Assembly: GCF_022014595.1 (NCBI RefSeq)
Contig: NZ_CP091740.1
Location: 1,662,200 to 1,726,199, forward strand
Reading direction: 5' to 3'
DNA from: Solitalea lacus
Lineage (GTDB): Bacteria > Bacteroidota > Bacteroidia > Sphingobacteriales > Sphingobacteriaceae
Length of the DNA stretch: 64,000 nt
The translations under genes were made by a program, and so were the position numbers. The notes under the pieces are model-generated. The model had not been told where the DNA came from. It made no database searches and saw nothing but the letters and a program-made list of their open reading frames with translations. Below, in pieces: positions 1 to 64,000 of the stretch (within the stretch, counting starts at the first letter, position 1; each line of letters opens with the position of its first letter).

Positions 1-1
1 G

Positions 2-493
2 GTGCTTGCCAATCAAGGCGACACAGTTTACAAGAGAATAATTATTGCCTATCAATCCAAAAATATCGAAAATTTTAAGCAGGCTACCGCTGAATTTCTT
101 CAGTTGATTACAACTCAAGAAGCCTTACTGGGTACTAATGATCATTTTAATTTAGAATGGTGGCTTCAGCAAGCCTATAACATGGGGCAAACTTCGGCAG
201 ATAGAGCCCTGTTTGTTCTTAATGCCAAGCAACAAATTACTTATTGGGGCCCTGATAATCCTGAAACAGATTTACATGAGTATGCCCATAAGGAATGGGC
301 CGGTATGTTGGCTTCTTTTTACCTCCCTCGTTGGAAATTGTATTTTGATTATTTGGAGAAGGATTTGAAAGGTGAGAATCCTCAGCCTGTAGATTTTTAT
401 GCATGGGAAAAGGAATGGACTGAGCAACCCTTTTCACCAAAAAAAACAGAAAGTGGAGATATAATGTCAATTGTTAAAGTTGCTCTGAATTAA
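2..493 (+). CDS. Alpha-N-acetylglucosaminidase (GH89), C-terminal part
   Basis: C-terminal 163 residues of a GH89 alpha-N-acetylglucosaminidase (NAGLU type), an exo-glycosidase that removes terminal GlcNAc from heparan-type or host glycans. The recognisable family signature is the run LLGTNDHFNLEWWL, then QQITYWGP, then the HEYAHKEWAGML and FYLPRWKLYFDY motifs. Full-length members exceed 700 residues, so the gene begins outside the window and the GTG at position 2 is not its start. It lies 58 bases before an exported phosphatase-like gene on the same strand and may share its operon. The family call rests on motif recognition. Substrate is not determinable from this fragment. Confidence 0.85.
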   Translation: MLANQGDTVYKRIIIAYQSKNIENFKQATAEFLQLITTQEALLGTNDHFNLEWWLQQAYNMGQTSADRALFVLNAKQQITYWGPDNPETDLHEYAHKEWAGMLASFYLPRWKLYFDYLEKDLKGENPQPVDFYAWEKEWTEQPFSPKKTESGDIMSIVKVALN

Positions 494-550
494 GACAAAA
501 TCGTGGTGATTTTAAAAGTAAAATCAAATTCTAAACTAAATACAAAACCA

Positions 551-1651
551 ATGAAAGCTAAGAGGATATTTTATTTATTACTCTTTATTGCATGTAATGC
601 ATTTGCACAACAAGGTACCAAGGTTGCTGGAAAGACAAAAAATGTAATTGTTATATCATTAGATGGCTATCGTTGGAAAGAGCTTTTTCAAGGCGCTGAT
701 TCAGCTTTACTATTCAATAAAAAATACACGGGTGATTCGGCTTGGACAGTGAAAAAATATTGGGCGTCTACACCAACAGAACGTCGAGAAAAATTAATGC
801 CTTTCACTTGGAGTTTTATCTCTAGAAAAGGTCAGATTTATGGCAACCGTTCTCTTGGAAACAACGTCGACTTAAAAAATACATATTGGTTTTCATATCC
901 GGGGAGGAGTGAAACATGGACTGGTTACTTTGACAAAGCAATTAATTCTAATAATAAAATTGATAACCCTAATGAAAACGTGATGGAGTTCATCAATAGA
1001 CAAAAGGGCTTTGAAGGCAAAGTGGCTGCGTTTGCTTCGTGGGATGTGGTAGCATGGATACTGAACCGTAATCGCAATGGTATGTTTGTGAATATTTGGA
1101 GCGAAGATGTAAAAGGGGCAAATCTTACAAAAATGCAAAAGGAAGCTAATGCATTTCAGCATATGATGCCCGATACTTGGGGAGAAGGAGAGCGGTTAGA
1201 TGTTAGTACCTATGCTATGTCTAAAGCTTATTTGATGGCCCAGCATCCACGTTTATTTTATATGGACTTTGGTGATCTGGATTGTTATGCGCATGAAGGT
1301 GACTATGATCAATATTTAGATGCTGCTCATAAAACGGATCGGATGTTCAAAGATCTGTGGGAGTCTTTGCAAAACGACCCATTTTATAAAGATCAAACCA
1401 CGCTATTTGTTTGTACAGACCATGGGCGAGGCTACGGAAGCAAATGGACCGATCATGGTTCCAGTGCTCCACATTCAAATGAAACATATTTAATGGTTAT
1501 TGGTCCTGATTCGAAACCATTAGGAGAAGTAAAGACTACTGGTCAAATCTATCAGAATCAGTTTGCTCAAACAATTGCCAATTTACTGGGCTTTCACTTT
1601 ACAGCCAATCATCCGGTTGGCGAATCAATTAAAACGGTTATTGGGAAATAA
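551..1651 (+). CDS. Exported alkaline-phosphatase-superfamily protein
   Basis: Secreted metal-dependent hydrolase of the alkaline phosphatase/type I phosphodiesterase superfamily. I start it at ATG 551 rather than the upstream GTG 503, because MKAKRIFYLLLFIACNAFAQ is a clean Sec signal peptide there. Metal-site motifs are visible: VISLDGYRW near the N terminus, GDLDCYAHEGDYD in the middle, CTDHGRGYG, and a late histidine in SSAPHSNE. The expected product acts in the periplasm or outside the cell on phosphate, phosphodiester or sulfate esters; which one cannot be read. A metallophosphoesterase starts 17 bases after it, so the two are probably cotranscribed, possibly with the GH89 gene upstream. 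Confidence 0.8.
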   Translation: MKAKRIFYLLLFIACNAFAQQGTKVAGKTKNVIVISLDGYRWKELFQGADSALLFNKKYTGDSAWTVKKYWASTPTERREKLMPFTWSFISRKGQIYGNRSLGNNVDLKNTYWFSYPGRSETWTGYFDKAINSNNKIDNPNENVMEFINRQKGFEGKVAAFASWDVVAWILNRNRNGMFVNIWSEDVKGANLTKMQKEANAFQHMMPDTWGEGERLDVSTYAMSKAYLMAQHPRLFYMDFGDLDCYAHEGDYDQYLDAAHKTDRMFKDLWESLQNDPFYKDQTTLFVCTDHGRGYGSKWTDHGSSAPHSNETYLMVIGPDSKPLGEVKTTGQIYQNQFAQTIANLLGFHFTANHPVGESIKTVIGK

Positions 1652-1668
1652 AAAACTCTTTAAATACA

Positions 1669-2571
1669 ATGAAAAGAAGAGAACTTTTAAAAAATATTGG
1701 ACTTGCTGCAGGTAGTATAGCGCTTAGCGGTGGGGTGGCCATTGCCGGAGAACCAAAGTTAAAAAGAAAGCGAGTGTTGCGTATAGCACATATAACCGAC
1801 GTGCACATTCGTCCGGAGTATGATGCCCCTAACCGCTTTCGAAAGTGTATGGAAGAGATTAAGAAGCATAAAATTGATTTTTTCTTAAACGGAGGTGACA
1901 CTATTTATGCCGCCGATTACAATCATATAACGCGTGAGCGAGTAAATGAGCAATGGACGATTTGGAATGAATTACGTAATGAGCTTAGTTCTTACGAAAT
2001 GCATAGTTGTTTGGGTAATCATGATATGTGGTGGGCCAGCCCAGATAAGCATGATCCAATGCACGGGAAGGATCACGTAGTTAAGCAATTGGGTATTCCC
2101 AATCGTTATTATAGCTTTGACAAAAATGGATGGCATTTCATTATTCTTGATAGTAATAATAAAAATGCAGGCTCGCTGGATGATGAACAGTGTAGGTGGC
2201 TGGAAGAGGACTTGGCCAAATTGACAAATGGAACACCCATAATGTGCTTAAGTCATTATCCAATTTTGGCAGTTTGCACTATTTTGGATGGAGGTAATCA
2301 TACTGACTCGAAATATATTACCGACCTGTTTTATAAGCATAAGGATAAAAGGATTACTTGTTTGAGTGGTCACATTCATTTGCAAGATGAAGCAGAATAT
2401 AATGGGGTTCAATTTTTTTGCAATGGTGCTTTAAGTGGTTTTTGGTGGGAGGAAGGAGATAAGGATTCGGCAGGAAAATCATTCTATAAGCAGACTCCGC
2501 CTGGATATGCCATTATTGATTTGTTTGACGACGGAACAGTTAGTAATCAATACATTGCTCATAGCTATTAG
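1669..2571 (+). CDS. Exported metallophosphoesterase (calcineurin-like)
   Basis: Calcineurin-like phosphoesterase of 300 residues with a bimetallic site: DVH (about 44-46), GGDT (about 76), GNHD (about 116), a downstream SHYP histidine and the GHIH motif (about 229). The N terminus MKRRELLKNIGLAAG has a twin-arginine followed by a hydrophobic stretch and AIAGE, so it is probably Tat-exported. It follows the phosphatase-like gene closely and ends before a hairpin terminator. The natural substrate is unknown; family members cleave phosphomono- or diesters. Confidence 0.82.
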   Translation: MKRRELLKNIGLAAGSIALSGGVAIAGEPKLKRKRVLRIAHITDVHIRPEYDAPNRFRKCMEEIKKHKIDFFLNGGDTIYAADYNHITRERVNEQWTIWNELRNELSSYEMHSCLGNHDMWWASPDKHDPMHGKDHVVKQLGIPNRYYSFDKNGWHFIILDSNNKNAGSLDDEQCRWLEEDLAKLTNGTPIMCLSHYPILAVCTILDGGNHTDSKYITDLFYKHKDKRITCLSGHIHLQDEAEYNGVQFFCNGALSGFWWEEGDKDSAGKSFYKQTPPGYAIIDLFDDGTVSNQYIAHSY

Positions 2572-2680
2572 GTGAAAGAAGTAGGGTTTGCAAAACAAAA
2601 ATTAGCGAATATTACCTGTTTGCCATTCCGCAAAACGAATTGAGGAACAATCTTAATTTGAATAATTAATATAGTTTGTT

Positions 2681-2715
2681 AGGCCCCACAGTTTTATATT
2701 GTAGGGCCTTTTACT
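2681..2715 (+). terminator. Hairpin terminator after the metallophosphoesterase
   Basis: AGGCCC (2681-2686) pairs with GGGCCT (2704-2709), with a further ACA/TGT pairing inside. TTTTACTTTTC follows on the plus strand. It separates the plus-strand genes from the converging nos operon. Confidence 0.6.
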
Positions 2716-2737
2716 TTTCATCTTATATTGAAATTGT

Positions 2738-3505
2738 TTACAAATTTTTCTTCCTGAAAATTTTTACCGAAACTAATAGCGGAACTATAAACCACACCAA
2801 CATCGTGATGAATGAAATGACCATTCCTTGGTTGCTGCCCAATATGGATTTGTACAAGGCTCCTGTGTAACCCATTAATGCTGAAACATCCATTTTTAGC
2901 ATTACGATTATCCGTCCCAGATCAATAGGGTTTAGTGCAGTTAACATCAGAATGGTTTTCTCAAGCGGATAGTCGCTGAAACTATACATAATACCAAGCA
3001 GCAACCCATCATAAATAACGGAAAAGAAAAACCAGATTAATAGGGACAAGCCAATTCCTTTGGCCTTATCACGTGTTATTACCGAGCATAGAAACGCCAA
3101 TGACGCAAAGATTAAGGACAGCATGAAACCTGTGAAAAATAACATTAGGCCAAGCGAAGAAAAAGCGTATATGCCTATCGGGATGCCTAAACCTATCAGT
3201 AGGGCGGCTGACAAAGAACCTGCAATACCTATATATTCACCCAATAAAATTCGATTTCGTTTAATGGGTTGTGCAACCAGCAATTCAATAAACTCATATG
3301 AATTATAGAAATAGGTTGTTGTAAAAATCATGGACATCAATGGTATAATGATGTTGACAACGGTTAACAAACTGCTCACAGCTTTATCTGGGTTTTCTTC
3401 CAGGTAAAACATGCAGCAGGAGAGGATTAACAGGAATGCGGTATAACCTATAAGTACTTTGTTCCGGATAATATCGTGTAAAACATATTTAGTAACTTTC
3501 AGCAT
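2738..3505 (-). CDS. nosY: NosY, ABC transporter permease of the nos system
   Basis: Membrane permease that pairs with NosF and NosD in a complex supporting maturation of the CuZ centre of nitrous oxide reductase. The protein is about 255 residues with some six hydrophobic segments, typical of ABC-2-type permeases of this role. Assignment rests on position directly after nosF. The longer reading frame begins with TTG at 3514; I prefer the ATG at 3505 (MLKVTKYVLHDIIRNKV), which overlaps nosF by 17 bases, consistent with translational coupling. It is the last gene of the nos operon. Confidence 0.85.
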   Translation of the reverse strand: MLKVTKYVLHDIIRNKVLIGYTAFLLILSCCMFYLEENPDKAVSSLLTVVNIIIPLMSMIFTTTYFYNSYEFIELLVAQPIKRNRILLGEYIGIAGSLSAALLIGLGIPIGIYAFSSLGLMLFFTGFMLSLIFASLAFLCSVITRDKAKGIGLSLLIWFFFSVIYDGLLLGIMYSFSDYPLEKTILMLTALNPIDLGRIIVMLKMDVSALMGYTGALYKSILGSNQGMVISFITMLVWFIVPLLVSVKIFRKKNL

Positions 3506-4208
3506 AGCTATCAATTTTAAGGTAATTCATAATTGCTTTTCCGAGTTTGTATTCGCCGGTTATAGATTTCAAATCGTCAACTGAATAATCGAATTTAACA
3601 TGGCCTTCCATCAGGTAAAAAATTCGGTCTGACAGTTCATCCACTTCGCTCATAATGTGAGAAGAGATGAGAATAAGCTTGCCCTTTTTCTTTTCTTTTT
3701 GAATTTTGGCCTTTAAGATCTCGGCAGCAAAGGGATCGAGGCCGGCAGTGGGTTCGTCTAAAATTAATACCAAAGGATTAAACAGGCAGGCCAGTGCTGC
3801 ACTCACCTTTTGTCGTGTTCCGCCCGAGAGGGATCGCATCGGTTTATGAAACATTGAAGGCAGATCAAACTGGAATAACAATTCTTCGTCAACAGCCTTT
3901 TCGTTGCGTATATCTTTCATCATTTCAAATAGATGGCCTATTTTCATATTATCAGGATAACGACCAATTTGCGGCATGTAACCGATTTGCTTTTTGTAAT
4001 AGGGGTCGGAAGTGATGTTTTTTCCTTCAAACAAAATGGCTCCCGAGTCAGGAATCACCATTCCTAAAATTGATTTAATCAGCGTGGTTTTTCCTGATGC
4101 ATTGGGTCCTAATACAGAAATGATCTGTCCTGATTCAAAAGTTGTAGAGATGCCTTTCAGCACGTCCAGCTTACCGAAGGATTTTTTTAAGTGCTTAATT
4201 TCTATCAT
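3489..4208 (-). CDS. nosF: NosF, ABC transporter ATPase
   Basis: ATP-binding subunit of the NosDFY maturation transporter. Walker A is GPNASGKT (34-41), the ABC signature is LSGGTRQ, Walker B plus D-loop is LILDEPTAGLD, and the switch histidine sits in ILISSHIMSE. Length (239) is usual for the family. The start codon overlaps the nosD stop as ATGA (4205-4208) and the end overlaps nosY, so nosD-nosF-nosY is a tightly coupled set. Confidence 0.93.
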   Translation of the reverse strand: MIEIKHLKKSFGKLDVLKGISTTFESGQIISVLGPNASGKTTLIKSILGMVIPDSGAILFEGKNITSDPYYKKQIGYMPQIGRYPDNMKIGHLFEMMKDIRNEKAVDEELLFQFDLPSMFHKPMRSLSGGTRQKVSAALACLFNPLVLILDEPTAGLDPFAAEILKAKIQKEKKKGKLILISSHIMSEVDELSDRIFYLMEGHVKFDYSVDDLKSITGEYKLGKAIMNYLKIDSYAESY

Positions 4209-5443
4209 CGTGTTATAGATTGCATGAGTGGTTGTTCGTCTTTAATAGTTTCAGGAGTAATAGAAGGGATTGCTTTTTCGGCTTTATCTAAAAGATTGAC
4301 GATGAAACTTCGCATCAGCATTACCGAGTATGGCATTTTCTCCATTATTTGCGAGTAAAGACTCACCGGCCGGTAAGGCACATCGCCTGCTTTGTTTTTA
4401 TCCATGTCATATCCATCGTATTTATCCCAGTAATTTTTTTTGAAGGAATTTTGAAAATGCGTGCCGTTGGTGGCCAAATCGAAGGTGTTTGCGATAAAGT
4501 TGTTATTCTCAAAATGATCGTTCTCGCAATTGGCCAGCAGACGCACTGCCCAACCGTTTTGAGAAAAATCATTGCTTAAAATTTTGATACGGCTCGAGCC
4601 TTCCAGATAGATGCCTATTGTGTTGTTAATGAAACGATTGTTCTCAATTCGGCTGTCACTAATATCTTTCAGCAATAGTCCGTATGAGGAAGAACCACGA
4701 TTATTTTCGAACACATTGTTCAGCATCTTTATGCGTTTAGTGTACATTACTGCTACGCCCGAGCCGTTATTGGTAAATGTGTTGCCAATGTATGCATCAT
4801 CATCAGAAAACATAAAATGTAAACCGTAACGAATGTTTTGTTCGCTTCTGTTGTTTTTTATGAGGCTGTGTTTGGCAAATTCAAAGTAAATACCATCGCG
4901 ATGCCGGCTGATTTTGTTGTTTTCTATGTGAATGTATTTGCATTGCCATAGGTGTATGCCGTTTCCTGAGCGGGTAGGGTGGCCTGTACCGTTTAGGTCA
5001 TTGTTTTTTACGGTAACGTTCAATGCATCAGATAGATAAATTCCAAAAAATGTGTTTCGCAGCCGGTTGTTTACCAGCTTAATATTGCTAGCTTTAAATA
5101 CACGAATGCCTGCATAATCTTTTGCTGAACCACTGTTAGTGTTTTTTATCTCAAAACCGTTAACGGTAACGTTATTAGCTAAAATGGTCAGTATTTCATC
5201 TTTCCCCTGACCATCGAGCACAGGGTAATTTTGTCCGGTAAGTTTTATGCTTTTACTGATGATGATGTTCTTAGCTGGGTAAATTGATTTTTTAACCACA
5301 ATCTCGTCGCCATTTTGGGCGGTGGCCAACGCTGATTCAATACGTTTAAACTGCTCATTGGGGCCTACGAATAGCTTTTTTTGAGCAAAGGCCAGATGGT
5401 GACAACAAATGAGGGTTAATAAAAGTATAAGGTGTCTAATCAT
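4205..5443 (-). CDS. nosD: NosD, periplasmic copper-maturation protein
   Basis: Periplasmic right-handed beta-helix protein required to assemble the CuZ site of N2O reductase. The ATG at 5443 gives a signal peptide (MIRHLILLLTLICCHHLAFAQ); the longer frame starting with TTG would spoil it. The body is built of parallel-helix repeats rich in asparagine ladders (NNRLRN, ENNKISRH, NNRSEQN, ENNVFENN-like units), ending with KNYWDKYDGYD, a characteristic NosD stretch. The gene has its own promoter with a TATCTTTG -7 element and an inverted repeat upstream, and follows nosL after a strong hairpin. Confidence 0.93.
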   Translation of the reverse strand: MIRHLILLLTLICCHHLAFAQKKLFVGPNEQFKRIESALATAQNGDEIVVKKSIYPAKNIIISKSIKLTGQNYPVLDGQGKDEILTILANNVTVNGFEIKNTNSGSAKDYAGIRVFKASNIKLVNNRLRNTFFGIYLSDALNVTVKNNDLNGTGHPTRSGNGIHLWQCKYIHIENNKISRHRDGIYFEFAKHSLIKNNRSEQNIRYGLHFMFSDDDAYIGNTFTNNGSGVAVMYTKRIKMLNNVFENNRGSSSYGLLLKDISDSRIENNRFINNTIGIYLEGSSRIKILSNDFSQNGWAVRLLANCENDHFENNNFIANTFDLATNGTHFQNSFKKNYWDKYDGYDMDKNKAGDVPYRPVSLYSQIMEKMPYSVMLMRSFIVNLLDKAEKAIPSITPETIKDEQPLMQSITR

Positions 5444-5461
5444 GGTGTAATTCTTATAGAA

Positions 5462-5469
5462 CAAAGATA
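5462..5469 (-). promoter_or_regulatory. -7 promoter element of nosD
   Basis: The minus strand reads TATCTTTG, a perfect Bacteroidota TAnnTTTG element, 18 bases before the nosD ATG. No TTG is present at the usual -33 spacing; an inverted repeat occupies that position instead, which suggests an activator-dependent promoter. Confidence 0.6.
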
Positions 5470-5484
5470 AGTCTAAATAAATTA

Positions 5485-5501
5485 ATAAAAGACCTTTTTA
5501 T
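5485..5501. promoter_or_regulatory. Candidate operator upstream of nosD
   Basis: Inverted repeat ATAAAAG-AC-CTTTTTAT, centred about 27 bases upstream of the -7 element. An almost identical repeat lies upstream of ric (13121-13138). Candidate site for the Rrf2 regulator encoded in the locus or for a Crp/Fnr-type activator; the binder is inference. Confidence 0.45.
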
Positions 5502-5560
5502 CTTTTATTTTTTACTTTTCACCTCTATTATAATAAATCCGGCACATTTTAGTTTTTGAG

Positions 5561-5603
5561 TAACAAAGGAGGGTAATCATTATCCGACTACCCTCCTTTG
5601 TTA
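5561..5603 (-). terminator. Perfect 15-bp hairpin between nosL and nosD
   Basis: TAACAAAGGAGGGTA (5561-5575) pairs perfectly with TACCCTCCTTTGTTA (5589-5603) around a 13-base loop. It lies 20 bases after the nosL stop. It lacks a long U-tract, so it may be a 3' stabiliser or partial terminator that sets the nosD level apart from nosZ-nosL. Confidence 0.55.
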
Positions 5604-5622
5604 TGAACCGAAAATCAACTCT

Positions 5623-6051
5623 TTAATGTCCTCTCACTTTTTTTACCTGCTCCCAAGTTAAAGTTTCACCACTTAATTCCTGTTTCATTTTCATAGCATC
5701 CTTTTCAGAATTAAAAGCTGCAAGATTGCCTCCCATCGGACTTTTTATATTTTCTCCGTAAAGAAAAACGGCTTCTTGGGCATTAATCAATATGCCGGGT
5801 TGCGAATGGTTGGTGACAAAAAACTGTTCTTGCTGCTCTCCTCCGGTGTGTAGATAGTCGATCATGCATTCTGCCGAGTCAAACTTGAATACCTTGCCGT
5901 TTTTATTTACAATTTCTGCCCCAAACTTATCGTCCATTATATTCATTTTGCACATGTCACAGGCATCGGTTCCATACTGAATAGGAACAGCACCTTTTTT
6001 ATTGCAGGCCAACATTACTATGGCCAATAGTATTAACATTTGATTTTTCAT
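5623..6051 (-). CDS. nosL: NosL, copper-binding lipoprotein
   Basis: Outer-envelope copper chaperone that delivers Cu(I) to the NosDFY/NosZ pathway. The ATG at 6051 gives MKNQMLILLAIVMLAC, a lipoprotein signal with the lipidated cysteine at residue 16. The metal-binding motif CDMCKMNIMDD, diagnostic of NosL, follows shortly after. The domain is complete (about 142 residues). Its 5' end overlaps the upstream membrane-protein gene by about 53 bases in another frame, implying cotranslation. Confidence 0.93.
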   Translation of the reverse strand: MKNQMLILLAIVMLACNKKGAVPIQYGTDACDMCKMNIMDDKFGAEIVNKNGKVFKFDSAECMIDYLHTGGEQQEQFFVTNHSQPGILINAQEAVFLYGENIKSPMGGNLAAFNSEKDAMKMKQELSGETLTWEQVKKVRGH

Positions 6052-6622
6052 GTTTATTATTTTTCTTAGTCCGTAACTCAATTATCGAAATTCCTATAAC
6101 GGTACTAATTGCCCCTATTACCATCCAACCGCCAAGTGCAGGGAACGAACCTGCCAAAAAATTAAGCAGTTGTTTGTAGCCAAACAGTGGAGGCTGGTAC
6201 GACATGCCAGGAACTTTTATGGCCGCCATCGGATCGAGGTCGTGGCCGTAATCGTATTCCCACAGATAAAAATCAACTGCACCGACCACCCCGAAAATGA
6301 TTAATAGTACAGCCCAGGTGTAAAGCAGTTTTTGATTGTTGCGCCAATAGGTAAGCAAACCAAAAGCTGCTAACAGGCCAACAGCATAGGGGAGTAGTTT
6401 TAGTTCAATAAAATCTTCAGCATGAATGTGTTTCATGCCGATGTAATGGTTCAGTCCGTTAATTTTAGCTACATCACCGGTAATGTTGTTTATTAAGATA
6501 TTCATTTCCAACCCCTCAGGATATTGAGGGGCTTCTAATGAAATTTTCCAGATAGGGAAGAAGTAAGCACCGAGCATTAACACTGCACTAACAATTACAA
6601 GTATTCGGGAAGACTTTTTCAT
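5999..6622 (-). CDS. Multi-pass membrane protein of the nos operon
   Basis: Conserved-looking membrane protein between nosZ and nosL. About five hydrophobic segments are visible (SRILVIVSAVLMLGAYFF, LLPYAVGLLAAFGLL, LYTWAVLLIIFGVVGAV, LNFLAGSFPALGG, VIGAISTVIGISII). A long loop between segments carries several histidines (GLNHYIGMKHIHAEDF), and DYGHDLDPMAAIKVPGMSYQPP precedes the fourth segment. The His/Met content would suit copper handling or quinol/heme interaction, but that is inference. ATG 6622 is chosen; ATG 6676 would add 18 residues. No function is known to me. The 3' end overlaps nosL. Confidence 0.75.
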   Translation of the reverse strand: MKKSSRILVIVSAVLMLGAYFFPIWKISLEAPQYPEGLEMNILINNITGDVAKINGLNHYIGMKHIHAEDFIELKLLPYAVGLLAAFGLLTYWRNNQKLLYTWAVLLIIFGVVGAVDFYLWEYDYGHDLDPMAAIKVPGMSYQPPLFGYKQLLNFLAGSFPALGGWMVIGAISTVIGISIIELRTKKNNKHEKSNVNTIGHSNVGLQ

Positions 6623-6778
6623 CTGTTTGCGTTTTAAAAGGCTGTCTAAGTGCTGTGAATTAATTTTGATCAACATATTGAATAGTTAATCATATCTCCT
6701 GGACTAACATTTTATTGTCAGAGTAGGGGCCTAAAGTATTGTAATTACTTTGACAGCTGTATTATGATGTATAAGGAA

Positions 6779-6828
6779 ATAACCGAAACCTGGCAGTGCG
6801 TTGCTGCCCTGCACTTGGTTTCGGTTAT
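6779..6828 (-). terminator. 12-bp hairpin downstream of nosZ
   Basis: ATAACCGAAACC (6779-6790) pairs with GGTTTCGGTTAT (6817-6828). The 26-base interior (GTGC, GGCAG and GCAC elements) can fold further. Located 24 bases after the nosZ stop with a weak U-tract; likely an intra-operon processing or partial termination point. Confidence 0.5.
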
Positions 6829-6852
6829 AAATTAATTTTTCAGTTCTCGTTT

Positions 6853-8847
6853 TTAATTTTTAGCAAGTTCGTTTTTAGGAGCTGTTTCACCGATTCCGGA
6901 TTTTAAAGCAACGGTTGAATTAGCTGGAGAAACGCGAGCATATCCTTGCATTTCCTGATGCAGGGCCGAGCAGAAGTCAGTACAATAGAATGGAAATATC
7001 CCAGTTGATTTAGGTGTCCATTTTATGGTTTGAGTTTCTCCCGGCATAATTAGTAACTCAGCGTTTTCGGCGCCTTTTACTGCAAAACCATGCGGTACGT
7101 CCCAATCTTGTTCTAAGTTAGTTATGTGGAAATATACTTCATCGCCCAATTTTATACCTTCAATATTATCAGGTGCAAGGTGTGAGCGAATGGCAGTCAT
7201 CCATACATCCACCCGTTTACCGTTACGAACTATTTTGGTTTCTTTTTCATTCTTAACAGCATAAGGGTGTTCATTTTTGCTTAGTTCGAAAATCTTTTTC
7301 TGATTCTTCAAGATTACATCGGCAGGGCAGGCTTGGGCATAGTGAGGCTCTCCAATGGTAGGGAAGTCTAACAAGAGATTCATCTTCTCTCCCGTAATAT
7401 CAAACAACTGCGCCGATTGAGTTAACTCAGGTCCTGTAGGCAGGTAGCGATCTTTAGTAATTTTATTCAGTGCAATTGCATATTTACCATATGGTTTTTT
7501 GTTATCGCCCCCTACTACACATAAGTGGCCGATTGAGTAATAGGTAGGAATACGGTCAACTACTTCGCGGGTATCCACTTTCCATTTTACAATTTCTGAT
7601 GATACGAACATTGAAGTATAAGCATAACCTTTGTCATCAAATTCGGTATGCAGAGGGCCTAAACCAGGTTTTTGTACCTCACCGGCTAAAGCGGCTTCAT
7701 ATTTAATAACTGGTACTTTGTCAAACTCGCTTTCGAACGTTTTTTTGGCAATGGCATCAGTCATCTTTTTAAATGAAAACACCGGAATAACGGCTGCCAA
7801 TTTACCGCTGGCAACTATGCTTTCTCCATCCGGACTTACATCGGCACCGTGTGGCGACTTAGGACAAGGGATAAAGTAAACAATGTCCTTTAGTACCCGT
7901 GTATCGAGTGTTAACACCTCTTTTTCAACTTTAGAACTTGCTGAATGTGTTCGCTCATCGTAATTGTTGTGATAATAGGTGGTTGGTGTTTTTTTGCCTT
8001 TTCCCTGTTTCAAATACTCTTCTGCTTTTTTCCAGTTTACGGCCATAATAAAGTCCTTGTCGCGCTGACTGGCATTTACTTCCAACAAAGTGTTGGCCTG
8101 TTCAGAGTTATAGCAAGTGAAGAACATCCAGCCATGTGAAGCTCCTTTGCCACTTCGGGCCAAGTCATAGTTTACGCCCGGAACCAAAAGCTGGAAGGCA
8201 ATATTCATGTGACCTTCTTTCGGGTCTACTTTTACGAAAGAAAGGGCCCCGCGGAAGTTTTCTTTATACGTATTGATAGGAACATCAGTGTTGCCTTCAA
8301 TTGGAACACTAAACCGAGTACCAGCCACTACGTATTCGGTGTTTTCGGTACAGTAAGGCGAAGAGTGGTTACCGCCAGAATTGGGAATCTCAAGAATTTC
8401 CTCGGTTTTAAATGTTGCGAGGTTAATGCGTGCTATACGGGGTGTATTATTTCCGTTGATAAACAACCAACGCCCGTCGTCAGAACCATCGGTTTTGGAA
8501 ATCTGAGGGTGGTGGGCATCATCCCAAGGAATAAAGCCGTGTGAGGTATTAAGCATGGCCTTGGTTTCTTCAGAATAACCCCATCCGTTTTCAGGGTTTT
8601 GCGAAAATACCGGAATCACTTTAAGTAGTCGGCCCGAAGGTAAGCCATATGCGGCAACCTGGCCACTAAAGCCGCCTGAAGCGAACAGATACACCTCGTC
8701 TAATTTGCCGGGAGCAACGTACACTTTCTGTGCAGCATCACCCGAAATCACTGTTTCTGCTTTTTTAGGTTTACAAGCGGTAGTGAAGGTTACAGCAGCC
8801 ACTGCTGTGGCCAACACCAGTTTTGAATATGGAGTTGATAAACTCAT
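6853..8847 (-). CDS. nosZ: NosZ, nitrous oxide reductase (clade II)
   Basis: Terminal reductase of denitrification: N2O + 2H+ + 2e- gives N2 + water, in the periplasm. The N terminus has no twin-arginine; it is a Sec signal with a lipobox-like FTTAC (Cys25), as in clade II (atypical) NosZ. CuZ ligands begin with DDAHHPQ (His112/113) and GGNHSSPY. The C-terminal cupredoxin domain carries the CuA motif CTDFCSALHQEM (Cys622, Cys626, His630, Met633) preceded by DVPHGFAV. Length 664 is normal. No nosR is present, as usual for clade II. The lipoprotein cytochrome c directly upstream is a plausible electron donor. Confidence 0.96.
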   Translation of the reverse strand: MSLSTPYSKLVLATAVAAVTFTTACKPKKAETVISGDAAQKVYVAPGKLDEVYLFASGGFSGQVAAYGLPSGRLLKVIPVFSQNPENGWGYSEETKAMLNTSHGFIPWDDAHHPQISKTDGSDDGRWLFINGNNTPRIARINLATFKTEEILEIPNSGGNHSSPYCTENTEYVVAGTRFSVPIEGNTDVPINTYKENFRGALSFVKVDPKEGHMNIAFQLLVPGVNYDLARSGKGASHGWMFFTCYNSEQANTLLEVNASQRDKDFIMAVNWKKAEEYLKQGKGKKTPTTYYHNNYDERTHSASSKVEKEVLTLDTRVLKDIVYFIPCPKSPHGADVSPDGESIVASGKLAAVIPVFSFKKMTDAIAKKTFESEFDKVPVIKYEAALAGEVQKPGLGPLHTEFDDKGYAYTSMFVSSEIVKWKVDTREVVDRIPTYYSIGHLCVVGGDNKKPYGKYAIALNKITKDRYLPTGPELTQSAQLFDITGEKMNLLLDFPTIGEPHYAQACPADVILKNQKKIFELSKNEHPYAVKNEKETKIVRNGKRVDVWMTAIRSHLAPDNIEGIKLGDEVYFHITNLEQDWDVPHGFAVKGAENAELLIMPGETQTIKWTPKSTGIFPFYCTDFCSALHQEMQGYARVSPANSTVALKSGIGETAPKNELAKN

Positions 8848-8867
8848 TGTATTTTTGGTTTTATTAA

Positions 8868-8886
8868 GAAAATAAGATCTTTTAAT
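8868..8886. promoter_or_regulatory. Palindrome between the cytochrome c gene and nosZ
   Basis: AAGATCTT (8874-8881) flanked by AT-rich arms (AAAATAAG-AT-CTTTTAAT). It resembles the repeats upstream of nosD and ric in its AAG-NN-CTTTT core, but is less symmetric. No TAnnTTTG element is seen between it and nosZ. Confidence 0.3.
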
Positions 8887-8908
8887 CTTGTTTTAGTGTA
8901 AAATTAAT

Positions 8909-9439
8909 TTACAGGTCATTTTTACGTAAGAACTCCAAAATTTGTCTGGTTTCATCGTCAGATACGTTTTGGAAGGTCATTTGGGTAAGGTGTTCTGCCA
9001 GTAGTGCTTTGGCCACCGGGTCTTTTTGGGTCATTTCAGCTGGGTTGGTGATCATGTTCATAATCCACTCAGGTGTACGTCGTTTGGTGACACCTTTTAA
9101 GCCAGGGCCAACAACTTTAGTCTCATCCACTCTATGACAGGCTGAACATTTCGAATCGAAAACGGTTTTTCCTTTAGTGGCGTGGTCGGCGTTAAGTCCA
9201 TCAACTTTTACATCGGTAAATTTTCCTATACCTTTGCTGTCGCTGTGCACTTTTGTGTCTATTGTGGCGGTGGCTTCAGTTTGCTGACTTTCATCAGATG
9301 AAGCCATTGTTTCTGATGTTTCGGAAGTTTGTGAAGAATTGCCCCCGCATGAGGTTAAAAATAAAGATACGATAGTAATTGCTAAAAAGGGAAATAAGGA
9401 TCTTTTTATCCTTTTTTTAAATAAAACATTGGTTTTCAT
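8909..9439 (-). CDS. Lipoprotein cytochrome c
   Basis: Monoheme c-type cytochrome anchored by lipid. The signal peptide ends in a lipobox FLTSC (Cys31). A serine/threonine/glutamate-rich linker (about 34-65) follows, then one heme site CSACH (98-102), with VVGPGLKGV after it and candidate axial methionines near residues 136 and 154. Placed immediately before nosZ, it probably passes electrons from the respiratory chain to the CuA site of NosZ; the pairing is inferred from position. Spacing to nosZ is 61 bases. Confidence 0.88.
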   Translation of the reverse strand: MKTNVLFKKRIKRSLFPFLAITIVSLFLTSCGGNSSQTSETSETMASSDESQQTEATATIDTKVHSDSKGIGKFTDVKVDGLNADHATKGKTVFDSKCSACHRVDETKVVGPGLKGVTKRRTPEWIMNMITNPAEMTQKDPVAKALLAEHLTQMTFQNVSDDETRQILEFLRKNDL

Positions 9440-9462
9440 AATATATAATTTTAAAAGTATTA

Positions 9463-9906
9463 TTATTTAGTTTCTAAAACGATGTTTAATACCTTTCCTT
9501 TAGCCACATCGGCAGCTAAATCCTGAATGGTTTTGGTAGTGAAAAGGGTTATTAATGAAAGCTTGATAAGCTTGTAATTGTCATGTAGCGGGCAGGGTTG
9601 CAGATCGTTGCATTCCTTTAACCCAAGCACACAGGTTCCAAGCGGTTTGGAGCCGTCAATGGCTTTTATTACATTGATGATGGGTATCGGATTGCTGTCT
9701 TTTTCAATATAAAAACCACCGTTAGGGCCCTTGGTAGAAGAAATTATCCCTTGCCGCGAAAGTGTTTGCAGTATTTTGGCTGTAAAATGCTCAGGCGAAC
9801 CAATTTCTTTGGCAATATCCTTTATTCCCAGCTTATTGCCGTTTCCACTCTTATAAACAATATAAACAAGAGCTCTGATTGCATATTCACAGGTTTTCGA
9901 AAGCAT
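9463..9906 (-). CDS. Rrf2-family transcriptional regulator
   Basis: Winged-helix Rrf2 regulator of 147 residues. The family start MLSKTCEYAIRALVYIV is followed by the recognition helix region (KDIAKEIGSPEHFTAKILQTLSRQG) and the wing (GPNGGF). Three cysteines, Cys92, Cys99 and Cys105 (C-X6-C-X5-C), lie where NsrR/IscR-type members bind an Fe-S cluster, so the protein may sense NO, redox or Fe-S status. It is the only DNA-binding protein in the locus and the likely candidate for the inverted repeats before nosD and ric. Relation to NsrR specifically cannot be settled by eye. Confidence 0.9.
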   Translation of the reverse strand: MLSKTCEYAIRALVYIVYKSGNGNKLGIKDIAKEIGSPEHFTAKILQTLSRQGIISSTKGPNGGFYIEKDSNPIPIINVIKAIDGSKPLGTCVLGLKECNDLQPCPLHDNYKLIKLSLITLFTTKTIQDLAADVAKGKVLNIVLETK

Positions 9907-9911
9907 ATTCG

Positions 9912-10244
9912 TTAATTTAATCCAAGTTGAGTTTTACCTTCTTCACTAATGTTATCTACCGTCCATTCTGGTTCCCATACAAGTTGCACCTCAACCTGCC
10001 AATCCGGATGCCGTTGTTTCAGTCGTTCCCAGATACAGTTTATGATGAATTCACCGGCGGGACAGCCTTTGGTTGAGAGTGTCATGGTGACATTGATTTC
10101 TTTCGAATGTTCCCATACCTCAATGTTATAAACTAAACCAAGGTCAACAATGTTTATACCCAGTTCCGGGTCGATAACACTGCGTAAATTTTCATATAAT
10201 TCTGCGATAAAAAAAGGTTTATTTTTCAGAATATCGATTTCCAT
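9912..10244 (-). CDS. MIP18/DUF59-family Fe-S assembly protein
   Basis: Small protein of the MIP18 (DUF59, SufT/PaaD-like) family, which helps assemble or deliver Fe-S clusters. Diagnostic features: LRSVIDPELGINIVDLGLVY near the N terminus and TLSTKGCPAGEFI with the conserved cysteine, then VQLVWEPEWT. ATG 10244 is preferred over a TTG at 10256. It ends 5 bases before the Rrf2 gene and sits downstream of the membrane protein gene, so all are one transcript. Presence beside RIC and Rrf2 fits repair of Fe-S centres damaged by NO or N2O-respiration stress. Confidence 0.88.
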   Translation of the reverse strand: MEIDILKNKPFFIAELYENLRSVIDPELGINIVDLGLVYNIEVWEHSKEINVTMTLSTKGCPAGEFIINCIWERLKQRHPDWQVEVQLVWEPEWTVDNISEEGKTQLGLN

Positions 10245-10252
10245 GACATTAT

Positions 10253-11518
10253 TCAATTAACGTTCATTCTGATGAGTTTAATTATGTTGGTGGTATAGAA
10301 AATTGCACTGATAAGCATTAACAATGCTCCAAATGTAATTACCACTGTGCTTTTTATTGCGATGCCTGCTATTACCAGGACTAATCCCGGTATATAAAAT
10401 ATAAACTGCAAGCTGAGCCATTTTTTATTGTACATATCTGCTGGTTGAGGAATACTGTCGGCACCTGCCATTTCTTTAAATTTTTCGAGCCAAACGATGT
10501 AAGGTAAAATTTTAAATGTTTGGGCTAAAATCAAGCCCGTGAGAAATCCACCTAAAAACAGTACACCATACGTTTTGGCCAATTGCAGTACAATTTCGTT
10601 GTTATTCAAAAACAATAATATAGCAGCGATGATAACTGAAGCAAGACCGACAGGCAACGATTTGTAAGTTGCATTCATAGGCAAGTCAACTTTACGCTTC
10701 ATCCTGTATTTCCAAACAGAGTGAAGAAATTTGGCGTAGCAGCCTATGCCAGCGGCGGCCAACAGCCAGCAAACTATGTTTAACCGTCCCTGATTGAAAC
10801 ACATATCGATAAGAAAGCCACAAATAGCTGCATTTACCAAATACCAGCTCAGCTTTAGTTGTTTATTATTGGTTGTTTTGCTGAGTAAAAACATGGGCAT
10901 CAATTTTGAAAGCACACCCATAACCAGTAGTAAAAACCACCCTGCAAAGCCTAAATGTGCATGCAACTTGAGGTAGTGCAAATGGTCCTCGGGTAAAAAG
11001 GCGTAGCTTAAATTGAAAACCAGTAGTGTTCCTAAAGTTGCAGTTGCCAGCAGCCAGAGTAAGGCCGTTTGAATAAAATCAGCATGAATATTTTCCGTTT
11101 TATGTTTCGTTGTAGTTCTCCAAAGATTAAAACAATATGAGCTAATACTTGATAACAGCACCAATGCTGCAACCTGCATTAAAGGGCCTGTTTTGAAGTG
11201 GTAAAACGAACATGCCAGACCGCTTACGCCTGCTATCAGGCTGAAAAAGCTGAAATGGGCTAATTTGTTGCTGTACAAATCAACATCGAGAATAACCGGA
11301 ACCAAAAGGTAGGTTGTACCTATGATGATCATGCTGATCCATCCTAAAGCAGCTAAATGTACCATGGCAAGCAATTGAGGATGGAAAAAATGTCCGGCAA
11401 ATGCATTGCCGGACATTAACATCAGCACACACACTATCAAATAAGCGATGCTTCCGGCCATATAATGCGCAGAAATCATTTTGGCAGAAACAGTTTTAAT
11501 TGATATAGCGTGGCTCAT
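10253..11518 (-). CDS. His-rich polytopic membrane protein, heme-copper oxidase I/NnrS-like
   Basis: A 421-residue protein with about twelve hydrophobic segments. Conserved-looking histidines sit at membrane edges: HFFHPQLLAMVHLAALGW, FSFFSLIAG with AHF before it, and LHYLKLHAHLGFAGWFLLLVMG. The HAHxxFxGW pattern recurs in the neighbouring 401-residue protein. The arrangement recalls the heme-binding helices of oxidase subunit I-like or NnrS-like proteins. The canonical oxidase metal set and partner subunits are not obvious, so I do not call it an oxidase. Context suggests a role in NO/N2O metabolism or resistance. Confidence 0.65.
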   Translation of the reverse strand: MSHAISIKTVSAKMISAHYMAGSIAYLIVCVLMLMSGNAFAGHFFHPQLLAMVHLAALGWISMIIIGTTYLLVPVILDVDLYSNKLAHFSFFSLIAGVSGLACSFYHFKTGPLMQVAALVLLSSISSYCFNLWRTTTKHKTENIHADFIQTALLWLLATATLGTLLVFNLSYAFLPEDHLHYLKLHAHLGFAGWFLLLVMGVLSKLMPMFLLSKTTNNKQLKLSWYLVNAAICGFLIDMCFNQGRLNIVCWLLAAAGIGCYAKFLHSVWKYRMKRKVDLPMNATYKSLPVGLASVIIAAILLFLNNNEIVLQLAKTYGVLFLGGFLTGLILAQTFKILPYIVWLEKFKEMAGADSIPQPADMYNKKWLSLQFIFYIPGLVLVIAGIAIKSTVVITFGALLMLISAIFYTTNIIKLIRMNVN

Positions 11519-11534
11519 GGTTGTAAAATTAAAT

Positions 11535-12065
11535 TTATCTGAAGATGAGAATCTCTACCTTTTCTTTGTTATAAATCAGGTATTCAAAATTGCGTGCCTT
11601 TAATTCGGGAAGCAGAAAAAGTGGTATTTTTTTATGGTGAACCAGTAGGGCATGCTCCTCTGGTAAATGCTCAAGCGCTTCCAAAATAGTAAGCATGGGC
11701 TGCGGCATTTCCAGTTCTCTTACATCAACTTCATGCAGTTTGCCCTTAAAGGTATTCAGCAGGCTTACAAATGTTTCATCGTTATAGTTGAAATTGCATT
11801 CCGGTTCTTTTGCCAGGTTTTTCACTGATAACGGATCGGGTTCAAAGTAGGAATGTATCTCGTTATTACTTTTACGCTCTGTCCGGTAAACAAAACCTTT
11901 TGACTGCATCACTGTGTAAAGTGGAACAGGTTCAAACGGAGTAATCAAGAGTAGGCCCCAGCTAGATTGGAGTGTGTTTACCATCTCCATAATTTGCTTA
12001 AATGGGTCCTGCTTTTGCGCGAGAAGGGGCCTTACATCCAGCAGTACCATATTTTCTGTTTCCAT
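11535..12065 (-). CDS. Tandem DUF2249 protein
   Basis: Cytoplasmic protein of about 176 residues with two DUF2249-like units: one starting MVLLDVRPLLAQKQDPF and one starting HEVDVRELEMPQPM, each followed by a short L/P-rich core (LLITPFEPVPLY, LLVHHKKIPLFL). DUF2249 occurs fused to hemerythrin and RIC-type proteins; its exact activity is not established. ATG 12065 leaves 5 bases after the ric stop; ATG 12089 would overlap it. It probably works with RIC. Confidence 0.8.
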   Translation of the reverse strand: METENMVLLDVRPLLAQKQDPFKQIMEMVNTLQSSWGLLLITPFEPVPLYTVMQSKGFVYRTERKSNNEIHSYFEPDPLSVKNLAKEPECNFNYNDETFVSLLNTFKGKLHEVDVRELEMPQPMLTILEALEHLPEEHALLVHHKKIPLFLLPELKARNFEYLIYNKEKVEILIFR

Positions 12066-12070
12066 GGTTA

Positions 12071-13069
12071 CTAAGGTTTTACTGAACATGAATTTTCAGC
12101 CGATTCAAGCGGCTCATCTTTACCCATCAGCTCTGTTTCAAGTTCAATAGCTTTGGGGAACAAAATATTGTTCTCTAAATGAATATGATTGTGTAAATCG
12201 TTTTCAAACTCTTGTAGCTTGGCATACAGTACCCTGTAGGTGGTACATGCATCGGCAGGGGGAGTATAATTATTAGATAGTTTGCTAATGGCTTGCATCA
12301 GCTCTCCAGCCGAATCATGCTCCATTTCCATCATATTCACAGGGTTTTTCACTGTTCCGAAAGTTGGAGTACCCGCAGATTTGTTTTCTCTTTTTAGTTT
12401 ACCAAGTTGTTGAATATAAGGGAAAAGTACCCGCTCTTCTTTCATCAGGTGCATGTTGAGTTCGGCTGCTAGCGCATGAACTTTTTCAGCGATTTCAATG
12501 TTTTCAGGATGATTATCACCATGAACCCGCGCTACCTTTTGTGCAAACTCAAGCATTATCGGCAACGATTCTTTTACATAGGTGTGATGTTTATTTACAA
12601 TATAATCAACTAAAAACTCTACTGACCATTGATCATAGTTTTCAGCTTTTGTATCTAGGTTTGCTGTAGCATTCAGTGCAGTTTCCAATTCGTCATAGTT
12701 TACGCCTTTTTCAGCACATACCTGCTTTACCGACTTTTTACCACCACAGCAAAAGTCAATTCCGAATTTTTTAAATACTTCAGCCTTGCGGAAATCTTTT
12801 GCCACTAATTCTCCTACAGTTCTGTCATTTTCACCAACTGCATTTTTACTTATTCGAACTTTCCACCATTCAGGACCTTCCAATAAATATTCCCAGCTGA
12901 ATATAGCCCCTCGTTCGGCTAATAACTGATAATAAAGTGGCTTTGGATCATGATCATTATGAATAATAAAGCCTTCTCCTGGTTGTAATTTATCAAATAG
13001 GTTAAAAATTGTGGGGTGCTTTTGTTTAGGTTCCAGAACGGTTACGTCCAATATTTCCATGTTGTTCAT
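12071..13069 (-). CDS. ric: RIC di-iron Fe-S repair protein with N-terminal DUF2249 domain
   Basis: Repair of iron centres (YtfE/ScdA) protein that restores Fe-S clusters damaged by NO or oxidants. Three parts: a DUF2249 domain (about 4-75), an ScdA_N domain with the cysteine pair DFCCGG (Cys107/108), and a hemerythrin-like four-helix di-iron domain (about 150-315) with KHHTY, HGDNHPE, MHLMKEERVLFP, MEMEHD and HNHIHLENNILFP motifs. Standard RIC lacks the first domain, so this is a fusion form. It has its own promoter region with an inverted repeat matching that of nosD. Confidence 0.92.
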   Translation of the reverse strand: MNNMEILDVTVLEPKQKHPTIFNLFDKLQPGEGFIIHNDHDPKPLYYQLLAERGAIFSWEYLLEGPEWWKVRISKNAVGENDRTVGELVAKDFRKAEVFKKFGIDFCCGGKKSVKQVCAEKGVNYDELETALNATANLDTKAENYDQWSVEFLVDYIVNKHHTYVKESLPIMLEFAQKVARVHGDNHPENIEIAEKVHALAAELNMHLMKEERVLFPYIQQLGKLKRENKSAGTPTFGTVKNPVNMMEMEHDSAGELMQAISKLSNNYTPPADACTTYRVLYAKLQEFENDLHNHIHLENNILFPKAIELETELMGKDEPLESAENSCSVKP

Positions 13070-13091
13070 ATTTTATCTTCGTTTTATGAAT

Positions 13092-13099
13092 CAAAGATA
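13092..13099 (-). promoter_or_regulatory. -7 promoter element of ric
   Basis: The minus strand reads TATCTTTG, matching TAnnTTTG, 22 bases before the ric ATG. The AT-rich region upstream holds the inverted repeats at 13097-13138 in place of a -33 TTG. Confidence 0.6.
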
Positions 13100-13120
13100 A
13101 AAAGATATTTTAAATAAAAG

Positions 13121-13138
13121 ATAAAAAGGTCTTTTTAT
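13121..13138. promoter_or_regulatory. Candidate operator upstream of ric
   Basis: Perfect 8+2+8 inverted repeat ATAAAAAG-GT-CTTTTTAT. A second ATAAAAAG half-site with a weaker partner lies 24 bases nearer the gene (13097-13113). The same repeat, in opposite orientation and one base shorter, precedes nosD. Confidence 0.5.
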
Positions 13139-13141
13139 TTT

Positions 13142-14347
13142 TTATTCTTTTTTTGAGAACAACCAAAGACCAAAAAGGACAGGAGGTAAGCCCGCTGTGG
13201 CAAGTGTTAAAACATTCTGAAAATGAGGAATAGAAGCTTTATTAATCATAAATAAGCTTTCACCGAAAAGCAATAGTTCAGTAGTAACAATGCCTGCAAT
13301 AAACAAGTAAGCTGAAATAGAAAGTTGTTTGGAAATGGTAAGTAGCCCTGTATGAATACTGTAAAACAAAACGAAACAACTAAAGCATCCCAAAAATACC
13401 ATGTGCAGATAACCGATAATCAGATGACGTATTTGATATACAAGGTTGGCAGAATAGGGAAGTGCCGAGAGTAGTTGCATGCCGGCTTTTAACCCAAAAG
13501 CCAATACACTTAAAAATAACAGCGTTTTTTGAAGTCGTGGTAAGGAAAGCAATGTCCTCCAATTTAATTTTTTGAACAGGAGTAATAAAGCAAGGCATTG
13601 CAGAATGGCTCCAACTCCTCCAAGAAAATAAAACACTGTTGGCGGTTTGTTCCACAGAAGCGAAAGGGAGTAGGTTAGCAAAACCGAAATGAGCAAAAGG
13701 GAGTAAATAAGTTTTGAATTGATTAGGGAAGAAGTAAAGCCTTGTTTTTCGCTTAGATTTATTAGTAACGATAAAATACCCAGGCATAACCAGCCATTGT
13801 ATTGAAAATGTAGATAAAAATAAATGGTATTATAATAAACTGGCGTACCCGATAAGCCGGTTGCTATAATGGGTCCTAAGGCAAACGGCCCTAAGCATGA
13901 TAATCCTAAAAAGATTAGCGCCAAGCGAGCTGTTTTAAGTGAAAGCACTTTGTGGCTATAATGTGTTGCTTTGAAAAACAATACAATAAACCAGATATTC
14001 ACCCCAATAAATAACGTTGAGAATGCTATGGAAACTACGAAATAACCTTTAAATGGAAAGGAAAGCAACATTCCATACGCGGTAAAAGCAGTAAGACGAA
14101 TGAGGTTTTTAAAACTCCTTTTTTCGAATAATTCGGATGGAAGGAAGCTGTGGCTAAGTATCAATACTAAAGCCATAAATGCCCAACCACTAAAGGCAAA
14201 ATGGCTGTGAGCATGTAAAATATATTGATAGTTCAACCCATTAATCGGGTTAATCATGAGCCATCGCAACAACAATCCAACTATTGAAAGAATAAAGAAG
14301 TTGAAAAGTGCTAAACGGAAATACTTTTTAAGATTGAGCAATGGCAT
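13142..14347 (-). CDS. His-rich polytopic membrane protein, heme-copper-like
   Basis: A 401-residue protein with about eleven to twelve hydrophobic segments and no signal peptide. Histidine clusters occur at ILHAHSHFAFSGWAFMAL (about 43-60), FYLHFQYNGWL and IRHLIIGYLHMVFLG, resembling the helix pattern of oxidase subunit I-like or NnrS-like proteins and of the 421-residue neighbour. No known function. It ends 72 bases before ric and is preceded by a TPR protein gene, 10 bases away, so it belongs to the upper part of the locus. Confidence 0.6.
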   Translation of the reverse strand: MPLLNLKKYFRLALFNFFILSIVGLLLRWLMINPINGLNYQYILHAHSHFAFSGWAFMALVLILSHSFLPSELFEKRSFKNLIRLTAFTAYGMLLSFPFKGYFVVSIAFSTLFIGVNIWFIVLFFKATHYSHKVLSLKTARLALIFLGLSCLGPFALGPIIATGLSGTPVYYNTIYFYLHFQYNGWLCLGILSLLINLSEKQGFTSSLINSKLIYSLLLISVLLTYSLSLLWNKPPTVFYFLGGVGAILQCLALLLLFKKLNWRTLLSLPRLQKTLLFLSVLAFGLKAGMQLLSALPYSANLVYQIRHLIIGYLHMVFLGCFSCFVLFYSIHTGLLTISKQLSISAYLFIAGIVTTELLLFGESLFMINKASIPHFQNVLTLATAGLPPVLFGLWLFSKKE

Positions 14348-14357
14348 TTTTTAGCAG

Positions 14358-15101
14358 TTATTTTTTCTCTTCTTTATAGAACATCAATGGAATAGAATAA
14401 TAACGTGCACAAACCGGTTTTCCATCATATTGTGCTGGTTTTACCTTACCCAATTGTCCGGAAACGGTCATAAGATCAATAATTAGTTTTCGATCTGCAA
14501 AGTTTTCATCTGCAGGAATAACAGTAATACTACCATCTTTTCCAAACAACAATCCGGCTGTCAATTTCACTTGAGAAATTTCAGCAACCTGAATATTTTT
14601 ATTAGCCGCTTCCACCTCAAAAATGCGTTTTTTTATTTCAGCGGATTGTATCACTTTTTCACCAATAGTCTTTAATAATTTGGTGTTAATGTTATTGTTG
14701 AAAAACAAATCTTCAGGTTTATCCCCAATCAAAAGCACAGGAAATTGGTCAACATCAGCAACATCCATAGTGTCAGCATAATTTAAACGAACGTTTAATT
14801 GCTTTTTCAAAATTTCTTTTGATTGGCTGTCTCCTAAAGCTGCTGAACGCTGAAAAAGGTCTATTGCTTTCTGTTTGTTTCCTGCTTCGTATTGTAAAGC
14901 CGCCAGGTTAAATAGGGCATCAATGTGTTTAGGATTTATTTGCAGAACTTCTTCAAATCCCTTAATGGCCTTTTCAGCTTCTTTATTATCATAATGTTTT
15001 AAAGCAATTTGATAAAGACTGTCCGCTTTTGAAATGGTTTGGGCTAGCATAGCGCAAGTAGAAACTATAACCATTGCTATGGTAAGGACTAATTTTTTCA
15101 T
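14358..15101 (-). CDS. Exported TPR protein with TonB-C-like tail
   Basis: Periplasmic protein of 247 residues: signal peptide (cleavage near CAMLAQ), two or three tetratricopeptide repeats (about 25-95, with ALKHYDNKEAEKAIKGFEEVL and ALFNLAALQYEAGNKQKAI), a linker, then a C-terminal region (about 170-240) containing AGLLFGKDGSITVIP and GKVKPAQYDGKPVCARYYSIPLMF, which resembles a TonB C-terminal fold. Likely a protein-interaction or envelope factor. It opens the run of minus-strand genes leading to ric. Confidence 0.65.
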   Translation of the reverse strand: MKKLVLTIAMVIVSTCAMLAQTISKADSLYQIALKHYDNKEAEKAIKGFEEVLQINPKHIDALFNLAALQYEAGNKQKAIDLFQRSAALGDSQSKEILKKQLNVRLNYADTMDVADVDQFPVLLIGDKPEDLFFNNNINTKLLKTIGEKVIQSAEIKKRIFEVEAANKNIQVAEISQVKLTAGLLFGKDGSITVIPADENFADRKLIIDLMTVSGQLGKVKPAQYDGKPVCARYYSIPLMFYKEEKK

Positions 15102-15241
15102 AAGCGACTAATTTAATGCATTTCGAAATTATATTATTCGAAAACATTTTCTTAATTCGGTCCTATGTTTTTTAGGACTTGTTAGGAAGAAGTTTTTTAG
15201 TAATAGCTACTTTCCAGTAAGTTCCTGTTGCGGCCAATTAA

Positions 15242-15934
15242 CTAATTGAAATTATAAAAAAAACGGAGCCTAACAAATTGCTCACCCGTCCTTAGTTCAG
15301 GATTGTTCGCGGTTCTAAACGGTTGTGAATTGTAACTAAACTCAGATCTTAAGCTGGAAGTGAATTGATAGCCTGTACCAGCAGTAAACCGGTATCTGTT
15401 AACGAATAAATTGCTTGATGTGCCTTTTAGGTTAGTAAAGGGTTCAGCCATAAAATTAAGGAACCAAGTTTTGGCTTGTAACTGTGGATGATTTAATGGG
15501 ACTAATGCACCCAATTGTAAACGTAAACGTAAACTATATTGATCTACCAATCCATTGAAAAAGCGTTGCTCCAAACGTAAAAACTGGCTTAGAGAAACAC
15601 GTTTTAGGACCGTAAATTCATTTCGGATACCCTCAAAAATTCTTATCTCATTGGTATTGACAGAGCCTGGTTCATCCGTATAAAACCAAGCCAAACCTGC
15701 CGATGCAACTAATTTCGGAGCTAGTTTATAGCCTATCGAACTCCTTAATGTAAAGATATTCTGCTTATAGCCTTCAACGGTTATCCTCGAGCTAAAGTCA
15801 GAAAATAAGATCCAATTTTTATTGAATTTATACTGTATGTTTCCATCGGTCCAGATTTGTTTTTGTTGAGCTGATGAGCTATTAGTATAAAGAATGAAAG
15901 CTAAAGCGGTTAAAATGAGTTTCAGCAGTTTCAA
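15242..15934 (-). CDS. DUF2490 outer-membrane protein
   Basis: Predicted outer-membrane beta-barrel of the DUF2490 family: signal peptide, then QIWTDGNIQYKFNKNWILF and alternating strands, ending in RLRFFYNFN with a terminal aromatic-rich strand. The only in-frame start giving the signal peptide (MKLLKLILTALAF) is a TTG at 15934. Function is unknown. A strong terminator separates it from yebC upstream. Confidence 0.75.
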   Translation of the reverse strand: MKLLKLILTALAFILYTNSSSAQQKQIWTDGNIQYKFNKNWILFSDFSSRITVEGYKQNIFTLRSSIGYKLAPKLVASAGLAWFYTDEPGSVNTNEIRIFEGIRNEFTVLKRVSLSQFLRLEQRFFNGLVDQYSLRLRLQLGALVPLNHPQLQAKTWFLNFMAEPFTNLKGTSSNLFVNRYRFTAGTGYQFTSSLRSEFSYNSQPFRTANNPELRTGEQFVRLRFFYNFN

Positions 15935-15955
15935 GTATGTAGGGCAGCGTTCGTT

Positions 15956-15992
15956 ATAAAAAGCAACAGTCTTCCAATTAGAAGACTGTTGC
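15956..15992 (-). terminator. Terminator of the YebC gene
   Basis: GCAACAGTCTTC (15963-15974) pairs perfectly with GAAGACTGTTGC (15981-15992); on the minus strand the stem is followed by TTTTTATA. Confidence 0.85.
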
Positions 15993-16004
15993 TCAGTTAA
16001 TTAT

Positions 16005-16727
16005 TTATGCTTCTTCACGCGGAGCCATGTTGTGATACACAGCATTCACGTCATCATCTTCTTCCAGTTTGTCAATTAGTTTTTGAACCTCAGCTTCCTG
16101 TTCGGCTGAAACTTCTTTGTAAGTAGTACAGAAACGTTCAAATTCAGAGCTGATGATATTTAATCCTTTATCTTCCAGGGCTTTTTGCATTCTTCCAAAG
16201 TCTTCAAATTCGGTGGTAATGGTAATTTCGTTTTCATCCTGGAAAACTTCTTCAGCTCCAAAGTCAATTAAATCAAACTCCAACTCCTCGACGTTTACAC
16301 CCTCTGCGGCTACACGGAAAACAGCTTTGCGTTCAAAAATGAAGTTCAATAATCCTGAAGTACCTAAAGTTCCACCCGAGCGAGTAATATAGCTACGTAC
16401 ATTGCCTACGGTACGGTTTATGTTATCGGTAGAGGTTTCCACCAGAATAGCTACCTTATAAGGGCCATAACCTTCATAAACAATTTCTTCGTAGCTAGAG
16501 GTATCCTTATCGGTTGCGCGCTTAATAGCAGCTTCAATCCGGTCTTTAGGCATGTTAGCACCTTTGGCGTTTTGCATAATTACGCGTAAGCGTGCATTCG
16601 ATTCAGGGTTAGGACCACCTGCTTTTACTGCAATTACAATATCTTTACCGATACGGGTAAACAGCTTAGCCATTTTACCCCAGCGTTTCATTTTACTCTG
16701 CTTTCTAGCTTCAAATGCTCTTCCCAT
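16005..16727 (-). CDS. YebC/PmpR-family protein
   Basis: A 240-residue YebC family protein. It starts MGRAFEARKQSKMKRWGKMAK and contains the DKDTSSYEEIVYEGYGP and GGTLGTSGLLNFIFERKAVF motifs plus an acidic C-terminal domain. Family members act as transcriptional regulators or as ribosome-associated factors easing translation of polyproline stretches; which applies here cannot be told. Monocistronic, with a strong terminator. Confidence 0.92.
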   Translation of the reverse strand: MGRAFEARKQSKMKRWGKMAKLFTRIGKDIVIAVKAGGPNPESNARLRVIMQNAKGANMPKDRIEAAIKRATDKDTSSYEEIVYEGYGPYKVAILVETSTDNINRTVGNVRSYITRSGGTLGTSGLLNFIFERKAVFRVAAEGVNVEELEFDLIDFGAEEVFQDENEITITTEFEDFGRMQKALEDKGLNIISSEFERFCTTYKEVSAEQEAEVQKLIDKLEEDDDVNAVYHNMAPREEA

Positions 16728-16833
16728 GTTATTAATAGTTCTTGGCTGAATGTTTATAGTGTTTTTATCAACAAGCTATAGTCCAACCTGTCATTTGTAT
16801 TGTTATATATTTAATAATCTTTTATACTTAATT

Positions 16834-17400
16834 CTAAAGGCCAGTATTGTTTCTAAACAATTTAATCGCAATGGCCAATAAGATCACTCCAAAAGCCTTA
16901 CGTAAAATTTCAACTCCCGATTTCCCAAGTAAGCGCTCAAGCATACTTACATTTTTCAGTACAAAATAAACAAAAAGTAAGTTGATAATAATACCTAAAA
17001 CGATGTTGATGGTTTGGTATTCTGCTTTTAATGATAGCAATGTGGTCATAGTTCCCGCTCCTGCAATTAATGGAAAAGCTAAGGGTACAATTGATGCAGT
17101 TTCAGGCATCTGATCGCGAAAAAAATGAATACCTAAAACCATTTCCATGGCAACAAAGAAGATCACCAACGAACCTGCAATGGCAAATGATTTTACATCG
17201 ATTCCAATTATACTTAATAGTTTTTCTCCCACAAATAAAAAGAGAATCATTAGTATCATAGCTACCAAGGTGGCCTTTTCAGATTGAATATGACCAACTC
17301 GGTTTCGTAATTCAAGTACTATAGGAATTGAACCTAAAATATCAATGATCGCAAACAGGATCATTGTTACTGAAATAATTTCGTTGAAAGATAAGTGCAT
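16834..17400 (-). CDS. MarC-family membrane protein
   Basis: Inner-membrane protein of the MarC family (188 residues, six predicted helices). Typical stretches are FAIIDILGSIPIVLEL in helix 1 and PLAFPLIAGAGTMTTLLSL in the middle. The family was once tied to multidrug resistance but its transport role is not established. It stands alone between YebC and a small antitoxin-like ORF. Confidence 0.85.
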   Translation of the reverse strand: MHLSFNEIISVTMILFAIIDILGSIPIVLELRNRVGHIQSEKATLVAMILMILFLFVGEKLLSIIGIDVKSFAIAGSLVIFFVAMEMVLGIHFFRDQMPETASIVPLAFPLIAGAGTMTTLLSLKAEYQTINIVLGIIINLLFVYFVLKNVSMLERLLGKSGVEILRKAFGVILLAIAIKLFRNNTGL

Positions 17401-17549
17401 ACAGTCGGCAAAGATAAAAAAATTAGATAAGGTGAATACTGGTTCTGATTAATTCAACAACCTAAACTAGGTGAATCATACTAATCATTCGGTCCGCAAG
17501 TGCGTTCTGATTAATGAGGTGATGACTGGAGACATGAATTAACAAAAGC

Positions 17550-17593
17550 TTGATTATATACTTGTAAAGTACACTTGTCAAGTATATAATCAA
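17550..17593. repeat. 15-bp perfect inverted repeat
   Basis: TTGATTATATACTTG (17550-17564) and CAAGTATATAATCAA (17579-17593), 14-base spacer. It begins 3 bases after the stop of the small ORF at 17597 (reading leftward). There is no U-tract, so operator, terminator remnant or recombination site are all open. Confidence 0.55.
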
Positions 17594-17596
17594 AGT

Positions 17597-17746
17597 CTAA
17601 ATTTTTGCTTTAGCCATAGCAGAGATAGATGTCTGCTGAGAAAAATTCACAGAATATTTATTGGCAGTATTTAACTCTATCTTTTTGGTAAAAGAAGCAG
17701 CTGCTTTATCTTTTAAGACCGGAATTGATTTGATAGTTATTGCCAT
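17597..17746 (-). CDS. Small antitoxin-like protein (49 aa)
   Basis: A 49-codon ORF starting MAITIKSIPVLKDKAAASF and ending AMAKAKI. The N-terminal strand followed by IPVLKDKAA resembles small Bacteroidota proteins annotated as DNA-binding antitoxins, from memory of the pattern only. No partner toxin ORF follows; an inverted repeat does. A TAATTTTG element (TAnnTTTG; 17769-17776 on the minus strand) lies 22 bases before the ATG, supporting expression. Confidence 0.55.
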   Translation of the reverse strand: MAITIKSIPVLKDKAAASFTKKIELNTANKYSVNFSQQTSISAMAKAKI

Positions 17747-17828
17747 TACACTTTATTGGATTAAAATACAAAATTATAAAATTTAGATCGGAAGGTCCCG
17801 ACCAGGAAAATTAACGCTTCGATTTTAA

Positions 17829-17855
17829 ATTAAAAAAGGCCTCGGAGAGGCCTTT
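17829..17855 (-). terminator. Terminator of the APC permease gene
   Basis: AAAGGCCTC (17835-17843) pairs with GAGGCCTTT (17847-17855) around GGA; on the minus strand six U residues follow. It lies 27 bases after the permease stop. Confidence 0.85.
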
Positions 17856-17882
17856 AAATTTTATGTTTATATGTATCACTCA

Positions 17883-19583
17883 CTATGAATGTACTTCAAT
17901 TTGCTTAGGAGTTGGTTTAAAACTGAACGCCCTGTACAAATAGAATAAAATGTTGACTGCTGCAAAGATCAGCGAAAACATATAGATTACTGTATCAGGA
18001 GTTTCGGCAGTTAAGTGATGAGCAACCGCTACTATAATTAAAAGAATACATAAAACAATTCCTATTAGAGAAATAGTTTTATTACTGTTAAATAACGTTT
18101 CTTTTTTATTGTCTGATAACAAGCTGTTTTTCATTCCATATGTCAGATAAACTGTAAAACCAATAATCATCCACACAATTAAACGGATCCAGGTATCTAA
18201 TGGAAGGAACACCATCATAAACAAGCAGGTGGCAACACCTAAAATTGGAACTAAAGGAACCAATGGTGTTTTAAATGCTCTTGGAGCATCAGGCATTTTA
18301 ACACGCATTACAATAATACCAATACATACAAGTATGAATGCGAATAAAGTTCCGATACTGGTCATTTCACCTACTACACGTGCTGGAACAAAAGCTGCAA
18401 ATAAACTTACAAACAACATAAACAGTAAATTACTTTTTGCAGGAGTTCGGAATTTGGTATTTACTTCAGAAAATACTTTTGGTAATAAACCGTCTTTACT
18501 CATTGAGAAGAATACACGAGACTGTCCCATTAACATTACTAGAATTACAGAAGCATATCCTGCAAGAATAGCAACGATAATGGCTTTATTTAACCAAGGG
18601 AAAGCCGGAGAAATAGTTCCATCCGGACCTGCTGTACCCATATGGTCAATAGCAACTGCTACCGGGGCAATTCCATCCTGTCCTTTAAATGAGGTAAAAT
18701 TGGTTACCCCAGTCATAACATGTGCAAATAAAATATAAAGAACGGTACAGATTAATAACGAAACCAGGATACCAATAGGCATATCCTTTCTTGGATTTTT
18801 AGCTTCCTGGGCAGCAGTTGAAACCGCGTCAAAACCAATGTAAGCAAAGAATACAATAGCTGCAGCGCGAACGATACCGCTAAAACCAAAGGCTCCAAAA
18901 GTTCCTGTATTTTGAGGAACATAAGGAACATAGTTTTCGGTTCTGATGTAAGCCCAACCTAAAGCTATAAAAATTAAAACTACCGCCACTTTTAAGGCAA
19001 CGATAATACCGTTAACAAAAGCAGATTCTTTTGTTCCTTTAATTAACACCAACGACATTAACACAATGATGAATACTGCCGGTAAGTTTACAACCCCTGA
19101 AATTACTGACCCATCAGCCAATGTTGCTGTATCAAATGGTGACATGGTCATTTGTGCCGGTAAATGAATGTTATAATAATCGAGGAATTTTACCAGGTAT
19201 CTGCTCCAGCTGATAGATACGGTAGCGGCCCCAACAGCATACTCTAATACCAAATCCCAGCCGATAACCCAAGCAATAAACTCGCCTAAAGTGGCATATG
19301 AATAAGTATAGGCACTACCTGCAACCGGAATCATGGAAGCAAATTCAGCATAGCACAAGCCAGCAAATGCACAACCAACTGCAGCAATAATGAACGAAAT
19401 AGTAATTGCCGGACCTGCATTATTAGCTGCAGCTCCTCCTGTAATTGAAAATAAGCCTGCTCCAATAATGGCTCCAATTCCCAAAGCAACAAGATGATAG
19501 CTTGTTAAAGTTCTCTTAAGTGAGTGTTCTCCAACCGCTTCAGATTCTTTAATGAGTGACTCTAATGGTTTTCTGAAATTCAT
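17883..19583 (-). CDS. APC-family amino acid permease (cationic type)
   Basis: Twelve- to fourteen-TM secondary transporter of the amino acid-polyamine-cation superfamily, 566 residues, closest by eye to the cationic amino acid transporter (CAT/YfnA) group. The helix 1 motif is GIGAIIGAGLFSITGGAA; helix 6 includes FFAYIGFDAVSTAAQEAKNP, both characteristic. An extended C terminus adds two helices, as in CAT proteins. Substrate is probably an amino acid, identity unknown. Monocistronic with its own terminator. Confidence 0.88.
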   Translation of the reverse strand: MNFRKPLESLIKESEAVGEHSLKRTLTSYHLVALGIGAIIGAGLFSITGGAAANNAGPAITISFIIAAVGCAFAGLCYAEFASMIPVAGSAYTYSYATLGEFIAWVIGWDLVLEYAVGAATVSISWSRYLVKFLDYYNIHLPAQMTMSPFDTATLADGSVISGVVNLPAVFIIVLMSLVLIKGTKESAFVNGIIVALKVAVVLIFIALGWAYIRTENYVPYVPQNTGTFGAFGFSGIVRAAAIVFFAYIGFDAVSTAAQEAKNPRKDMPIGILVSLLICTVLYILFAHVMTGVTNFTSFKGQDGIAPVAVAIDHMGTAGPDGTISPAFPWLNKAIIVAILAGYASVILVMLMGQSRVFFSMSKDGLLPKVFSEVNTKFRTPAKSNLLFMLFVSLFAAFVPARVVGEMTSIGTLFAFILVCIGIIVMRVKMPDAPRAFKTPLVPLVPILGVATCLFMMVFLPLDTWIRLIVWMIIGFTVYLTYGMKNSLLSDNKKETLFNSNKTISLIGIVLCILLIIVAVAHHLTAETPDTVIYMFSLIFAAVNILFYLYRAFSFKPTPKQIEVHS

Positions 19584-19795
19584 GATTAAATTGTGTCCGT
19601 ATAAGATTCTCTATATAAACTATTCTTAGGTTAATTTGGTCAAACCTAATTAAATTTTATTAAATAATGTGAATGTGTTTTAAATATATGCAGTATTAAT
19701 TCATTGCCAATTTTTATTTGTTAACTTAATTTAAAGCAGGCGGATGACTTATAGTAATGTTAATAGATAGATCTAAGAAGTGTTGATTATAAATA

Positions 19796-19826
19796 AAAAG
19801 AGCAGAATTTATTTTTCTGCTCTTTT
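19796..19826. terminator. Terminator downstream of hppA
   Basis: AAAAGAGCAGAA (19796-19807) pairs with TTCTGCTCTTTT (19815-19826). U-rich runs follow on both strands. Lies 24 bases after the hppA stop. Confidence 0.85.
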
Positions 19827-19849
19827 TTATTTAATTGATAGTTAATTTG

Positions 19850-22090
19850 TTAATTCTTTTTGCAGCAGGCCTTCATTTCAACTGATGTCGCAGTAGCTCC
19901 GGCTTGTGCTGTTTTGCCCTGCTCCATGCAGCATTGCTTTTTTTCATGATTTACTGCACCTGTGTGATCATGCAATTTTTGTGCAATGTGTGGAGCAATT
20001 ACTAAAGAAACAATAGACATCAATTTGATAAGAATGTTCATTGATGGTCCAGAAGTATCTTTAAATGGATCACCTACGGTATCACCCGTTACAGATGCTT
20101 TGTGTGGCTCTGAACCTTTGTAGAACATTTCTCCATTAATATTTACTCCTTTTTCAAACGATTTTTTGGCATTATCCCAAGCTCCTCCTGCATTTGATTG
20201 GAACATACCCATCAATACACCTGAAACGGTTACACCTGCTAAGGTTCCACCCAACACTTCAGGGCCGAATGCAAAGCCTATAATTAAAGGAACAATTAAA
20301 GCGATTGCTCCTGGTAAAATCATTTCACGAATGGAGGCTTGAGTAGAAATAGCTACACATTTTTCATATTCGGGTTTGGCTTTATATTCCATAATGCCTG
20401 GAATTTCTCTAAACTGACGACGCACTTCCTGTACCATCGACATGGCTGCGCGTCCTACTGCCGAAATGGCCAGTGAAGAGAAAACAAACGGTATCATTCC
20501 GCCAATAAATAATCCGGCTAATACATCAGCCTTATAAATATCAATACTACTGATGCCTGCTACACCCACAAAAGCTGCAAATAATGCTAAGGACGTTAAC
20601 GCAGCCGATGCTATGGCAAACCCCTTACCTGTAGCCGCTGTAGTATTGCCCACTGCGTCTAAAATATCAGTACGCTCACGAACTTCTTTGGGCAACCCAC
20701 TCATTTCGGCAATCCCACCAGCGTTATCAGCAATTGGTCCGAATGCATCAATAGCTAGTTGCATGGCAGTGGTGGCCATCATCCCCGCGGCAGCAATGGC
20801 TACACCATATAATCCCGCAAAATGGTACGAACCGAATATTCCGGATGCCAAAACTAAAATTGGTAATAAAGTAGATTGCATTCCTACGGCTAAACCGCCA
20901 ATAATGTTTGTGGCATGACCTGTTGACGATTGCTGAACAATGGTATTTACAGGTCGGCGACCCATAGCTGTATAATATTCGGTAATGAGACTCATTAGTG
21001 CCCCTACAATCAAACCTACTACAATGGCCATATAGACATTCGTAGCTGTGAATTCTATACCGCGAAGCGACATGGTTTCGGGTAATAAATATTTGACAGC
21101 AAAGAAAGACGCGACGGCCGTTAGAATTATTGATGACCAGTTGCCCATATTTAAAGCACCCTGCACGCTTTGATGCTCATCTTTAATACGAACAAATTTC
21201 ATACTGATGATTGAAAATATGATTCCTATACCAGCAATTAACATCGGTAATAGGATTGGGGCCAAGCCGTTAAAATTGTCTTTCGAATCTATTTCCTGTC
21301 CCAATACCATGGTGGCAAGGATTGTAGCTACAAATGATCCAAACAAGTCAGCACCCATACCTGCAACGTCACCAACGTTATCTCCCACGTTATCGGCAAT
21401 AGTAGCAGGGTTACGAACATCGTCCTCCGGAATACCAGCTTCAACTTTACCTACCAGGTCAGCACCCACATCGGCTGCTTTAGTGTAAATTCCACCTCCT
21501 ACACGAGCAAATAATGCGATTGACTCAGAACCTAATGAGAACCCTGTTAGCACTTCAATGACAGTTCGCATTTCCAAACCAGTGATAGAAGCGCCGGCTG
21601 GAACAAAAGTTTTATAGAATATGATAAATAAGCTTCCTAAACCTAAAACTGCCAAACCGGTAACGCCAAGCCCCATAACGCTTCCTCCAGTAAATGACAC
21701 TTTTAAAGCGCCAGCTAAGCTGCTCCGTGCGGCTTGGGTGGTCCGAACATTAGCCTTAGTTGCTATACGCATACCGATGAAACCTGCTGTTGCCGAAAAT
21801 ACCGCACCAATAATAAATGCTACGGCAATTAACCAATGAGAGTGCACATTGGGCAATGTCCCCGACCAGCCTAATAACAAGGCCGCAATGATTACGTAGT
21901 AGCTTAAAACCCGCCATTCTGCTTTTAAGAATGCCATGGCACCATCAGCTATATAGCCGGCAAGTTCCACCATGTTCTTTTCGCCGGCATCTTGCTTGGT
22001 TACCCAGGCAGCCTTTATAGCGGTAACTAACAGGGCTACCACCCCAAATAAAGGGATAATGTAAATAAGATTTTCTTGTAAAAAGGTCAT
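19850..22090 (-). CDS. hppA: Membrane-bound ion-translocating pyrophosphatase, K+-dependent type
   Basis: Hydrolyses cytoplasmic PPi and pumps H+ and/or Na+ across the membrane. Substrate-site motifs: [11 protein letters not shown] (207-217) and [19 protein letters not shown] (223-241). Residue 485, in [10 protein letters not shown] (481-490), is alanine; the family rule is that alanine here means K+-dependent and lysine means K+-independent. Sixteen or so TM helices, 746 residues. The C terminus has an unusual tail with two cysteine pairs, Cys720/721 and Cys742/743. Ion specificity (Na+ or H+) is not decided here. Confidence 0.95.
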
Positions 22091-22312
22091 AAATAATTAG
22101 GTTAGAGTTATTCGGTTTGCCTAAAATACTTTTGTGAAATTGAATAGTCAAATAAAATTTTACGAATTGCAATGTTTTTAGAATAAAAAATTATTTATTC
22201 GCAACAGAAATAAACGTTACAAGGCAATATTTTGAAAAGATTTACAACCCTTTAAACATTTTATAATTCAAAGGAAAAAACTACCTTAACAATCAACTTA
22301 AATCAAAACAGA

Positions 22313-23812
22313 ATGGATCAAACAATTATTCAACAAAACAAAAACGACTTGAATACGGAACATACTGAGCTTAAACGAGAACTGGGTCTCTTTGATTCAA
22401 CTATGATTGTAGTAGGGTCAATGATTGGTTCGGGTATATTTATTGTAACCAGCGATATTGCCCGTTTGTTGGGCTCGCCATTTTGGATACTGTTTGTTTG
22501 GCTTCTTACCGGAGCCATTACCCTTATGGCAGCATTAAGTTATGGCGAATTAGCTGGTATGATGCCGAAAGCAGGAGGGCAGTACGTGTATCTGCGTGAA
22601 GCTTATAATAAATTTACAGGATTTCTATTCGGCTGGACAACCTTTATGGTGATTCAAACAGGGACCATAGCCGCTGTAGCTATTGCTTTTGCTAAATACA
22701 CAGGTGTTTTATTACCTGAATTTATCAATACCACCTCGCTATTTAGTATTGGGCCATTGGCGTTCTCAAGTCAACAGTTCTTGGGTGTAGCTTTAATTGC
22801 GCTGTTAACAATCATAAATCTGTACGGAGTAAAAAATGCCAAAATTATTCAAGGCGTATTTACCGTAGCCAAAATTATTTCACTTTTGGGTTTAATTGTA
22901 CTGGGAATTTACTTTGGAATGAACTCTGATGCTTTTCATCAGAATTTTTCCAATTTCTTTGCAGAACCTTTTAAAACAGTTGCTGATGCCAAGACCAATG
23001 CTTTAGATGTTGTAAAACTTTCAGGATTGTCGTTAATAGGAGCTATTGGAGGCGCGTTGGTTGGCTCTTTGTTTTCTTCTGATGCCTGGAACAATATAAC
23101 ATATACAGCAGGAGAGGTGAAAGATCCGAAACGCAATATTCCATTAAGCTTATTTTTTGGTACATTGATAGTAACAATACTGTACATATTGGCCAATGTT
23201 GCTTACTTATCATTATTACCGGTAAATGGAAGTCCTACTGGTGCTGATGTTTTGTCTCGTGGAATTATGTTTGCAAGCAATGACCGTGTGGCTACCGCAG
23301 GTGCTGAAATAATTTTTGGAAGTGTTGCCGTTTTGATAATGGCTGTGCTTATCATGGTTTCTACTTTCGGTTGTAATAATGGTTTAATTATGGCAGGAGC
23401 TCGCTTGTACTATGCGATGGCAAAAGATGGATTGTTTCTGAAAAAAGCCGAAAACCTTAACAATAAAGGTGTACCTGCATTCGGATTGATAATTCAAGGT
23501 ATATGGGCCTCAATTCTATGTTTTTCAGGGAAATATAATGAATTGTTGGACTATGTAATTTTTGCAGTACTAATTTTCTATTCATTAACTATCGGCGGTA
23601 TTTTCATTTTGCGTAAGAAGGATCCTAACGCTGAACGTCCTTATAAAGCTTTTGGATATCCATTCATACCAGCTTTGTACATAGTATTAGCAGCGACCAT
23701 TTGTATTGACTTGTTAATTGTAAAAACCGGCCCGAGTATAATTGGCTTAGGCATAGTATTACTGGGTATCCCTGTTTACTATATTTTAAATAAGAAAAAC
23801 CTCACAGCGTAG
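22313..23812 (+). CDS. APC-family amino acid permease (LAT-like)
   Basis: A 499-residue, twelve-TM transporter of the APC superfamily. Helix 1 carries VVGSMIGSGIFIVTSDIAR, the substrate-binding unwound segment; GELAGMMPKAGGQYVYLREAY follows in helix 3, typical of the L-type/exchanger (LAT, YkbA) group. Divergent from hppA with a 222-base shared upstream region. Substrate unknown, probably neutral amino acids by exchange or symport. Confidence 0.87.
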   Translation: MDQTIIQQNKNDLNTEHTELKRELGLFDSTMIVVGSMIGSGIFIVTSDIARLLGSPFWILFVWLLTGAITLMAALSYGELAGMMPKAGGQYVYLREAYNKFTGFLFGWTTFMVIQTGTIAAVAIAFAKYTGVLLPEFINTTSLFSIGPLAFSSQQFLGVALIALLTIINLYGVKNAKIIQGVFTVAKIISLLGLIVLGIYFGMNSDAFHQNFSNFFAEPFKTVADAKTNALDVVKLSGLSLIGAIGGALVGSLFSSDAWNNITYTAGEVKDPKRNIPLSLFFGTLIVTILYILANVAYLSLLPVNGSPTGADVLSRGIMFASNDRVATAGAEIIFGSVAVLIMAVLIMVSTFGCNNGLIMAGARLYYAMAKDGLFLKKAENLNNKGVPAFGLIIQGIWASILCFSGKYNELLDYVIFAVLIFYSLTIGGIFILRKKDPNAERPYKAFGYPFIPALYIVLAATICIDLLIVKTGPSIIGLGIVLLGIPVYYILNKKNLTA

Positions 23813-23923
23813 AATTTTTTATATTTCTTAGCACTGGGTTAATTGATACAATAACACAATATAGGAACCTTTCAGAGAGGCTTTTGATAACTCTGATTCT
23901 CTATAAATAAGGATAGGAGTAAA

Positions 23924-23952
23924 TTGACAGAACTATGTGATAATTAGTTTTG
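23924..23952 (+). promoter_or_regulatory. Promoter of the cold-shock gene
   Basis: TTG at 23924-23926 (-33) and TAGTTTTG at 23945-23952 (-7) with 18-base spacing, matching the Bacteroidota consensus. The implied start near 23959 gives a leader of about 95 bases, long enough to fold as cold-shock leaders often do. Confidence 0.65.
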
Positions 23953-24054
23953 CTCAATTGAAAAATAAGCTTAACTTAGGTTTCTTTGAATGACCGATTA
24001 AGATTAATGTCTTTTCTCTCATTCTTTTGAATGCTCAATTTTTTAATAATTATA

Positions 24055-24243
24055 ATGAAAACAGGAAAAGTTAAATTTTTTAATGAGTCAAAAGGCTTTG
24101 GATTCATTAAAACAAATGAAGGTCAAGAAATCTTCGTTCACGTTACTGGTCTTATCGATAAAGTACGTGAGAATGATAACGTAACCTTCGAAGTTGCTCA
24201 AGGTAAAAAAGGATTAAATGCAGTGAATGTAAAGATTGCTTAA
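24055..24243 (+). CDS. Cold-shock domain protein
   Basis: A 62-residue single-domain OB-fold RNA/DNA chaperone. RNP1 is KGFGFIKT (13-20) and RNP2 is IFVHVT (26-31). The ATG at 24055 (MKTGKVKFFN) is the family start; an in-frame ATG at 24031 would add an untypical MLNFLIII. It has a clear promoter, a roughly 95-base leader and a strong terminator. Confidence 0.95.
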   Translation: MKTGKVKFFNESKGFGFIKTNEGQEIFVHVTGLIDKVRENDNVTFEVAQGKKGLNAVNVKIA

Positions 24244-24262
24244 GATATTTTAATACTTTTTG

Positions 24263-24290
24263 AAAAAGCCGGTTATATGCCGGCTTTTTT
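24263..24290. terminator. Bidirectional terminator, cold-shock gene/folC
   Basis: AAAAAGCCGG (24263-24272) pairs with CCGGCTTTTT (24280-24289), U-tract on both sides. It serves the converging cold-shock gene (+) and the folC end of the minus-strand operon. Confidence 0.9.
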
Positions 24291-24306
24291 GTTCATATCA
24301 AAAGCA

Positions 24307-25599
24307 TTAAACCACTTCGGCCACAACAAATGTGCTTCCGCCTACAAAAATTAAATCGTTAAAACGAGCATTTGTTTTTGCCGTAGTTAAAGCCTCATTA
24401 ACGGAATTGTAAACAGCTCCATTTAAGTGATATTCTGAAGCGAGTTGTTGAAGTTCTCCTGCATCCATCCCTCGCGGGATGTCAGCCTTACAAAAATAAT
24501 ATAGAGCTTCTTTAGGCATTAGTTCAAGTACCTGGGTAATGTCCTTGTCTTTCACCATGCCAAATACAACATGAAGATTTTCGTATGGAGTTTCATTTAT
24601 TTGTTCCACTACCTGGGTTATTCCATCAACATTATGGCCAGTGTCACAAATGATAAGTGGATTCTCGCTTAATGTATGCCAGCGGCCCAGTAGTCCGGTT
24701 AGTTTTTTTACCTCTTTTAATGCATCGTAAATATGAGCGTCATCGATTTTAAATCCTTGTAATTTGAGTTGTTCAGCTGCTTCTAAAACGGTTTTAATGT
24801 TTTTTAACTGATAATTCCCTGTTAAATCTAATTGAAGATGAGGGAATGCTTTACCAAGATTGTTTTTTAAATCGAGCGTCCACAGTGAAGCTGTTCTGCT
24901 TTTAGCATTTATGGTCCACTCTTCGGATGCAAAATAAATTGGAGAGGCATTTTCTGTTGCTTTGTTCAAAAACACTTCAGCCGCTCCTTGTTGAAACTGG
25001 CCAATAACAACAGGTACATTTGGCTTAATAATTCCAGCTTTCTCAGTAGCGATTGATTCGATAGTATTGCCCAGAATGGCTGTATGATCAAAGCTAATGT
25101 TGGTAATAACTGAAAGAATAGGAGTAATAATATTAGTTGAATCTAAACGGCCACCTAAGCCGGTTTCAATTACAGCAATATCAACCTTTTCTTTGGCAAA
25201 GAAATTAAATGCCATTGCCACACCCATTTCAAAGAATGAAGGTTCTATCTCTTTAAAAACGGACTTATTTTGCTCTACAAAATCAATAACTTCCTGTTTC
25301 GGAATCATTTCTCCATTGATTCTGATACGCTCTCTGAAATCTTTCAGGTGAGGGGAGGTGTACAATCCTGTTTTATAACCGGCTTGTTGCAAAATTGCCG
25401 CCAGCATGTGTGAGGTAGATCCTTTACCATTTGTACCTGCAATATGAATACAGGTTAGTTGGTTATGTGGATTTCCTAAGTTTTCAGATAAAGCTTTAAT
25501 GTTATGTAAATCTGCCTTAAACGCTTTTTCACCAATTCGGTGAAACATGGGTAAATGGCTAAACAGATAGTCTAATGTTTGTTGATATGTTGCAGACAC
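24307..25599 (-). CDS. folC: Folylpolyglutamate synthase/dihydrofolate synthase
   Basis: Adds glutamate to dihydropteroate and to reduced folates in an ATP-dependent ligase reaction (Mur ligase superfamily). The P-loop is HIAGTNGKGST (about 53-63); AVIETGLGGRLDSTN and NISFDHTAILG are further family motifs, and CDTGHNVDG marks the C-terminal domain. Length 430 is normal. The start is GTG at 25599, supported by the family N terminus YQQTLDYLFSHLPMFHRIG. It lies 33 bases after the TonB-like gene and probably rides on the exbB operon. Confidence 0.93.
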   Translation of the reverse strand: MSATYQQTLDYLFSHLPMFHRIGEKAFKADLHNIKALSENLGNPHNQLTCIHIAGTNGKGSTSHMLAAILQQAGYKTGLYTSPHLKDFRERIRINGEMIPKQEVIDFVEQNKSVFKEIEPSFFEMGVAMAFNFFAKEKVDIAVIETGLGGRLDSTNIITPILSVITNISFDHTAILGNTIESIATEKAGIIKPNVPVVIGQFQQGAAEVFLNKATENASPIYFASEEWTINAKSRTASLWTLDLKNNLGKAFPHLQLDLTGNYQLKNIKTVLEAAEQLKLQGFKIDDAHIYDALKEVKKLTGLLGRWHTLSENPLIICDTGHNVDGITQVVEQINETPYENLHVVFGMVKDKDITQVLELMPKEALYYFCKADIPRGMDAGELQQLASEYHLNGAVYNSVNEALTTAKTNARFNDLIFVGGSTFVVAEVV

Positions 25600-25632
25600 G
25601 AATAATAACGGATGATTTTAAGGTGATACTAC

Positions 25633-26493
25633 TTATTCAACTCTGAAAGTAATTACCACCATTCCAATTTGTGTTTCTGGTCCAGAGTTAATAGGGTTTA
25701 GCTTGCATTGCAAAACTGCGCGCTCGCACTTTTTCCAAAGAGCGGTGTTTGAAATAGTGGTTCCACGGGCACCCGCATTAGCAGCGGTAATATTACCATC
25801 ACGGTCAACCGTAATTTTTACCGCGACCTTGCCTGCCTGTTGCCCATCGTCTTCAATGCTCGGACGGCTTAAAAACTTCCTTCCTTCAAGGGTAAGGGCC
25901 ACACCACCGTTTCCTGTACCGGTACCATTATAATTAGTTGAATTAGGATCACCGGTAATTTTACCCTGGTTGCCAGGTTCATTGCCTGTTCCATCTCCTC
26001 CGCCAATTCCACTTTGGGTCTTTTTACCTTTATATAAGGCATTGGGGTTTACCTTGGGTAATTGTTCCTTAGCTGTTTCAGTTGAAGTTTTAGTTGTTGT
26101 AACCGGTTGCTTGGGTTCAGTTTTAACAACTTTATCAGGTGCCGTTTTTATTGCCGGAGCATCTTCGTTATCCTGAGTTATTAAAGCATCTTCCTGCTTA
26201 GTGGCCTCACTAGGTTTGGTTGGAGCTATATTTTCAACCTTTTCTTCCGGTATTTTATTATTGGCATTAGGCGAAATTGAAGGTTCCTCCATGCTGGTGT
26301 AGTCAGTGCCCATTCCAACATCTGAAGTGCCATAGTTTACTACTATTCCGCCTTCACCCTGCTCCTGTAAAGGAGTGTAAGGATTTGTAATATGAACCCA
26401 AAAACAAATGCCAACCAGTACTACATAAATAGTTGTAGTAACCATAAAGGCTTTACCGGAATTGTTTTCTTCTTTATGCTGAGCGTACGCCAT
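25633..26493 (-). CDS. TonB-like energy transducer
   Basis: Inner-membrane-anchored periplasmic protein of 286 residues: short cytoplasmic N terminus, one TM helix (about 16-33), a long Lys/Pro/Thr/Glu-rich linker (about 60-160), a Gly/Asn-rich stretch (GIGGGDGTGNEPGNQG), and a C-terminal domain (about 200-286) with GKVAVKITVDRDGNITAANAGARGTT and VITFRVE, a TonB/TolA-like C domain. Follows exbD by 6 bases, so it should be the transducer powered by this ExbB/ExbD pair. Confidence 0.8.
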   Translation of the reverse strand: MAYAQHKEENNSGKAFMVTTTIYVVLVGICFWVHITNPYTPLQEQGEGGIVVNYGTSDVGMGTDYTSMEEPSISPNANNKIPEEKVENIAPTKPSEATKQEDALITQDNEDAPAIKTAPDKVVKTEPKQPVTTTKTSTETAKEQLPKVNPNALYKGKKTQSGIGGGDGTGNEPGNQGKITGDPNSTNYNGTGTGNGGVALTLEGRKFLSRPSIEDDGQQAGKVAVKITVDRDGNITAANAGARGTTISNTALWKKCERAVLQCKLNPINSGPETQIGMVVITFRVE

Positions 26494-26499
26494 TTCAAA

Positions 26500-26898
26500 T
26501 TATTTCTTCTGTGCAGCTACTACCAACTTAAGTTTATAGCGACTGGCAATGTCCATAACATTTACAAAAGGTTGCACTTGAGCAGCTGAATCTGCGCTGA
26601 TAATAACAGTTACCTCTTCAGACTTGTTTGCTCCGTAACTTTTTAGCACCTCTTCTAATTGAGTTTCATTTACAGGGTTTTTATCTACAAAGTATTGCCC
26701 TTCTTTCGTAACAGAAACATTGAGGTTCTTTTTGGGAACAGTTTGCCCTGTAGCAGCTTTTGGTAAAGTAACTTTTATTACATGAGGGGCCACTAGCGTT
26801 GAGGCAATCAAAAAGAAAAGAAGAAGAAAGAACATGATATCGTTTAACGATGAGGTGTTCACTTCTGCTCCTATCTTATGTCTTCGTCTTAAATTCAT
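26500..26898 (-). CDS. exbD: ExbD/TolR-family protein
   Basis: A 132-residue single-TM protein of the proton-channel complex. The N-terminal helix contains NDIMFFLLLFFLIAS with the proton-carrying aspartate (about residue 20). The periplasmic domain ends FVNVMDIASRYKLKLVVAAQKK. The start overlaps the exbB stop by 4 bases. Works with ExbB to convert proton motive force into motion of the TonB-like protein. Confidence 0.92.
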   Translation of the reverse strand: MNLRRRHKIGAEVNTSSLNDIMFFLLLFFLIASTLVAPHVIKVTLPKAATGQTVPKKNLNVSVTKEGQYFVDKNPVNETQLEEVLKSYGANKSEEVTVIISADSAAQVQPFVNVMDIASRYKLKLVVAAQKK

Positions 26899-27599
26899 CG
26901 TGTTGGTTCTTCTAACAAGTCAATAAAGTCAATTGCATCAGTTTCCATTTTAAGGATAACACGGTCAACCATCATTGTCAAAATATGATGGCCGATATAG
27001 GCAAAAATACCAATAATCAAGCCGGTAGCCGAAGTGATCATCTTCTCATATAAGCCTCCCGAAACTAATCCGATATTAATTTCACCGGCGAGCGAAATGT
27101 TATAGAAAATACGTATAACACCTGATATAGTTCCCACAAACCCTAACATTGGAGCAATACCAGCAATAATTCCAAGGATATTGATGTTCTTTTCAAGTTT
27201 TGATACTTCCAATTTTCCGACGTTTTCAATAGCGCCTTCAATTTCTTTAATCGGTTTACCGATACGGGCTAGTCCTTTCTGCAACATTCGACCAATTGGG
27301 GTGTTGCTGTTACGACTAACACTAACTGCAGAATCGAGATTACCGGTAATGATATACTGTCTGATTTGCATCATCAAAGATGATTCAGATTGATTTGCTT
27401 TTCTGATAGTAAAATAGCGCTCAAAAAAGATGAATAACGCTAAAAAGAACAAAATTGCCAATGGAATCATTACCCATCCACCTTTATACATAAGGTCGAT
27501 TAAGTTTAAGCTTTCCTGTGGTGCCTTGGTATTTATTGGTAAGTTGCTTAATGAGTCGGCTACTCTTTGTACTGTATCTCCGGTTTGTAGAAAAAACAT
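26895..27599 (-). CDS. exbB: ExbB/TolQ-family proton channel protein
   Basis: A 234-residue MotA/TolQ/ExbB protein with three TM segments: about 35-55 (GGWVMIPLAILFFLALFIFFERYF), about 140-160 (LGIIAGIAPMLGFVGTISGVIRIF, family signature), and about 185-210. It begins the ExbB-ExbD-TonB-like trio and follows the HU-domain membrane protein by 65 bases. Confidence 0.93.
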   Translation of the reverse strand: MFFLQTGDTVQRVADSLSNLPINTKAPQESLNLIDLMYKGGWVMIPLAILFFLALFIFFERYFTIRKANQSESSLMMQIRQYIITGNLDSAVSVSRNSNTPIGRMLQKGLARIGKPIKEIEGAIENVGKLEVSKLEKNINILGIIAGIAPMLGFVGTISGVIRIFYNISLAGEINIGLVSGGLYEKMITSATGLIIGIFAYIGHHILTMMVDRVILKMETDAIDFIDLLEEPTR

Positions 27600-27664
27600 G
27601 TCTTAAAATATTTTTATTGTCAAATTGTTGTAAATGATCTATCTGTTGAAAACCCCTTATATGG

Positions 27665-28249
27665 TTATTGTACTTTTTGTAAAAAATACTGTACTCCAAG
27701 TAAAATTAATAGCGAAATAATTATAATAATGAACAATGAAACTAACAACCATTTCCAAACGCTTTTTTCACCTTTTTCTGACTCTCGGTAAATTATTTTC
27801 TTCTCTTGCGCTAGAGAGTCCTTATGAGGCTCGCTTGGCTTGGCAATTAATTCGGCTAAACCGAAATTGGCTTTATTAAGGATAAAATCCGAGGCAGTTT
27901 TAAAACGGATATTAGACATTGAGTCGCTCATCAGTACTCCAATACCCGGAAGTTCAAATTGCTGATATCTGCTTAAACCTTGTTTTATTCTGATAATGAA
28001 CTTTTGAACTTCGTATTCAGCTAAATGCTTAACCAAATCTTCTTCGCGTGCAATTTCATCTCTTAGTTCACCATCGTCCGACAAACGAAATGGATTAAAA
28101 GTTACAGAAACGGTAGCAGGGTAAAGGGTATCATTATCGTGATGAAGTTTCGTTTGGGTACGACTCAGATATAACCCCCCAACGCCAGGTAAAGTAACCT
28201 CGTTATTTCGTTCGAGAAGCTTAATAATATATTTGTTTACGTCTATCAT
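27665..28249 (-). CDS. CCDC81-type HU-domain membrane protein without SPOR domain
   Basis: A 194-residue protein with two small HU/IHF-like domains of the prokaryotic CCDC81 type: the first (about 1-55) has LERNNEVTLPGVGGLYLSR, the second (about 62-130) has QFELPGIGVLMSD. A charged linker and one TM helix follow (about 166-190), ending at QYFLQKVQ. In Bacteroidota such proteins usually carry a periplasmic SPOR domain after the TM; here the chain stops right after the membrane. It may link cell-envelope machinery to a cytoplasmic partner. Confidence 0.75.
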   Translation of the reverse strand: MIDVNKYIIKLLERNNEVTLPGVGGLYLSRTQTKLHHDNDTLYPATVSVTFNPFRLSDDGELRDEIAREEDLVKHLAEYEVQKFIIRIKQGLSRYQQFELPGIGVLMSDSMSNIRFKTASDFILNKANFGLAELIAKPSEPHKDSLAQEKKIIYRESEKGEKSVWKWLLVSLFIIIIISLLILLGVQYFLQKVQ

Positions 28250-28252
28250 TTA

Positions 28253-29908
28253 TTAAAACGTTACGCTAATTCCGGCTATAAAGTTAAATCCGAAACTCTG
28301 ATAATTAAGAAACTGATCGTACTTTTTACCCAAAATGTTATTAGCATTGGCAAATGCACCAAAATTTTTATGGAATCGATAGTTAAATCCGATGTTTAAA
28401 TCGGTATATCCTGACAATGTTTTGTATTCGTTTGTTTGCGCATCAACCAAGGCGTTTTGTTCTCCCACATTAAACAAATCAGCTGTAAACGTAAGATTGT
28501 TGATTGGATGATAAGTTCCGGAAATATTAATCCTGTACTTTGGAGTTAACCATGGCTGAGCTATGTCGTTTAAATCAAAGTTATTGTAAACGGCTTCAAA
28601 ACCTAATCTTAGACGTTCTGAAGCGGCATATTCTAAATTGCCGGAAATTGATGAACGTTGGCTTTTTTTACCTGAATAAACAACATAATATTTATTTGAA
28701 GAAATATCAGGCCCATTTGCAGGGTTGGGATAATTGTTAACATAAAATGGCAGGCTGTCAATAGAGCTATGCGAAAACTGTAATTTAAAGCCTAAACCGG
28801 TAACAATTGTGCCTTTTAATCCTGCATAAACCTTCATTCGCTCATTGGAGTTTTGCAATGCAATGTTCGCGTCCATGAATGGATTTCGGGTTGAAAGGTC
28901 GCGCAGGGTATTTTTTTGAATGTCACCGGTTAACCCTCCAAAGAAGGTTAAGTATTTGTCAATAGCTTGAAATTCGGTGGACACATTAGGATAGATTTTA
29001 AAAGAACTTCTATCACCAAAGTTGGTAACTATGTTTAATCCAAGTCTACTTTGTAAGCGCTCTTTTCCCAAAGTAACATAAGGGTTCAATCGGAAGAAGT
29101 GATTTTTCTGTTGAATGACGTCTTTATAATTGTTTAGATCAAGATTTAAAGCTAAATGACCTCCAAATGTATCAAACTCATTTCCCAGAAAAGTATTTAA
29201 AAACACATTACTTTCTTTTGCAGAATAATTGTCTGAAAAAGCATAGCCACCAAGTTTCACTGCATAAGAAAGTGTCTTATTAGGATCGATATTGCTAGCC
29301 AGTTCTACTTCTCCGTTGAAATTATTCAGTTTGTGCAGAATATCCTTCTTGTCTAACTGAATCAGAGAGTGATCGTATCCGTAGAAATAGTTATTGTTCT
29401 GCCTGTAGTTTAAGCTTGCGGTTGTTGTGATTGATTGGTTTATGAATTTTCCAAATAGACCAACATTGTTTTTGGAATAATTTTGATTTTGAATATCACC
29501 TTTAGCAGAGTAGGCTTGATAGTAAAACCCGTACTGTTCAGTTGGAGATTGGGCACTGTTAAAAAAGAACTCTCCCAAAGCACCAGAAAGGTTTCCTCCT
29601 CCAAGCTTGGCATGAAACAACGGAAGAACGGCCTTTCCTTCGGCAGGTAATTGTTGTGGATTTACTTTAGAAACATTGCCGTTTTGGGTAAACTGCCTGT
29701 CGAATTGCGTGTATTGCAGAACTGGTTTGGCAGTATTGTCATCATTAAAGTCAGGGTTACGACGAATCTTAATTGCATCACCCAAAACAGGCTTGTATGG
29801 TCGTACTACATCAATTTCTTCTTCCAGTTTTTTCTGTGCAAAACTGCTTTGTGATGCTAGTAAAAAAGAAGCGGCCAGTAAAAAATATATGTTATGTTTG
29901 AGTTTCAT
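28253..29908 (-). CDS. Outer-membrane beta-barrel protein, TonB-receptor-like
   Basis: Outer-membrane protein of 551 residues: signal peptide (MKLKHNIYFLLAASFLLAS..AQ), then EEEIDVVRPYKPVLGDAIKIRRNP, a short conserved N-terminal segment, then amphipathic strands to a C-terminal aromatic motif (FNFIAGISVTF). It resembles the barrel part of TonB-dependent receptors but has no visible plug. ATG 29908 is chosen over a TTG at 29917. Coupled 9 bases after the large TPR gene; with ExbB/ExbD/TonB downstream it is the obvious outer-membrane partner. Confidence 0.75.
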   Translation of the reverse strand: MKLKHNIYFLLAASFLLASQSSFAQKKLEEEIDVVRPYKPVLGDAIKIRRNPDFNDDNTAKPVLQYTQFDRQFTQNGNVSKVNPQQLPAEGKAVLPLFHAKLGGGNLSGALGEFFFNSAQSPTEQYGFYYQAYSAKGDIQNQNYSKNNVGLFGKFINQSITTTASLNYRQNNNYFYGYDHSLIQLDKKDILHKLNNFNGEVELASNIDPNKTLSYAVKLGGYAFSDNYSAKESNVFLNTFLGNEFDTFGGHLALNLDLNNYKDVIQQKNHFFRLNPYVTLGKERLQSRLGLNIVTNFGDRSSFKIYPNVSTEFQAIDKYLTFFGGLTGDIQKNTLRDLSTRNPFMDANIALQNSNERMKVYAGLKGTIVTGLGFKLQFSHSSIDSLPFYVNNYPNPANGPDISSNKYYVVYSGKKSQRSSISGNLEYAASERLRLGFEAVYNNFDLNDIAQPWLTPKYRINISGTYHPINNLTFTADLFNVGEQNALVDAQTNEYKTLSGYTDLNIGFNYRFHKNFGAFANANNILGKKYDQFLNYQSFGFNFIAGISVTF

Positions 29909-29917
29909 TAGTTTCAA

Positions 29918-32900
29918 TTATTTACCTACACGATTAATTTTAGCTAGTTTTTCTTTTGCCGAAGGGAGAATATCATCACTGCCTTCATAATTGTCAATTA
30001 TACTTTGAAGCGTACTTTTTGCTTGGAAAGTATCGCCTTGTGCAAAGTAATTATCGGCCAATAATAAAAAGCTCTTTGCAACCCAATAATCATGGTTAGC
30101 CAAGTTGTCAATTACCTCAAAGCAATTTTTCTGTGATTGTTTAAATTGTCCTTTATTGTATTGAATTAAAGCTGTAAGGTATTTTGCTTCGGCTGCATAA
30201 ACTGATTTTGTTGCTGCCGATACATTGCCTAAAGATTTAACGGCTGTAATCGTATCGGTTTTAGCCATGTATGCTTTAGCTGAAAATAAATGAGCTGCAC
30301 TTATTTCATCAGCAGGCATTTTATCAAACCCAATTACTTTATTAGCGTAATATAAAGTTGAGTCATTGTTCTCTTCTGCATTACTAATCTTCATTAGCCC
30401 AACAATTGCATAACCGTAATTAGCCCTGAAATCAGCACTTTCCAAACGTTTCAAATAGGGTTTCGCTAATTCTAAATCTCCATTATCTAAATAGATTTTT
30501 GAAGTATTGAATAGTGCTTTTTCGGTGTATTTATTGTTGGTTCGTGATGCAATAAACTGATAATCGGCTAATGCTTCATTAGTACGTTTTTGTTTAGTCA
30601 AACACTCAGCACGGTAAAAACGAGCATCGTTAATAAAATAACCATTACCAAACTCTTCAATATAAGTTGTTAAAGCAGGTATACTTTCATCGCATTTTCC
30701 TTTCAGGTACAAATTATTGGCTGCCTCAAAGCTGATCGAATCTTGCGCACTGGCACTGATTGCTGCTCCAGGAGTATTTTTTGCATAATTCAAAAACTCA
30801 CTTGCATTACCCTTATCTACATAAATATTTTTAATAGCCAATACTGCTTCTTTTGCTTCCGGAGTTCCCGGATACTTGTTCACCACTAACTTGTAAGCTT
30901 GTAATGCGTTTTGATCATCTTCAGTATTATAATAAACCAAGCCAAGATTTAAAATTGCTTTAGGAACATAGCTGCTGTTAGGGAATCTTTTAATGAGTTC
31001 GTTAAAACCACTTTTAGCTTGTTCAAAATTGTTCATCATAAAGTAACCATAAGCCATTTCGTATAATCCATCATCAATGTATGATGAGTTTGGATATAAT
31101 TCCTGCAATGATTTCAATGAATAAATCTTATCATTCATTTTGTTTTGCACGCCTTGTATCATTGCTTTTTGGAAAATTGCATAATCAGCACCGGTAGCGC
31201 CTGCAATAATTACTTTGTTATATTGCGTTAAGGCTTTTTCGTAGTTTTTGGCAACAAAAAAGCAGTCTCCCACACGTAAGGTGGCGTCCATCACCATTTT
31301 TTTGTCAGCTCCATTGCTATTAATATAGCGTTCAAAATATTCGGCAGATTTGGGGTAGTTTTCACGTTGGAAATATGCATACCCCATATTATAGTTAGCA
31401 AATTTATATACAGGCAACCCTGCTACACCCGGATAGCTTAAAAAGTCATCGTAAGTATTGATAGCCTCGTCATAACGTTGAAGCTCGAATAATGATTCGG
31501 CTTTCCAGAACAAGGCCTGCATTTCAATTTTGCCATTTATCGGATTGTTTAATGATTTCTCAAACAGCTCTTCGGCGTATGAAAAATCACGCGCATTGAA
31601 AACCTCAACACCGCGGTAGTAAGCTACTTTTTGGTATAATAAATCAGTGTTCTCTTTACGTTTTTTAACACTTTCAAGGGTTTCTAGTGCTTCCTTATAG
31701 TTTTTTGATGACAGCAAAATTTCTCCCAAAAGAGTTTTGGCTTCATCAATGTTTTTTGAACGAGGATATTTGCTAACAAATTCTTTGGTCGCAAGCAAAC
31801 CTTGTTGTGAAAAGTTAGTTTCGTAAGCCAGCTTAGCGTAGTTCAATAAGCAATCCTCTCTTACTCCTTCATCATAAGTTAGTTTTGAACCTCTTTGGAA
31901 AGCGGCACGTGCGTTAAGTTTGTTTTGCTTAGCTAAAAAGCTATTTCCCAAAGTCTGCATAGCGTATTGAGCATACACATCGTCAACGTCTATTAATCGT
32001 TCTAACTGAGAGATGGCTTTATCATATTCTTTGTTCTGATAGAAAGTATATCCAATTTGATAGGTGTCCTGGCTGGTCTGGTCTGCAGCTGCGGATTTAC
32101 TCTCAAGGTAACTATCAAATTGACGCTGAGCCATTGGATAGTTTTTCTTATTGAAATAAGCCGATCCTAATATTTTGTGTAATTGTGCTTTATATTTAGA
32201 GTTACCTTTATTGAGGATTGGTTCTGTAAAAGCAATTACATCATCATATTTACCATTGATTAAAAAGATCTGAGCTGTATAGAACTGATAAATTTCAGCG
32301 TATTTGGACGAGTTCTTTACTTTGTTTAAGTGAGATAAAGCCGTTGTATAATCTTTGTTAATGTATGCTATATGCGCATAATAGTAAGTGGCATCTTCAC
32401 TAAAACGATTATTTCCATCTTTTACCTTGGCAAAATTGGCTTTTGCTTTAGTGTAATCTTTCGTTGCAAAGTAGCAATATGCCGTTTTAAAGTTGTACTC
32501 GACCTGATCGGTTGCATTTAAATCAATTTCTTCAACTTCTGAAAACCATTTTAATGCTTCTTTATAATTTTCGTTTTTGAAATATACTTTACCGATTTGA
32601 AATTTGGCAGTTTTTGATTTAGGGTTGCTTGGGTACGACTTAATGAATGATAAAAGTTCGCTTTCAGCATTTTTATTATTTAACTCGAGTGCACAAATTG
32701 CAGCATAATATTCCGCATTTACTTTTGTGGTAGTATTTACACTCGGATCGTAATTGCTGTTTGTAGTTGAGTTTTGTTCACTATAAACTTGACGGAAAAG
32801 TTCATTGGCTGCAGCGTATTTCTGACTGTCAAACAATTCAAGGGCCTTACGATAGGTTTCATTTACAGTATATTCGGCAGTAACCTGTGCTTGCAACGAA

Positions 32901-32953
32901 ACGGAATAAAGTAATAAAGAAAATAGCGTAAATAATGCTGACTTTTTAATCAT
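29918..32953 (-). CDS. Large exported tetratricopeptide-repeat protein
   Basis: About 1011 residues: signal peptide (MIKKSALFTLFSLLLYSVSLQAQ) followed by TPR units for most of the length, for example KTAKFQIGKVYFKNENYKEALKW, DDGLYEMAYGYFMMNNFEQAK and PKAILNLGLVYYNTEDDQNAL. Probably a periplasmic scaffold. ATG 32953 is preferred over TTG 32959. It heads the operon TPR-barrel-HU protein-ExbB-ExbD-TonB-folC. Its specific client is unknown. Confidence 0.8.
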   Translation of the reverse strand: MIKKSALFTLFSLLLYSVSLQAQVTAEYTVNETYRKALELFDSQKYAAANELFRQVYSEQNSTTNSNYDPSVNTTTKVNAEYYAAICALELNNKNAESELLSFIKSYPSNPKSKTAKFQIGKVYFKNENYKEALKWFSEVEEIDLNATDQVEYNFKTAYCYFATKDYTKAKANFAKVKDGNNRFSEDATYYYAHIAYINKDYTTALSHLNKVKNSSKYAEIYQFYTAQIFLINGKYDDVIAFTEPILNKGNSKYKAQLHKILGSAYFNKKNYPMAQRQFDSYLESKSAAADQTSQDTYQIGYTFYQNKEYDKAISQLERLIDVDDVYAQYAMQTLGNSFLAKQNKLNARAAFQRGSKLTYDEGVREDCLLNYAKLAYETNFSQQGLLATKEFVSKYPRSKNIDEAKTLLGEILLSSKNYKEALETLESVKKRKENTDLLYQKVAYYRGVEVFNARDFSYAEELFEKSLNNPINGKIEMQALFWKAESLFELQRYDEAINTYDDFLSYPGVAGLPVYKFANYNMGYAYFQRENYPKSAEYFERYINSNGADKKMVMDATLRVGDCFFVAKNYEKALTQYNKVIIAGATGADYAIFQKAMIQGVQNKMNDKIYSLKSLQELYPNSSYIDDGLYEMAYGYFMMNNFEQAKSGFNELIKRFPNSSYVPKAILNLGLVYYNTEDDQNALQAYKLVVNKYPGTPEAKEAVLAIKNIYVDKGNASEFLNYAKNTPGAAISASAQDSISFEAANNLYLKGKCDESIPALTTYIEEFGNGYFINDARFYRAECLTKQKRTNEALADYQFIASRTNNKYTEKALFNTSKIYLDNGDLELAKPYLKRLESADFRANYGYAIVGLMKISNAEENNDSTLYYANKVIGFDKMPADEISAAHLFSAKAYMAKTDTITAVKSLGNVSAATKSVYAAEAKYLTALIQYNKGQFKQSQKNCFEVIDNLANHDYWVAKSFLLLADNYFAQGDTFQAKSTLQSIIDNYEGSDDILPSAKEKLAKINRVGK

Positions 32954-33144
32954 TTTCAATTGAACTTTTTGTAAAAGTTTAGATTTGTTGCTGCAGGGAA
33001 ATTGTTGCCCTGCATATTATCATGCGTTTTGTCGGCTTATAGCAGATATAAAATATCCATATAAACCGTTTTGAAACGAATAGTTTTTACTTAAACTATT
33101 CAAAATCTAAAATTATTGTAATTAAGACTTAAAACCTTTTCGAA

Positions 33145-33351
33145 TTATTCACAGGTGTGGATAAATTGATAGTGTGTAAGTGCATTGTTACACATGGTTT
33201 TAGCTGTATTTTCGTTGCCTGCGCCAAACCCAAACATGTTAAGATCAGCTAGCAATAAAAATGAGCATTCAGGTCCCCAAATGCAGGTATTAATACAACA
33301 ATTAAGAATAGATAGCAGGAATAACCTATGCCAACGGATTTTGACTTGCAA
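33145..33351 (-). CDS. Possible small Cys-rich lipoprotein overlapping pyrB
   Basis: A 68-codon frame starting with TTG inside the pyrB 3' end (26-base overlap) and ending at 33145. It has a basic start (QVKIRWHR), a hydrophobic run LFLLSIL, then NCC, which could be a lipoprotein signal although Asn before Cys is unusual. The rest holds CINTCIWGPECS, MFGFGAGNENTAKTMC and HTCE: seven cysteines in all. Not recognised. No ATG lies upstream in frame, so it could also be a decayed gene. Confidence 0.4.
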   Translation of the reverse strand: MQVKIRWHRLFLLSILNCCINTCIWGPECSFLLLADLNMFGFGAGNENTAKTMCNNALTHYQFIHTCE

Positions 33352-34258
33352 GCAGGTACATAACGGCCATACGAACAGCAACTCCATTTTCCACCTGCTC
33401 AAGTATGATCGATTGTTTTGAATCGGCAACGTCTGAGGTGATTTCCACACCGCGGTTGATTGGCCCCGGGTGCATCACGATGATTTCTTTATCCAATGAA
33501 TCGAGGATTTGTTTGTTTAGTCCATACATCATTGAATACTCTCTAATTGATGGGAAATATTTGATATCAAAACGTTCCAATTGAATTCGGAGCATGTTGG
33601 CCACATCACACCAGTTAAGAGCTTTTATTAGATTGTGTTCAACTTTTACTCCTAAATCTTTGATGTAACGAGGCATAAGTGTTGTAGGGCCGCAAACCAT
33701 TACTTCAGCGCCTAGTTTTTGTAAGCAAAGTATGTTTGATAATGCAACACGTGAATGCAAAATATCACCAACAATTACTACTTTTTTACCTGCAACATCA
33801 CCGTATTTTTGGCGAATTGAAAAGGCATCGAGTAAGGCTTGCGTTGGGTGCTCATGAGCTCCGTCTCCGGCATTTACGATTTGGGCGTTTATATGTTTTG
33901 AAAGGAAAATTCCAGCTCCGGCGTAAGGATGGCGCATAACAATCATATCAACCTTCATCGCCAAAATATTATTTACCGTATCAATTAACGTTTCGCCTTT
34001 ACTTACCGACGATGACGAGGCCGCAAAGTTAATAATATCGGCTGAGAGACGTTTTTGGGCCAGTTCAAAAGATAGCTTTGTACGGGTGGAGTTTTCAAAG
34101 AAAATATTCGCTATGGTTACATCTCGTAACGATGGAACCTTTTTAATTGGACGATTAATTACTTCTTTGAAATTGTCGGCAGTCTCGAGAATTAATTGGA
34201 TATCATTTTCGGTTAAGTCTTTAATTCCAAGTAAGTGTCGGGTGCTGAGCTGTTGCAT
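33326..34258 (-). CDS. pyrB: Aspartate carbamoyltransferase catalytic subunit
   Basis: Condenses carbamoyl phosphate with aspartate, the first committed step of pyrimidine synthesis. The carbamoyl-phosphate site is FFENSTRTKLSFE (Ser57-Thr60); MRHPYAGAG, AHEHPTQALLDAF and HPGPINRGVEI are the other catalytic motifs. Length 310 fits the standalone catalytic chain. No regulatory pyrI is nearby. Follows pyrR on the same strand. Confidence 0.96.
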   Translation of the reverse strand: MQQLSTRHLLGIKDLTENDIQLILETADNFKEVINRPIKKVPSLRDVTIANIFFENSTRTKLSFELAQKRLSADIINFAASSSSVSKGETLIDTVNNILAMKVDMIVMRHPYAGAGIFLSKHINAQIVNAGDGAHEHPTQALLDAFSIRQKYGDVAGKKVVIVGDILHSRVALSNILCLQKLGAEVMVCGPTTLMPRYIKDLGVKVEHNLIKALNWCDVANMLRIQLERFDIKYFPSIREYSMMYGLNKQILDSLDKEIIVMHPGPINRGVEITSDVADSKQSIILEQVENGVAVRMAVMYLLASQNPLA

Positions 34259-34305
34259 GTTTGTATTAACTATTGAATGGCGTTTGAAAATTTTACCGCA
34301 ATAAT

Positions 34306-34344
34306 GCAGAGACGCTTAATTTTTCTGGGCCTTCGCGTCTCTGC
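34306..34344 (-). terminator. Hairpin between pyrR and pyrB
   Basis: GCAGAGACGC (34306-34315) pairs with GCGTCTCTGC (34335-34344) across a 19-base loop. No U-tract follows. It may be a processing element or an attenuator-like structure, or a dispersed repeat since the GCGTCTCTGCG text is of a kind often seen repeated between genes. No convincing PyrR-binding loop was recognised. Confidence 0.35.
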
Positions 34345-34374
34345 GATAATTTAAAGGCTCAGAAATCATATCAG

Positions 34375-34917
34375 TTACTTTCCGCTAATTAATTCCACAA
34401 TATCAGCTCCGTCAGTTTCCTTCCACGATACACGTACATTTTGTGAAGCAATGGAGTCAACCTGAATGCCGATATAATCCGGTTCAATTGGAATTTCTCT
34501 AGAGAATCGACGGTCAACCAATACCAATAATTCCACTTTTTTAGGTCTTCCGTAAGCTAACATAGCGTCCATTCCGGCTCTGATGGTTCGGCCAGTGAAT
34601 AAAACATCATCAATTAAAATCACTTTTTTGCCCTCAATAATAAAATTGATATTGGTAGTGTTGGGAACCAACGGTGATTCACGACGACGAAAATCATCTC
34701 TGAAAAAAGTAATATCAAGATTGCCGCAATCAATATTTGTTTTAGGTAAAATCTTTGATAATTCTTCTTTAATACGATTGGCTAAAAAGGTACCTCTTGG
34801 TTGCAGGCCAATGATAACTGTATTTGAAAAATTATTGTGATTTTCTATCAATTGATAGCAAAGACGTTTTATAGTAAGGTCAAATTTCGTACTGCTAAGC
34901 AACGGTTTGTGTAGCAT
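34375..34917 (-). CDS. pyrR: Bifunctional pyrimidine regulator/uracil phosphoribosyltransferase PyrR
   Basis: A 180-residue type I phosphoribosyltransferase. The PRPP-binding loop is VILIDDVLFTGRT; GLQPRGTFLANRI and RRFSREIPIEPDYIGIQVDS match PyrR. In other bacteria it binds pyr mRNA to attenuate transcription and has weak uracil PRTase activity. Directly upstream of pyrB, separated by 116 bases with a hairpin. Whether RNA-binding regulation operates here is not shown by the sequence. Confidence 0.92.
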   Translation of the reverse strand: MLHKPLLSSTKFDLTIKRLCYQLIENHNNFSNTVIIGLQPRGTFLANRIKEELSKILPKTNIDCGNLDITFFRDDFRRRESPLVPNTTNINFIIEGKKVILIDDVLFTGRTIRAGMDAMLAYGRPKKVELLVLVDRRFSREIPIEPDYIGIQVDSIASQNVRVSWKETDGADIVELISGK

Positions 34918-35003
34918 TGAATGATTTAAAATTTGACAAAGATAAAAAAAAAGAGGGAAGGTTGTATGTTAAATATCGAATAGGAGGGGGATTCAATATT
35001 ATT

Positions 35004-35039
35004 ATTAAAAAGAAAAGCCCTCCAGAAACGGAGGGCTTT
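35004..35039 (-). terminator. Terminator of rpsA
   Basis: AAAGCCCTCC (35014-35023) pairs with GGAGGGCTTT (35030-35039); on the minus strand TTTTCTTTTT follows. It is 28 bases after the rpsA stop. Confidence 0.88.
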
Positions 35040-35066
35040 CAATATGTTAAACAGAAAAGTTAAAGA

Positions 35067-36995
35067 TTACTTTTTCTTTTCGTTTTCCATTTGCTCTTTC
35101 AAAGCAGCAAGAACATCAAGATCACCTAAAGTGGTTTTCTCAACTGATTCTTTTACTTTTTTCACAGCTTTAGCTTGAGCACCAGCTTCTTTTTTCTTAG
35201 AATCTCTTTCAGTAGCACGTTCTTGAGCTTTTTCTTCTTCCCAAATACGTGAGTGAGAAACTAAAATACGTTTAGAGTCTTTGTTGAACTCAATAACGAT
35301 GAAGTCTGCAGTATCATCAGTACCTAAAGATTTACCGTCTTCTTTAACCAAGTGTTTAGTAGGAGCGAAGCCTTCAACACCGTAAGGTAAAGCTACGATA
35401 GCACCTTTATCGGCCATTTTGATGATAGTACCTTGGTGAACTGAATCTAACGTGAAGATAGTTTCGAAAGTATCCCAAGGGTTTTCTTCTAATTGCTTGT
35501 GACCTAAGCTTAATTTGCGGTTTTCTGCATCAACCTCTAATACTACAACTTCTAAAGTTTCACCAACTTTAGTGAATTCGTGAGGGTGGTTGATTTTCTT
35601 AGACCATGAAAGGTCAGAAATGTGAACTAAACCGTCGATACCGTCTTCTAACTCAACGAATACGCCGAAGTTAGTCATGTTTTTAACGGTAGCTTTGTGC
35701 TTGCTGCCAACAGGGTATTTCTCAGCAACACCTACCCAAGGATCTGGAGTAAGTTGTTTAACACCTAATGACATTTTGCGTTCTTCGCGGTCTAAAGTCA
35801 ATACAACTGCTTCAACCTCATCACTCACTTTCATGAATTCTTGAGGATTGCGTAAGTGTTGTGACCATGACATTTCTGAAACGTGAATCAAGCCTTCAAC
35901 ACCTGGGATGATTTCTAAGAACGCTCCGTAGTCAGCTACAGTAACGATCTTACCTTTTACTTTAGAACCAACTTGGATGTCAGTAGCTAAAGATTCCCAA
36001 GGATGAGCTTGTAATTGTTTTAAGCCTAAAGCGATACGTTTCTTATCATCATCGAAATCAAGTACTACAACGTTGATTTTCTGATCTAATTTCAATACCT
36101 CTTCTGGGTGATCGATACGACCCCATGAAATATCGGTAATGTGTAATAGACCATCTACGCCGCCAAGGTCGATGAACACACCGAATGCAGTGATGTTTTT
36201 AACAGTACCTTCAAGTACCTGACCTTTTTCAAGTTTAGAGATGATGTCGATTTTTTGATTTTCAAGATCGTCTTCGATAAGTACTTTGTGAGATACAACA
36301 ACGTTCTTGAATTCGTGGTTAATTTTAACAACTTTGAATTCCATTGTTTTACCAACGTACACATCGTAGTCGCGGATAGGTTTGATATCGATTTGAGAAC
36401 CAGGTAAGAAAGCTTCTACACCTTGGATATCTACGATCAAACCACCCTTAGTGCGGCTCTTAACAAAACCATTAATGATTTCGTCGTTTTCGAGCGCTTT
36501 ATTGATAGTTTCCCAAGATTTTTGGGTTTTAGCGCGTTTGCGAGAAAGGATTAATTGTCCGTTTGAGTCTTCCTGGCTTTCAACGAATACATCAACTTCG
36601 TCTCCAACTTTTAAATCAGGAGTATCACGGAATTCTGATAATGATACTAAACCATCAGATTTAAAACCGATGTTTAATACCACGTCTTTGTTGTTGATCA
36701 ATACCACTTTACCGGTAACGATCTCACCTTTGGTAACTGAACTTAAAGTACCTTCGTAAAGAGCCTCTAATTTTTCACGTTCAGCTTTAGAGTAGTTTCC
36801 AAAACCTTTTTTGTTTCCATCCCAGTCAAAATCACCTGTGTTTTGGGTCAGGCTTGATGATTTGATCTGTTCAATAGACAATGAATCTGCTTCAGATTCA
36901 ACTTGTTCGCGGTGAGAAGTTTTCTCTACACCCTCAACATTTGCAGTCTTTAATTCAGCTGCTAGAACGTCTTGTTCTTTGTCTTTTTTTGCCAT
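35067..36995 (-). CDS. rpsA: 30S ribosomal protein S1
   Basis: mRNA-binding ribosomal protein of 642 residues. An acidic N-terminal extension of about 80 residues precedes repeated S1 OB-fold domains, recognisable by VDGLLHITDISWGRIDHPEE, VEGLIHVSEMSWSQHLRNP and IDGLVHISDLSWSKKINHP; six domains can be traced. The C terminus is a charged coiled-coil-like tail (EEEKAQERATERDSKKKE). In Bacteroidota, which rarely use Shine-Dalgarno sequences, S1 matters for initiation. Same strand as cmk, the usual partner. Confidence 0.95.
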   Translation of the reverse strand: MAKKDKEQDVLAAELKTANVEGVEKTSHREQVESEADSLSIEQIKSSSLTQNTGDFDWDGNKKGFGNYSKAEREKLEALYEGTLSSVTKGEIVTGKVVLINNKDVVLNIGFKSDGLVSLSEFRDTPDLKVGDEVDVFVESQEDSNGQLILSRKRAKTQKSWETINKALENDEIINGFVKSRTKGGLIVDIQGVEAFLPGSQIDIKPIRDYDVYVGKTMEFKVVKINHEFKNVVVSHKVLIEDDLENQKIDIISKLEKGQVLEGTVKNITAFGVFIDLGGVDGLLHITDISWGRIDHPEEVLKLDQKINVVVLDFDDDKKRIALGLKQLQAHPWESLATDIQVGSKVKGKIVTVADYGAFLEIIPGVEGLIHVSEMSWSQHLRNPQEFMKVSDEVEAVVLTLDREERKMSLGVKQLTPDPWVGVAEKYPVGSKHKATVKNMTNFGVFVELEDGIDGLVHISDLSWSKKINHPHEFTKVGETLEVVVLEVDAENRKLSLGHKQLEENPWDTFETIFTLDSVHQGTIIKMADKGAIVALPYGVEGFAPTKHLVKEDGKSLGTDDTADFIVIEFNKDSKRILVSHSRIWEEEKAQERATERDSKKKEAGAQAKAVKKVKESVEKTTLGDLDVLAALKEQMENEKKK

Positions 36996-37016
36996 TTATT
37001 TTTTCATGTCTCCTTT

Positions 37017-37044
37017 TTCCGCCCTTTGGCGGAACGCAAAAGTA
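37017..37044 (-). promoter_or_regulatory. Promoter of rpsA with a palindrome at the start site
   Basis: The minus strand reads TACTTTTG (37037-37044), a TAnnTTTG -7 element 41 bases before the ATG. TTCCGCC (37017-37023) and GGCGGAA (37028-37034) form a 7-bp inverted repeat with loop CTTT exactly where transcription should begin, so the mRNA would start in a small hairpin or the palindrome could bind a protein. Confidence 0.5.
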
Positions 37045-37146
37045 CACATAATCCTTGAAATAAATGAAAAATTATTTGCCTGAAAATGAGGGTTGTAATG
37101 TTTGGAGGTGCTTTTTGATCTAGTTAAAATGCTAATTGTTTAATCA

Positions 37147-37827
37147 TCAATTTCTATCCTGTAGGTTTTTGTATAGATTGACCACAAATTCTAATTGCTG
37201 ATCGGGGGTCATGTGCGAATTATCCAGTATAATAGCATCATCTGCTTTGCGTAGCGGGCTCTCTTCACGAGTAGTGTCTTCGTGATCACGTTCTTTAAGA
37301 TTATCTAAAACTTCTCGTACTGTTAATTCTTCTCCTTTGGCTTTCAGTTCTTTGTAACGTCGTTCGGCTCTAATAAGAGGTTGAGCGGTCATAAACACTT
37401 TTAATTGTGCATCAGGAAATACCGTTGTACCAATGTCTCTGCCATCCATTACAATGTTTTTTGTTTTTCCCATCTTTTGCTGCAGCTTTACCATTGCCTT
37501 ACGAATTTCTTTTATCGTACTTACCTTACTTACATTATTCGAGACCGGCATTTTTCTGATTTCTTCAGAAACATCTTCATCATTAAGTAACACTTGGGTA
37601 TAGTCGTTCTCTAAATGTAATTCTACATGAATATCTTTTAAAGCCTCAATAACAACATCATGGTCATGCCAGTCAATATTATTGCGAAGAAAATATAAGG
37701 TAGCAGCCCGGTACATTGCACCTGAATCAACATAAATAAAGTTTAAATGCTTGGCTAATGCTTTCGCTATTGTACTTTTTCCACAAGATGAATAACCGTC
37801 AATGGCAATAATAAAATTTTTGGGCAT
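37147..37827 (-). CDS. cmk: Cytidylate kinase
   Basis: Phosphorylates CMP/dCMP with ATP. The P-loop is GYSSCGKS (11-18); MDGRDIGTTVFPDA is the CMP-binding motif, and RAERRYKEL and RDHEDTTREESPL mark the lid region. 226 residues, normal. It lies 151 bases before rpsA on the same strand; the two often adjoin. Confidence 0.95.
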   Translation of the reverse strand: MPKNFIIAIDGYSSCGKSTIAKALAKHLNFIYVDSGAMYRAATLYFLRNNIDWHDHDVVIEALKDIHVELHLENDYTQVLLNDEDVSEEIRKMPVSNNVSKVSTIKEIRKAMVKLQQKMGKTKNIVMDGRDIGTTVFPDAQLKVFMTAQPLIRAERRYKELKAKGEELTVREVLDNLKERDHEDTTREESPLRKADDAIILDNSHMTPDQQLEFVVNLYKNLQDRN

Positions 37828-37913
37828 GCTGATTAGTTAAGATCCGCGCAAATCTATGAAAAACCAATTGAGATTTTGAGTGCTTGTTAAAGACTGCGAC
37901 AGGTTGAAAACCT

Positions 37914-37952
37914 ATAAAAATAAACAAGGCGATCTTTGACAATCGCCTGTTT
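37914..37952 (-). terminator. Terminator of the RDD protein gene
   Basis: AAGGCGAT (37926-37933) pairs with ATCGCCT (37942-37948) and the flanking AAAC/GTTT extends the stem with one bulge. The minus strand continues into a U-rich ATTTTTATAGG. Confidence 0.7.
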
Positions 37953-37995
37953 CTTCTTAGATATTGGATTAGAGTGGATTGCTAAGTAATGAAAT

Positions 37996-38514
37996 TTATT
38001 TGTTTAAAACAATAGTGCTTGCAATCATATCATGCAAGGCTTGCTTTTTTTCAGTGATGGCAGCCAATAGGTATCCAATAAACAGTGGTATCATGCCAGT
38101 TATGATAGTTGAAAAATATCTTCCGGTAGCTCTACCGAAAGATAATCTATTACCGTTCAAATCTGTTACTTTAATACCCATAACTTGCTTGCCGATGGTT
38201 CCCTGTTTTTCAGATGACGTTAATAATGAATGATATAGCCATGAACCGGCGATCATAATTAAAAATAATGAGAATACAGCTCCTATAATCGCAAATGCAG
38301 CTGCAGGGTTATCTTCTGCAGTACCAATATCAGCAAGCGAAAAACTAACTATTCCGAAAAAAACCATAAATGTGAATAAAGTTCCGGTTAAAATAGCCAA
38401 AATAAATCCGTCGATTATGCATGCTACTAATCTGCTGCCAAAGCCAGCATACGAAGAGGTTTTTAATTGTGCTTCTGTGAAAGTTTGATAATTTGTTGCT
38501 GATCCTGTTTCCAT
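37996..38514 (-). CDS. RDD-family membrane protein
   Basis: A 172-residue membrane protein with the RDD signature: YAGFGSRLVACIIDGFILAIL in helix 1, then two more helices (SLFLIMIAGSWLYHSLL and TIITGMIPLFIGYLL), and the loop KQGTIGKQVMGIKVTDLNGNRLSFGRATGRYF. Function of the family is not well defined; some members are ion antiporters. Standalone with its own terminator. Confidence 0.88.
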   Translation of the reverse strand: METGSATNYQTFTEAQLKTSSYAGFGSRLVACIIDGFILAILTGTLFTFMVFFGIVSFSLADIGTAEDNPAAAFAIIGAVFSLFLIMIAGSWLYHSLLTSSEKQGTIGKQVMGIKVTDLNGNRLSFGRATGRYFSTIITGMIPLFIGYLLAAITEKKQALHDMIASTIVLNK

Positions 38515-38646
38515 AAAAGTTAGTTTTTAGTTGATTGTTAGTGTGCCTAAATTATATTTTTATTTAATAAATGAAATGATAATTTTTTAATTATAGATCT
38601 TTGATGAAAATTTAGCCTTAAGTTTTTTGCTTAAAAAATTAACAAG

Positions 38647-39057
38647 ATGAATCTAGATAGGAATGCGCTTGCGGGAGAGCTTCAATACCAAATGTCGCGG
38701 AGCAGCGGTAAAGGTGGGCAAAATGTAAATAAAGTTTCAACAAAAGTCGAGGTTGGGTTTTCTATTATGGATTCTAATTTGTTTACTGATGAGGAAAAAC
38801 AGCAATTGTATAGTAAATTAATCCATAGAATAACCAAGGAAGGATTGCTAAAAACTAGCTCGGAGGAAGAACGAAGTCAGCTGTTGAATAAACAGCGGGT
38901 TATCGAAAAAATGGCTCGGTTGCTAGAAAATGCACTTAAGATTGAAAAGCCTCGCAAGGCAACAAAACCAAGTAAGGCATCAATTGAAAAAAGACTGAAT
39001 GATAAGCTGAGAAAATCTTTAAAGAAAATAAACAGAGACCGTAAAAACTGGTATTAA
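38647..39057 (+). CDS. arfB: Alternative ribosome-rescue factor ArfB (peptidyl-tRNA hydrolase)
   Basis: Releases nascent chains from ribosomes stalled at mRNA ends. The catalytic GGQ is at 23-25 within SRSSGKGGQNVNKVSTKVE. The C-terminal tail is strongly basic (KPRKATKPSKASIEKRLNDK, KSLKKINRDRK), as required for insertion into the empty mRNA channel. 136 residues, complete. Single gene, ended by a hairpin. Confidence 0.93.
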   Translation: MNLDRNALAGELQYQMSRSSGKGGQNVNKVSTKVEVGFSIMDSNLFTDEEKQQLYSKLIHRITKEGLLKTSSEEERSQLLNKQRVIEKMARLLENALKIEKPRKATKPSKASIEKRLNDKLRKSLKKINRDRKNWY

Positions 39058-39060
39058 AAT

Positions 39061-39096
39061 GAGTTCCAATTATTGAAATAGTCTTAATTGGAACTC
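39061..39096. terminator. 12-bp hairpin between converging arfB and DUF5684 genes
   Basis: GAGTTCCAATTA (39061-39072) pairs with TAATTGGAACTC (39085-39096), 12-base loop. U-tract is poor; position after both stops suggests a shared terminator. Confidence 0.6.
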
Positions 39097-39116
39097 AAGT
39101 GTCATTGATAAATAAA

Positions 39117-39503
39117 TCAATTATTGGCAAGTACAGAGGGGCCTTGATAAGCAGCATCTCCAAAGGCAAGGATAGCTCCGAAAATAATGGTAAAAAAAGC
39201 TAACCCTATTCCAAATAATGTCGACTTTCCGAAACTCTTTGCCAAGTCAATGGAAACAATAATCAGAATAATAAAATTCACAAAAGGAATTAGTAATAAA
39301 ATAACCCACCAAGCTGGGCGTCCAATAATTTCTAGCAAAACAATCAGGTTATAAATTGGAATTAAGGCTGCCCAACCGGGCTTTCCGGCTTTGGTGAAAA
39401 TTTTCCAATAGATTAGAATAGTAACGGCTATTACTGCCAGGTAGATCAAAATTACACTCGGGCTAAGAGTGTAATCCTCAGTAACTGCAAATTGATTTTC
39501 CAT
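39117..39503 (-). CDS. DUF5684-type membrane protein
   Basis: Small membrane protein of 128 residues with three to four helices. The motif FTKAGKPGWAALIPIYN followed by LLEIIGRPAWW and SIDLAKSFGKS is typical of the DUF5684 group sometimes annotated beside signal peptidases. ATG 39503 (MENQFAV) is used; TTG 39509 is less likely. Function unknown. Confidence 0.75.
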   Translation of the reverse strand: MENQFAVTEDYTLSPSVILIYLAVIAVTILIYWKIFTKAGKPGWAALIPIYNLIVLLEIIGRPAWWVILLLIPFVNFIILIIVSIDLAKSFGKSTLFGIGLAFFTIIFGAILAFGDAAYQGPSVLANN

Positions 39504-39613
39504 AAACAAAAGATAAGTAGTTGTTAATTAATCAGTTGATTAAGTAAATATACTATTAAAGTGTTTAAATATTTTAAAATCAAATTGTTGTATCTTGTAG
39601 TCGGGCTTATTGG

Positions 39614-40120
39614 TTAAGCAGTTCTTTTTGACCATAACAACAGTCCTAAGCCTATTAGGCCGGCTAAACTTACCACAAACGCAATTTTAAGAATTAGTCC
39701 ATTGCGTTCATGGTACTTCACCTCATCATTAAGCACTTTAATTTTAGACTCTTTTTGTTTAATAAGATTGCCAAGTCTTTGTTGTTCACTATCAAATCGA
39801 AATGTTTGAGCTGATAATGAGTCCTTTTTCTCAGTTACACGAGTATTTCTGGCCATATTGAGTTTTTCTATGGCATCCATTATACGATTGTCAACCTCAA
39901 TTATTTTTTGTTGAGTGGCTATAACTTGCTTAAGGTCACTTTTAGATTGACCGCCAAAGAAAGCATTTCGTTCTTCGCTGTTACGTTTCCATTCCTGAAA
40001 TAGTGAACTACGTTCCTCAATGAGTGTGTTTAGATTTTCCTGTGCGTGCTCTAGTGTTTGTCCAAATAAAGTTGGGCCAGTAACTAATAGTATAATTAGT
40101 GTGCTAATATGTTTTAACAT
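39614..40120 (-). CDS. Exported coiled-coil protein with C-terminal TM helix
   Basis: Hypothetical protein of 168 residues. From ATG 40120 it has a signal peptide (MLKHISTLIILLVTGPTLFGQ), a long helical, heptad-like region rich in Glu/Lys/Arg/Gln (about 25-140), and one TM helix (LILKIAFVVSLAGLIGLGLLLW) before a short basic end. Not recognised. Topology suggests a periplasmic coiled coil anchored in the inner membrane. Confidence 0.6.
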   Translation of the reverse strand: MLKHISTLIILLVTGPTLFGQTLEHAQENLNTLIEERSSLFQEWKRNSEERNAFFGGQSKSDLKQVIATQQKIIEVDNRIMDAIEKLNMARNTRVTEKKDSLSAQTFRFDSEQQRLGNLIKQKESKIKVLNDEVKYHERNGLILKIAFVVSLAGLIGLGLLLWSKRTA

Positions 40121-40356
40121 GATATCCGAATTTATATGAAACAATAGAACAGCACAATTAAATGCCTGTTCAGGTAATATAAAATTATATAAGGTCGTGG
40201 TTCATTTATGGACATTTAAAAACAGATAAACTTCCATAAAAAAAATAGTTTAATTTTAGCCGTTCAAAAAGTACTGCCAAAGCTATGCCTCTAAGTAATA
40301 ACGCTAAGTTTTGGAAAGAAAATATATTATCCTGCCAATCAAAATCGAAGTTGTTG

Positions 40357-41841
40357 ATGAACAAAATATTAATTGCAAATAGGGGAGAAATTGCGCTGCG
40401 TATTATGCGGTCAGCCCGCGAAATGGGTATAAAAACTGTCGCTGTTTATTCAGATGCAGATCGTCAGGCCTTACATGTCCGGTATGCAGATGAAGCAGTA
40501 CATATTGGTCCGTCGGCATCCAACCAATCATACCTAGTTATTGAGAAAATAATAAATGCGGCTGTAAAAACTGGTGCTGATGCAATACACCCCGGTTATG
40601 GCTTTTTATCTGAAAACGCCGACTTTGCACGAAAGGTAAAACAAGCTGGTATTAAATTAATCGGTCCTTCTCCTGAATCAATGGAGATAATGGGGGATAA
40701 GCTTTCTGCAAAAGCTGCTGCTAAAAAATATAACATTCCATTGGTGCCTGGAAGTGAGGGCGCTATTGCTGACGAACAGGAGGCAAAACGTATTGCTCAG
40801 GAAATTGGTTTCCCAATATTAATAAAAGCTTCGGCAGGTGGTGGTGGTAAAGGAATGCGTGTGGTGGAGAAAGCCGAGGATTTGGAAGAACAAATGCACA
40901 GAGCTATCAGTGAGGCAAAATCGGCCTTTGGAGATGGTTCGGTATTCATTGAGCGTTATGTTGCATCTCCACGTCACATTGAGTTTCAGATTTTAGGAGA
41001 TACTCACGGCAATATTGTTCACTTGTTTGAGCGTGAATGTTCAGTGCAGCGTCGCCATCAAAAAGTAATAGAAGAAGCTCCTTCAGCTGTTTTAACGCCT
41101 GAAATACGAGCAAAAATGGGTCAATGTGCCGTTGATGTGGCTAAGGCCTGCAATTATATCGGAGCCGGGACTGTAGAGTTCATTCTTGATGAAAAGCTGA
41201 ACTTCTATTTCTTGGAAATGAACACTCGCTTGCAGGTTGAACATCCTGTTACTGAAATGGTTACAGGAATTGACCTTGTAAAAGAACAAATTAAGGTAGC
41301 TAAGGGGGAGGCTTTAAGCTTTAAGCAAGAAGATTTAAGCATTAGTGGTCATGCGATTGAATTGCGTGTTTATGCTGAAGATCCGAATAATGATTTCTTG
41401 CCTGACATTGGTAAGCTGAAAAAGTATAAAATTCCTCAAGGAACAGGTGTAAGGGTGGATGACGGTTTTGAAGAGGGTATGGATATTCCAATCTTTTATG
41501 ACCCAATGATTGCCAAGTTGATTACTCATGGCGAAAACCGTAAGGAAGCCATTGACAAAATGATTAGAGCTATAAAAGATTACCACATTTTGGGTATTGA
41601 AACTACTCTTGGATTTGGCCGGTTTGTTATGCAACATGAAGCTTTTACGTCGGGCAATTTTGATACGCATTTTGTGAAAAAATACTTTAACGGAAAAGTT
41701 GAAGAAGAGTTTGTAGAAGAGGAAGCAGAGGTTGCGGCACTTTTGGCAATTTCTGCAATTGAAAAAAATAAAAAACAAATAGAACATAAAGTTGTTGGCC
41801 AATCGGGGTATAGCAGCTGGAGAATGAGAAGTAGGCTGTAG
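40357..41841 (+). CDS. Biotin carboxylase subunit (acetyl-/propionyl-CoA carboxylase)
   Basis: ATP-grasp enzyme that carboxylates biotin. MNKILIANRGEIALRIMRSAR is the family start, so ATG 40357 is used rather than ATG 40285. Further motifs: IHPGYGFLSENADF, KASAGGGGKGMRV (ATP loop), ERECSVQRRHQKVIEEAPS and EMNTRLQVEHPVTEM. The protein is 494 residues, some 45 longer than AccC, with an acidic then basic tail ending SSWRMRSRL, as in subunits of acyl-CoA carboxylases. No biotin carrier or carboxyltransferase gene is adjacent. Confidence 0.9.
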   Translation: MNKILIANRGEIALRIMRSAREMGIKTVAVYSDADRQALHVRYADEAVHIGPSASNQSYLVIEKIINAAVKTGADAIHPGYGFLSENADFARKVKQAGIKLIGPSPESMEIMGDKLSAKAAAKKYNIPLVPGSEGAIADEQEAKRIAQEIGFPILIKASAGGGGKGMRVVEKAEDLEEQMHRAISEAKSAFGDGSVFIERYVASPRHIEFQILGDTHGNIVHLFERECSVQRRHQKVIEEAPSAVLTPEIRAKMGQCAVDVAKACNYIGAGTVEFILDEKLNFYFLEMNTRLQVEHPVTEMVTGIDLVKEQIKVAKGEALSFKQEDLSISGHAIELRVYAEDPNNDFLPDIGKLKKYKIPQGTGVRVDDGFEEGMDIPIFYDPMIAKLITHGENRKEAIDKMIRAIKDYHILGIETTLGFGRFVMQHEAFTSGNFDTHFVKKYFNGKVEEEFVEEEAEVAALLAISAIEKNKKQIEHKVVGQSGYSSWRMRSRL

Positions 41842-41893
41842 ATGCTTCACCAATGTAGGCATTTTCAAATTATCACATTTCTAAAATTATATT

Positions 41894-42478
41894 GTGTTTA
41901 CTGGAATTATTGAAACGCTCGGCGTTGTAAAAAATAGAGAGAAAGACGGCTCTAATATTCATTTTACTATTGAATCATCACTTTCTAATGAGTTAAAAAT
42001 TGATCAAAGTGTAGCGCATAATGGTGTTTGTTTAACGGTAGTAGCATTGGCCGATAATACACATACCGTAACTGCCATTGAGGAAACATTAAAAAAGACC
42101 AATTTAGGAGAATGGGAGGTAGGCTCTAAAGTAAATATTGAACGTTGCATGCAAATGAACGGTCGTCTTGATGGGCATATTGTTCAAGGTCACGTTGATC
42201 AAACGGCAGTTTGTACAAAAGCTGAATCCAAGGACGGTAGTTGGGAATTTACTTTTAAATACGATGGTGCTCAAGGCAATGTAACTGTTGAAAAAGGTTC
42301 AATTACAATTAATGGCACCAGTTTAACAGTTGTTGATTCAAAAAATGATGAGTTCTCAGTTGCAATTATCCCGTATACCTATGAGCAGACTAATTTTCAT
42401 CAAATTCAGGTAGGCACAACAGTAAACCTTGAGTTTGATATCATTGGAAAGTATGTAGCTCGCTTAATGAATAAATAG
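41894..42478 (+). CDS. ribE: Riboflavin synthase alpha subunit
   Basis: Dismutates two 6,7-dimethyl-8-ribityllumazine molecules to riboflavin. Two homologous lumazine-binding barrels (about 1-90 and 95-190); the first begins FTGIIETLG, and NGVCLTVV with GRLDGHIVQGHVDQ are active-site motifs. Starts with GTG at 41894, fixed by the family N terminus. No FMN riboswitch is visible in the 52-base gap after the carboxylase gene. Confidence 0.93.
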   Translation: MFTGIIETLGVVKNREKDGSNIHFTIESSLSNELKIDQSVAHNGVCLTVVALADNTHTVTAIEETLKKTNLGEWEVGSKVNIERCMQMNGRLDGHIVQGHVDQTAVCTKAESKDGSWEFTFKYDGAQGNVTVEKGSITINGTSLTVVDSKNDEFSVAIIPYTYEQTNFHQIQVGTTVNLEFDIIGKYVARLMNK

Positions 42479-42500
42479 TAATAAAGAAATAATTAAAATG

Positions 42501-42540
42501 AATTGGCTACTTGCATTTGTCGGGTAGCCAATTTTTTTTA
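42501..42540 (+). terminator. Terminator of ribE
   Basis: AATTGGCTAC (42501-42510) pairs with GTAGCCAATT (42524-42533), followed by a run of T residues. Confidence 0.88.
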
Positions 42541-42621
42541 TTTTAAGGCGAAATAACATTTTTCAATGTGATAGAATTTGTCATTTTTGCATCACCACAA
42601 TTAAATTTATTAGACCGATAA

Positions 42622-43842
42622 ATGAGGGGAACGATTTACCAAACCATTGCATTTATATCATTAGGAAGCCTTATTGCATGCACTTCCAAACCATCTAAGC
42701 CTAAAACAGTTGCTGATACTCGCTCCTGTTTTGAGAAGCTTGAACCGGATGCTAAAGACATTACTAAAATCAGGGAAAAGATCCATGCTGATCAAAAGGC
42801 TTGGCAATTGGATACTGTTTTTCAAAAGAAAGTAAAGCGGGAAGGTTTTAACGGGAACGTACTTGTCGCCCAAAAAGGAGTGGTTATTTACCGCAAGGTA
42901 TTTGGTATGGCTTCATTTGATCGTAAAATGAAGGATAGCCTGCATTTTGATTCTAAATTTCAATTAGCATCCATGTCTAAAACTTTTACGGCTATGGCTG
43001 TATTAAAGTTATATGAGGAAGGAAAGTTGAAGTTAGATGACAGCGTTCAAAAGTTCATTCCCGATTTTCCGTATCACGGTATAGACGTTAAAATGCTTTT
43101 ATCTCACCGTAGTGGCTTACCTTATTATGCCTACGCTTTTGATGATAGTGTAAGAAAAGTAAGAATACCTCCGGATAATAATCAGATTTTGAAATGGTTT
43201 GCTCAATCAAGACCTAAGCCATATAACTATCCCAACCGCTCGTTTGCCTATAATAATAGTAATTATATGGTGCTGGCTTCCATTGTTGAACGAGTGACAC
43301 GTTTGCCATTTGATCAATATTTGAAGAAAAATATATTCGATCCATTGGGGATGAAGAATACATTTTTGGCCACAACATCTAATGATTCAATCAATATAAA
43401 CAGAACTTATGGTTATGAAGGTCATCGGAAAGTTTTAACCGATTATTATGACAAAGTGGTAGGAGATAAAGGAATCTATTCTACTGTCGATGACTTGTAT
43501 AAATGGTATAGGGCTCTAAATTCGGATTGTTTCTTAAGTAAAAAAACTGTAAAGGAAGCATGGGAGCCACGTAGTTTCGAAAGAAAAGGTATAAAAAATT
43601 ATGGCTTCGGATTCAGAATGATGTTAAAGGACGTAGACAGTAAGAAGCCTAAATATGTATATCATAATGGTTGGTGGAAAGGATACAGTACTTTATTTTG
43701 GTTCAATCCTAAAGAAGACTATGTTGTTGTCATCCTTGGAAATCGCAAAAATGGAACTGTTTACCGGGTTAAAAGCATATTGCAAATTATGGAAGAAGAT
43801 GCTGAAGCCGGTATGTTGGATGATGATTTAACGACAGAGTAG
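42622..43842 (+). CDS. Serine hydrolase lipoprotein (beta-lactamase/class C-like)
   Basis: Penicillin-binding-protein/class C beta-lactamase-fold hydrolase of 406 residues. Lipoprotein signal with LIAC (Cys20). Catalytic SxxK is Ser117-Met-Ser-Lys120; the YxN-type motif is YNNSNY (about 213-216) and the KTG-equivalent is HNGWWKG near the C terminus. Such proteins are usually esterases or D-amino peptidases rather than true beta-lactamases. Substrate unknown. Ends in an exceptionally long terminator hairpin. Confidence 0.87.
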   Translation: MRGTIYQTIAFISLGSLIACTSKPSKPKTVADTRSCFEKLEPDAKDITKIREKIHADQKAWQLDTVFQKKVKREGFNGNVLVAQKGVVIYRKVFGMASFDRKMKDSLHFDSKFQLASMSKTFTAMAVLKLYEEGKLKLDDSVQKFIPDFPYHGIDVKMLLSHRSGLPYYAYAFDDSVRKVRIPPDNNQILKWFAQSRPKPYNYPNRSFAYNNSNYMVLASIVERVTRLPFDQYLKKNIFDPLGMKNTFLATTSNDSININRTYGYEGHRKVLTDYYDKVVGDKGIYSTVDDLYKWYRALNSDCFLSKKTVKEAWEPRSFERKGIKNYGFGFRMMLKDVDSKKPKYVYHNGWWKGYSTLFWFNPKEDYVVVILGNRKNGTVYRVKSILQIMEEDAEAGMLDDDLTTE

Positions 43843-43850
43843 TTAAATCA

Positions 43851-43901
43851 TCCAATTAAAAAAGTAAGAAGTTTTACAAACTTCTTACTTTTTTAATTGG
43901 A
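43851..43901. terminator. 24-bp perfect bidirectional terminator hairpin
   Basis: Positions 43851-43874 are exactly complementary to 43878-43901, with a 3-base loop (TAC). A six-T run lies inside the stem on each strand. It fills the gap between the serine hydrolase (+) and NUDIX (-) genes, touching both stops within a few bases. Confidence 0.92.
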
Positions 43902-43902
43902 T

Positions 43903-44352
43903 CTAAAACCATTGCTGGTTAATATTTCCTAAATATGTTGTGCGGTCGGTTGAGCCTATGCCAAATAATAATTTAATTTCAGCGCCAATATTTGGATATA
44001 GGTTTTTCCCGTCAATATCTTCAACATTAATCCACTCTACTGATAAGGCAGAAGTATGATCGTTATTTAATTCAGGGGTGCCTTCAATAATTTTTCCCGA
44101 AAAAATTGTGTGAACAACTACTTCCTGTATTTCAGTACGATGTGTTTCGGCAACAAATAACAGTTCCTCAATATCGATTGTTAAGCCTAGCTCTTCTTTC
44201 AATTCTCTAATAACAGCTTCTTGTAAGCTTTCTCCAATTTCCGGATTCCCCCCTGGAAGGCCATAAACCTCGGTTCCTCCGTAAATGTATTTCATCAATA
44301 ATACTGAATCATTGTTTAGCAGGACCACCGACGGTCGGATTTTATGTTTCAT
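43903..44352 (-). CDS. NUDIX hydrolase
   Basis: Hydrolase of nucleoside diphosphate-linked compounds, 149 residues. The Nudix box fits G-x5-E-x7-REU-x-EE-x-GU exactly: Gly35, Glu41, Arg49-Glu50, Glu53-Glu54, Gly56, within GGNPEIGESLQEAVIRELKE. Substrate is not predictable; the N-terminal strand RPSVVLLNNDSVLLMKY is typical of the ADP-ribose/dNTP groups. Confidence 0.9.
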   Translation of the reverse strand: MKHKIRPSVVLLNNDSVLLMKYIYGGTEVYGLPGGNPEIGESLQEAVIRELKEELGLTIDIEELLFVAETHRTEIQEVVVHTIFSGKIIEGTPELNNDHTSALSVEWINVEDIDGKNLYPNIGAEIKLLFGIGSTDRTTYLGNINQQWF

Positions 44353-44531
44353 TTAGTGTAATTTGTTTTGGTTTGATTAGATGATTATTCAAACTGCAAA
44401 TGGTAAAGATAAAATCTATTGGTCATGCAACCTAATTTGAAACTATAAACTTACATGCTATGAGTGCTGAACCAAGGCCATGGCGGGCAATATGTGTAAA
44501 GCAGAGCAGAGATATTTATAGATCAACATCA

Positions 44532-45332
44532 TTATTTATGCGATTGTGTAAATAACCACGATAGTAATTGCGGCTCAGCAAAAGTATTATCCCAGCTGTT
44601 GTGTCCAATCCCTGGATATTCGGTGTATTTTGCTTCAGCTTTCGCTTGTTTCAGTGCTTCGAACATTTGCCTTGAAAAATCAACAGGAACAACCGGGTCG
44701 TCGGCTCCGTGAAAAATCCAAACAGCAGTATGCTTCGCATATTGTTTTACGGTCGCCGGATGTGCTCCGCCGCAAATAGGTATGGCGGCGGCAAATAATT
44801 TCGGATTACGCCATAATAACTCAAAAGTACCCATGCCTCCCATCGAAAGTCCCATAATGTAAATTCGCTTGTTGTCAACATTACCCTGTGCAATGAAGTT
44901 TTTCATAAACTTCTGAACCAGTGCCAGTGGTGTGGTTGGTTCTCCGTTAGCTTGAAATGTAAATTCTCGATGATCAGGTGTTATTTTGATTTTTACGTTT
45001 GACCAAAATTGATTCTCTGGGCATTGTGGGAAAATAACAATAGCTGGAAATTGTTTCCTGATACTGTCGCTCAAAAAAAGTTTGGAGCCATGCACCAATT
45101 GTTTTTCGTTGTCGCTGCCACGCTCGCCGGCTCCGTGTAAAAACAAAATCAAAGGGTATTTTTTTGCTGCATCAAAATTTTCAGGTAATAAAATCCGGTA
45201 TTTTAAGGTGTCATTTTTTAGGATGAATTCCTTTTTGAGGAATAAATCCAAGTTTTGTGCTTGCAAGGGAATAGACGGAAATATGAAGAGAGCTAAGTTT
45301 AATATACTAAGTAATAAGTTTTTTCTAGTCAT
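44532..45332 (-). CDS. Exported alpha/beta hydrolase (esterase, prolyl-oligopeptidase-like)
   Basis: Secreted serine esterase of 266 residues: signal peptide to about residue 26, oxyanion-hole region LFLHGAGERG, nucleophile elbow GLSMGG (Ser163), acid in HGADDPVVP and histidine in YPGIGHNSWD. Belongs by pattern to the PHB-depolymerase-like/dienelactone-hydrolase-like esterases found in polysaccharide loci. Substrate unknown; no carbohydrate genes adjoin. Confidence 0.85.
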   Translation of the reverse strand: MTRKNLLLSILNLALFIFPSIPLQAQNLDLFLKKEFILKNDTLKYRILLPENFDAAKKYPLILFLHGAGERGSDNEKQLVHGSKLFLSDSIRKQFPAIVIFPQCPENQFWSNVKIKITPDHREFTFQANGEPTTPLALVQKFMKNFIAQGNVDNKRIYIMGLSMGGMGTFELLWRNPKLFAAAIPICGGAHPATVKQYAKHTAVWIFHGADDPVVPVDFSRQMFEALKQAKAEAKYTEYPGIGHNSWDNTFAEPQLLSWLFTQSHK

Positions 45333-45517
45333 ATAATGGTATGTTTTCGGGTTTAACTCTAATGTAGGTGAATGAAATAGTATTTCAAATTCATAAAATT
45401 TCTGTATAAAATTAATTATTTCAGATACTTACTAAATTGTTGACATATAACCATCTTTCAAACTTTGATTTTGAGTTTCTAAGTCGTTAACTTCAAAAAA
45501 AACTTTTTATAGTAAAC

Positions 45518-46096
45518 ATGACAAAAGGACGTTTAGAAGCGTTTAGCGATGGAGTATTGGCAATAATAATCACAATTATGGTACTGGAATTGAAAGTGCC
45601 TCATACAGCTGATCTTTCGGGGTTGAGACCTCTTATACCTGTTTTTTTAAGCTATGTTCTGAGTTTTATTTATATAGGAATCTATTGGAATAATCATCAT
45701 CACTTACTTCATACAGCCGGAAAAATAAATGGAAAAATATTATGGGCCAATTTGCATTTATTGTTTTGGTTGTCTCTTGTTCCATTTGTTACAAGTTGGA
45801 TAGGTGAAAATCACTTTGCCAGTATACCAATGTTGTTTTATGGTGTTGTGCTTTTAATGGCAGGTTTTGCCTATTCAATATTGCAAAATTTGATAATAGC
45901 GCACAATGGCAGGGATTCATTACTTTCAAAGGCCGTGGGGTATGATCTGAAAGGAAAACTCTCGATAGGGCTTTATTTGTCAGCCATTATTATTGCATTA
46001 TATGTTGAGTGGTTTTCAGGGCTGATATATATTGGAGTAGCTATAATGTGGTTAATACCCGACACTAGGATAGAAAGATTGGTCGATAAAGATTAA
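45518..46096 (+). CDS. TMEM175-family potassium channel-like protein
   Basis: A 192-residue six-TM protein (formerly DUF1211). The first helix has RLEAFSDGVLAIIITIMVLEL, with the RxxxFSD motif that defines TMEM175 channels; LSYVLSFIYIGIYWNNHHHLLH follows. Bacterial members form tetrameric K+-selective channels. Single gene ending in a perfect hairpin. Confidence 0.88.
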   Translation: MTKGRLEAFSDGVLAIIITIMVLELKVPHTADLSGLRPLIPVFLSYVLSFIYIGIYWNNHHHLLHTAGKINGKILWANLHLLFWLSLVPFVTSWIGENHFASIPMLFYGVVLLMAGFAYSILQNLIIAHNGRDSLLSKAVGYDLKGKLSIGLYLSAIIIALYVEWFSGLIYIGVAIMWLIPDTRIERLVDKD

Positions 46097-46112
46097 GTAC
46101 TAAACCTACACA

Positions 46113-46155
46113 GATGATGAATTGTTGAATAGCCAACAATTCATCATCAATATTT
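46113..46155. terminator. 15-bp perfect bidirectional terminator
   Basis: GATGATGAATTGTTG (46113-46127) pairs perfectly with CAACAATTCATCATC (46134-46148), 6-base loop, followed by TATTTTTT. Shared by the TMEM175-like gene (+) and hscA (-). Confidence 0.88.
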
Positions 46156-46156
46156 T

Positions 46157-48016
46157 TTATTCTATTGATTTACCTTTCATCGCTTTTGAAATGGCCACAT
46201 CCATTACACGCTCAGCAAATGGACGGGTATACTCGTTCAATGCGTCAATTTTAGAAAGTATTTCATCTTTCGAGCCTTCAGGCAGAATGGATTTAAGTTC
46301 TTCCATTAATTTTATTGTATGGATCTGTTCTTCTTCTGACAAAAACTGAGCGTTATTTTTGATGAAGCGTTCAGCAGTATAAAGCATTTGCTCTCCTTCA
46401 GTACGTGCTTCAATAACCATACGCTGTGCTACATCATCTTTCGCATGAGAAACAGAATCCAACAGCATTTGCTCAACCTCGGCATCTGTTAACCCATAAG
46501 TTGGTTTTACTTCAACTTGTTGTTTAACTCCAGAGCGTAGCTCTACCGCTTGAACGGTTAAGATTCCATCAGCATTCAATAAAAAGTTAATATCTACTTT
46601 GGGTAAGCCAGCAGGCATAGCCGGAATACCTTTTAGGTCAAATTCGGCTAGCTTACGGTTATCTTTTACTAAATCGCGTTCGCCCTGATAAACAGAAATT
46701 TTCATATTTACCTGTCCATCGACAGCTGTGGTGTATTGGCGACCCGCTTTGGTTGGTACCTTTGAATTTCGAGGAATAATCACATCCATTAATCCACCCA
46801 TGGTTTCAACACCTAATGAAAGCGGTGTGACATCCAGTAGTAATATGTCTTTACGGTTACCGGCTAAAATATCGGCCTGAATGGCAGCACCAAGAGCGAC
46901 AACCTCATCAGGGTTCAAAGAGTCATTTACAGATTTGCCAAAGAAGGTTGAAACTGAATTTTTAACTAGTGGCGTGCGAGTCGATCCGCCTACCATAATT
47001 ATAGAGTCAATATTTTCTGGTTTTAAACCTGCATCTGCCAAGGCATTTTTACAACACGAAAGCGTTTGATCAACTTTAGGTTTAATCAGTTCTTCAAAGG
47101 TTGATTTGTCAATACTGCAATCAATTCCCTGAACATCATTATTATATTGTTCGTTAAAGCTCAGGTGTTTTTTTGCTTCCTCAGCTTTTAATCTTAATAC
47201 TTGACGAATTTCTTTGTATTGTTTCAGTTCTTCAGCCGTTAATCCGCTACGTTTGATCCAGAATTCAATAATGGCTCGGTCAAAATCATCCCCACCCAAA
47301 AAGGTATCACCGTTGGTGGCTAATACTTCGAAAATGCCATTTTGTATTTTTAAAATCGAAATATCGAATGTTCCTCCACCCAAATCATACACTGCAATGG
47401 TTCTTTCTTCTTCAGGATTTAAGCCGATACCATATGCCAAACTGGCTGAAGTAGGTTCGTTAACAATTCGAAGCACATCCAATCCGGCCAATTTACCTGC
47501 ATCACGTGTTGCTTGACGTTGCGAATCATTAAAATAAGCTGGAACAGTAATTACGGCACGATTTACAGGAGTTTTTAACGCATGTTCTGCCCGTGCTTTC
47601 AACTCCTTTAAAATCATAGCTGAAAGCTCAATCGGCGAGTAATATTTATCTTCTATCTTAACTTTTACCAATGTCTCATTATCGTCGTCAACAATCTTGT
47701 ATGAAAAGAAATTTTGGTAATGTTCAATGTCCTTATACGAACGGCCTAAAAGTCGCTTTACAGAAAAAATTGTATGTTCAGGGTCTTCAATTAAATGAGC
47801 TTTGGCATCATTTCCAACAATGGATTCACCGTTTTGAGGATTAAGGTGGATAATAGAAGGTACCAAAACACCTTTACCCGCATCATTTATTACTTGGGGG
47901 TGGTTTTCTGGGTTAATGAATGCTACCAGTGAGTTTGTGGTTCCTAAATCAATACCTACAATTATATCTTCTTTCTGCAATGAACCTGTTGCCAGGTTGA
48001 TGGAAATTTTAGCCAT
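46157..48016 (-). CDS. hscA: Fe-S assembly Hsp70 chaperone HscA
   Basis: A 619-residue DnaK-family protein. The N terminus [22 protein letters not shown] resembles HscA more than DnaK. ATPase motifs [21 protein letters not shown] and [13 protein letters not shown] are intact; the substrate domain contains [13 protein letters not shown]. It ends KAMKGKSIE without the Gly/Asp-rich DnaK tail. Works with HscB and the scaffold IscU in Fe-S transfer; those partners are not in this window. Confidence 0.88.
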
Positions 48017-48119
48017 TTTTTCTTGGTTATTAGTTGTTGGTCAATAATTATTGAGGAGATTACTCTCTTTGAGTAGTTAATAACGAATTGCCAATAACTT
48101 ATTACTTTTAAAAGAACCG

Positions 48120-48127
48120 CAAAGATA
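48120..48127 (-). promoter_or_regulatory. -7 element of hscA
   Basis: The minus strand reads TATCTTTG, a perfect TAnnTTTG element, implying a leader of roughly 100 bases before hscA. A 14-bp palindrome lies 25 bases upstream of it. Confidence 0.55.
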
Positions 48128-48152
48128 AGGATTAGTTTTCTTTCCTTATTGA

Positions 48153-48184
48153 TTCAAGCTTGTTTTCCTTAAAACAAGCTTGAA
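48153..48184. repeat. 14-bp perfect palindrome in the hscA/ketosynthase divergent region
   Basis: TTCAAGCTTGTTTT (48153-48166) and AAAACAAGCTTGAA (48171-48184) with loop CCTT. Each arm contains the self-complementary CAAGCTTG. Between two divergent genes it is not a coding-end terminator for either, so an operator, or an attenuator for the ketosynthase gene, is possible. Confidence 0.6.
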
Positions 48185-48276
48185 AGCGGTATTTCATAGC
48201 TGTTGATATAGTCTTGTCAAAATTGTTTATCAGTAATCCATACAGGTTTTAGTAATTTAGCGGCCTGTTAAGTAAG

Positions 48277-49440
48277 ATGGATCATATTAAGATTGCTATA
48301 GTTGGGTGGGGCTCAATTTCTGCTCTGGGCACGAATAAACAAGGTATCTGGGAAAATTATTTAAAAAGTAAACACTGTTTTACCCATAAGGACTTTCCAA
48401 TGGGTACTGAATGGGTTTCGGTACTTGAAGAAGAGTCCGCGGAATTAGTTGCAAAAATTTCGAATGAAAATTTAAAATATCAGCAGCTGGATCCAACAGC
48501 TTGGTTTGCCATTGCTGCTTCACGCATCGCATGGGAACAAGCCGGCTGGCAAAATGGTGTTGAAGTTGGTGTGAATATAGGGTCATCACGTGGCGCCACT
48601 GTGGCATTCGAAAAATTCCATTCACAATTTCTAAACTCGGGATTTCAGAATACAGATATTTTATCCTCACCGACTACCACTTTAGGCAATATTGCAAGTT
48701 GGGTAGGAGTTGATTTAGGTGTTCATGGTCCTCATATTTCCCACTCCATTACTTGTTCAACGGCTTTGCATGCAATTTTAAATGCTGTTGCCTGGCTTAA
48801 ATCGGGGCTTTCAGATAAGTTTTTAGCCGGCGGTTCAGAGGTTCCGCTCACGCCTTTTACCTTGGCTCAAATGAAAGCATTAAAGGTGTATTCAAACTCG
48901 ACTGATAACTACCCGTGCCAGTCAATGAATTTGAATAAAAAGCGAAATACAATGATTTTAGGAGAAGGAGCTGCCGTATTTAGTCTGGAAAGAAATTTGG
49001 ATAAAGCTCTTGCCTATATATCCGGCATTGGTTATGGTACAGAACAAATTAAACATGGAGCATCTATTTCTGATGAAGCTGTTTGCCAACAACAGGCAAT
49101 GCGGATGGCCATTAAGGGGCATGATCCTGAATCTATCGATGCAATTGTATTGCATTCGCCGGGTACAATAAAAGGTGATAAATCTGAAATGAATGCCATA
49201 AAAGCGGTTTTTGGAACGTATATGCCTTTACTTACTTCCAATAAATGGAAGATCGGTCATACTTTTGGGGCTTCAGGGGCTTTAAGTTTAGAGATGGCTC
49301 TTTTAATGCTTCAGCATAATCAATTTATCCAAACGCCTTATTTGCCATATCAAGAGGTCGGGAAACCTTTGAGAAAAATCTTGATTAACGCGGTGGGTTT
49401 TGGGGGAAATGCTGTCAGTATTTTAATTGAAAGTATCTAA
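48277..49440 (+). CDS. Beta-ketoacyl-ACP synthase-like protein
   Basis: A 387-residue thiolase-fold ketosynthase of the FabF/KAS II group. Active-site cysteine is in HSITCSTALHA (Cys160); histidines are in VLHSPGTIKGDKSE and GHTFGASGALSLE. It is shorter than FabF (about 410) and has no ACP, ketoreductase or other fatty-acid gene beside it, so it may serve a specialised acyl or pigment pathway. That role is inference. Confidence 0.85.
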   Translation: MDHIKIAIVGWGSISALGTNKQGIWENYLKSKHCFTHKDFPMGTEWVSVLEEESAELVAKISNENLKYQQLDPTAWFAIAASRIAWEQAGWQNGVEVGVNIGSSRGATVAFEKFHSQFLNSGFQNTDILSSPTTTLGNIASWVGVDLGVHGPHISHSITCSTALHAILNAVAWLKSGLSDKFLAGGSEVPLTPFTLAQMKALKVYSNSTDNYPCQSMNLNKKRNTMILGEGAAVFSLERNLDKALAYISGIGYGTEQIKHGASISDEAVCQQQAMRMAIKGHDPESIDAIVLHSPGTIKGDKSEMNAIKAVFGTYMPLLTSNKWKIGHTFGASGALSLEMALLMLQHNQFIQTPYLPYQEVGKPLRKILINAVGFGGNAVSILIESI

Positions 49441-49489
49441 TCATTTATTCGAAATACTGCAGAGATGCTTGGGGGGTAGGTCAATGACA

Positions 49490-49524
49490 GAAAAAAAACC
49501 GCCTTTACAATTAAGAAAAGGCGG
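49490..49524 (-). terminator. Terminator of the cysteine synthase gene
   Basis: CCGCCTTT (49499-49506) pairs with AAAGGCGG (49517-49524); the minus strand continues with eight U residues. Confidence 0.9.
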
Positions 49525-49549
49525 AAGCATAATTTATGAATGATAATAA

Positions 49550-50605
49550 TTAAATGCAGTTGCAACGATCTATTGGTTGATAGTCAATGAATTTAACCTC
49601 AGGCGAAAGGTAACCTTCTTTTACAGGCTCTTCTTTCATTAAGTCGGTACTTAGGTATTTTTTATTACTGTCGGCAAATACGGTTACCACACTGGCATTA
49701 ACACCCATTTGGTTTTGAAGTTTAATAGCTCCGATTATATTGGCTCCCGAAGAAATACCAACAGCCAACCCTAACTGCTTAGCCAGCTTTTGTGCCATTA
49801 AAATTGAATCACCATCGGCTGCCTGAACAACTTCATCTAATTCATCCAACTTTACAATAGCCGGTATAAATTCATCTGAAATACCCTGAATACGATGCGC
49901 TCCCACCTTGTAACCCGTTGTTAGAGTAGGAGATTCAGCAGGTTCCAATGGGTGAATTTTAATGTTTGGGTTCATTTTACGGAGGTAATTACCTACGCCC
50001 ATTACAGTTCCTCCTGTTCCCACACCTGCAACAAAAGCATCTGGAGTAATACCAATGTTTTTTAATTGATTCCATATTTCAACTCCAGTTGTTTTTTCGT
50101 GTGCCAGAGAATTTCCTTCATTTGTGAATTGGCAAGGAAGGAAAATATTAGGATCGATGGCGGCCATTTGTTCTGATACCGAAATACTTCCTAAAAAGCC
50201 ACCTTCTTCTTTACTAATTAATTTTATATCGGCGCCTAAACTGCGAATGATATCCATTCGTTCTTTACTCAGCCAGTTAGGCATAATAATGGTTACATCA
50301 TGGCCTAGAGCTTTCCCTACTGCAGAAAATGCAATGCCAGTATTTCCGCTGGTCGCCTCTACAATACGGTCACCTTTTTTAATGTTTCCTGAGCGATAAG
50401 CTTGTTCCAAAATATAAAGAGACATACGGTCTTTTATACTTCCGGTTAAGTTATAATGCTCACATTTAACATACAGCTTCCTTGTTTCCCCTTTGTAGGA
50501 ATAAGCAATTTCAAGCATTGGAGTATTACCAATCATTCGCCATAGCTCACGGAATTTTTTTTCCAAGCTAAAGGGAAAGATAGATTCAGTTTCTTCAGCA
50601 ATCAT
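49550..50605 (-). CDS. Cysteine synthase-family PLP enzyme
   Basis: Fold type II PLP enzyme that makes cysteine from O-acetylserine or a related beta-substituted serine. PLP lysine is Lys58 in [22 protein letters not shown] binds the substrate and [12 protein letters not shown] the phosphate. At 351 residues it is longer than CysK (about 310-325): a roughly 25-residue N-terminal addition and a C-terminal extension ending DRCNCI. It could be CysK, CysM or a cystathionine-beta-synthase-like variant. ATG 50605 is preferred over the TTG at 50617. Confidence 0.87.
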
Positions 50606-50860
50606 AATCAAGTTCAATTAGAGGCAAATTTTATTTTGAATCGCAATGATAATCATTTATTTACAAGTTTTATAATGTAATGAATTGTTTGTTAGTGAGA
50701 TATGTTGAGGTGACTTGATTGCTAATTGCTGCAAAATGAAGTTGAAAACACACATTTATTCAATTAATGCCTTTAGAAAAAAAAGTTTTGCACTAAAAAA
50801 ATTACAAAGCAACCTGCAGGTTTAAGAACACGTCTGTTAAATAAATTACCATACTATTTT

Positions 50861-51469
50861 ATGCAAAAGGCATTCTACTTATTATTGATATTGGCAGGCT
50901 TATCATCCGCCGTTCAGGCTCAACGCAGGTCCCCATTTCACAATGCATTATATATGGAATTTGGTTTAGGCCCGGGTTCTAGTGTTGGGTATAAAAAGGG
51001 TAATTTAACAGGTGTCTCAACAAATTATGCAATTACTTATATGGATGCATCCGGCATTTATGCTGGCCTTCACTTTCAGGGAAACGAATATACTCCAGTT
51101 CCTCCTGTAAATAATTTAAATAGTAATGAACAAATTGAACAGTGGTTCTTAGGATTACATGGTGGTAAAGAAATACCCATAGTATCGATGCTTTCTGCTG
51201 ATTTGGGGGTGGGCGTATCAATTATGAATACCAATGTTGCTAATTTGTTTTTAGATACTTATTATATTTTTGATAAAGATGGTGGTGAAGATGACCCCGA
51301 TGCGTTTAAGGATAGCTACTTTAATGGAACAATAAATGCTTCATTACTATTTCGGCCTCATGCAAAGGCGCCTGTTTATTTTAAGGTCGGATCCTATATG
51401 AATTTTAATTCTTATGCTTCAACCAAAGGTTATTTGTTTACAGTGGGTATTAGGTTGGCTAAATATTAA
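50861..51469 (+). CDS. Exported putative outer-membrane beta-barrel protein
   Basis: Hypothetical protein of 202 residues with a signal peptide (MQKAFYLLLILAGLSSAVQAQ) and alternating hydrophobic strands (ALYMEFGLGPGSSVGYKKG, SGIYAGLHFQGNEY, LSADLGVGVSIMNT), ending YLFTVGIRLAKY with a barrel-like last strand. An acidic loop KDGGEDDPDAF could bind cations. No family recognised. Confidence 0.65.
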   Translation: MQKAFYLLLILAGLSSAVQAQRRSPFHNALYMEFGLGPGSSVGYKKGNLTGVSTNYAITYMDASGIYAGLHFQGNEYTPVPPVNNLNSNEQIEQWFLGLHGGKEIPIVSMLSADLGVGVSIMNTNVANLFLDTYYIFDKDGGEDDPDAFKDSYFNGTINASLLFRPHAKAPVYFKVGSYMNFNSYASTKGYLFTVGIRLAKY

Positions 51470-51598
51470 TTTGCTTGTGCTGAACGTTTTATGAAAATGC
51501 CTTATTGGGAGAGCTGTTAGCAGAGTCTACCGTGATAAGCGAAGTTTTGAAGAGCTAAGCTTATAAATAAAAAGAATTTTTAGCTTTAACTAAGTTTG

Positions 51599-52210
51599 AT
51601 GCAAATCAAACGCTTTACTTCTATTTTTAAACAAATGCCTTACGAAAGCCTCAAACAAAAGATACTTTCTTATTCTAGCTTTAGCGATGAAGAATTGAAA
51701 TTGATACTTTCCAAATTCACATCAAATACCTTTAAGGGTAAAGAGTTTTTATTGCCGCAGGATAAGATTTGCACTGCCATTTATTTTGTTACGAAAGGGT
51801 TGGTACGAACCTATTATGTTAGAGATGGTAAAGAAGTAACCACTTATTTGGCTTGTGATGACCAGTTTATTTCTGCTTATACTAGTTTTATTACGCAATC
51901 GGCATCAGTTGAAATGATGCAGGCAATTGAGCAAACGGAAGTTCTTTCTATTTCATACAAAAACATGCAAGAGCTTTATAAGGCTGTTCCTAACTGGCAA
52001 ATCATAGGCAGGTTATTGGCTGAATACAACTATATATGCATAGCTGATCGAGTGCTGAAACTACAAGGCATACCTGCCAAAGAAAAATATGCAAATTTTC
52101 TGGTAACTACTCCTTTAAAAATTGTTCAACGGACTCCCTTGATTCATATTGCATCTTATTTGGGAATTACTCCCGAGTCGTTGAGCCGAATCCGAAATGG
52201 TAATTCTTAA
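51599..52210 (+). CDS. Crp/Fnr-family transcriptional regulator
   Basis: A 203-residue cyclic-nucleotide-fold regulator: beta-roll sensor domain (about 25-130, with KGKEFLLPQDKICTAIYFVTKGLVRTYY) and C-terminal HTH (about 165-200, HIASYLGITPESLSRIR). No cysteine cluster for Fe-S sensing is visible. Bacteroidota have many such regulators of unknown ligand. It precedes an MBL-fold hydrolase gene by about 60 bases and may control it. Confidence 0.85.
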   Translation: MQIKRFTSIFKQMPYESLKQKILSYSSFSDEELKLILSKFTSNTFKGKEFLLPQDKICTAIYFVTKGLVRTYYVRDGKEVTTYLACDDQFISAYTSFITQSASVEMMQAIEQTEVLSISYKNMQELYKAVPNWQIIGRLLAEYNYICIADRVLKLQGIPAKEKYANFLVTTPLKIVQRTPLIHIASYLGITPESLSRIRNGNS

Positions 52211-52271
52211 CATTTGTCAAAGGGAAGAAGGATTCAATTTCGAAATTTTGCAGAAATTAAATATTTAACAA

Positions 52272-52946
52272 ATGATCGAAATTGCAAAAAACGTTTACCA
52301 ATTACCGTTACTGCCCAGAAACAGCATTAACTGCTATGTTGTTGATGATTTGCTGATTGACGCCGGCATAAGGGCTTCTGCTAGTAAGATTCTTAAATCC
52401 ATAAAATCGCATAAAATTAATGCACATCTGTTAACTCATGCTCATGCCGATCATCAGGGTAGCAGTTCATTGATCTGCGAGCGATTAAGTATTCCATTAT
52501 GGACATCCGAAAAGGAAAAAAACAATGCAGAGTCGGGGAGGGTGGTTGACGATTACCCTAATCCCAGGCATTTTGTGGCTCGCTTTCAGCAATTAAACTG
52601 GGCAGGCAAAGGTGTTAAAGTTTCACAAACATTAAAGGAAGGTGATGAAGTAGGAAGTTTTACGGTTATTGAAACCCCCGGTCACTCTATTGGGCATATT
52701 TCCTTCTTTCGCGAATCGGATAGAGTGCTGATTGCGGGTGATGCACTGGTGAACATGAATTTGTTGACAACCCTGGTTGGTTTAAATACGCCACCAGCTC
52801 TGTTTACAACGGATACATATCAAATGAAAGAATCTGTATGCAAGTTAAATAAACTCAATCCTTCAGTTATTTGCTTCGGTCATGGTCCGGTTTTACATAA
52901 TGACAAAGGGCAGCTGGAGAAGTTAGTGGAAAGGATGGGTTGTTAA
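52272..52946 (+). CDS. Metallo-beta-lactamase-fold hydrolase
   Basis: A 224-residue MBL-fold enzyme with the zinc motif THAHADHQG (55-63), a later histidine in ETPGHSIGHISF, GDALVNMN (bridging Asp) and the terminal FGHGPVLHN. Complete active site. Pattern fits glyoxalase II-like or quorum-quenching-like hydrolases; substrate unknown. Confidence 0.87.
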   Translation: MIEIAKNVYQLPLLPRNSINCYVVDDLLIDAGIRASASKILKSIKSHKINAHLLTHAHADHQGSSSLICERLSIPLWTSEKEKNNAESGRVVDDYPNPRHFVARFQQLNWAGKGVKVSQTLKEGDEVGSFTVIETPGHSIGHISFFRESDRVLIAGDALVNMNLLTTLVGLNTPPALFTTDTYQMKESVCKLNKLNPSVICFGHGPVLHNDKGQLEKLVERMGC

Positions 52947-53035
52947 TTATCTTTGAATTAATTGTCTGATATTCAGTTGTTAATTAGTTTGATTAGAAGT
53001 AATTTCCGTAACTTCAATCAATAAAAAGTTGATTT

Positions 53036-53362
53036 ATGGATTCTGCTCGTGTTAACGCCATACAGCTTGAGCTGTTAAAAGAGTTAGGGTATTCGGCATT
53101 CGCTTTTGACTATGAATATCCTAAAGGATTTGTTCATGAAACTGAATTATCGGTGAAAGAGCATGCTGCCAAATTATGGGCCTACAAATCGTTGGAAGAT
53201 GCCATGGCATCCAGGCATACAGCCGTAATTAATTCTCCCGCAGAATTATTGAACTGGCTTTCACTTAAAAGGGATTTGGATATTTATTGGAGTGATGACT
53301 TTGTGAGACAGTTACGGACTTCGGGAATGGCGCGTGATCGTCTTGATAAGTTTGAAGATTAA
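53036..53362 (+). CDS. Hypothetical protein (108 aa)
   Basis: Cytoplasmic protein of 108 residues with no signal or TM segment. It starts MDSARVNAIQLELLKELGY and has mostly helical, acidic-aromatic content, including NWLSLKRDLDIYWSDDFVRQL. I do not recognise a family. It lies 89 bases after the MBL gene on the same strand; codon content looks native. Confidence 0.55.
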   Translation: MDSARVNAIQLELLKELGYSAFAFDYEYPKGFVHETELSVKEHAAKLWAYKSLEDAMASRHTAVINSPAELLNWLSLKRDLDIYWSDDFVRQLRTSGMARDRLDKFED

Positions 53363-53482
53363 CGTTTTTAACTTTGTTTCGTCTAATAAAAACTTAAATA
53401 AGCCTATTCTGCCTGTTCTGTCTTAAAAACAAAATAGTTCTTTAAATTAACCACTAATGTTAAATCATTAGTTGATCATTTA

Positions 53483-54139
53483 ATGAATAAGATAAAAGTA
53501 ATAATTACAGGCACTACAGGGATGGTTGGCGAAGGTGTTTTATTTGAATGTCTGGAAAATCCTGCAGTTGCAGAAATATTAAGTGTTTCCCGGAGATCTT
53601 ATGAATTAAAGCATCCCAAATTCAAAGAATTAATTGTTCCGGACTTCTTTCAGCTAACAAATCATATTGACCTGTTAAGAGGCTATGATGCCTGCTTTTT
53701 TTGTGCTGGAGTCAGTTCTGTAGGTATGAAAGAAGATAAGTATACTTATCTTACGTACGATACTACATTGGCTTTTGCAAAGGTTTTATCAGAGGTGAAT
53801 CATAATATGGTTTTTACGTACGTGTCGGGCATGCATACAGATAGTTCTGAAAAAGGAAATAGCATGTGGGCACGTGTAAAAGGAAAAACGGAAAACGATT
53901 TGATGAAACTTCCGTTCAAGGGCGTTTATAATTTCAGGCCTGGAGCAATGTTTCCTTTTAATGGGCAGAAAAATTGGAAATCGATTTATAAAGCAATCGT
54001 TAAAGTGATCAAAGTTTTTACTCCAAAGAGCATTTTAACTATGCAGGAAGTAGGCCGTGCGATGATTTATGTTACAACTGAAGGATATGATAAATCCATC
54101 TTAGAAATTGTAGATATTAAAGAACTGGCCCATAGATAA
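53483..54139 (+). CDS. NAD(P)-binding epimerase-like protein
   Basis: Rossmann-fold protein of 218 residues, extended-SDR/NmrA-like. The nucleotide loop is TGTTGMVG (9-16). FCAGVSSVGM, YVSGMHTD and the RVKGKTENDLMK lysine follow; the strict YxxxK catalytic pair of true SDRs is not evident, so redox activity is uncertain. Single gene between the 108-residue ORF and a terminator. Confidence 0.8.
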   Translation: MNKIKVIITGTTGMVGEGVLFECLENPAVAEILSVSRRSYELKHPKFKELIVPDFFQLTNHIDLLRGYDACFFCAGVSSVGMKEDKYTYLTYDTTLAFAKVLSEVNHNMVFTYVSGMHTDSSEKGNSMWARVKGKTENDLMKLPFKGVYNFRPGAMFPFNGQKNWKSIYKAIVKVIKVFTPKSILTMQEVGRAMIYVTTEGYDKSILEIVDIKELAHR

Positions 54140-54186
54140 AAAGACCTCACTCTGGGCACGTTGTGCACAAGAGTGAGGTTGTTATA
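54138..54186. terminator. Bidirectional terminator, epimerase-like gene/pyrC
   Basis: ACCTCACTCT (54144-54153) pairs with AGAGTGAGGT (54170-54179), and the interior GCAC/GTGC pairs again. U-rich ends on both strands. It lies just after both converging stops. Confidence 0.85.
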
Positions 54187-54187
54187 T

Positions 54188-55528
54188 TTAATTTCTATCG
54201 AACAATAAGCGCTGGCCTTTTTGATGATGATCAAGAACTCCTTCGTTATAAACTAAGTTGCCGCTTACAATTGTGTGGGTAACTTTTGACTTAAATTCTT
54301 GACCTTCAAATGGTGACCAACCACATTTGTACAAAATATTTTCTTTAGAAACGGTCCAGTCTGAATTTAAATCCACTAAAACCAAATCGGCCCAGTAACC
54401 TTCTCTAATAAAACCTCTTTTTTCTATCTGAAAACAAACGGCTACGTTATGTGCCATCTTTTCAACTATTTTTTCGAGAGAAATTTTACCCTGATGATAA
54501 AACTCAAGCATGGCAGTTAATGCATGCTGCACCAATGGTCCGCCTGATGGAGCCTTGCTGTAAGGCAGTTCTTTTTCTTCAATGGTATGAGGAGCATGGT
54601 CGGTAGCAATTACATCAATATGATCATTCAAAACGGCATCAAAAATTTGAGAACGATCAGTTGCAGTTTTTACGGCCGGGTTCCATTTTATGAAGTTACC
54701 TTTGGTTGCATAATCCGCATCACTGAACCATAAATGATGTACACAGGCTTCAGCTGTAATTTTTTTATCTTTTAAAGAAACAGAGTTGTCGAACAATTTG
54801 GTTTCAATACCTGTGGAAATATGCAGAATATGCAAGCGGGTATCGAATTTCTTAGCCAGTTCAACTGCTTTGCTCGACGAAAGATAGCAAGCCTCAGCAC
54901 TTCGGATAATTGGGTGCATTTCTGGTTTCAGTCCATCTTCTCCATATTTTTCTTTAAAAACCTCAAGGTTATGACGAATTGTTGCTTCGTCTTCACAGTG
55001 AGTTGCAATAAGCATTGGTACCTTTGAAAAAATACCTTCCAGTGTTTTTTCGTTATCAACCAGCATATTTCCGGTTGATGAGCCCATAAACACTTTTACG
55101 CCGCATACTTTTTTAGTATCTGTTTTAAGTACTTCTTCCAGATTATCATTTCCCGCACCCATAAAAAATGAATAATTGGCAAATGAATTACGTGCTCCAA
55201 TCTGGTACTTTTCTTCCAGAAGTTGTTGTGTTAACGTATTGGGAACTGTATTGGGCATTTCCATATAGGATGTAATGCCACCGGCAACAGCTGCAGCTGA
55301 TTCTGAAGCAATGTTTGCTTTGTGGGTTAATCCTGGTTCGCGGAAATGTACCTGATCATCAATACAGCCTGGTAATAGGTGTTTTCCTTCTGCATTAATT
55401 TCTATGTTAGCGGCAATATTTATACCTGGTCCTATTTTTTCAATAAAACCATTCTTTATAAAAATATCTGCATTGAATTGTTTGCCTTCATTTACAACTG
55501 TGGCGTTTTTGATTAGGATGGTGCTCAT
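54188..55528 (-). CDS. pyrC: Dihydroorotase
   Basis: Cyclises carbamoyl-aspartate to dihydroorotate in pyrimidine synthesis. Amidohydrolase of 446 residues with the zinc motif DDQVHFREPG (His61, Arg63), KVFMGSSTG around the carboxylated lysine, ATHCEDE and LHILHIST histidines, and ATDHAPHT with the catalytic aspartate. Length and motifs fit the class I type. ATG 55528 is the family start (MSTILIKNATVVN); the longer frame upstream runs into the divergent helicase gene. A -7 element ends only 4 bases upstream. Confidence 0.94.
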   Translation of the reverse strand: MSTILIKNATVVNEGKQFNADIFIKNGFIEKIGPGINIAANIEINAEGKHLLPGCIDDQVHFREPGLTHKANIASESAAAVAGGITSYMEMPNTVPNTLTQQLLEEKYQIGARNSFANYSFFMGAGNDNLEEVLKTDTKKVCGVKVFMGSSTGNMLVDNEKTLEGIFSKVPMLIATHCEDEATIRHNLEVFKEKYGEDGLKPEMHPIIRSAEACYLSSSKAVELAKKFDTRLHILHISTGIETKLFDNSVSLKDKKITAEACVHHLWFSDADYATKGNFIKWNPAVKTATDRSQIFDAVLNDHIDVIATDHAPHTIEEKELPYSKAPSGGPLVQHALTAMLEFYHQGKISLEKIVEKMAHNVAVCFQIEKRGFIREGYWADLVLVDLNSDWTVSKENILYKCGWSPFEGQEFKSKVTHTIVSGNLVYNEGVLDHHQKGQRLLFDRN

Positions 55529-55532
55529 GGTG

Positions 55533-55540
55533 CAAAAGTA
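55533..55540 (-). promoter_or_regulatory. -7 element of pyrC, leaderless arrangement
   Basis: The minus strand reads TACTTTTG (TAnnTTTG) 4 bases before the pyrC ATG. Transcription should start at or within a base or two of the start codon, giving a leaderless mRNA. Upstream, GTAACCAGC is repeated 15 bases apart (55553-55561 and 55568-55576). Confidence 0.5.
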
Positions 55541-55605
55541 ATTTGAAAATACGTAACCAGCTAACTTGTAACCAGCAATTATTAAATTAATGCTAATTTT
55601 GCCCC

Positions 55606-56964
55606 ATGTCCAAAACATTTGAGGATTTTCAGTTCAACCGCCAAATTCTAAACGCAATAGAAGAGGCGGGATATACAACCCCAACTTTAATTCAGCAAAA
55701 AGCCATTACTCCTATTTTATCAGGTAATGATTTAATGGGTATTGCACAAACAGGAACCGGAAAAACGGCTGCATATGTGTTACCAATGGTGATGAAGCTT
55801 AAATATGCACAAGGGCAAAATCCGCGTGCATTAATTCTGGTGCCTACCCGGGAGCTTGCTTTGCAAGTGTTGGATGCCACACAAGCTTTATCGAAATATA
55901 CTGACTTGCGTATTACAGCAATTTTTGGCGGGATAGGGCCAAAAACACAAATAGAAACTATAAAAGCCGGCGTTGATGTGATTATTGCAACTCCGGGTCG
56001 ATTTATGGAAATCTATCTGAAAGGCGATTTGCTTGTAAAGCAGCTGAACTATTTTGTGATTGATGAGGCAGACAAAATGATGGATATGGGCTTTTTGCCT
56101 CAAATTCATAAAATTTTGGAAGTAATACCTCGTAAGAGACAGAATTTACTTTTCTCAGCAACCATGCACGCAAGGATTGAGAGTTTAGCCGGTGATTTCT
56201 TGAAATTTCCGGTTAAGGTTGAGGTTACTCAACAGGCTACACCTGCCGAAACCGTTTCGCAGGCCTTGTATTATGTCCCTAACTTGCGCTCAAAAATTAA
56301 CCTGATGATGCATTTGTTGAAAAATCAGGAGGATGTTCGTAAGCTGATTATTTTTACCAAAACCAAAACTACTGCTGATAATATTTCCAAGTATTTGACT
56401 CGGCAGTTTGGGGAGGATCAGGTACGGGTAATACATGCTAATAAGGGGCAAAATTCAAGGATCAACGCCATCAATCAATTTAAGAATGATGACATACGGA
56501 TTCTAGTTGCTACAGATGTAGCTGCACGCGGGTTGGATGTTTCTGACGTGAGCCATGTTATTAATTTTGATGTTCCACTCATTTATGAAGACTACGTGCA
56601 TCGAATTGGACGCACGGGCAGGGCCAATAAAACCGGTGATGCCATAACTTTTTGTAATGAGGCTGAAAGGTATCATATTGAAAAAATTCAAAAACTGATT
56701 AGGCAGCAAATTCCGGTGTGTGAGATTCCTGCTGGAGTTTTTGTGGAAGAAACCGCTTATGAGGAGCATCAGGCCATGGCTCGTGAAATTGATGAACAAA
56801 AGCGAAAAGCCGACCCAGATTTTAAAGGAGCTTTCCATGAGAAAAAAAATCCATTTGCTAAGAAAGTTGAAAAAACAAAAAAGGATCAAAAACGTAATTA
56901 TGTAGATCCTAAAAGTAAAGAAGCCCGATTTGGACCTAAAACCAAAGCCAGAAAGAAACGATAA
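55606..56964 (+). CDS. DEAD-box RNA helicase (RhlE-like)
   Basis: ATP-dependent RNA helicase of 452 residues. Motifs in order: Q-motif TTPTLIQ, Walker A AQTGTGKT (47-54), PTRELALQV, TPGR, VIDEADKMMDMGF (DEAD), FSATM (SAT), then in domain 2 ATDVAARGLDV and HRIGRTGRA. A basic C-terminal tail (KNPFAKKVEKTKKDQKRN..KARKKR) should bind RNA. Divergent from pyrC with 77 bases between starts. Confidence 0.93.
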   Translation: MSKTFEDFQFNRQILNAIEEAGYTTPTLIQQKAITPILSGNDLMGIAQTGTGKTAAYVLPMVMKLKYAQGQNPRALILVPTRELALQVLDATQALSKYTDLRITAIFGGIGPKTQIETIKAGVDVIIATPGRFMEIYLKGDLLVKQLNYFVIDEADKMMDMGFLPQIHKILEVIPRKRQNLLFSATMHARIESLAGDFLKFPVKVEVTQQATPAETVSQALYYVPNLRSKINLMMHLLKNQEDVRKLIIFTKTKTTADNISKYLTRQFGEDQVRVIHANKGQNSRINAINQFKNDDIRILVATDVAARGLDVSDVSHVINFDVPLIYEDYVHRIGRTGRANKTGDAITFCNEAERYHIEKIQKLIRQQIPVCEIPAGVFVEETAYEEHQAMAREIDEQKRKADPDFKGAFHEKKNPFAKKVEKTKKDQKRNYVDPKSKEARFGPKTKARKKR

Positions 56965-57043
56965 TTAGAAAATAAATAAATAGAAGAGAGTACAGCCATT
57001 CACGAATTGGTTAATTTCTCAAAAAAAAGCGCAATCATAAATA

Positions 57044-57376
57044 ATGAAAAAGGCAGAAATTAAATTAAAAATTGAATTAGACGATCAAAATATCCCTGAC
57101 AATATAACTTGGGAATCTACTGATTCTGCAAATAAAGAGGCTGTTCCGGCAAAAGCTTTTATGTTAGCTATTTGGGATCATAATTATCAAAATACCTTAA
57201 AAATTGATTTATGGACTAAAGAAATGCCTATTGATGAAATGAAGCGTTTCTTCTATGAAACGTTAATGACCATGGGAGATACATTTCAACGTGCTACCGG
57301 TGAAACAGCGATTGTTGAAGATTTAAGAGACTACTGCGCTCATTTCGCTGAGAAAATGGAAATTACTCAGAAATAA
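57044..57376 (+). CDS. gldC: Gliding motility protein GldC
   Basis: A 110-residue cytoplasmic protein matching GldC by its start (KKAEIKLKIELDDQNIPDNITWESTDS), the DLWTKEMPIDEMKRFFYETLMTMGDT block and the FAEKMEI end. GldC assists gliding in Flavobacterium by acting on GldB; it is widely kept in non-gliding Bacteroidota as well, so gliding is not implied. Monocistronic, with a terminator. Confidence 0.92.
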   Translation: MKKAEIKLKIELDDQNIPDNITWESTDSANKEAVPAKAFMLAIWDHNYQNTLKIDLWTKEMPIDEMKRFFYETLMTMGDTFQRATGETAIVEDLRDYCAHFAEKMEITQK

Positions 57377-57397
57377 CAAGTGCAAATCTTGTATAAT

Positions 57398-57445
57398 AAA
57401 AGGCTTTTTAATCAGAGTTAAATCTTTGATTGAGAAGCCTTTTTA
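57398..57445 (+). terminator. Terminator of gldC
   Basis: AAAAGGCTT (57398-57406) pairs with AAGCCTTTT (57435-57443), extended by AATCA/TGATT, followed by TTTTAAGTTT. Confidence 0.75.
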
Positions 57446-57549
57446 AGTTTTATAAGTAAATAATAAACAAGCTGTTTATAACTCTTATTGTGTCATAATT
57501 AAAGTATTGGTACTTTGCATCCTCATATTTTGACACATCTCTAAGTTCT

Positions 57550-60500
57550 ATGTTATTTTTAAAAGATCGACGATTATCTGCGTTAATTACTATTCTTTGG
57601 TTTTCTTCAATTAATTTAACATTTGCCCAATCAGCTTCTTTAACTAAAGCTTGGACGTTGTTTTATGAAAACAAACGTACAGAGGCTTATGCATTGTTTA
57701 ATGAAGCAAGTGTGGATCCCACCTCTGCTGCCGAAGCATATTTAGGCCTTGCTATGCTTGCCAGTATTGATAAACCACAATCGGTAGCATTTGCCAACTT
57801 TGTAAAATTTTATGATAAACACCCTAACCCTGCGCCGTTTTTATATGCATCGTGGAGTACAGAACTGGTAAATTCAGGACTTAATCGTAAAACGGAAGCT
57901 GAACTTGCTTTCTTCAAAAAAATCGCTGCTTCAACTAATATTGACGGCTCGGTGGTGGCCCTTTCGAATGCAGCTATTGCAAAGCATTTAGTACAAACTA
58001 AACAGCCTGGAGAGAAAGAGGTTAGTGATCGGATAGGTTCAATAGATAGCTGGAAATTAGTCGGTGAGTTCGAAAATATTTCCACTAGTGGATTTGATAA
58101 AGTTTATGAGCCAGTAACGGTTGTTTCTGAGGATAAAACATTCATTAACAAAAACGGTGCAAGTGTTAAATGGTTTGATATTCCTGCAATTCGTAGAGAT
58201 CGTTGGATTGATATGACTTATTATTTCTGGGATAATCATAATTCAGTAACCTATGCACAAAATTTTGTAAATAGTCCCGCGGATCAGGAGGTGTATCTTC
58301 GTTCGGGAGTTTCGGGCTCTTTGAAGATATGGATAAATGATAGTCCTGTTGTTTCTGAATCAGAAGAAAGGAATAATGATATTGACTCGTACATTACGAA
58401 AGTAAAATTAAATAAAGGTTACAATCGTTTATTAGTTCAGGTGGGGGAGAGTTACGCTGACAGGCTGAATTTCTTGCTACGTTTTACAGATGAGAATGGA
58501 ACTCCAATAAAAGGTCTGAGTTATTTAAAGAACGTGCAACCTTATCAGAAAGAAACAGTATTTAAAGCGCAAATTGTAAGCTTGTTTGCTGAAAAATATT
58601 TCAAAGATCAAATCAAAAATCATCCTGATTATTTGGTGAACCATCTGATGCTGGCTAATCTGTATTTACGAAATGATAGAACTTTTGAAGCTCAAAAGAT
58701 ATTGACAGACGTTCAGAAGAAAGTTCCTAATTGTAGTTATGTAACAAGTCAGCTTATCGAACTGTACTCAAAAAGTGATAATAGAACCTGGTTAACGGCT
58801 GAGCAAGAACATTTAAAGGAACAGGATCCTGAAAATCCAATTTCTATTAATCTTTTTTATAGTGAAGCTTATGGGAAAGAGGATTACAAAGAATGTGAGC
58901 GATTATTAACTAAGCTGAAAATTATTTTTGGTGATAATGATCCTAATGTGATCGCTAAAAACATGGAGCTTTTAGCAGCTAACAAAAGAATGGAAGAGTT
59001 AGTGGCAACTGCAGAGAATGCCTATAAGCTATATCCCAATAACTATGATTTTGTTGCTGCTAAATTTGCTGTCGAAAAAAATATAAAAAATAATAATAAA
59101 AGTGCTGAGGCTGTCTTGCTTACTTTTATTAAAAATAACGATCATTATACTGCTTTAAAGACATTGGCTGATTTCTATATTGATCAAGGTTCTGCGGAAA
59201 AAGCCATTCAATTATATGAGCAGGATGCAAAGGCAGATCCAATAGGCGTAGACCTTTATAACAAGCAGGCGAGGATTTATTATAAAAATCAGAATTACGC
59301 TAAAACTGAGGAAATGATTAAGAAAGCCCTTGCTGTGTCCCCTCAATCAAGTGATAGTTGGAGTGACCTGGGGCTAGTTTATCGTCAACTTGGTCAAAAC
59401 CAGAAAGCGGTTGATGCTTATAAAAAGGCAATTTCTTTTAACTCAGCAAATTTCTCAGCTATTCATGACCTTCGAAAACTCGAAGACAAAAAGGATGTAT
59501 TTTCTTATTTCGTAGATACTGATAACTATGATATGATTCGTAAAGCGGGTGCTGCTGCTAAATACCCTGACGATAACAGCATTATTGTAAATATGGAGAA
59601 ACAGAAGGTCGTTTATCCAGGCGGAGCATCAGAAGAAAAGAATATTGTCGTAGCTAAAATTCTTACTAATGAAGGTCTTGAGTATTGGAAGAAAGTCAGT
59701 ATTGCCGTATACGGAGATCAAAACTCAACCCTTGAAAAGGCGGAGGTGATTAAGGCCAATGGAACTAAAGTACAGGCAGAGTCAGATGAATCAACCATTG
59801 TATTTACCAATTTGGAAGTAGGTGATGCAATACAGTTTATTTATAAAGTAGAAAATCATAACCCCGGAAAATTGAGAGGCTATTTTTGGGATAAGTTTTA
59901 TTTTAGTCGTTCATTCCCATCATTGCGTTTAAAGTACTCATTGCTGGTAGCTAATGATATTAAGTTTCAGCATCAGGTGGTCAATGGCAAGGTAGCGCCA
60001 AATGTTACCCCTAAAGATGAATTTACACTGTATGAATGGGAAATAAGTGAGCAGCCAGCTATTCGATATGAAGATAAAATGCCGGTATTGGCTGATGTGG
60101 GAACCATGTTGTTTGTTTCTTCAATTCCTGATTGGGACTTTGTTTCAAAGTGGTATAATGACCTTGCTTCTTATAAAGCGAAAGCAGATTATGAAGTGAA
60201 AGAGGTTGTCAATGATTTATTTAAAGATAAGAGAAACCTTACCGATCAACAAAAAGTAAAAATAATCTATAATTATATTATTAAGAATATTACTTACAGT
60301 TCAGTAAGTTTTCGCCAAAGCGGATTGATTCCTCAACGCCCGGCCACAGTAATCAATACTCGCATAGGTGATTGTAAAGATGTATCAACATTGTTTGTTA
60401 CCTTATGTAAAGAGGTTGGAGTAGCTGCCAACCTGGTGTTGGTGAATACCCGGGATAATGGACTGAATGGATTGGTATTACCATCGATTGATTTTAATCA

Positions 60501-61323
60501 TTGCATTGCAAAGGCTTCATTTGGAGGTAAGGAATACTATTTTGAACTCACCTCAAACTTTTTACCTTTTGGGGCTAATTACTCAAATTCAGTAAATTCA
60601 CAAATTTTGGATATTACCCAACCGGGGAAAACTGCAGCCCTGTCAAATTTAAATCCGGCAACAAGGTTGTTAAACGTAATTAATCGTAAAACGAATGTTT
60701 TACTAGTTGATAATTCACTAAATATACAGGAGAATACTTGTCAAACCGGTGGCCCTGGCGCTTATATAAAAAGCTACTATGGTGAAAAAAGCGAACAGGA
60801 GCAAAAGAAACTAATTACTCAGGCAATTAGTCATTCATATCCAAATGTTCTTGTAAATTCCGTTAAGTTCCAAGGCTTGGAAACAGGAGCTGATACCACA
60901 AAATGTAGTTTATCTTACAGTCTTAATGATGTGATGAATGAGGTTGGTGGAATGTCAATTTTTACCCTTCCATGGTCATCTAAAACAGCAGCTAAAGATT
61001 TTGTGTTTACTCAAGATCGTAAGTATCCAATAGATGTAAGCGAAGTGTTTTATGCAGATATTGACACCGAAACAATTACATTGACCATCCCTGATAAAAA
61101 GACTATTGTAGATGTGCCAGCCTCTGTTAGTTTGACAGGTAGTGTTGGTGAGTATTCAATGAGCTATAAGTTGGCAGGCAACAAGCTTGTTTGTACCCGA
61201 ATGTTTAAATTGAAGCAACAAGTAATTCCACTTGCAGACATAGCAACATTCAATGAATTTTACAGGAAAGTAATTGCTTCAGATAATAAGCAACTCGCCA
61301 TAAAAATTAAGCCAGGCGCTTAA
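57550..61323 (+). CDS. Giant exported TPR/DUF3857/transglutaminase-like protein
   Basis: A 1257-residue secreted protein: signal peptide to about residue 27; several TPR units (about 28-90 and 350-640, such as SDSWSDLGLVYRQLGQNQKAV); a DUF3857-like beta domain (about 670-850); then a transglutaminase-like domain with NTRIGDCKDVST (Cys942) and DFNHCIA (His984). The N-terminal third also has a beta-rich segment with YLRSGVSGSLKIWIND, like a carbohydrate-binding fold. Probable envelope protein; enzymatic activity is only suggested by the Cys-His pair. Confidence 0.8.
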   Translation: MLFLKDRRLSALITILWFSSINLTFAQSASLTKAWTLFYENKRTEAYALFNEASVDPTSAAEAYLGLAMLASIDKPQSVAFANFVKFYDKHPNPAPFLYASWSTELVNSGLNRKTEAELAFFKKIAASTNIDGSVVALSNAAIAKHLVQTKQPGEKEVSDRIGSIDSWKLVGEFENISTSGFDKVYEPVTVVSEDKTFINKNGASVKWFDIPAIRRDRWIDMTYYFWDNHNSVTYAQNFVNSPADQEVYLRSGVSGSLKIWINDSPVVSESEERNNDIDSYITKVKLNKGYNRLLVQVGESYADRLNFLLRFTDENGTPIKGLSYLKNVQPYQKETVFKAQIVSLFAEKYFKDQIKNHPDYLVNHLMLANLYLRNDRTFEAQKILTDVQKKVPNCSYVTSQLIELYSKSDNRTWLTAEQEHLKEQDPENPISINLFYSEAYGKEDYKECERLLTKLKIIFGDNDPNVIAKNMELLAANKRMEELVATAENAYKLYPNNYDFVAAKFAVEKNIKNNNKSAEAVLLTFIKNNDHYTALKTLADFYIDQGSAEKAIQLYEQDAKADPIGVDLYNKQARIYYKNQNYAKTEEMIKKALAVSPQSSDSWSDLGLVYRQLGQNQKAVDAYKKAISFNSANFSAIHDLRKLEDKKDVFSYFVDTDNYDMIRKAGAAAKYPDDNSIIVNMEKQKVVYPGGASEEKNIVVAKILTNEGLEYWKKVSIAVYGDQNSTLEKAEVIKANGTKVQAESDESTIVFTNLEVGDAIQFIYKVENHNPGKLRGYFWDKFYFSRSFPSLRLKYSLLVANDIKFQHQVVNGKVAPNVTPKDEFTLYEWEISEQPAIRYEDKMPVLADVGTMLFVSSIPDWDFVSKWYNDLASYKAKADYEVKEVVNDLFKDKRNLTDQQKVKIIYNYIIKNITYSSVSFRQSGLIPQRPATVINTRIGDCKDVSTLFVTLCKEVGVAANLVLVNTRDNGLNGLVLPSIDFNHCIAKASFGGKEYYFELTSNFLPFGANYSNSVNSQILDITQPGKTAALSNLNPATRLLNVINRKTNVLLVDNSLNIQENTCQTGGPGAYIKSYYGEKSEQEQKKLITQAISHSYPNVLVNSVKFQGLETGADTTKCSLSYSLNDVMNEVGGMSIFTLPWSSKTAAKDFVFTQDRKYPIDVSEVFYADIDTETITLTIPDKKTIVDVPASVSLTGSVGEYSMSYKLAGNKLVCTRMFKLKQQVIPLADIATFNEFYRKVIASDNKQLAIKIKPGA

Positions 61324-61328
61324 GCTAT

Positions 61329-61368
61329 AAAAATGCCAGTAGGATATTTTCTGCTGGCATTTTTTATT
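61329..61368 (+). terminator. Terminator of the giant TPR gene
   Basis: AAAAATGCCAGTAG (61329-61342) pairs with CTGCTGGCATTTTT (61351-61364), one G-U pair, followed by further T residues. Confidence 0.88.
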
Positions 61369-61381
61369 AATTTTTTACTAC

Positions 61382-62044
61382 TTAGTAAAGTAAGAATGAT
61401 AAGTCGTCTTGTTTGCCAATCTCTTTGATTGGTTCGGCGTTTTTGAAAATGCGAACCGATTTTTTCCCTTCCAGGCGAATTGTATTGTTTTCAATGAAAA
61501 ACATGCATCCTTCTCTTAATCCCGCTACAAATCTGTTCGGATTAGCCGTAACATATTCTAGGATTCGCTGTTCTCTGGTTTCGCCGGCATGATTATCGGG
61601 GTGGCTATCCAAATAGTGAGGATTAATTTGAAAAGGAATTAAGTTTAAAGCATTAAATGACCGAGGTTGTACAATCGGCATATCATTAGTGGTGCAAATG
61701 GTCGGACAGGTTACATTTGTTCCGGCGCTCCATCCAATATAAGGAGTACCATTGGTTACTTTTTGCTTTATTGCTTCAATGAGATCTAATTCTTGCATAC
61801 TTTTTAATAGGTGAAACGTATTTCCACCTCCAACAACAATGGATGATGCATCATGGATCGCTTTTATAGGATCTTTAAAAGTATGGATGGAGTTTACCTG
61901 CACGTCAAATTCAGAAAAGGCTTCCTGCACTTTTTCCCGGTATTCATCATATGAAAATGTAGGGAGTCTTTGAAAATTACAATTCCCTGAAACACAGCTA
62001 TTAATTGTGTTGAATTCAAAAAAATAACCCCGAAAAAGTCTCAA
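61382..62044 (-). pseudogene. pepE: Peptidase E (aspartyl dipeptidase), N terminus replaced by IS DNA
   Basis: PepE (family S51) cleaves Asp-X dipeptides. The catalytic triad is intact: GWSAGTN (Ser106), TTNDMP (Asp121) and INPHY (His143). Compared with enteric PepE as I recall it, alignment only begins at TFSYDEY (residue 29, position about 61960). The first roughly 40 normal residues are absent, replaced by an unrelated MRLFRGYFFEFNTINSC stretch whose only start is a TTG inside a terminator-like hairpin. The coding 5' end therefore looks lost to transposon insertion, leaving no native start or promoter. Confidence 0.75.
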
Positions 62045-62068
62045 ATGAGGCCAAATCGGGGTTTTTCA
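62026..62068. terminator. Bidirectional terminator-like hairpin at the IS left flank
   Basis: AACCCCGA (62026-62033) pairs with TCGGGGTT (62056-62063), 22-base loop. TTTTTC follows on the plus strand and ATTTTTTT on the minus. It would block transcription into the transposase and out of it into pepE. Confidence 0.65.
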
Positions 62069-62099
62069 TTATTTTGGTTTTGCGAAACAACAAAATAAT

Positions 62100-62903
62100 A
62101 TGCTGCAAAACTACTTATTTCCTGTCAACGAACTGCAAAGTCCCCGCGAAATTATTTTTCAGACGACCAGCTTGGGCAAACTCCGCCAGGTACTTCCACT
62201 GGACCGCTTGGCAGCCCTCTTACCGGCTAAGGGCAGTGCACGTGGCGCTAAAGCCTGGCTGGCTCCAGAGGGCATGTTGGCCTTGTTGTTTTTGAAGTCC
62301 TATACTGGTCTGAGTGATGAGCAGTTGATTGAACACCTGAACGGGAATTGGCAAATGCAGTTGTTTTGCGGCATGCGCCTGGCCGATAATGAACAAATCA
62401 AGGATGTCACCCTGGTCTCCAGAATCCGCAGTTATGTGGCCAAACACCTGGATCTGCAGCTGTTTCAGGAAGAACTGATTCGTTCTTGGAAGCCGCAGCT
62501 GAAGGAAACGCAGGTTTTGCTCTGCGATGCCACCGTGTATGAAAGCGACATGAAATACCCTACCAGCGTGAAACTGCTGTGGGATTGCTGCCTGTTCAGT
62601 CATGAGTTATACGAAGATTTGTTGAAATCCTGTAAGCTAAAGCGGGCTAAAAACGCTTTTAATGAACAACAACTCAAACAATCGACTTTCAATTTACTCC
62701 GTAAGAAAAGCCAGCGCAAGTCACGTCGTCGCTGCCAGCAGTTAATCAAGTTACTCACCCGCTTGAATGGCCTGATTAAGGATGTTTTTCGCTTAATGGG
62801 CGACAGGCTGCAACTGGCCGGGCGGCTCCGGGAACGCTTTGACTTGGTGGAGCAAGTGTTAAAGGAGCAGCGGTTCTTCCTGACTTGTCCGGGGTACTTA
62901 TGA
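62100..62903 (+). pseudogene. DUF772-type IS transposase, C-terminally truncated
   Basis: N-terminal 267 residues of a DDE transposase of the IS5/IS1182-like group. The DUF772-like N domain includes GMLALLFLKSYTGLSDEQLIEHLNGN. The first catalytic Asp is probably Asp143 in LLCDATVYESDMKYPT. A basic helical linker (KSQRKSRRRCQQLIK) follows. The chain stops at LTCPGYL, well before the remaining catalytic residues expected, right at the junction with the next IS. It should be inactive. Confidence 0.75.
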
Positions 62904-62918
62904 TTAAAATATAAGTAC
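62894..62918. repeat. 8-bp inverted repeat at the IS-IS junction
   Basis: GTACTTAT (62894-62901) and ATAAGTAC (62911-62918) flank the point where the first transposase frame ends. Possibly part of the left end or target region of the second IS. Confidence 0.4.
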
Positions 62919-64000
62919 TTGATATTGTTGTGTTTATTTTCATTATTTTGGCGTTTTGCTGACCTAAAGTTAAAAAGTGTATAAAATTAGGCAAATCCAG
63001 TACGCAGCAGGATCGACTTCAGTTCAAATTTATAAGATTGAAAATCGTAAAAGAGTTATTTTAAGGCATATAGGCACTGCTCGCTCTCCCGATGAACTTG
63101 CAGGTTTACTCACACTTGCTAACGATTATATCAAAACAGTTACTAAGCAACTATTCCTATTCAATGACGCTCAGTCTGACAATATTATAAACATCAAACA
63201 GACCGAGTTTATAGGCGTATATTATTCATTCTTTCATGAATTGATCTCCAAGCTGATTATTTACATTGGATTTGATAAGTTGAAAAACAACTTTCTTCTG
63301 GATCTGGTAATTATGAGAATGATTGAACCTGGATCAAAACTTCGTTCTATTGGTTTGTTGGAAGAATATTTTGGCATAAAACATCGTAGGCAAAAGTATT
63401 ATGACTCTGCTCCACAATGGTTGGACCTAAAAACAAAGGCCGAGAACATTGCTGTTAAGTTTGCTCAGGAACACTATAACTTTGACTATAACCTTGTTTT
63501 TTATGATGTAACCACACTTTACTTTGAGACCTTTGAGTCAGATGATCTGCGTAAAAATGGGTTTTCTAAAGATAACAAATCACAACAGCCACAGATTCTC
63601 ATCGCATTGATGGTAAGCAAGGAAGGATTACCTATCGGGTATGAAGTATTTCCAGGCAATACTTTCGAAGGCCATACCTTTATTCCGGTAATACAAAGCT
63701 TTATCAAGAAACACAATGTAGAAATCCTTACCGTGGTTGCGGATGCTGCAATGATAAGTACTGAAAACAGTATGGCTTTAAACGAAAATGGCATCAACTA
63801 TATTGTAGGTGCGCGGTTGGGAAATATATCTAGTGATTTACTGGCTGAAATTAATGGCAACATCACTAGAAAAGATGGACAAAATATCCGGATAAAAACG
63901 TCTAACGGGGATCTAATCTGCAGCTATTCATCCTTGCGCTATCGAAAAGATAAATATGAAATGGAGAAACAGATGGAAAAGGCAAAATATTTGATTGATA
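62904..64000 (+). mobile_element. IS1634-type insertion sequence, left part
   Basis: Starts near the end of the truncated transposase and runs past the window edge. The left boundary is inferred from where the first transposase is cut and base composition returns to AT-rich. The right end is not in the window. Confidence 0.6.
62977..64000 (+). CDS. IS1634-family transposase, 3' end outside window
   Basis: Open frame of 341 codons to the window edge, beginning GTG (VYKIRQIQYAAGSTSVQIYK). Motifs fit the IS1634 (IS1549) family of DDE transposases: LFLLDLVIMRMIEPGSK-like region at about 105-121 (read NNFLLDLVIMRMIEPGSK), LVFYDVTTLYFET with the first Asp (177), GLPIGYEVFPGNTFEGHTF, and TVVADAAMIS with the second Asp (256). 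The third acidic residue lies beyond the window. Intact as far as seen, so possibly still mobile. Confidence 0.88.
   Translation, partial: MYKIRQIQYAAGSTSVQIYKIENRKRVILRHIGTARSPDELAGLLTLANDYIKTVTKQLFLFNDAQSDNIINIKQTEFIGVYYSFFHELISKLIIYIGFDKLKNNFLLDLVIMRMIEPGSKLRSIGLLEEYFGIKHRRQKYYDSAPQWLDLKTKAENIAVKFAQEHYNFDYNLVFYDVTTLYFETFESDDLRKNGFSKDNKSQQPQILIALMVSKEGLPIGYEVFPGNTFEGHTFIPVIQSFIKKHNVEILTVVADAAMISTENSMALNENGINYIVGARLGNISSDLLAEINGNITRKDGQNIRIKTSNGDLICSYSSLRYRKDKYEMEKQMEKAKYLID

Follow-up and report, generated by a model that had tools for sequence, protein, structure and literature searches.

The window, the whole stretch of 64,000 nucleotides from Solitalea lacus analysed here, carries a nitrous oxide reduction locus in which the following features were recognized.

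2738 to 3514, minus strand: nosY permease, adjoining nosF (PF12679, 50 bits)
3489 to 4208, minus strand: nosF ABC ATPase, matched by ABC ATPase models, none shown above its cut-off; adjoins nosD in 40 nos loci
4205 to 5464, minus strand: nosD, likely start ATG at 5443 (TIGR04247, 426 bits, cut-off 300)
5462 to 5469, minus strand: -7 element of the nosD promoter, TATCTTTG, 14 bp downstream of operator 1
5484 to 5509: operator 1, AATAAAAGA-TAAAAAGG-TCTTTTATT in the minus-strand reading, an exact match upstream of nosDFY
6853 to 8847, minus strand: nosZ, Sec-dependent (clade II) N2O reductase (TIGR04246, 934 bits, cut-off 625)
8869 to 8894: weak operator-like site with 4 mismatches, lying between cytc and nosZ
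8909 to 9439, minus strand: cytc, c-type cytochrome of the nos locus (PF00034, 46 bits)
9463 to 9906, minus strand: Rrf2-family regulator, predicted binder of operators 1 and 2 and of the norB operator (from PF02082, C-X6-C-X5-C, AlphaFold2 fold and operator co-occurrence)
9912 to 10256, minus strand: MIP18/FeS_assembly_P protein (PF01883, 46.5 bits)
10253 to 11518, minus strand: COX1/NnrS-like membrane protein (PF00115, 27.1 bits, short of the curated cut-off, 34.8)
11535 to 12089, minus strand: DUF2249 protein (PF10006, 84.7 bits, two stretches)
12071 to 13069, minus strand: ric, Fe-S repair di-iron protein (DUF2249, ScdA_N and hemerythrin domains by Pfam; TIGR03652, 261 bits, cut-off 204.7)
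13092 to 13099, minus strand: -7 element of the ric promoter, TATCTTTG, 13 bp downstream of operator 2
13113 to 13138: operator 2, ATAAAAAGA-CCTTTTTA-TCTTTTATT in the minus-strand reading, 2 mismatches, upstream of the ric to nosZ string

The genes ric, duf2249, cox1-like, mip18, rrf2, cytc and nosZ follow one another in the same orientation, overlapping or separated by no more than 61 bp, and because they are so tightly spaced the operator in front of ric probably governs nosZ and rrf2 as well, with the string forming one putative operon as judged from spacing.

The first-pass annotation had singled out two nearly identical repeats, ATAAAAAGGTCTTTTTAT at 13121-13138 and ATAAAAGACCTTTTTAT at 5485-5501, each just upstream of a perfect -7 box and without the usual -33 TTG, and all of this is borne out: both repeats are present, the boxes lie on the minus strand at 5469-5462 (nosD) and 13099-13092 (ric), and neither promoter has a TTG upstream at the place expected for -33. 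The boundaries of the 18-bp motif were wrong, since the repeat represents the spacer and one arm of a 26-bp operator, AATAAAAGA-N8-TCTTTTATT, which is the conserved unit in the window and in relatives. In the 26-bp register the -7 box is regularly placed (nosD 14, ric 13, norB 11 bp away), whereas the 18-bp register gives distances of about 14 and 21. Within the window the 18-bp pattern gave 16 matches at up to three mismatches compared with 4.8 in shuffles, none of 100 shuffles reaching 16, in a count that covers both strands and takes each palindrome twice. As a genome-wide signal at the same threshold it yielded 197 matches against 196 for the control, which throughout is the scanned pattern reversed, and it was dropped for the 26-bp form. 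As to the checks set by the first-pass annotation, orthologous promoters do carry the motif, which is non-random in its 26-bp form; the 18-bp stretch by itself is random. A sigma-70 and terminator consensus scan of positions 2600-15200 did not rise above shuffles (32 compared with 35.7, and 11 compared with 11.6).

Operator 1 is kept in the three congeners (L050/L202, L051/L206 and L052/L201) and stands 14 bp before TAnnTTTG in 4/4 cases, while the counterparts of operator 2 are exact in two congeners (L051/L203, L052/L204) and have one mismatch in the third (L050/L208). The weak site between cytc and nosZ has counterparts in the same place in L050, L051 and L052, with 4, 4 and 3 mismatches. 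Among relatives the arms are constant and the 8-bp spacer, itself T/A-biased, varies in sequence. Its length is specific: across 40 related nos loci at no more than one mismatch, a spacer of 8 accounts for 24 sites and a spacer of 15 for 2, with no site at any remaining spacer between 0 and 16, and relaxing the scan to two mismatches gives 11 sites at spacer 11, 5 at 15 and 4 at 12, compared with 24 at 8.

Outside the window, the S. lacus genome holds a third copy, exact, upstream of the NO reductase gene norB. At up to two mismatches there are three sites (nosD, ric and norB) compared with two for the control, so that the count alone is not significant, and at up to one mismatch the control is absent from this genome; the weight here lies in the two exact copies, in the genes that they adjoin and in their conservation among relatives. 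The 26-bp form at up to three mismatches is noise in this genome (26 matches, control 33). Searches with PF00394 as a model for Cu-nitrite reductase found no matches and missed the NirK of locus L110 as well, and the model was therefore replaced by TIGR02376, which identified one nirK in the S. lacus genome and one in genome G262, and none in G041 and G169. The site does not mark every NO gene, as had been expected: near the S. lacus nirK (L291) and the second nos locus (L049) none was found with fewer than four mismatches, and no Hmp above the model cut-off was found in S. lacus and its three congeners.

Comparison across the order ties the operator to the regulator. Among 300 genomes the site occurs in 113 and an Rrf2 orthologue in 122, with both in 100, the site only in 13, rrf2 only in 22 and neither in 165 (odds ratio 58, Fisher 1.8e-42, in a test that ignores relatedness), whereas the control pattern occurs in 21 genomes with an odds ratio of 1.1; the 22/122 rrf2-positive genomes lack the site at a threshold of one mismatch. 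In the 40 nos loci, the site is present in 11/12 with rrf2 and 1/28 without. Sites stand before rrf2 (34-98 bp upstream of it in the 24 cases listed), hmp, ric, norB, nirK, cytc-nosZ and nosD. We inspected 72 distinct sites: in rrf2-positive genomes, 51/67 stand upstream of rrf2, hmp, ric, norB, nirK, cytc or duf2249 at a distance of no more than 400 bp and 16/67 have no recognized target, and in rrf2-negative genomes 0/5 are so placed. A scan of 395 genomes of the phylum found the site at up to one mismatch in 47, of which 42 are outside the order, where the control occurs in 34 genomes; as this raw excess is slight, our claim outside the order is limited to rrf2-adjacent sites, found at nine loci (L213, L214, L221-L224, L232, L239 and L240). 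The proposal of the first-pass annotation that N2O reduction and Fe-S repair share one regulon under the Rrf2 protein of the locus is thus supported by comparative evidence, and the predicted regulon is also wider.

The position of the operator in promoters was assessed in 85 site-target pairs. The box TAnnTTTG occurs downstream of the operator 52 times, compared with 2.7 in shuffled sequence, and 44 of the 52 boxes lie 7-16 bp away. In 20/85 pairs the box fills the spacer exactly; 11 of these 20 promoters (ric 8, cytc 2, nirK 1) have no other box within 30 bp downstream and the other 9 have a second one, and in 6 cases, at rrf2, the spacer is filled by the -7 box in reverse. An operator that reaches into the -33 region or holds the -7 box between its arms suggests repression.

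The regulator belongs to the Rrf2 superfamily (PF02082, 89.3 bits, cut-off 30; TIGR00738, 86.6 bits, cut-off 73.3), and TIGR00738 matches all 49 members of our alignment at E<=0.001, the window protein included. Its AlphaFold2 model (pLDDT 90.6) has the winged-helix Rrf2 fold, and Foldseek gives 33 rows at E<=0.001, which comprise RsrR, CymR, IscR and NsrR chains and two titled putative regulators only. Rows of VIA-align at Z 11.9 and lower, among which are Z-alpha and other winged-helix domains aligned over 60-70 residues, were not counted as relatives. NsrR is the NO-sensing Rrf2 repressor of E. coli, Neisseria and Streptomyces coelicolor; RsrR is the [2Fe-2S] redox sensor of Streptomyces venezuelae, with a helix-1 Glu as cluster ligand and with redox rather than NO targets; and IscR governs Fe-S assembly genes. 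Of the solved structures RsrR gives the top profile match (53 bits); it shares the Rrf2 fold and, by alignment, the helix-1 Glu, but its cysteine region aligns with gaps. NsrR also shares the fold (5n07/7b0c, Z 12.2/13.4), and in the profile alignment to 5n07 the cysteine set noticed at the outset and verified here (C92-X6-C99-X5-C105), together with E7, falls in register on C93, C99, C105 and D8, so that the three cysteines and carboxylate of the NsrR ligand set are present by alignment. The protein differs from NsrR in having Glu in place of Asp and a first cysteine spacing one residue longer than in C-X5-C-X5-C; the cysteines are invariant in 49 sequences, and E7 is variable, with Lys in some. 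The NCBIfam equivalog model for NsrR, NF008240, reaches 39.9 bits against a cut-off of 182, and the IscR model TIGR02010 reaches 47 against 207.6.

The GPxGG wing is a likeness to IscR, and one of its residues changes together with the operator arms. This residue aligns to IscR Pro61, a minor-groove contact, and to NsrR Arg62, a proposed one (PMC9338935, in excerpts). Among 45 named rrf2 loci the AATAAAAGA form was found at up to two mismatches in 8 (16 sites, compared with 1 for the reversed pattern), and the remaining 37 led to a variant with TAATT[A/C]AGA arms. Pro occurs with AATAAAAGA arms in 44/44 and Arg with TAATT[A/C]AGA arms in 16/16 scorable cases, 45 of 111 proteins being without a scorable operator. 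The Pro/Arg switch is confined to one clade (100/100) and therefore amounts to about one event, and the site follows the Rrf2 clade, not the host family.

The targets also resemble those of NsrR, which in excerpts of PMC1274295 include hmp, ric/dnrN, norB and nirK. Sites lie upstream of each of these in genomes of the order, and in the window genome upstream of ric and norB (plus nosD), with nirK excluded. Autoregulation is a further likeness (PMC4861436). In contrast, the published NsrR operator, gATGyAT-N5-ATrCATc, differs from AATAAAAGA-N8-TCTTTTATT in a comparison of consensus strings, and nosZ and nosDFY are among the targets here, whereas the excerpts of PMC1274295 note nos under NsrR for P. 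profundum only.

Our preferred reading, to which we assign a probability of about 0.83, is a predicted Rrf2 regulon of Bacteroidota that resembles the NsrR regulon, is derepressed by NO, has an operator of its own and covers ric to nosZ, nosDFY and norB. Computation shows the operator, its conservation, the genes that it precedes, its place in promoters and its tie to the Rrf2 clade. In the model that we infer from these, the rrf2 product of the ric-nosZ string would bind the 26-bp operator at both repeats as a dimer, with an Fe-S cluster held by C92, C99, C105 and probably E7, and would cover the -33/-7 region and exclude RNA polymerase. NO would attack the cluster and release the protein from DNA, allowing joint expression of ric-duf2249-cox1L-mip18-rrf2-cytc-nosZ, nosDFY and the distant norB; NO and N2O would thus be reduced and Fe-S centers repaired, and the regulator would control its own gene.

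It is unlikely, though worth weighing, that the same protein binds the operator but activates from about -40, or senses Fe-S or iron status in the manner of IscR or RirA. In favor of this, 24-27 bp separate the operator center from the -7 box that follows it, nosD, ric and norB have no -33 TTG, the RirA model (57.3 bits) and the IscR model outscore that for NsrR, and the string contains the MIP18-type Fe-S assembly gene. Activation, however, fits poorly with the 8/20 ric promoters whose sole nearby -7-like box is inside the operator; the targets hmp, norB, nirK and ric are NO genes; and no suf/isc operon was recognized among the inspected sites. We consider it very improbable that the palindrome is the binding site of another regulator, such as Crp/Fnr-type HcpR or DNR, with rrf2 only co-occurring. 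HcpR of Bacteroides, a Bacteroidota regulator, is predicted to govern hcp, plus dnrN in B. fragilis, and DNR runs denitrification genes in Pseudomonas (PMC1274295, in excerpts), but HcpR is of the Crp/Fnr family, and the published boxes TTGACnnnnGTCAA (cyanobacterial HcpR) and CTTGATnnnnATCAAG (DNR) are unlike the operator, which has GA-N8-TC and no TTGAy-N4-rTCAA-like box. Against a mere co-occurrence, moreover, the site stands on rrf2's own promoter in the listed cases, tracks the Rrf2 clade over host family and covaries with the wing residue. That the repeats are terminators, RNA hairpins or chance in AT-rich DNA is scarcely credible. In its favor, they fold as weak hairpins (-9.9 kcal/mol with z -3.5, and -6.8 kcal/mol with z -2.1), the ric site immediately follows the stop of the upstream gene and the 18-bp pattern lacks genome-wide enrichment; against it, the stem is nearly G-C-free, far stronger stem-loops lie elsewhere (-29.5 kcal/mol at 5560-5604 and -24.7 at 6775-6832), and spacer-8 specificity, promoter position and target identity would be left unexplained.

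Bacteroidota with clade II nosZ are able to consume N2O, and the control of this gene in the phylum is poorly known. Rrf2 regulators are enriched beside clade II nos clusters, and their role has been called difficult to predict (PMC6264515, in excerpts); no description of this operator or regulon was found in the open-license literature searched, including passages of PMC1274295, PMC6264515, PMC9338935, PMC3534657, PMC6950321, PMC13370916 and PMC9268430. It is probable, from sequence comparison, that the Bacteroidota have an NsrR-like Rrf2 branch of their own, marked by C-X6-C-X5-C and by a 26-bp operator whose 8-bp spacer can be the -7 element of the phylum; that through this branch clade II N2O reductase is derepressed by NO; and that regulator and operator travelled together, wing residue and arms changing in concert from Pro/AATAAAAGA to Arg/TAATT[A/C]AGA, so that single families (Weeksellaceae, Chitinophagaceae) contain two operator dialects. 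It would offer a case of repressor arms enclosing a Bacteroidota -7 box. With operator, regulator and targets defined, control of clade II nosZ becomes directly testable, the prediction being that NO, not N2O, is the signal that induces N2O reduction along with NO reductase and Fe-S repair, and the operator may serve as a predictor of N2O-respiration control in genomes and metagenomes. Because the same operator in related bacteria also precedes the genes for NO reductase, NO dioxygenase, nitrite reductase and the regulator itself, one predicted NO-sensing switch appears to couple N2O breakdown with NO defense in this phylum.

The explanation that best accounts for the evidence as a whole, to which we give a probability of about 0.83, is that the Rrf2 protein encoded in the nos locus would act as a repressor relieved by NO through a 26-bp palindromic operator, a reading built on sequence comparison. 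The window features concerned are the following.

13113-13138: predicted operator, ric promoter
13069 down to 6853, minus strand: head-to-tail string of ric, duf2249, COX1-like membrane protein, MIP18-type protein, rrf2 (9463-9906), c-type cytochrome (cytc) and nosZ
5484-5509: predicted operator, nosD promoter

Neighbours in this string overlap or are separated by gaps of at most 61 bp. Downstream of nosZ lie a stem-loop (-24.7 kcal/mol) and then an unknown membrane protein and nosL, and a stem-loop of -29.5 kcal/mol separates nosL from nosDFY. The membrane proteins at 13142-14347 and 5999-6676 recur in nos and ric loci; the former has no Pfam or NCBIfam match at E<=0.001, and the sole Pfam match of the latter is DUF4131, below threshold.

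The first-pass annotation had described two inverted repeats of 18 bp as a shared regulatory signal, and both are present, at 5485-5501 (nosD) and 13121-13138 (ric), each with a perfect TATCTTTG downstream. As a genome-wide signal the 18-bp pattern fails (197 matches at up to three mismatches vs 196 for the reversed control pattern), and its boundaries were misplaced, as it consists of the spacer TAAAAAGG plus one arm of a longer palindrome. We compared 40 nos loci, comprising 12-20 kb around nosZ from 39 genomes, mostly the best-scoring rather than a random choice from 62 other nosZ-positive ones (300 of the order searched), and around the window genome's second nosZ. In the rrf2-bearing loci the conserved unit is AATAAAAGA-N8-TCTTTTATT, with constant arms and a variable middle. 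When spacers of 0-16 were scanned across the 40 loci at up to one mismatch, a spacer of 8 gave 24 sites, a spacer of 15 gave two, and the others gave none; at up to two mismatches, spacers of 8, 11, 15 and 12 gave 24, 11, 5 and 4, the spacer-11 matches probably being AATAATAAAAGA-form arms read three bases out of register. The nosD operator is exact and the ric copy has two mismatches, while the ric operator of three congeners is exact in L051 and L052 and has one mismatch in L050. The spacer TAAAAAGG is also found at L101 (ric), L114, L116 and L117 (hmp), and L244 and L245 (Empedobacter), a recurrence that spans distant genera and other targets; it yields an inner 18-bp palindrome, for which a function of its own, such as binding of a second dimer, is conceivable.

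The operator co-occurs with rrf2. It is present in 11 of the 12 nos loci with rrf2 vs 1 of the 28 without, and the genome of this one exception (L084, from G292) has an rrf2 gene elsewhere. Across 300 genomes of the order, 173 sites with up to one mismatch occur in 113 genomes (reversed pattern, 21 genomes), and Rrf2 orthologues occur in 122 (E<=1e-15), with both in 100 and no site at up to one mismatch in 22 of the 122. The association has an odds ratio of 58 (Fisher 1.8e-42), figures inflated by relatedness, compared with 1.1 for the reversed pattern. Outside the order, the site is found in 42 genomes vs 34 for the reversed pattern, a slight raw excess. This, the 22 rrf2-positive genomes with no site and the absence of the operator from nirK and the second nos locus of the window genome (below) count against the proposed reading.

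We inspected 72 distinct sites of the 173, covering the ones listed or retrieved as loci. Of these, 67 are from rrf2-positive genomes, and 51 of them stand at most 400 bp upstream of a known target (rrf2 25, hmp 17, ric 12, duf2249 4, nirK 2, cytc 1 and norB 1, divergent pairs counting double); none of the five from rrf2-negative genomes is in such a position. The 16 remaining in rrf2-positive genomes were scored as other; three (G007, G101, G175) are cytc sites clipped in those stretches and visible in L061, L060 and L057, one (G292) overlaps a predicted cytc start, and one (G041, L198) is directly upstream of a ric match, inside an over-long ORF. A divergent hmp-operator-rrf2 layout recurs (L172, L176-L178, L180, L187-L191). 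Sites with 0-1 mismatch in L109, L108, L122, L168, L166 and L183 precede genes for a DGC-domain protein, an Alginate_exp porin, a short ORF (no Pfam match, hemerythrin-like by eye) and others, and are possibly further targets or chance.

With respect to mode of action, the Bacteroidota -7 box TAnnTTTG occurs within 37 bp downstream of the operator in 52 of 85 site-target pairs (shuffled mean 2.7, maximum 10), and 44 of these boxes are at a distance of 7-16 bp, which places the operator over the -33 region. Such promoters would be compatible with the same Rrf2 acting as an activator, which, like sensing of Fe-S or iron status instead of NO, we regard as unlikely. In 20 of the 85 pairs the box exactly fills the spacer, which is in general T/A-biased; nine of the 20 (at hmp, rrf2 and norB) have a second box downstream, leaving only 11 as sole candidates. 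Among 20 ric promoters the box fills the spacer in eight, is downstream in six and is in neither place in six, and in those eight no additional -7 box lies in the next 30 bp downstream. Operator arms closing round a sole -7 box speak for repression. A reverse-sense box fills the spacer six times, always at rrf2 promoters.

Repression with release by NO would resemble NsrR, whose regulon has been reconstructed in Proteobacteria, Bacillus and Streptomyces with the motif gATGyAT-N5-ATrCATc and a target list like that of this Rrf2; in the available text of that study Bacteroides appears under HcpR only (PMC1274295). The window Rrf2 would work like NsrR, yet it is not filed as NsrR because it scores 39.9 bits against the NCBIfam model, whose cut-off is 182. 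Its AlphaFold2 model (pLDDT 90.6) retrieves 33 Foldseek rows at E<=0.001, comprising RsrR, CymR, IscR and NsrR chains and two titled only as putative regulators, with VIA-align Z-scores of 15.2 (CymR), 13.6 (IscR), 13.4 (NsrR 7b0c) and 12.9 (RsrR). Residues C92, C99 and C105 are conserved without exception across an alignment of 49 sequences and fall on C93, C99 and C105 of Streptomyces coelicolor NsrR in a profile alignment, the first gap being one residue longer; E7, which is not invariant, aligns with D8, a cluster ligand (PMC9338935). Rrf2 genes are enriched in clade II nos scaffolds, their role being called hard to predict (PMC6264515), and control of nos by an Rrf2 has been proposed for Melioribacter (PMC3534657); the literature within reach of our search held no description of such an operator or regulon.

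Of 111 distinct Rrf2 proteins, an operator could be scored within 150 bp upstream of the gene for 66 and not for 45, among them that of the window, whose rrf2 sits inside its string. The wing KGPxGG goes with AATAAAAGA arms in 44 of 44 scorable cases and KGRxGG with TAATT[A/C]AGA arms in 16 of 16; five KGVGGG proteins have AATAAAAGA-like arms, and one further case was unparsed. The Arg group is a single clade (support 100/100), and the Pro/Arg change is therefore about one switch. Operator type tracks the clade of the protein and not the family of the host, as Weeksellaceae hold both (Empedobacter with Pro and AATAAAAGA vs Kaistella/Chryseobacterium with Arg and TAATTAAGA), as do Chitinophagaceae (L248 vs L252, L261 and L274). 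Pro61 of the window Rrf2 aligns with Pro61 of IscR, which has been observed in the minor groove, and with Arg62 of NsrR, a proposed minor-groove binder (PMC9338935); the wings contact the operator ends, where the two arm types differ. Upstream of the KGNGGG Rrf2 genes of Flavobacterium and relatives (L255, L265, L269, L272, L277, L279, L281), none of the known operator forms was found and a ATGATTTAAATCAT-like palindrome recurs, so a third operator dialect may exist for this group.

In the window genome, a single 4.40-Mb contig, the only other exact operator precedes, by about 65 bp, the gene for an NO reductase of 773 residues (NorB_cytochrome_c-like 243 bits, COX1 205 bits). In congeners G262 and G041 (L199, L205) the operator is followed by an rrf2 paralogue (~40% identical) and then norB. 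Operator and norB are retained in the window genome, where the paralogue between them is missing; its sole Rrf2 match at E<=1e-15 is the protein of the nos locus, which presumably controls norB in trans. Its own nirK is without the AATAAAAGA operator; some 35 bp ahead of the probable start of nirK (L291), TCGGACAGTTTTGTCCGA directly precedes a TACTTTTA box; it has the same GA-N8-TC core with other arms, and may be a binding site for a different Rrf2 paralogue. The genome also has a second clade II nos locus (L049, C1:493500-513400; NosZ 68% identical) with cytc, nosL and nosDFY, in which we found no ric match, no rrf2 match and no operator under four mismatches. The two N2O reductases of this organism are thus apparently under different control.
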